NCBI GenBank assembly: GCA_028690755.1 | Contig: JAQVAO010000002.1 | Coordinates: 1-17,563, forward strand | DNA length: 17,563 bases | From: Patescibacteria group bacterium | GTDB lineage: Bacteria; Patescibacteriota; UBA1384; XYA2-FULL-43-10; CAINNR01 | Direction of reading: 5' to 3' | Part shown: positions 1 through 17,563 of the stretch, in pieces | How positions within the stretch are numbered: position 1 is the stretch's first letter | Layout of the letters: each line of letters opens with the position of its first letter | Program-made: the position numbers and the translations under genes | The notes under the pieces: model-generated | What the model was told of the DNA's origin: nothing | The model's database searches: none | What the model saw: only the letters and a program-made list of their open reading frames with translations

Positions 1-47
1 CGTTTTTTCATTACATATATTTTAGCACCTTAGCACACGAATATAAA

Positions 48-632
48 TTAGCGCTTATTGACCACCTTGTCGATCAGCCCATATTTTTTAGCCTCATCAG
101 CTGACATGTAAAAATCTCGATCTAAATCTTTTTCAATTCGACTTTCTGGTTGGCCAGTATTTTTTGCCATAATTTTAATCAAATTTTTCTTGGTTTTGAT
201 TATGTGCTCAGCAGTGATAGCAATATCAGAAGCCTGACCTTCAGTACCGCCAAGCGGTTGGTGAATCATCATATCAGAATTTGGTAAAGCAAATCTCTTG
301 CCTTTTGCGCCAGAAGAAAGCACCCAAGCGCCGCCTGAGGCGGCAAGGCCAACACAAAGTGTTGAAACATCAGGTTTTATATAGTGCATCGTATCAATTA
401 TCGCCAAAGTTGCCGTCACTGAACCACCCGGAGAGTTGATATACATTTCAATATCTTTATCCTTGTCCTCTGATTCGAGAAATAGGAGTTGGGCAACGAC
501 GGTATTGGCAACTGCATCATCAATTGGACCACCCAAAAAAATGATTCGATCTTTTAGTAATCTCGAATAAATGTCATAAGCTCGTTCACCAAAATCAGAT
601 TTTTCAATAACTGTTGGTACTAAATATGTCAT
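48..632 (-). CDS. clpP: ATP-dependent Clp protease proteolytic subunit ClpP
   Basis: Serine peptidase of family S14. It forms a tetradecameric barrel in the cytoplasm that degrades proteins fed by an AAA+ unfoldase such as ClpX. The 194-aa length is normal. Counting from the ATG, the catalytic triad is Ser99 (in GLAASGGAW), His124 (in MMIHQPLGG) and Asp173 (in RDFYMSA), with the same spacing as E. coli ClpP (97/122/171 by memory). The residue after the catalytic Ser is Gly instead of the usual Met, a mild variation. A TTG three bases upstream (635) is in frame, but the ATG at 632 is preferred because AAGGA lies six bases before it. The usual tig-clpP neighbourhood is split here by a transporter gene and a GC-rich island. 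No clpX is visible in the window; sequence 3' of the gene (1-47) shows nothing recognisable. Confidence 0.96.
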
Positions 633-660
633 CAAAGTTCCTTAAATTTTTTAAATAGTT

Positions 661-830
661 GGGCGGCTCCGCCCGGAAAGGCGGAGCCGCCGATCGTCAC
701 GCTACGGTGAGCCTCACGGAGAAGAAGGCAACCCGGGGCACACATCGCTGGGAGCACCGAATCTCCCCTGCTAGATAGCAGACGCGATCTGGTTTTGGCG
801 CCTTACATACCAGCCCGTAACGCAAGCCTA
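661..830 (-). other. GC-rich island, possible structured non-coding RNA
   Basis: This stretch between the transporter gene and clpP is far more GC-rich than its surroundings and contains no convincing gene. It holds a perfect 12-bp stem (662-673 with 680-691, loop 674-679), a 5-bp stem GGGAG/CTCCC, and a CTGCT/AGCAG hairpin. It may also have a longer closing helix pairing GATCG near 692 with CGATC near 786. A promoter-like sequence on the minus strand ends just upstream (830-858), so a transcript of roughly 160 nt ending at the strong hairpin and running toward clpP is conceivable. There is no T-run after the hairpin on either strand. I checked for SRP, tmRNA and RNase P signature sequences and found none. 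Strand and RNA status are inference; it could equally be a dispersed GC-rich repeat. Confidence 0.35.
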
Positions 831-858
831 AAATAACATTTTTTGCAAATTTTGTAAA
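830..858 (-). promoter_or_regulatory. Candidate sigma-70-type promoter upstream of the GC-rich island
   Basis: On the minus strand, TTTACA (853-858) and TATTTT (830-835) are separated by 17 bases, with a TG one base before the -10 element (extended -10). It lies directly downstream of the transporter stop codon and would transcribe the GC-rich island and possibly clpP. Seen in sequence; activity is inferred. Confidence 0.4.
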
Positions 859-860
859 CC

Positions 861-2084
861 CTACTCAAAGAACAAAGAAGATCCATAAATTATCACAACT
901 ACCGAGACCAAAATCATTGTAAAAACCGGCGAAGTTAGATCAGCGATTCCACCGACAAAAAGAGCAGGTAGCGAGAGTGCTAAATTAATCAGCATCGAAG
1001 AAACGCCGAAAACTCGACCACGCATATCACTTTCGGTATTTATATGGAGTATAGTTTGCGAAGAGATATAAACGTTGGCAGCAGAGAAACCCATAATAAT
1101 CATGAGGGATATCGCAACCAGTATTAACACAGTCGAGAAACCAATATATGAATAAATCGACAAAACTAAAAGAGAGATGCCAGAAATTACAAAGCTACTG
1201 TTTATTGTCGCGCTCTTATTAATATTTTTATATTTATTTAGATAGTAGGCCGAGATCAACATCCCAAAACCAGCCGGTACAATGAGTAATGGGCCAGCTA
1301 GTTTTGCCGAAACTCCGAGAGAATCCTCGGCAAAACCGGGCATAACAACAATAAATGCACCAAGCATCGCCCAGCCAGCGGCTAATTTTATCATTGGCAA
1401 AACCACGCCTTTGGTTTTTGTAATATAGTTAATACCAATTTTAGTTGCTGCCCAAACATTTTTTATTCCAGTAGCAACTTTTAATATATCTATCTGAGAA
1501 ACGATTTTTTTATCAAAATTTGACATTGAAAAAACAGAGATTGCCGCCAGAGCAAAAAGAAAAGCAATCAACAAAAAAAGCACTTTCGAGCCAAGAATTA
1601 CTTGCAGCGGACCAGCAAGCCCGTAGCCAACAATCAGCGCCCCGTACATTGTTGTCATATATATTGAATTTGCTCCAACCAAGCGCTCTTTTGGAATAAT
1701 CAAAGGAATAGTCGAAAGCTCCGCCGGTGCAAAAAATTGGCCGATTGCTGACATAATAAAAATAATCTCCAAAATTGCCAAAGTATTATGAGCTGCTGGT
1801 ATCAGAAGCAGAACAACAAAAAATCTTAAAATCAGGGTATAAATTAAGACATTTTTGTAGCGAAATTTATCCGTTACAACGCCAGAAAAAGGTCCCAGAA
1901 TCACAGAGGGGATGGCAGAAGCAATCATTACAAGCGAGATGGTCGTTAAACTCTTTGTTAGGTCGTAAATATGCAAAATCAAAGCGAAAGTCAGCATATT
2001 CGCCGCAACTTGAGAGGAAATTTGCGACAACCATAATTTTGAGAAATCCTTATGCCTAAAAAACCAAAGGAACGTGCTCCCCAC
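861..2084 (-). CDS. Major facilitator superfamily transporter (MFS_3/EntS-like)
   Basis: A 407-aa integral membrane protein with about twelve hydrophobic segments, the usual MFS length. The loop between helices 2 and 3 carries the motif-A-like GPFSGVVTDKFRYK (about residues 64-77). The second half has the RGRVFGVSSM stretch (about 355-364) typical of the MFS_3 group, which includes enterobactin-exporter-like and uncharacterised efflux proteins. It is probably a proton-coupled exporter in the cytoplasmic membrane; the substrate cannot be read from the sequence. The start is a GTG at 2084, 11 bases after the tig stop codon, with only a weak G-rich Shine-Dalgarno sequence, so translation may be coupled to tig. 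No ABC or two-component genes nearby hint at its cargo. Its position between tig and clpP is unusual. Confidence 0.88.
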   Translation of the reverse strand: MGSTFLWFFRHKDFSKLWLSQISSQVAANMLTFALILHIYDLTKSLTTISLVMIASAIPSVILGPFSGVVTDKFRYKNVLIYTLILRFFVVLLLIPAAHNTLAILEIIFIMSAIGQFFAPAELSTIPLIIPKERLVGANSIYMTTMYGALIVGYGLAGPLQVILGSKVLFLLIAFLFALAAISVFSMSNFDKKIVSQIDILKVATGIKNVWAATKIGINYITKTKGVVLPMIKLAAGWAMLGAFIVVMPGFAEDSLGVSAKLAGPLLIVPAGFGMLISAYYLNKYKNINKSATINSSFVISGISLLVLSIYSYIGFSTVLILVAISLMIIMGFSAANVYISSQTILHINTESDMRGRVFGVSSMLINLALSLPALFVGGIADLTSPVFTMILVSVVVIIYGSSLFFE

Positions 2085-2095
2085 TCTAACCCCGC

Positions 2096-3295
2096 TTATT
2101 TAATTAATTTACTTTTCAAATGGTCGAGAGCAAGCCGGCCCGCTTGTGGATTTGTATGATCAATTTTTTGTTCTTCGATAATCTTGCCGAGCAAAAAACC
2201 GATGCGAACGTTTCTCTCAGCGGTTGGCCTGATCTCTTTACGAAAATCCTCTCTGGTCTTTTTTATGCTCTCCAAATATTTGTCAAAAGATAAACCCCGA
2301 GATTTTATTTGCTCCTCCATCCCGGCTGTTGTTCTGTCAATTTCTTGTTCAATTAAACTTTCAGGAACATCAACTTTGAGCAGGGGGAGCATTTTTTCAA
2401 TCAACTCATTTTCAATTTCAGAATTTATTTTTTGCTCTAGCTCAGTGTGAAGACTCTTCTTTATCGCCTCTTTTAGCTCGGCAATTTTATTGTGGCCGAA
2501 ACTCTCGGCAAATTTTTCATCAAGCTCCGGGAGATTCATTTCTTTAATATCAACCAGTTCAATTTCAAAGTCCGCTTTTTTGCCGGCAAAATCCTTGGCA
2601 CGATAATCAGTCGGAAAAGTAATGTCAAATTTCTTTTTTTCCCCTTTTTTCATACCAACAACCTGATCTTCAAAACCAGGTATTAGTGTTTCATCACCTA
2701 AAACCAATGGGTGATTTTTAGCTGTCATCGCATCTTTTTTCACACCTTTAATTGATCCTTCATAGGAGATCTCTACCCTGTCGCCCTTTTTTGCACTTCT
2801 TGTAATTTCAGAAAAAGTTGCCTTCTGTCGCCGTAGATGAGTTAAAACCTTTTCAATATCTGAATCTTCAACTTTTTTAATTTCTCTTTTCTTGATTTTG
2901 ATTTTTGAATAATCTTTGAGTTCAACTTTCGGCATCACTTCAAATTCTGCCTCATATTCTAGAGGATCTTTGATCTCTGATTCTTCCAGGCCCCAAGTTG
3001 GATAACTCGAAATTGCAATCTTGGGAGCACAAACCGGGACTAATTTTTCTTGTTTTATCGCCTCGACATAAGAATTCTGAATTGCAAAATCTACAGATTC
3101 CGACAAAAGCCTGCCTTGACCAACAGCCTCCTCAATTAACTTGCGCGGTGCTTTACCGGGCCGAAACCCAGCTATCTTAACCTCCGGAGATAATTTTTCA
3201 TATTGTTTTTTAAAATAATCAAGCAGCTCTTTGGTTTCTACTTTTACTTTGAGTTTATATTTTGATTTTTCTAGTTTAGTAGAGCTAATTTCCAT
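2096..3295 (-). CDS. tig: Trigger factor, ribosome-associated chaperone
   Basis: Chaperone that binds the ribosome exit site and shields nascent chains; its central domain is an FKBP-type peptidyl-prolyl isomerase. The 399-aa protein has all three parts. The N-terminal ribosome-binding domain (about 1-140) carries the signature GFRPGKAP at 43-50. The FKBP domain (about 170-252) contains GDRVEISYEG and LIPGFEDQVVGMKKGE. The helical C-terminal chaperone domain (about 253-399) is somewhat shorter than in E. coli (432 aa total). The ATG start at 3295 has GGAG five bases upstream. It is first in a minus-strand run with the MFS gene and then clpP, and a promoter-like sequence lies about 70-100 bases upstream. 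Confidence 0.96.
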   Translation of the reverse strand: MEISSTKLEKSKYKLKVKVETKELLDYFKKQYEKLSPEVKIAGFRPGKAPRKLIEEAVGQGRLLSESVDFAIQNSYVEAIKQEKLVPVCAPKIAISSYPTWGLEESEIKDPLEYEAEFEVMPKVELKDYSKIKIKKREIKKVEDSDIEKVLTHLRRQKATFSEITRSAKKGDRVEISYEGSIKGVKKDAMTAKNHPLVLGDETLIPGFEDQVVGMKKGEKKKFDITFPTDYRAKDFAGKKADFEIELVDIKEMNLPELDEKFAESFGHNKIAELKEAIKKSLHTELEQKINSEIENELIEKMLPLLKVDVPESLIEQEIDRTTAGMEEQIKSRGLSFDKYLESIKKTREDFRKEIRPTAERNVRIGFLLGKIIEEQKIDHTNPQAGRLALDHLKSKLIK

Positions 3296-3364
3296 TTCGT
3301 CTCCAAATTAATGACATGAAAGTAATTCTAACAAATTCAGAGAGAGAGATCAATTATGACGACC

Positions 3365-3393
3365 AAAATATTGATATTATTATTAATATTCAA
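3365..3393 (-). promoter_or_regulatory. Candidate promoter of tig
   Basis: On the minus strand, TTGAAT (3388-3393) and TATTTT (3365-3370) are separated by 17 bases and would give a leader of about 60 nt before the tig start. The region is very AT-rich, so chance matches are likely. It lies just downstream of the terminator of the next minus-strand gene, where a new promoter is needed. Confidence 0.4.
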
Positions 3394-3410
3394 AAACATC
3401 TTGGATTAAT

Positions 3411-3445
3411 TAAAAAAGAAAAACGCCCAGCAGGTGCGGGGCGTT
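3411..3445 (-). terminator. Rho-independent terminator of the 66-aa orphan gene
   Basis: On the minus strand a 7-bp stem AACGCCC/GGGCGTT (3439-3445 with 3422-3428) encloses a 10-base loop and is followed by a T-rich tract (3421 down to 3411). It lies about 20 bases past the stop codon of the small gene and before the tig promoter. Confidence 0.8.
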
Positions 3446-3467
3446 GTGTTTCGTGTCACTGGCGGCC

Positions 3468-3668
3468 CTAGCCACCAGCCTCGGCCAGCTCATTCATGAG
3501 CCGGCAGTATTCGCCATGATCCATGCGCTTCCTGGTAACCCACCACCAACGAAGCTTGAGCTGGAAGATCCTCTTGTCGACCCATGACCGAAGGTTCGCC
3601 ACTACTGCAGCAAAGCCCTTCGGGTCATCCTTCTCAACGAAAAACGGCCCGTCATATAGCGTGCACAT
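3468..3668 (-). CDS. Hypothetical 66-aa protein, GC-rich orphan gene
   Basis: I do not recognise this protein. The preferred start is the ATG at 3668, because AAGGGAG lies eight bases upstream; a TTG at 3686 is in frame but has no such signal. The product is small and soluble, with many aromatic and basic residues in the middle (LRWWWVTRKR) and an acidic amphipathic C-terminus. It has no signal peptide and no membrane segment. Base composition is clearly more GC-rich than the neighbouring core genes. The gene is a self-contained cassette: a TTGACA promoter upstream, a strong ribosome-binding site, and its own terminator 20 bases downstream. These signals make it more likely to be a real gene than a chance frame. 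It sits directly beside an IS481-type element, which fits acquired DNA. Confidence 0.6.
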   Translation of the reverse strand: MCTLYDGPFFVEKDDPKGFAAVVANLRSWVDKRIFQLKLRWWWVTRKRMDHGEYCRLMNELAEAGG

Positions 3669-3711
3669 ATGGGCGACTCCCTTCAAAGCAGTTCAGTTGA
3701 GTGCTGATTAA

Positions 3712-3740
3712 ATTATTACATTTTATTTAACTTATGTCAA
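3712..3740 (-). promoter_or_regulatory. Promoter of the 66-aa orphan gene
   Basis: On the minus strand, TTGACA (3735-3740) lies 17 bases from AATAAT (3712-3717), with a TG one base before the -10 (extended -10). It precedes the Shine-Dalgarno and ATG of the small gene by about 40 bases. The left inverted repeat of the insertion sequence begins only 13 bases upstream of the -35. Confidence 0.6.
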
Positions 3741-3753
3741 TAGAAAAAGGTAA

Positions 3754-3778
3754 TGTGCACAGACATATGGCGGTTTTC
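3754..3778 (+). repeat. Left terminal inverted repeat (IRL)
   Basis: Contains GACATATGGCGG. Compared with the reverse complement of the right end (GACATTTGGCGG) the two match at about 18 of 25 positions. The repeat lies 13 bases upstream of the transposase start codon. Confidence 0.65.
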
Positions 3779-3791
3779 TAGAGGAACTTCT

Positions 3792-4745
3792 ATGCTAAAT
3801 AGCATGAGTGTACAAATACCTAAAAATGTAAAAGAAGAGCGACTTCGATGGGTTAAACCAATTGCAGATGGTCAAGTTAAACTAAAAGATGTAGCCAAAG
3901 TATGCGAACACGGAAAAAGAACATTAGAACGCTGGCTCTCCAATTACAGAAAACACGGTGAGTCTGGCTTAGAACCTAAATCAACCAGACCAAAAACCTC
4001 ACCAAAAGAAACTCCAATTCGTATTAAGAATAGAGTTATTGAGATTAGGAATGATACTAAAGAATGTGCAATGAAATTGAAATGGAAACTCGAAGACGAA
4101 AACATCTATCTGAACGAAAGAACAATCGGCAAGTTCATTAAGACCGAAGGATTAACTAGAAAATACAGGGTTAGAAAAGTTAATTACAAATACATTAGAG
4201 CAGAATTAAAACAAGGAGAACTCGTAGAGATTGATGTCAAATATATCCCAGATCCAATTGATGGAAAGCGGTATTATCAGTTCACTGCAGTTGATGTAGC
4301 CTCTAGATGGAGACTAATCATCCCATATGATAATCAATCAAACTACAATGCGATTAATTTCCTTCATGAAGTAATTAAAGTATTCCCACACAAAATCACT
4401 GCAATCAAGACTGATAATGCTGCCATATTCACAAACAGATATACCGGTTACCAAAAAAGTATAGATCCGCTTAACCCAAAACTTCATCCGCTTGATATTG
4501 AATGTCAAAGATTAAACATTATTCATTATCTGATTGATCCGGGAAAACCACAGCAGAATGGTACAGTTGAAAGAAGCCATAGAACTGATCAAGAGTACTT
4601 CTATGACAATACAATCTGTCAAACTTTTGAGGAACTAAAATACAAGATGAAACTTTGGAATATGTATTACAATGATTTACCTCATTGCTCACTTAAAGGA
4701 AAAACACCGAATCAAATGTTACAATTAACAAGAACAATTACTTAA
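3792..4745 (+). CDS. IS481-family DDE transposase
   Basis: A 317-aa transposase that cuts and joins the element's ends. An N-terminal helix-turn-helix (about 28-55, LKDVAKVCEHGKRTLERWL) binds DNA. The integrase core (about 140-270) carries the DDE triad: Asp148 in VEIDVKYI, Asp208 in IKTDNAAIF and Glu260 in NGTVERSHRT. The NGTVERSHRTDQEYFYD block and the downstream HCSLKGKTPNQML are typical of IS481-like transposases. Start: the ATG at 3792 has GAGGA seven bases upstream. An in-frame ATG at 3753 would begin before the inverted repeat and is disfavoured. The frame is intact to the stop. No accessory gene accompanies it. Confidence 0.93.
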   Translation: MLNSMSVQIPKNVKEERLRWVKPIADGQVKLKDVAKVCEHGKRTLERWLSNYRKHGESGLEPKSTRPKTSPKETPIRIKNRVIEIRNDTKECAMKLKWKLEDENIYLNERTIGKFIKTEGLTRKYRVRKVNYKYIRAELKQGELVEIDVKYIPDPIDGKRYYQFTAVDVASRWRLIIPYDNQSNYNAINFLHEVIKVFPHKITAIKTDNAAIFTNRYTGYQKSIDPLNPKLHPLDIECQRLNIIHYLIDPGKPQQNGTVERSHRTDQEYFYDNTICQTFEELKYKMKLWNMYYNDLPHCSLKGKTPNQMLQLTRTIT

Positions 4746-4748
4746 TTT

Positions 4749-4773
4749 GAACTCCGCCAAATGTCCGTACCTA
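4749..4773 (-). repeat. Right terminal inverted repeat (IRR)
   Basis: Begins four bases after the transposase stop codon. Read on the minus strand it contains GACATTTGGCGG, the counterpart of GACATATGGCGG at the left end. Confidence 0.65.
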
Positions 4774-4779
4774 AAACAT

Positions 4780-4805
4780 AAATGCCTGCGAAACAGGCAT
4801 TTTTC
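4780..4805. terminator. Bidirectional hairpin terminator between IS and nucleotidyltransferase
   Basis: A 9-bp stem AAATGCCTG/CAGGCATTT (4780-4788 with 4794-4802) has a five-base loop. It is followed by a T-run on the plus strand and by ATGTTTT on the minus strand. It lies between the convergent 3' ends of the transposase and the nucleotidyltransferase and could serve both. Confidence 0.75.
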
Positions 4806-4829
4806 TCAAAAATTAAACTTTTTAAAACT

Positions 4830-5678
4830 TTATTTGCTTTTCCACTCTTTTATCGCTTTTTCATATGCTTCATGAGTTCCAGTATCAAACCACTGGCCCT
4901 GGAATGGGTAGCCGAAAAGTTTACCTTCGAGAGCTAATTTGGGATAAATGTCATATTCTACCATCGCCTTGCCTTTTTTCGGTATGTATTGGTCGATCAC
5001 CTCCGGTTCCATTATCGCCATACCAGAATTTATCAAATTACTTGGAGCTTTTCCTTTTTCCGGTTTTTCTACAAAACCGATGATTTTGTTACCTTTGAGC
5101 ATTGCCACCCCGTAGCGTGATGGGTCAGAAACGGTCGTTAGAGCAACTGTCGCTAACCCACCGTGCTCTTTGTGAAAATTCATGAAATCACTTAAATCAA
5201 GATGGGATAAAATGTCACCCCAAACAATAAAAAAAGGTTCTTTTAAATACTTTTTAGCCAATCGAAGTGGTCCAGCAGTGCCAAGTGGTTTTTTCTCTTC
5301 AACATACTTTATAGAAAGGCCAAAATTATGACCGTCTCCAAAATAATTTTTAATTTTTTCTCCCTTATAACCGATCGCCATGACAATATCATTTACGCCA
5401 TGTGATTTTAACTGCTCCAAAACATGCAAAACCATCGGCTTATCATGAATCGGGAGCATCGCCTTAGGAAGCTCTAACGTGAATGGTCGCAATCGAGTAC
5501 CTTCTCCTCCGACAAGAAGAATGGCTTTTTTAATTTTTCCTATTCCCAGACCAGCCTCAATCAGATATTCTGCAGCATGAGATCGATTTCTAATTTTTTT
5601 ACCATCGACAACTTCATCGATTTTTTTGAAGAGCTCTTTTTTAATCGTAACAGTTAATTTTTCTCTTTCTTGAGCCAT
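4830..5678 (-). CDS. RHH-domain/NDP-sugar nucleotidyltransferase fusion
   Basis: A 282-aa protein with two domains. Residues about 6-45 (KLTVTIKKELFKKIDEVV, then NRSHAAEYLIEAGL) look like a ribbon-helix-helix DNA-binding unit of the CopG/Arc type: a basic beta strand followed by two helices. Residues about 50-282 are a sugar-phosphate nucleotidyltransferase (NTP_transferase family). It has GGEGTRLRP (57-65), the following PK (71-72), GTAG (133-136), WGD with metal-binding Asp155, VEKP (203-206) and FDTGT with Asp265. Family members make NDP-sugars such as dTDP-glucose or GDP-mannose from a sugar 1-phosphate; the sugar cannot be told. The ATG has AGGAG four bases upstream. It diverges from a small GC-rich gene across a palindrome-containing promoter region. 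It could be an enzyme that represses its own gene, or the RHH may only mediate dimerisation. Confidence 0.85.
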   Translation of the reverse strand: MAQEREKLTVTIKKELFKKIDEVVDGKKIRNRSHAAEYLIEAGLGIGKIKKAILLVGGEGTRLRPFTLELPKAMLPIHDKPMVLHVLEQLKSHGVNDIVMAIGYKGEKIKNYFGDGHNFGLSIKYVEEKKPLGTAGPLRLAKKYLKEPFFIVWGDILSHLDLSDFMNFHKEHGGLATVALTTVSDPSRYGVAMLKGNKIIGFVEKPEKGKAPSNLINSGMAIMEPEVIDQYIPKKGKAMVEYDIYPKLALEGKLFGYPFQGQWFDTGTHEAYEKAIKEWKSK

Positions 5679-5716
5679 AAAACTCCTAATTTTTATAATT
5701 CAGGGCTAACAAAAAT

Positions 5717-5746
5717 ATTAAATCAAATTTATTCACATGCTGTCAA
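5717..5746 (-). promoter_or_regulatory. Candidate promoter of the RHH-nucleotidyltransferase gene
   Basis: On the minus strand, TTGACA (5741-5746) is 18 bases from TTTAAT (5717-5722). The -35 hexamer is one arm of the 14-bp palindrome shared with the divergent promoter. The leader would be about 30 nt. Confidence 0.55.
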
Positions 5747-5754
5747 TATTGACA
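5741..5754. promoter_or_regulatory. Perfect 14-bp palindrome, candidate operator
   Basis: TGTCAATATTGACA reads the same on both strands. It contains a consensus TTGACA -35 box on each strand, one for each divergent gene. A dimeric regulator bound here would cover both promoters. The RHH domain encoded by the adjacent gene is an obvious candidate, but this is inference. Confidence 0.55.
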
Positions 5755-5777
5755 TACAATTTTATACGATATACAAT
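5749..5777 (+). promoter_or_regulatory. Consensus promoter of the 80-aa orphan gene
   Basis: TTGACA (5749-5754), a 17-base spacer and TACAAT (5772-5777) form a near-consensus sigma-70 promoter. Transcription would begin near 5784, about 30 bases before the preferred ATG. Confidence 0.75.
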
Positions 5778-5787
5778 ATTATACGAT
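5754..5787. repeat. 17-bp tandem direct repeat over the promoter
   Basis: ATACAATTTTATACGAT (5754-5770) is followed immediately by ATACAATATTATACGAT (5771-5787), with one mismatch in 17. The copies span the spacer and -10 region of the plus-strand promoter. Direct repeats of this kind can be binding sites for RHH-type regulators, or simply a slippage duplication that also duplicates a -10-like hexamer. Confidence 0.7.
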
Positions 5788-5815
5788 AGTGATTATGATG
5801 GAGGTGGATACCACC

Positions 5816-6058
5816 ATGAAGTTTCGGGCGTCAGAAGAGTACATCTGCCAAGAGCTGGCGACAGCCGGCAACGAGCAGACGGTGGTGTTCACTGAGAGCG
5901 GACGGCGGATTCCTTGCTACATCGCCAGCTACAACGGCGATCATAGCGTTGTCATCACCGACGGTGCCGACAACTTCGAGGAGCTGTCCGTCAACGACAT
6001 CACCAACATACACATTAGCCGCGACCCCAGGGTCTTCGGCTACCGGTCCCGGCCGTGA
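5816..6058 (+). CDS. Hypothetical 80-aa protein, GC-rich orphan gene
   Basis: I do not recognise a family. The start is taken as the ATG at 5816, because GGAGG lies upstream at 5800-5804; in-frame GTG (5789) and ATGs (5795, 5798) come before that site. The 80-aa product is soluble and acidic. After an N-terminal helix-like stretch (1-17), residues about 20-70 alternate in short beta-type segments (QTVVF, RIPCYIASYN, SVVITDG, ITNIHIS), which could be a small SH3/Sm-like barrel; this is a guess from pattern only. The composition is far more GC-rich than the flanking genes. It has its own promoter, a strong ribosome-binding site and a terminator whose stem contains the stop codon. It is an autonomous cassette, like the 66-aa gene at 3468-3668. 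Confidence 0.65.
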   Translation: MKFRASEEYICQELATAGNEQTVVFTESGRRIPCYIASYNGDHSVVITDGADNFEELSVNDITNIHISRDPRVFGYRSRP

Positions 6059-6086
6059 ACGACCAGTTCACGGCCTTTTCATTTTT
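6051..6086 (+). terminator. Rho-independent terminator of the 80-aa orphan gene
   Basis: A perfect 10-bp stem GGCCGTGAAC/GTTCACGGCC (6051-6060 with 6066-6075), loop GACCA, is followed by TTTTC and more T residues. The TGA stop codon of the gene (6056-6058) is inside the 5' arm. The T-run overlaps the 3' end of the convergent ASCH gene. Confidence 0.88.
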
Positions 6087-6471
6087 CTAAAACCACCCAA
6101 GGACGACGATCTTTTTTATTAATTTTAATTGGAACTAAAAATCTTTCAGGAGCTTTTAAAAATATCAGGGTTCCGAAACGGCTGCTTGATTTTCTTTGCC
6201 AAAAATCATCATCGACACACAATTCTTTGCTGTATTCTTTACGCAAAATTGCGATCGACTCCGGAGTTAAATTGTCGTAATATAAAACATTATCGGCTAT
6301 CACTCTACCAATTACGTCACCGCCAGATTTTTTCAACAGAATCTCATCATCTTTGGAAATTTGTCCGTACGGCAAAACTCGCCCGAGGCTAAAGCGGCTT
6401 TCGATAGATTTTTTTCCAGAAATAATGTCATCTATCGCTGATCCGATAAAAATTGCAAGATGTCTTTTCAT
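6079..6471 (-). CDS. ASCH-domain protein
   Basis: A 130-aa soluble protein with an N-terminal segment SGKKSIESRFS (18-28) that matches the ASCH superfamily signature G-K-x-x-E-x-R (Gly19, Lys20, Glu24, Arg26). A beta-rich body follows (LPYGQISKDDEILLKKSG, DVIGRVIADNV). ASCH domains are PUA-like folds thought to bind RNA or modified nucleosides; some act as amidohydrolases on acetylated cytidine. The catalytic role here is unknown. No Shine-Dalgarno sequence precedes the ATG: the upstream bases are the T-run of the preceding terminator. The gene may therefore be expressed from a leaderless or read-through transcript. Its 3' end abuts the convergent terminator of the 80-aa gene. Confidence 0.75.
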   Translation of the reverse strand: MKRHLAIFIGSAIDDIISGKKSIESRFSLGRVLPYGQISKDDEILLKKSGGDVIGRVIADNVLYYDNLTPESIAILRKEYSKELCVDDDFWQRKSSSRFGTLIFLKAPERFLVPIKINKKDRRPWVVLEK

Positions 6472-6476
6472 AAAAT

Positions 6477-6504
6477 AAAAAAGAGTTAAAATGCACTCTT
6501 TTTG
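6477..6504 (-). terminator. Terminator after the PfkB kinase gene
   Basis: On the minus strand, AAAAAGAGT (6495-6503) pairs with ACTCTTTTT (6478-6486) around an eight-base loop and is followed by more T residues. It marks the end of the long glycolysis/hydrogenase gene run and lies just before the ASCH start codon. Confidence 0.65.
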
Positions 6505-6514
6505 TTTTTATTTA

Positions 6515-7549
6515 TTATTTAGTATATATTGACGCTTCGATTTTTACCAGTTTTTTATCTTTTTCAAGAATTTCCGAAAAACTGAGTAGTCCGGTTTGAG
6601 CTCCAACGCTACCAACAACCGAACCGGAAACTATAACTCCATATTTGAGTGATTTTTCAATCAAATCTCGATCGAGCACAAATCCTTGGTTTTTATCATC
6701 AAGTGAATTCTTGATAATATTGGCAGCGAAAGTACTGGCGAAAGCATCACCAGCACCAGTCGCTTCCACTCTTTTATCCCCAGACGATGCGATATTATAA
6801 AAGCGCTGGCCGTCATAACCTTTCGCTCCTTTTGCTCCATTGGTTACAATAATTATTTTTGTGCCTAACGAATGCACATATTTCATAACATCTTCTATTG
6901 TTGATTTCTTTGACATATCAGAAAGTTGATATGCTTCTTCTCTATTGACAAACAAGATGTTGCAGAGCTTCAACAATGGGATTAAATCCTTGACGGGTCG
7001 ACTGATTTGTCGGCTTCCAGGGTTCCATATTAGCCCACTGCCTTTTTTTGCAATTATTTCAATAACTCTATTTTCAACAATTTCTGATTTTTCAGCTAAC
7101 GGTCCAAGATATATCCACTTAGTATTAAGACTTTTTGTTGGGACATAATCAGATAGCTCATTGACTCCGTGATAAGTGAATATTGTTCGGTCGCCCTTAA
7201 AACTTAAAATGACTGATATGTTACTGTTAGATTCTTTTTTTTGCTTTACCATCTTGGTATCGACGCCAAAATTTTCTAAATAATGAATTGTTTTTTCTCC
7301 CTGGCTATCTTTTCCAACAGCAGAGATAATTCCGACACTTAAATTTAGTTTGGAAAAGTTAACTGCTGTATTTGCCGCGCAACCACCGACTTGGTAAATG
7401 ATATTTTCAATTGGAACTTTATCGCCGTAGCCAAAACATAAACCCTTTCCTGCCAAAAATACTCTGTCATCAATAATTTTTCCATCTTCTGGGAATATAA
7501 AAATATCTTCAAAACAATCACCTATTGTGACGACATCATACAATTTCAT
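6515..7549 (-). CDS. PfkB/ribokinase-family carbohydrate kinase
   Basis: A 344-aa kinase of the PfkB family, which phosphorylates sugars or nucleosides with ATP. Visible signatures are the N-terminal Gly-Gly motif GGCAANTA (55-62), an NREE stretch (202-205) and the C-terminal ATP/anion-hole motif ATGAGDAFAS (263-272) with catalytic base Asp268. Length is normal. The substrate cannot be decided from these motifs: ribokinase, fructokinase, adenosine kinase and PfkB phosphofructokinase share them. It starts five bases after the fba stop codon and is last in the run gap-hydB-hydA-pgk-fba, so a role in feeding hexose or pentose phosphates into glycolysis, including a possible fructose-6-phosphate kinase activity, is a reasonable inference. 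A terminator follows. Confidence 0.88.
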   Translation of the reverse strand: MKLYDVVTIGDCFEDIFIFPEDGKIIDDRVFLAGKGLCFGYGDKVPIENIIYQVGGCAANTAVNFSKLNLSVGIISAVGKDSQGEKTIHYLENFGVDTKMVKQKKESNSNISVILSFKGDRTIFTYHGVNELSDYVPTKSLNTKWIYLGPLAEKSEIVENRVIEIIAKKGSGLIWNPGSRQISRPVKDLIPLLKLCNILFVNREEAYQLSDMSKKSTIEDVMKYVHSLGTKIIIVTNGAKGAKGYDGQRFYNIASSGDKRVEATGAGDAFASTFAANIIKNSLDDKNQGFVLDRDLIEKSLKYGVIVSGSVVGSVGAQTGLLSFSEILEKDKKLVKIEASIYTK

Positions 7550-7554
7550 ATTTT

Positions 7555-8385
7555 CTACTCGATATTATTGAATAATCTTAAATACTTTTTTATTGTATTT
7601 TCAGCATCTTCTCTAGCGTCTGAAAGATAATCGCGCAAATCTTTATCGGGGTCATCAATATTTTCCTGCAGACCTTTTTTAAAAGATCTTTTTATTTGAG
7701 TGTCGATGTTAATTTTTCTAATACCAAATTTTATTGCTTGAACAATATCGCTTCCACTTAAACCAGAGGCACCATGAAGAACTAGTGGGACATCAACCAC
7801 TTGATCAATTTTTTTCAATAAATCAAGATCGATTTTTTCTTTTGTCGGACCACCGTGTACATTACCAATCGAAACAGCTAGCGCATCTACTCCGGTCAAT
7901 CTAACAAAATTAACCGCCTGATCAGGGTCAGTGTATTTTTGCAAAACTTTTTCTCTACCTTCTTCGCTTCTGCCAACAACACCGATTTCACCTTCAACCA
8001 AAGCACCGTACTTATGAGCTAAATCAACGACTTTTTTAGTTTCAGATACGTTATTTTCAAATAGCAAATCTGATCCATCAAACATCACCGATTTATAGCC
8101 AATATCAAGACATCGATTAATTAAATCAATTTCCTTGGCATGATCTAGATGAATAGTCAGTGGAACAGCTGACTCATCTATCAAAGTCTTTACTATCCCA
8201 AATAGCTCCTTTAGTCCAGCATATTCAATTGCTCCCGGCGTGGTTTGAACTATTAGGGGTAGCGACAGCTCTTCGGCAGCAGATACTATCGCTTGAGTAA
8301 TTTCTAAATTATTAGTATTAAACGCGCCAATACCAACATTTTTTTCTTCTGCCATTTTGTACAATTCACGTAGTGATATAAACAT
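7555..8385 (-). CDS. fba: Class II fructose-bisphosphate aldolase
   Basis: Zinc-dependent aldolase that interconverts fructose 1,6-bisphosphate with dihydroxyacetone phosphate and glyceraldehyde 3-phosphate in the cytoplasm. The 276-aa protein has the IHLDHAKE motif (Asp81 as likely catalytic acid, His82 as zinc ligand), EGEIG (131-135), the zinc/phosphate residues NVHGG (His177) and LHGASG (His204), and the phosphate-binding stretch GIRKINIDT (221-229). Related class II enzymes cleave tagatose bisphosphate and cannot be excluded, but the glycolytic neighbours favour fructose bisphosphate. The ATG has AAGGA four bases upstream. It lies 23 bases after pgk and 5 bases before the PfkB kinase, consistent with one operon. 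Confidence 0.92.
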   Translation of the reverse strand: MFISLRELYKMAEEKNVGIGAFNTNNLEITQAIVSAAEELSLPLIVQTTPGAIEYAGLKELFGIVKTLIDESAVPLTIHLDHAKEIDLINRCLDIGYKSVMFDGSDLLFENNVSETKKVVDLAHKYGALVEGEIGVVGRSEEGREKVLQKYTDPDQAVNFVRLTGVDALAVSIGNVHGGPTKEKIDLDLLKKIDQVVDVPLVLHGASGLSGSDIVQAIKFGIRKINIDTQIKRSFKKGLQENIDDPDKDLRDYLSDAREDAENTIKKYLRLFNNIE

Positions 8386-8408
8386 AGATTCCTTGGAATA
8401 TTTAGTTA

Positions 8409-9542
8409 TTAACTATCTTCATAATAGCCTAAAGCCAAAAGGCCAGGCAACTTTTTACCAGCTAGAAATTCTATTGTAGCGCCTCCGCCAGTAGAAACAA
8501 ACTTGTATTTATCGTACAAATTGTTCTTTCTGACAAATCCGACCGTATCTCCCCCGGCTACAATCGTAACATTGGGGTTCTTAGAGATCGATTGCGCTAT
8601 TCCAAGTGTTCCTGCCGAAAATCCATCTTTTTCACTCATGCCCATATTTCCATTCCAGAAAATTGTTTTAGCATTTGATATAATTTGAGCAAATTTTTCT
8701 ACCGATCTAGACCCAATATCCAAAACTGAAAAACGTCCGTCGGGCATAATATACTTTTTATCATCGACGGGTAGAACTAATTTATCTTTGGCAATATCAA
8801 TAATCTCTTCAACTATTGCTTCACAATTGGTTTCCTTAATTGAAACACCGACCTTCTCACCTAAAAAATATCTGATAGTATTTGCAATCGCACCGCCAAC
8901 AATAATTTTGTCGGATCTAACAACAAATTTTCTGATTAACCCAATTTTATCTTTAATTTTTGCACCGCCTAAAACTAAAACTAAAGGATGTCTGGGGTTA
9001 GCGCTTAAAGTTGAAAGCATTGCTACTTCTTTTTCAAGTAAAAATCCTGGATAACTTGGCAAAAAATTTGTAATTGCTTCAACCGAAGCATGAGCCCTAT
9101 GGGAAACAGCAAATGCATCATTGACATAAAGCTCTCCGTAACCAGAGATTATCTGAGCAAAAGTCTGATTATTGTGCTCCTCCTCTGGCTGCCAACGTAA
9201 ATTTCCAAGTACCAGTATTTGACCCTTTTTCATTTTGAGAATGTGTTTTCTTACATTTGACTCAATAATATAATCGGTGGCCGATACAGGAAATTTTGCT
9301 AACAGTGAAAACCTTTGAGCCAAAATTTTTGTTGATAAACTTGGGATTATCTCCCCGTCAGGACGCCCGACATGAGTGCCTATGATAATTCTACAACCAT
9401 TATCACGTAAATATTTTATTGTTGGAATCGTAGCAGATATTCGATAATCGTCCAAAATACCATCCTGTCCAAGAGGAACATTCCAATCAACGCGTAAAAA
9501 AACTCTTTTCCCAGTCAAATCGATCTCTCTAATGCTTTTCAT
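8409..9542 (-). CDS. pgk: Phosphoglycerate kinase
   Basis: Transfers phosphate from 1,3-bisphosphoglycerate to ADP, the first ATP-yielding step of glycolysis. The 377-aa monomer has the N-terminal substrate-binding motif RVDWNVPL (17-24), the HVGRP basic patch, a GGAKIKDK stretch and the C-terminal GGDT loop of the nucleotide domain. Length is slightly short of the usual 390-400 residues but both lobes are present. The ATG at 9542 lies 17 bases after the hydA stop codon with a weak AAGAAA upstream. It follows the hydrogenase genes and precedes fba, so the enzyme's upstream partner GAPDH is encoded on the other side of the hydrogenase pair. Confidence 0.96.
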   Translation of the reverse strand: MKSIREIDLTGKRVFLRVDWNVPLGQDGILDDYRISATIPTIKYLRDNGCRIIIGTHVGRPDGEIIPSLSTKILAQRFSLLAKFPVSATDYIIESNVRKHILKMKKGQILVLGNLRWQPEEEHNNQTFAQIISGYGELYVNDAFAVSHRAHASVEAITNFLPSYPGFLLEKEVAMLSTLSANPRHPLVLVLGGAKIKDKIGLIRKFVVRSDKIIVGGAIANTIRYFLGEKVGVSIKETNCEAIVEEIIDIAKDKLVLPVDDKKYIMPDGRFSVLDIGSRSVEKFAQIISNAKTIFWNGNMGMSEKDGFSAGTLGIAQSISKNPNVTIVAGGDTVGFVRKNNLYDKYKFVSTGGGATIEFLAGKKLPGLLALGYYEDS

Positions 9543-9559
9543 TTTTCTTGAATATCATA

Positions 9560-11302
9560 TTATTTTTTTCTTCTTTTCGTAAATTTGCGATGGAACAAAC
9601 GACCAGCCCTACCCTCCAGTGGTTTAGAATCTAGGGCTGAATATAGCTTTTTCACATCATTATTTTCATGGGCTTTTCTGATTGGTTTTTCCTTGTCGTC
9701 AGTATAGAAACCAGCTTTTCTCTTCTCACGTATTTTACTATCTGTTGGGATTGGTTGGCCACCACCACCAAGACAACCACCTGGACAAGCCATAACTTCA
9801 ATATAATTATATCTCACAACCCCAGATTTTAAATCTTTAATTAGTTTAGCTGCATTTTTTAGTCCGGAGACGACTGCGACTTCAAGCTTAATTCCATCGA
9901 TTTCGACAACTGCTGACTTGATTCCATCAAGGCCACGCACCTCGGAAAAATCAATTTTATTTATCTTGCCATCTGACAATTGCGAGGAAACAGTCCTGAG
10001 AGCCGACTCCATCACCCCACCAGAAGCCCCATAAATAGTTCCCGCGCCACTTGAATTACCTAGTGGTGAATCGAAATCACTATCAGCTAAATTTTCAATA
10101 TCCAAATTGTGTTTTTTAATTAATCTACCTATCTCTCGGACTGTAAGAGAATGGTTTATCTCTGGATTGTAAGACTCTTTTAGCTCTGGTAATTTTGCCT
10201 CATATTTTTTAGCGACACAAGGCATTATCGCAACATTAATTATTCTTTTGGGGTTAACTTTTATCTTCTTAGCAAAGAAACTTTTAACCGCACAGGCCAA
10301 ACAATGAGTTGGCGATTTTGTGGTTGTTAAATTTGGTATTAACTCATGATGAAAAATTTCAACATATCTAACCCAAGCTGGGCAACAAGACGTGAACATC
10401 GGCAGATTTTTTTTTGACTCAAGCCTTTCTATCAATTCAGCAGCCTCCTCAAGGGTCGTAATATCAGCGCCAAAATTAACATCAAAAACATAGTCAAAAC
10501 CGATATGTTTTAAAGCGGTAATTAATTTCTTTTCAAGATTTATCCCGGGCTCTAAACCAAAAAGTTCGCCAATTGAATATCTGGTCGACGGTGCGAACTG
10601 TGCAACTAAAATATTTTTTTTATTCTTTTTTTCAAGTAGTTTTTCAACCTCTGGAAGTTCAGTTTTTTCCTGGAGCGATCCCGCCGGGCAATGTAAAATG
10701 CACTGGCCGCAAAAAACACAATTTGTGTCTGCAAAACTTTTTCCATCTTTTGGACCAAAAACGATTGAGGATCCGCGATACTCAGTTTTTAAAATATCAA
10801 GTCCAGTAATTTGTTGACAGGCCGATATACAGTTTCCACATTCAATACATTTTGAAGAATCCCAATGTATCGATGGGGTTTTCGAATCAATTTTAAATTT
10901 TCTTCTTCTCTCAGAGAATCTCGACTCGGTAACTCCAAATTCCTTCGCAAGTTTTTTTAATTCACAATCATATTTCCAATTACAATCACTACACTTTTGA
11001 ATATGATCAGAAAGAAGCATTTCAAGATTTAATTTTCTAATTCTCTTTACCTTGGGCGTATCCAGTTTAATCTCCATCCCCTCAGTTACTGTGGTATTAC
11101 ACGCAGTTGCAACAAAAAACCCTCCCTTGTTGCAAGAGATTTCGACCAAACAAAGTCGACAGCTGCCATTTGGCTCTAAATCAGAATGGTAACAGAGAGT
11201 TGGAATGTGAAAATTATTACGCTTGGCAAGATCTAGAACACTCTCGCCATACAATGCGGTAATTTTTTTGTTATTTAATTTGACTTCAAACGACTTTGTC
11301 AC
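9560..11302 (-). CDS. hydA: [FeFe] hydrogenase catalytic subunit HydA
   Basis: A 580-aa hydrogenase of the CpI-like M3 layout. The N-terminal [2Fe-2S] domain has Cys37, 48, 51 and 68. A His-ligated [4Fe-4S] site has His100, Cys104, 107 and 113. Two ferredoxin clusters use Cys152/155/158/162 and Cys195/198/201/205. The H-cluster domain has L1 TSCCPAW (Cys307 ligand, Cys306 proton-relay position), L2 MPCVAKKYE (Cys362) and L3 EVMACPGGCLGGGGQP (Cys506, Cys510). Ligand spacing equals that of C. pasteurianum CpI as I recall it. It makes or consumes H2. The loop normally SPQQ reads SPTHCLAC (330-337), which is unusual. The C-terminus is Arg/Lys-rich instead of the common HTHY ending. It starts at a GTG overlapping the hydB stop (TAGTG), so the two are translationally coupled. 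Maturases HydE/F/G are not in the window. Confidence 0.95.
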   Translation of the reverse strand: MTKSFEVKLNNKKITALYGESVLDLAKRNNFHIPTLCYHSDLEPNGSCRLCLVEISCNKGGFFVATACNTTVTEGMEIKLDTPKVKRIRKLNLEMLLSDHIQKCSDCNWKYDCELKKLAKEFGVTESRFSERRRKFKIDSKTPSIHWDSSKCIECGNCISACQQITGLDILKTEYRGSSIVFGPKDGKSFADTNCVFCGQCILHCPAGSLQEKTELPEVEKLLEKKNKKNILVAQFAPSTRYSIGELFGLEPGINLEKKLITALKHIGFDYVFDVNFGADITTLEEAAELIERLESKKNLPMFTSCCPAWVRYVEIFHHELIPNLTTTKSPTHCLACAVKSFFAKKIKVNPKRIINVAIMPCVAKKYEAKLPELKESYNPEINHSLTVREIGRLIKKHNLDIENLADSDFDSPLGNSSGAGTIYGASGGVMESALRTVSSQLSDGKINKIDFSEVRGLDGIKSAVVEIDGIKLEVAVVSGLKNAAKLIKDLKSGVVRYNYIEVMACPGGCLGGGGQPIPTDSKIREKRKAGFYTDDKEKPIRKAHENNDVKKLYSALDSKPLEGRAGRLFHRKFTKRRKK

Positions 11303-12294
11303 TAGAAATCCTCGGGAAATAAATTTATTGCGCTAATAACCGGGTTAGCAACCGAAGCTCCAAGAGGGCAAAAACTGCTTTCTTTTGCCGCCTCGGCTAT
11401 AGATTTAATTTTTGAGAAAATTTCTTCTTTATCCCACAGGCTTTTTGATTCAGAAATGTTATTTAACTCCTCTGCTATTCGATATATGCCCTCTCTACAA
11501 GGTGTACACTTTCCACAAGATTCATTTTTTAAAAATATTATTGATTGGCAGAGAGCGTTAAAAACATTCCGTCTTTTGCCAAATATTTCTACTGATCCGG
11601 TGCCGGTAATCTGTTTATTAAATTCTCTTCTTGGTAAAAAACAGCCGGAAAGACCCCCTATTCTAGCAAATTTAATTTTTGATAAAATTTTTTCTGAATT
11701 AATTATCTCTTCAACAGTAGAACTTAGATCGCTTTCTACAACTTTTTTTGGAATATAATCACCAAACAATGAATAAAATCTTTTGGGCTGATAATCACCG
11801 TCAGCTATCAGCTTAACTCTGTAAAAAGTTTCGGCATTATTAATTAATGTCGGATAACCAAAAAGGCCGCTGTTTGTAGGATAAGGCGGCTTAAGCCTGG
11901 GTTGACGAGTTTTGCCCTCCATTACCTGAAGCATTACTGTTTCTTCGCCACATAGATACCGACCATTATCGATGAAAACTTCAATCTTCTTGCCTTTCAA
12001 ATTTTTCTCAATTTTCTTTTGGTAGTATTTGTACTTATCATTCAAGAAAATATATGATTTTTGAGCATTAACAAATTCAGCAGCGATTTCTATGCCGGAT
12101 ATCATTTTCGACAGATGGCGCTGAATTACAAATTCATCTTTAAAAACTCCAGGCTCTCCTTCTGATAAATTGCAAACAACAAACCGCTTTTTTTCGCAAG
12201 AATCTTTAACTGCTTGCCATTTGGTTGCTGTCGAAAAACCAGCACCACCAAGACCGACTAGCCCGGATTCCTTCAAAGCTTTAATGATATCCAT
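11302..12294 (-). CDS. hydB: NuoF-like NADH-binding flavoprotein, hydrogenase subunit HydB
   Basis: A 330-aa protein equal to the core of NuoF/HydB. It has the FMN site GLGGAGFSTATKW (14-26), the NADH-binding stretch with CGEET (115-119) and SGLFGYPT (142-149), and the N3-type [4Fe-4S] ligands Cys260, Cys263 and Cys266 (ESCGKCTPCREG) plus Cys309 (SFCPLG). It oxidises NADH through FMN and passes electrons to HydA. Compared with typical HydB proteins (about 600 aa) it lacks both the N-terminal thioredoxin-like [2Fe-2S] domain and the C-terminal ferredoxin domain, and no separate HydC/NuoE gene is visible nearby. It begins nine bases after gap and overlaps hydA by one base. The ATG has no clear Shine-Dalgarno sequence, suggesting coupling to gap. 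Confidence 0.92.
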   Translation of the reverse strand: MDIIKALKESGLVGLGGAGFSTATKWQAVKDSCEKKRFVVCNLSEGEPGVFKDEFVIQRHLSKMISGIEIAAEFVNAQKSYIFLNDKYKYYQKKIEKNLKGKKIEVFIDNGRYLCGEETVMLQVMEGKTRQPRLKPPYPTNSGLFGYPTLINNAETFYRVKLIADGDYQPKRFYSLFGDYIPKKVVESDLSSTVEEIINSEKILSKIKFARIGGLSGCFLPRREFNKQITGTGSVEIFGKRRNVFNALCQSIIFLKNESCGKCTPCREGIYRIAEELNNISESKSLWDKEEIFSKIKSIAEAAKESSFCPLGASVANPVISAINLFPEDF

Positions 12295-12303
12295 GACAAT
12301 GTT

Positions 12304-13299
12304 TTAACTATGAGAAATCAAACTCGCTATTTCCACCAATCTTTTTGAATAACCCCATTCATTATCATACCAGGCAACAACTTTGATCATATTGCCACCA
12401 ACAACATTAGTCAAAGAAGAATCAATTATTGCCGACATCTCATTTCCAATAAAATCGCTGGAAACCACCGGGGCATCAGTAACTGCCAAAATGTTTTTCA
12501 AGCCGCCCTGAGAAATTTTCTCAAATTCATTATTGATTTCTTCAATAGTCGTTGGTCTTTCTAATACCGCAACAATATCAGCGATTGATACAATAGGCGT
12601 TGGCACCCGAATAGACAATCCATCAAACTTATTATCAAGATCTTTGATAATTTTAGCCACCGATTTTGCCGCTCCAGTAGTTGTTGGCACGATGTTAATC
12701 GCCGCTGCTCTAGCTCGCCGCAGATCTCTATGCGGACCATCAACCAAATTTTGATCGGCAGTATATGAATGTATCGTGGTCATCAAAGACTGTTTAACAC
12801 CAAATTTATCGTTCAAGATTTTTATTATTGGAGCAATACAATTTGTTGTGCAAGAAGCGTTTGAGATAATTTTCTCATCCTGATATTGATCTTCATTTAC
12901 ACCGATCAGATAAGTCGGGGTTTGGTCATCCTTAGCCGGAGCCGACATGACAACTTTTTTTGCGCCAGCCGAAATATGATCGCTACATTCTTCAGTTGTT
13001 AAAAAAACTCCCGTTGATTCAATAACTACATCTATCCCCAGTGCTTGCCATGGCAAATTTTTGGGTTCTTTCTCTTGATAAAAGTGAATTTTTTTACTAT
13101 CAATATTTATTGAATTATTGAATATTTCAATTTTTTTGTCATAAATTCCATAAACAGAATCATAGCGAAGCAGAGAAACAAGGGTTTCTACATCAGTTAA
13201 ATCATTGACAGCCACTAAATCAAAACCGGGGGTATCAAGAGCAATCTTTGCAGCTGCCCGACCGATTCTACCGAAACCATTTATCGCTAATCTTGCCAT
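12304..13299 (-). CDS. gap: Glyceraldehyde-3-phosphate dehydrogenase, type I
   Basis: Oxidises glyceraldehyde 3-phosphate to 1,3-bisphosphoglycerate with reduction of NAD+. The 331-aa protein has the Rossmann motif INGFGRIGR (6-14), the catalytic SNASCTTN with Cys150, and His177 in IHSYT. Asp33 at the end of the second strand (AVND) favours NAD over NADP. The C-terminal WYDNEWGYS is typical. It starts at an ATG with a strong GGAGGG sequence four to six bases upstream, 15 bases after tpiA. The following genes, hydB and hydA, can take the NADH it makes, which is the key functional hint of this cluster. Confidence 0.97.
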   Translation of the reverse strand: MARLAINGFGRIGRAAAKIALDTPGFDLVAVNDLTDVETLVSLLRYDSVYGIYDKKIEIFNNSINIDSKKIHFYQEKEPKNLPWQALGIDVVIESTGVFLTTEECSDHISAGAKKVVMSAPAKDDQTPTYLIGVNEDQYQDEKIISNASCTTNCIAPIIKILNDKFGVKQSLMTTIHSYTADQNLVDGPHRDLRRARAAAINIVPTTTGAAKSVAKIIKDLDNKFDGLSIRVPTPIVSIADIVAVLERPTTIEEINNEFEKISQGGLKNILAVTDAPVVSSDFIGNEMSAIIDSSLTNVVGGNMIKVVAWYDNEWGYSKRLVEIASLISHS

Positions 13300-13314
13300 A
13301 TCCCTCCAAAAAAA

Positions 13315-14058
13315 CTATACAATTTTTTTATACTCAGCAACTATCCGACAAATTTTGATAAATTCTTTTGCCTTTAAACCACTTCGACCGACTAAAACTC
13401 CGTCAATCTCCGGTCGGCTAACAAATTTATAAACATTCGCCGCGTCTACACTACCGCCGTAGAGTATTGGAGTTTCAAAATGAACAACTTCACGAAGGGC
13501 AGTAATAATTCTTGCAGCATATTCGGGGGTAGCCGGCTCTTCTGAACCTATTGCCCAAACCGGCTCATAGGCAATTATTAGATTTTTGTAATCCTCTTTC
13601 TTGATGTCAGAAATTTCCTCTTTCAGCTCCTTCACAACCTCAGAGGCCGAACCTTGGCTTTGTTTTTTTTCTCCAACACAAATAATTGGAGAAAGAGAGG
13701 CATCGATTGCTGCAGCCACTTTCCTGGAAATTATCGGCAAATCTTCGTCAAAATTTTTTCTTCTTTCTGAATGACCAATAATGACATATTTGGCGATATC
13801 TCTAATCATCGGGGCAGATATCTCTCCGGTAAATTCACCTTCGTTCATATAATGAATATTCTGAGCGCCAAGAGATAGATGATTTATATTTTTATGAATA
13901 ATGTGGACAATTTCCGTCAGCCAGACTGCTGGTGGACAAAGAATAATTTCTAATCCAGAGATATTTTCAACACCATCACGAATTGCCGTCGACAAAACAA
14001 CGGCGTCAGAAAAGCTCGTATACATCTTCCAGTTTGCAATCACTAGCGGTCGACGCAT
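13315..14058 (-). CDS. tpiA: Triose-phosphate isomerase
   Basis: Interconverts dihydroxyacetone phosphate and glyceraldehyde 3-phosphate. The 247-aa TIM barrel carries the full catalytic set: Lys11 in ANWKM, His96 in IIGHSERR and Glu165 in AYEPVWAIG. The C-terminal phosphate loop LYGGSVDAANV and GVLVGRSGLKA are also present. The ATG at 14058 has GGAG about eight bases upstream. It lies 38 bases after the EF-Tu-domain gene and 15 before gap, in the common tpiA-gap-pgk linkage, here interrupted by the hydrogenase genes. Confidence 0.97.
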   Translation of the reverse strand: MRRPLVIANWKMYTSFSDAVVLSTAIRDGVENISGLEIILCPPAVWLTEIVHIIHKNINHLSLGAQNIHYMNEGEFTGEISAPMIRDIAKYVIIGHSERRKNFDEDLPIISRKVAAAIDASLSPIICVGEKKQSQGSASEVVKELKEEISDIKKEDYKNLIIAYEPVWAIGSEEPATPEYAARIITALREVVHFETPILYGGSVDAANVYKFVSRPEIDGVLVGRSGLKAKEFIKICRIVAEYKKIV

Positions 14059-14096
14059 AAATCAAACTCCAAATATGGAGCCCCTCCAACTAATTA

Positions 14097-14357
14097 TTAT
14101 ACAATATAGACTTTGTAACCTTCGCGGGCCTTTTCCGTGACTTCAAGCCCGACTTCGTCACCTTTTTTTGCCGCCTCGATCGGGCTGCGATCAATTTGCA
14201 TTGAAGTAACCTCTTGCTCAAACTCATTACCACCACCGACGATCTTAACACGATCGCCGACCTTTAAAGCGCCGGTGAGTTTGACAACAGCCGCTGAAAC
14301 ATGTGGAAAGTAGTGGGTGATTTCACCAATAACCTTCCCCTTGCTTGGCTCGTTCAT
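14097..14357 (-). CDS. EF-Tu domain-II-like small protein
   Basis: An 86-aa protein from the ATG at 14357, chosen because AAAGGAG lies four bases upstream; an in-frame ATG at 14390 would overlap yvcK and lacks that signal. Residues about 6-86 resemble the beta barrel of translation GTPase domain II: GKVIGEITHYFPHVSAAVVKL, ALKVGDRVKIVGG, and a QIDRSPIEAAKKGDEVGL stretch. There is no GTP-binding domain. Similar stand-alone proteins are annotated as translation elongation factor-like, and the same barrel occurs at the C-terminus of U32 peptidase-type proteins. A role in binding tRNA or a ribosomal partner is possible but unproven. It sits 13 bases after yvcK, in the same run as tpiA. Confidence 0.75.
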   Translation of the reverse strand: MNEPSKGKVIGEITHYFPHVSAAVVKLTGALKVGDRVKIVGGGNEFEQEVTSMQIDRSPIEAAKKGDEVGLEVTEKAREGYKVYIV

Positions 14358-14370
14358 GTCACTCCTTTCA

Positions 14371-15399
14371 TTATTTTCTTCTGACCTCATTATACAACAA
14401 TATTAATTCTTTCGCTAATTTTTCCCTGTCATGATAAAGAGGGAATTTACGGTCAATTACATCCTTTTTAACTATTCGATAATCAGAAAATTTATCGAGA
14501 TCGAAAGTGATATTATTTATCTCTCCGATTTCCGCTACTTTCTTTGATCTGCGAACAATTTTATTGTTAACCAAAATGTAATCGAATATTTTCTCCTTTG
14601 CGTGTTCTTCTATCGCTTTTATATGTTCTGGCACTGAAAAATTTTCTGTTTCGCCTCTTTCGGTTGAAATATTTACAACAAAAACCCGGATTGCTTTTTT
14701 GTTGTTTTTTATCGCTTTGACAATCCCCGGAATTAATAAATTGGGGATTATTGAAGTAAATAGGCTACCCGGACCAATAATTATTATATCCGCCTCGGAA
14801 ATTGCTTTGACCGCTGGTCTATATGGAGCAACTTTTCTTTTAGTAAAAAAAACTTTTTTAATTTGTTTGTATTGATATGGAATTTTGTCTTCACCAACTA
14901 TTTTTGATCCATCGCTGTAACGAGCAGCAATTTGCACATCATCTAGAGTTGATGGATATACCACACCGACTGCATTAAGCATCCGGTGAAGTGACTTGAT
15001 TGCCTTTTCAAAGGAATTGTATTTCTTTGACAATGCCGCAATCCAAATATTACCAAGTGCGTGATCAGTCAAAAAACCGCTACCCTTAGGAAATCGGAAT
15101 TCAAAAAGATCGCTAAATTCTTGCCAATCGTCAGATAGCGCGGCTAAACATTTTCGAATGTCACCTGGTGGCAATATTTTAAACACTTTTCTGATCACAC
15201 CCGAACTTCGTCCGGAATCAGAAACTGCAACTATCGCCGAGATACTTTTGGAATATTTCTTTAGCCCACTCAACAAATTGGAAAGTCCAGTCCCTCCGCC
15301 AATAGCAGCTATTTTAATATCACCCCGTCCATATCTAGGATCTGCCGGATCAAAAGCCAGAGAATACCACCATTTTTTAAAATTTTTTGATAAATTCAT
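14371..15399 (-). CDS. YvcK/CofD-like (GlmR-type) protein
   Basis: A 342-aa protein of the YvcK/CofD-like family. Members bind UDP-sugars and in Bacillus help route carbon toward peptidoglycan precursors during gluconeogenic growth; the related CofD is a 2-phospho-L-lactate transferase. Visible motifs are IGGGTGLSNLL (33-43), VSDSGRSSG (59-67), LPPGDIRKC (76-84), HALGNIW (113-119), IGPGSLFTSI (208-217) and NISTERGETENFSVPEHI. The N-terminal extension (about 27 aa) contains WWYSLAFDP; I cannot assign it. The ATG overlaps the uvrC stop codon (ATGA), so translation is coupled. The commonly seen rapZ (yvcJ) and whiA (yvcL) neighbours are absent here; uvrC and glycolytic genes flank it instead. 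Confidence 0.88.
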   Translation of the reverse strand: MNLSKNFKKWWYSLAFDPADPRYGRGDIKIAAIGGGTGLSNLLSGLKKYSKSISAIVAVSDSGRSSGVIRKVFKILPPGDIRKCLAALSDDWQEFSDLFEFRFPKGSGFLTDHALGNIWIAALSKKYNSFEKAIKSLHRMLNAVGVVYPSTLDDVQIAARYSDGSKIVGEDKIPYQYKQIKKVFFTKRKVAPYRPAVKAISEADIIIIGPGSLFTSIIPNLLIPGIVKAIKNNKKAIRVFVVNISTERGETENFSVPEHIKAIEEHAKEKIFDYILVNNKIVRRSKKVAEIGEINNITFDLDKFSDYRIVKKDVIDRKFPLYHDREKLAKELILLYNEVRRK

Positions 15400-16664
15400 T
15401 TTGTTAAACCTTTTCGATGAAGAGTTCTGTAGTAATTTTGAGAAAAACGATGTGCCTCATTTCTAAGCTCAATTATTAGCATCATTAAATCTTTATTATT
15501 TTTAAAGTATTCTGACAATTTCAGACTAGAAAAATGTAATTCATCCTTTTTGCGGTCAATCCCTTTGGCAATCGCTACTATCGGAATTTTTAGCTCTAAA
15601 TTCCTTAGAATTTTAGACACAACTCTCAGATGTTGTACTCCCCCATCAATTATTATTAGATTTGCCATTGGCCAGTCATTTTTTAAACGCCTTTCAATAA
15701 TTTCTGCAGTCATTGCGATATCATTTTGTTCATTAATGGTTTTAATTTTAAATTTCTTATATTCTTTTTTATCAATTTTACCAAGACTGGCAACGGTCAT
15801 TGCACCAACAGCAAAATCTCCACCAATATTTGAAATATCATAAGCTTCAATTCGTGGAAAATTGGCGAAATTCTGAAAATCGGAAAAACTGTCCTTAATA
15901 CCAAGTGGATAACGGTTTAAATGAGACAATGCGAAAATTTTGTCGCGCAAAATTTTCGCTTGTTCAAATTTCTTTTCCTTACTTAAATTAAACATTTTTT
16001 TCTCTAGATTTTTAATGATTTTTTTCTTATTGCCCCGTAAAAAATCAATCAAAAAATCTAGCTGCTCCAAGTTTTCGTTTTCCACAGCAACACAGGGCGA
16101 TAAACATAAATTCAAATCACCATAAAGACATGCTCGCTTTATTTTGCTTTGTCGCAAAAACTTTGTCTGAGAACAGTTTGTATAAGGAAAGATTTTTCGT
16201 AGAATCCTCAATGCTTTTTTAACTAAATCACCAGAGTAATAAGGGCCAAAATAAATGATATCTCTTTTTTTTATACGAATATTTCTTGATCTAACAAGTT
16301 CAACATTGGGATATTTTTTTTTGTCAATCTTAATCAGATAAAAACTTTTGTCGTCTTTTTGTCTGCTATTGTATTTAGGTTTTTGCTTATTGATTAGCTC
16401 GGCTTCTAAAAGTATAGCCTCAATTTCTGAATCAGTCGGAAAAATCTTTATCTGATTAATTTTATTGACCATTTGAAAAATTGCTTCGGAACGATTTTCT
16501 CGCAGTTCTTCCAAGCGATTAAAGTACGATTTCACCCTACTTCGAAGATTTTTTGCTTTGCCAATATAGAGAATATCGCCTTTTTTATCGATAAAAATAT
16601 AAACACCTGGGAGGGTGGTAATCTCCCCCCTTGCTAATTTCTTTATTTTCTCATTTATGTCCAT
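15396..16664 (-). CDS. uvrC: UvrC excinuclease subunit, C-terminally short
   Basis: Nucleotide-excision-repair nuclease that makes both incisions with UvrAB. The 422-aa protein has the GIY-YIG domain (GVYIF at 20-24, YIGKAKNLRSR at 33-43). It has four Cys (164, 179, 187, 191), spaced like the [4Fe-4S] site of UvrC, and a UVR helix pair (about 220-245, FEQAKILRDKI). The RNase H-like nuclease is present with Asp276 in YDISNIGG, Asp340 in IIIDGGVQHL and His405 in NEAHRF. It ends just after HRKGLTK, where other UvrC proteins (about 600 aa) continue into the helix-hairpin-helix domain, which is missing. The frame ends in TGA inside yvcK's start. No Shine-Dalgarno is clear before the ATG at 16664. 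A short form of this kind appears common in CPR genomes. Confidence 0.93.
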   Translation of the reverse strand: MDINEKIKKLARGEITTLPGVYIFIDKKGDILYIGKAKNLRSRVKSYFNRLEELRENRSEAIFQMVNKINQIKIFPTDSEIEAILLEAELINKQKPKYNSRQKDDKSFYLIKIDKKKYPNVELVRSRNIRIKKRDIIYFGPYYSGDLVKKALRILRKIFPYTNCSQTKFLRQSKIKRACLYGDLNLCLSPCVAVENENLEQLDFLIDFLRGNKKKIIKNLEKKMFNLSKEKKFEQAKILRDKIFALSHLNRYPLGIKDSFSDFQNFANFPRIEAYDISNIGGDFAVGAMTVASLGKIDKKEYKKFKIKTINEQNDIAMTAEIIERRLKNDWPMANLIIIDGGVQHLRVVSKILRNLELKIPIVAIAKGIDRKKDELHFSSLKLSEYFKNNKDLMMLIIELRNEAHRFSQNYYRTLHRKGLTK

Positions 16665-16752
16665 CGTCAGACATAATACGCTTGATCAGAGAAAAATTCA
16701 ATCGCAGAAAATAAAAAACCGATTCGATAATAGGTCAAAATTTCTAATAAAA

Positions 16753-17124
16753 TTAGCTTTTCCAAAGGCCGTGAATATTACAATAGGCTCTGGCATAATC
16801 AGCATTCTTGGAACAAAAAGTATTCTCGGCCCTGTCGCCCGGTAAAAACTCATGGCGGCAAACTTCCTTGCCAGAAATTATCTCAACCCATTCAATATAA
16901 TGCTGTTCTTCCATCGGGTGAGGAACTGATCCGATTTTAACCTTGGTGTTCTCTCCAGATTCAATTATCGGTCGATGTTTTTCAGTCAAATTTTCTTCAT
17001 CAACTTTTTCGTCCTGTTTGACCATTGGTTGCCCACAACAGACTAGTTCACCTTGGCCGGTGTGAACTAATTCGACGATATTGCCACAAACTTCGCACTT
17101 ATAAATCTCCAGTTTTTTAGTCAT
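16753..17124 (-). CDS. dfx: Desulfoferrodoxin (2Fe superoxide reductase)
   Basis: Reduces superoxide to hydrogen peroxide without making oxygen, an anaerobe's defence. The 123-aa protein has both iron sites. Center I is the desulforedoxin-like CEVC...VCCG (Cys10, 13, 29, 30). Center II has EKH (Glu48, Lys49, His50), His69 and His75 in SVPHPMEEQHYIEW, and Cys115/His118 in YCNIHG. The intact Glu-Lys pair is the catalytic loop of superoxide reductases. The ATG has AAGGAG about four bases upstream. It is 88 bases upstream of uvrC on the same strand, so it may be the first gene of that run or separate; I see no clear terminator in the 16665-16752 gap. A divergent gene begins 87 bases away. Confidence 0.95.
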   Translation of the reverse strand: MTKKLEIYKCEVCGNIVELVHTGQGELVCCGQPMVKQDEKVDEENLTEKHRPIIESGENTKVKIGSVPHPMEEQHYIEWVEIISGKEVCRHEFLPGDRAENTFCSKNADYARAYCNIHGLWKS

Positions 17125-17210
17125 TTTTCTCCTTTATTTAAATTTGTAATTTTATTATAACTAATAATTGATTTATAATTAAGTTAATTAATTATAATTT
17201 TGGAGGGAAG

Positions 17211-17563
17211 ATGTCGAAGAAAACAATTTTAATTATCGTTTTAGTGATTCTTGGCACGTTAATACTAGCTAGCGGAAGTTACGCCGGTTATCGCTTTTGG
17301 AAACATAATCAGGATCTCAAAGAACAGGAAAAAAATAGTGCAGAAAATGAAGAATTAGTTGAGTCTGATGAAAGCCAAACATCGGATGAGAGCGAGCAAA
17401 CAATAAATTCCGGTTGGTTAGAATACAAAAATTACTCAAACAAGTATCGAATCGAATATCCAAGCGAAGCAAAAATTACCGATATGTCTGACCCAGCAGC
17501 CGAGAACATCGAATATTCTAGTTGTTTAAAAATTTCTACCGAAAATTACTATGTTTTGATTGG
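17211..17563 (+). CDS. Membrane-anchored protein, 3' end outside window (partial)
   Basis: The frame opens at the ATG at 17211, with GGAGGG at 17202-17207, and stays open for 117 codons to the window edge. Residues 1-4 are basic (MSKK), residues 5-26 are hydrophobic (ILIIVLVILGTLILASGSYAGY region), and an acidic Glu/Ser/Gln-rich linker follows to about residue 65. A segment then reads YKNYSNKYRIEYPSEAKI (about 69-86). This layout, an N-terminal anchor, a low-complexity linker and a Y-x-N-x-x-x-K-Y-x-I-x-Y-P start, is typical of small extracytoplasmic PsbP-like or DUF domains in CPR proteins. The assignment is tentative because the domain is cut off. An AT-rich intergenic region with TATAAT-like hexamers on both strands (17154-17198) separates it from dfx. 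Confidence 0.75.
   Translation, partial: MSKKTILIIVLVILGTLILASGSYAGYRFWKHNQDLKEQEKNSAENEELVESDESQTSDESEQTINSGWLEYKNYSNKYRIEYPSEAKITDMSDPAAENIEYSSCLKISTENYYVLI

Follow-up and report, generated by a model that had tools for sequence, protein, structure and literature searches.

Why should hydrogenase genes lie between those of two consecutive glycolytic enzymes in a Patescibacteria bacterium? The initial annotation of this locus proposed that the pair forms a dedicated outlet from NADH to H2, co-expressed with the enzyme that makes the NADH.

Hydrogenase genes in a glycolytic run

In the window (the whole stretch of DNA analysed, 17,563 nucleotides), seven genes follow one another on the minus strand: tpiA (triosephosphate isomerase, the first glycolytic gene of the run; 13315–14058; PF00121, 237.5 bits), gap (type I glyceraldehyde-3-phosphate dehydrogenase; 12304–13299; TIGR01534, 421.4 bits, cut-off 367.2), hydB (11302–12294), hydA (9560–11302), pgk (phosphoglycerate kinase; 8409–9542; PF00162, 370.2 bits), fba (class II fructose-bisphosphate aldolase; 7555–8385; PF01116, 303.5 bits) and a PfkB-family sugar kinase gene (6515–7549; PF00294, 120.8 bits), whose product matched no listed NCBIfam model above its cut-off. 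HydB is a 330-aa NuoF-like FMN/NADH and 4Fe-4S subunit matching PF01512 and PF10589 only, and HydA, with a GTG start, is a 580-aa group A [FeFe]-hydrogenase catalytic subunit (TIGR02512, 470.8 bits, cut-off 405.95). Successive gaps measure 15, 9, −1, 17, 23 and 5 bp, the TAG stop of hydB and the GTG start of hydA having one G in common; order, single strand, short gaps and 1-bp overlap are all as first annotated. A consensus scan of positions 6400–15500 gave 36 promoter-like sites (28.9, sd 5.1, in shuffles) and 11 terminator-like sites (6.1, sd 2.4), with no terminator-like site in the gaps of the tpiA-to-PfkB run; one minus-strand promoter-like site (9583–9554, 9/12 matches) extends into the hydA–pgk gap.

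The gap-hydB-hydA-pgk order was present in 4/4 genomes of the window's family, representing three genera, ruling out an artefact of one assembly, a concern for which the initial annotation had advised a survey of related CPR genomes. Three of the four contained extra ORFs (called mechanically, from the longest start, in the fetched loci): 134 aa after hydA in G001; 210 and 111 aa before hydB and 370 aa after hydA in G002; and 95 aa before hydB and 107 aa after hydA in G003. Tight packing is therefore peculiar to the window, and the order is general. The dN of hydA was similar to that of the glycolytic genes.

Six of the seven other genomes of the window's order had a four-gene [NiFe]-type hydrogenase cluster beside pgk, so that a [NiFe] or [FeFe] hydrogenase occupied the equivalent place in 10/11 genomes of the order; at this glycolytic slot, hydrogenase type has been exchanged between sister families. 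The six clusters are composed like the four-subunit cytoplasmic group 3b enzyme of Berkelbacteria, as described in the accessible parts of PMC7304191 and PMC10811913, the group 3b label being our own assignment from subunit make-up rather than a classifier result; the catalytic subunit of such enzymes is unrelated to the window's HydA. In two genomes (G004 and G005) the [NiFe] alpha subunit lacked both CxxC motifs, indicating that hydrogenase-like genes can persist at the slot without a metal site.

Two wider searches (23 and 9 genomes, with duplicates L073 = G237 and L076 = G296 merged) yielded 32 distinct HydA-bearing CPR genomes, counting L058, for which no phylum is stated but whose HydA groups with CPR HydA in a quick tree (SH-aLRT support only, several rows on long branches). 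Glycolytic genes lay near hydA at 11/32 CPR loci, compared with 0/65 non-CPR loci. Chance placement was rejected on this difference, on the order kept throughout the family and on the [NiFe] clusters at the same slot. Half of the CPR hydA loci also encoded a RibU-like transporter subunit (the member of this membrane-protein family with a modelled structure was from L054, not the window). In a light look at mobile carriage, a HydB profile search found no relatives in viral contigs, and HydA matched 344 plasmid records, all at <60% identity (five at 38.6–40.5% among the matches listed). A 48-base phage match was also seen.

The HydA active site and the maturases

HydA of the window contains PF02906, PF02256, Fer2_4 and NADH-G_4Fe-4S_3 domains. 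It fell below the NCBIfam model for NADH-dependent [FeFe] hydrogenase group A6 (NF040763; 686.6 bits, cut-off 765), and its best solved-structure match was HydA1 of the electron-bifurcating hydrogenase 8a6t (522 bits). Residue roles (H-cluster ligands, [2Fe] site, proton path) we take to be those of CpI of C. pasteurianum. The window's HydA keeps C300, C355, C499, C503, C299, E279, E282, R286 and K358, with substitutions of S319 by T, F417 by Y and Q325 by T. Across the CPR set, C299, E279, K358 and E361 were kept in 32/32 sequences, M353 in 30/32, and M497 in all 31 sequences apart from that of G067, which a contig end truncates. The pocket has drifted elsewhere: F417 is Y in 26 of the 32, and Q325 and R286 are retained in 16 and 26, respectively. 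As judged from sequence, conservation at the active site speaks against an inactive HydA.

No HydE, HydF or HydG over cut-off was found in the four family genomes (three 95–99% complete, the window's 82%), a negative outcome for the maturase check that the initial annotation had advised. Throughout the window's order, searched at a threshold of 1e-3, HydF matches were confined to positions 1–189 of 392. Across the 32 genomes (thresholds 1e-40 for HydF, 1e-8 for HydG and 1e-20 for HydE) all three maturases occurred in one, G036, where HydE was over its cut-off and HydF slightly below (318.8 vs 325.55); G009 had a sub-cut-off HydE-like protein (177.9 bits). All three were present in 3/3 non-CPR genomes searched alongside. 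Of the 20 HydA genomes that are ≥90% complete, 19 gave no HydF or HydG match; these include G072 and G215, each assembled as one contig (915 and 853 kb, respectively). The three maturases are all essential according to the accessible part of a review (PMC6212873). A literature search by title and start of abstract, mainly outside subscription journals and preprints, found, among the papers listed, none on CPR [FeFe]-hydrogenases without maturases. The initial annotation had held that missing maturases together with an inactive HydA would count against the outlet; the maturases are indeed missing, but the kept residues oppose inactivity, so only half of that combination was found.

Given the missing maturases, either the [2Fe] subcluster is made by an undescribed route, or it comes from partner cells, or HydA has another role. 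Under the last option HydBA would be an NADH-oxidising Fe–S protein without [2Fe], serving another electron acceptor, with a purely structural hydrogenase fold. We consider this rather unlikely, since residues whose roles are confined to the [2Fe] site or to proton transfer (C299, E279, K358, E361, M353 and M497) are kept, although the drift at Q325, R286 and F417 is in its favour, as are the absence of maturases from 31/32 HydA genomes and, at the equivalent slot in G004 and G005, the [NiFe] alpha subunits that lack CxxC motifs. CPR group 4-related complexes without metal-binding cysteines, published in PMC7304191 (accessible part), offer it a parallel.

Maturases might also exist and have been missed, being too divergent for the models or lying on unbinned contigs, as the marginal HydF of G036, the HydE-like protein of G009 and the incompleteness of the window's own genome could suggest. 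However, all three G036 maturases were picked up at once, genomes without HydF and HydG include nearly all of those of at least 90% completeness, two of them single contigs, and HydF matches in the window's order were only partial even at the permissive threshold; this explanation is accordingly improbable.

HydB and its NADH site

Bifurcating HydB has thioredoxin-like 2Fe-2S as well as C-terminal Fe-S domains, which the window's HydB lacks. The latter aligns to positions 184–552 of the 626-aa chain 7p5h_B, and its own AlphaFold2 model has a pLDDT of 89.2. The accessible part of PMC7311640 gives the bifurcating pattern as A/E at 232, M at 234, F at the NADH/FMN site and GGPSG, and the non-bifurcating pattern as T/S at 232, K/S/A at 234, Y at the NADH/FMN site and no GGPSG. 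The Y site, numbered 367 of T. maritima HydB in that paper, was placed here at the residue before V/I-C-G-E-E (312 in 7p5h_B), a mapping of our own. With K52, Y113 and GGLSG, the window's HydB is non-bifurcating at 3/4 marks; the equivalent of position 232, V50, matches neither pattern. K, Y and the lack of GGPSG were common to 22/22 short CPR HydB sequences, in which position 232 was V (17), T (3), M (1) or L (1), and the complete bifurcating pattern (A, M, F, GGPSG) appeared in two long ones. The genomes of these two were the only ones among the 32 with HydC-type PF01257. The four family genomes had no PF01257 match, and no NuoE family was matched by neighbouring ORFs submitted from the loci (95–477 aa).

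The closest parallel is the non-bifurcating HydAB of S. aciditrophicus and S. wolfei, which, in the accessible part of the source, likewise pairs a group A HydA with a NuoF-like HydB bearing K, Y and no GGPSG and predicted to be ferredoxin-independent. Unlike the window, S. aciditrophicus has a fused NuoE-like part in HydB and S. wolfei a separate HydC; the window's HydB differs also by its V at position 232, and that part of the source makes no mention of missing maturases such as those of the window's family. Woesearchaeota, also prokaryotes of small genome, have group A [FeFe]-hydrogenases with kept cluster cysteines, but these are mostly trimeric with a NuoE-like gene and assigned to bifurcating group A3 (PMC8421398, accessible part, where 'matur', 'hydE' and 'hydF' occur nowhere in the main text). 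In bifurcating HydABC (Thermotoga maritima 7p5h, Acetobacterium woodii 7q4v, and 8a6t), HydA is homologous nearly end to end and the NuoF core of HydB is homologous to the window's HydB, whereas the window pair lacks HydC and the additional HydB domains. That HydBA bifurcates between ferredoxin and NADH, with its missing subunit encoded elsewhere, is very improbable and was rejected on HydB domains, HydB residue marks and the missing PF01257, despite the match to 8a6t HydA1. A stripped NuoF with three non-bifurcating marks makes NADH-to-H2 transfer without ferredoxin the best reading.

A candidate hydrogen outlet of glycolysis

Accidental insertion without co-expression, for which the unrelated ORFs in relatives' runs (including a RhuM-family gene in G002) and the promoter-like site reaching into the hydA–pgk gap might speak, is scarcely credible given an order kept in three genera, a hydrogenase at the same place in nearly every genome of the order and glycolytic placement recurring in other CPR lineages.

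We favour, at about even confidence, HydBA as a compact two-subunit non-bifurcating [FeFe]-hydrogenase carrying glycolytic NADH to H2, and acquiring its [2Fe] with none of the three maturases in recognisable form. In the complex that we infer, NADH would be oxidised on the FMN of HydB, whose 4Fe-4S site would relay electrons along the Fe-S chain of HydA to a complete H-cluster, where protons would become H2; the [2Fe] half would come by an undescribed route or from partner cells. We propose that hydBA lies in the glycolytic run because HydBA recycles the NADH made by GAPDH, and that the [NiFe]-type hydrogenases of sister families mark the position as a hydrogen outlet of glycolysis. Against this, NADH-to-H2 transfer is unfavourable unless H2 stays low. 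The annotated outlet gains from the order kept in the family, the HydB marks, the shared slot and the recurrent placement in CPR loci, and loses from the absent maturases. More tentatively, a deep CPR-wide [FeFe] clade may be active with a complete H-cluster, mostly without HydEFG, drawing [2Fe] from an undescribed pathway or from host or neighbour cells, with [FeFe] and [NiFe] enzymes swapped at the glycolytic locus of the window's order.

If catalytic residues are kept without HydEFG, either the H-cluster would be assembled or acquired by a novel means, perhaps with cells sharing a metal cofactor, or the hydrogenase fold would have been put to a new use. The swapping of unrelated hydrogenases at one glycolytic place is good genomic evidence that H2 release disposes of glycolytic NADH, and such disposal would tie these small fermenters to H2-consuming partners.

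The glycolytic gene run and the slot beside pgk

The window is the entire contig C9 (17,563 bp) of a source genome of 568 kb in 95 contigs, 82% complete. Pfam and NCBIfam matches, with their coordinates, confirmed the gene run described in the initial annotation, in which hydB and hydA lie between gap and pgk, and the order tpi, gap, hydB, hydA, pgk, fba was found in 4/4 genomes of the window's family. All four have HydA above its cut-off, relatives sharing 63–68% (HydA) and 58–61% (HydB) identity with the window; order-wide, 5/11 genomes gave a HydA match at E ≤ 1e-3. Extra ORFs interrupt the run in three of the four family genomes: one ion-channel-like (G001), one Bro-N-like and one RhuM-family (G002), and two small ORFs, neither with a Pfam match (G003). 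Insertions inside the run at the G002 locus, L035, occupy 5602–6234, 9543–10655 and 12764–16915 (Bro-N-like, RhuM-family and 1383-aa CarboxypepD_reg protein genes). Most dS values are saturated; dN between G001 and G002 was 0.142 for hydA, compared with 0.124 (hydB), 0.085 (gap), 0.140 (fba), 0.152 (tpi) and 0.215 (pgk). As the hydA value falls among those of the glycolytic genes, HydA is constrained about as strongly as the glycolytic enzymes. The placement of hydBA in the glycolytic run is real and conserved, and is suggestive as to function.

A [NiFe]-type cluster of four genes, encoding a 4Fe-4S beta, an NAD-binding gamma, a small delta and a large alpha subunit, adjoins pgk, on the opposite strand, in 6/7 other genomes of the order (G004, G005, G007, G008, G009 and G010; L038:3201–7047, L039:2695–6681, L040:8342–13110, L041:10613–14941, L043:2458–6206 in G005 and L044:3570–7433 in G004), subunits being identified by Pfam for some genes and by similarity to those of G009 for all six clusters. 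Two more ORFs separate beta from pgk in G005 and G010. On the far side of the cluster lies gap in G004, G005 and G009, which places the cluster between gap and pgk there, some additional ORFs also falling within this interval in G004 and G005; for G007, G008 and G010, gap was outside the stretch taken. In G006, gap and pgk are ~9 bp apart, with nothing in between. A hydrogenase-type cluster thus stands beside pgk in 10/11 genomes of the order (four [FeFe], six [NiFe]-type). Two CxxC motifs are retained in 4/6 alpha subunits and both are gone in G004 and G005, a reason for care in reading the slot as a hydrogen outlet.

Elsewhere in the window, 3753–4745 (+), between tig and a nucleotidyltransferase gene, encodes a transposase near the IS481 family (200.3 bits against a cut-off of 224). 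The product of 4830–5678 (−) is a sugar nucleotidyltransferase-like protein, 76–86% identical in five relatives, whose first ~45 residues resemble, by eye, a ribbon-helix-helix repressor domain. The product of 16753–17124 (−) has a sequence that we take to resemble desulfoferrodoxin, which, if true, would suit an oxygen-exposed anaerobe.

Distribution of hydA across the CPR

HydA was detected at E ≤ 1e-60 in 23/379 genomes drawn from the phylum, and a scan of named genomes (351 matches to the pattern, of which 131 were confirmed and 80 retained) contributed nine further distinct genomes, giving 32 from the CPR; 65 of the 80 kept loci are non-CPR and formed the comparison set. At 11/32 CPR loci, compared with 0/65 non-CPR loci, hydA has tpi, gap, pgk or fba in its vicinity, always in the same orientation (mean length scanned 13.6 and 12.7 kb, respectively), smaller CPR genomes somewhat raising the chance of such a neighbour. 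A binomial estimate for 7/28 loci outside the family, at 3% per genome and with kinship ignored, was 1.5e-5. Four of the 11 loci are from the window's family, three (G072, G129 and G222) from one related group, and RA.bin4 and G358 adjoin each other in the HydA tree, leaving about five independent cases. In the related group (L153, L154 and L155), HydA is short (473–494 aa, without the N-terminal 2Fe-2S part), no hydB occurs in the stretch taken, a thioredoxin-like ORF and an ORF of 64–76 aa lie between gap and hydA, and in two of the three a short-chain dehydrogenase separates hydA from pgk.

In the HydA tree, a branch with support 99 sets 30/32 CPR rows apart; G029 and G067, the two that fall elsewhere, both have a long HydB and HydC. 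Short CPR HydB, 22 in number, form one group (support 100/100, and 100 in a second tree).

H-cluster residues and maturase genes

Positions taken to be H-cluster ligands or to have a role in its function, numbered as in CpI, were mapped onto CPR HydA by alignment. C299, E279, C355, K358 and E361 are retained in 32/32, C300 in 31/32 and M353 in 30/32, and M497, C499 and C503 in all 31 that do not end at a contig edge. F417 is replaced by Y in 26/32 and S319 by T in 24/32, where 65/65 non-CPR sequences have F and S; R286 is R in 26/32 versus 65/65, and Q325 is Q in 16/32 versus 41/65. At the C300 position (residue 307 of the window's HydA), 30/65 non-CPR sequences have Ser (TSCSP form). As far as residues can indicate, this pattern favours a working H-cluster in CPR HydA.

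The maturase genes hydE, hydF and hydG, which the initial annotation had proposed to seek, gave no match above cut-off in the window's family, and the same held across nearly all sampled CPR hydrogenases. Searches at E ≤ 1e-3 gave no HydF and no HydG above cut-off in 11 genomes of the order, the HydF matches listed all lying inside positions 1–189 of 392, the GTPase part; HydE exceeded its cut-off in one, G007 (C40:45178–46188), itself without a HydA match. G001 has a HydE fragment (26.8 bits). In the search of the 32 HydA genomes, G009 showed a single protein (C1:36784–37836) with sub-cut-off matches to HydE (177.9) and HydG (39.7) and no HydF or HydG beside it. Among control genomes, 1/14 was above cut-off in each maturase search (Thermotoga maritima where named), and the three non-CPR genomes covered by the same searches, two of Oceanirhabdus and one of Finegoldia, each had all three maturases above cut-off.

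Only G036 among the 32 HydA-bearing CPR genomes had a full set, with HydE and HydG (544.5 bits) above cut-off and HydF slightly below (318.8 against 325.55 bits), contiguous at C1:245–3920 (L170:179–4019). Its sister in the HydA tree, G296, is 93% complete and yielded no maturases, indicating either that G036 acquired them or that its 13-kb maturase contig was misbinned; GC is 0.40 for that contig versus 0.43 around hydA. HydF was missing, and HydG was not above cut-off, in 19 of the 20 HydA genomes with completeness of ≥90% and contamination of ≤5%; two of these, G072 and G215, each consist of one contig (915 and 853 kb, respectively). Among the papers listed in literature searches, titles and abstract openings contained no report of CPR [FeFe]-hydrogenases without maturases, and a CPR survey covers [NiFe] enzymes, 'FeFe' being absent from its main text (PMC7304191).

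HydB, possible flavin supply and the proposed reaction

HydB was found in 24/32 CPR stretches, plus one contig-edge fragment (L117). Lengths are 324–368 aa in 22 and 601 and 668 aa in two; 41/45 non-CPR HydB have at least 414 aa. Bifurcation marks described in PMC7311640 were scored. All 22 short CPR HydB carry K234 and an NADH/FMN-site Y and lack GGPSG; residue 232 is V in 17, T in three, M in one and L in one. Both long CPR HydB show every bifurcating mark (A, M, F and GGPSG). Their genomes, G029 and G067 (loci L157 and L159), have HydC and gave no HydE, HydF or HydG match at the thresholds used.

ORF clustering (≤7.5 kb from hydA) recovered a membrane-protein family at 15/32 CPR loci, and one more, L161, came from a profile search (16/32 in total). 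The membrane-protein family occurred at 0/65 non-CPR loci and is also missing from the regions covered for the window's family. Members lie within ~3 kb of hydA on the same strand in 15/16 cases (for example L054:11709–12239, L075:3793–4302, L084:12144–12698 and L111:810–1358). PF12822 (ECF transporter S-component) matched 9/15 at E ≤ 0.01, the first of them slightly below the curated cut-off; NCBIfam at E ≤ 0.01, and PDB sequences searched with the family profile, gave no match. An AlphaFold2 model of the L054 member (pLDDT 86.4) was nearest to TmRibU, the S subunit that binds riboflavin (TM 0.69/0.71; Foldseek E 2.4e-3), followed by other RibU forms and ThiT, with no Foldseek match at E ≤ 0.001. 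From the modelled fold, which alone indicates the substrate, we infer that the protein may take up riboflavin to supply the FMN of HydB.

Complex I and HydABC provide the model for electron flow in HydBA, and by analogy electrons would pass from FMN to the 4Fe-4S cluster of HydB, then to the 2Fe-2S cluster of HydA and onward. Transfer from NADH to H2 is the best reading for HydBA; without ferredoxin, it would need low H2. Purified S. aciditrophicus HydAB produced 2.2–40.2 Pa H2 (PMC7311640). HydBA-bearing cells are predicted to depend on H2 consumers.
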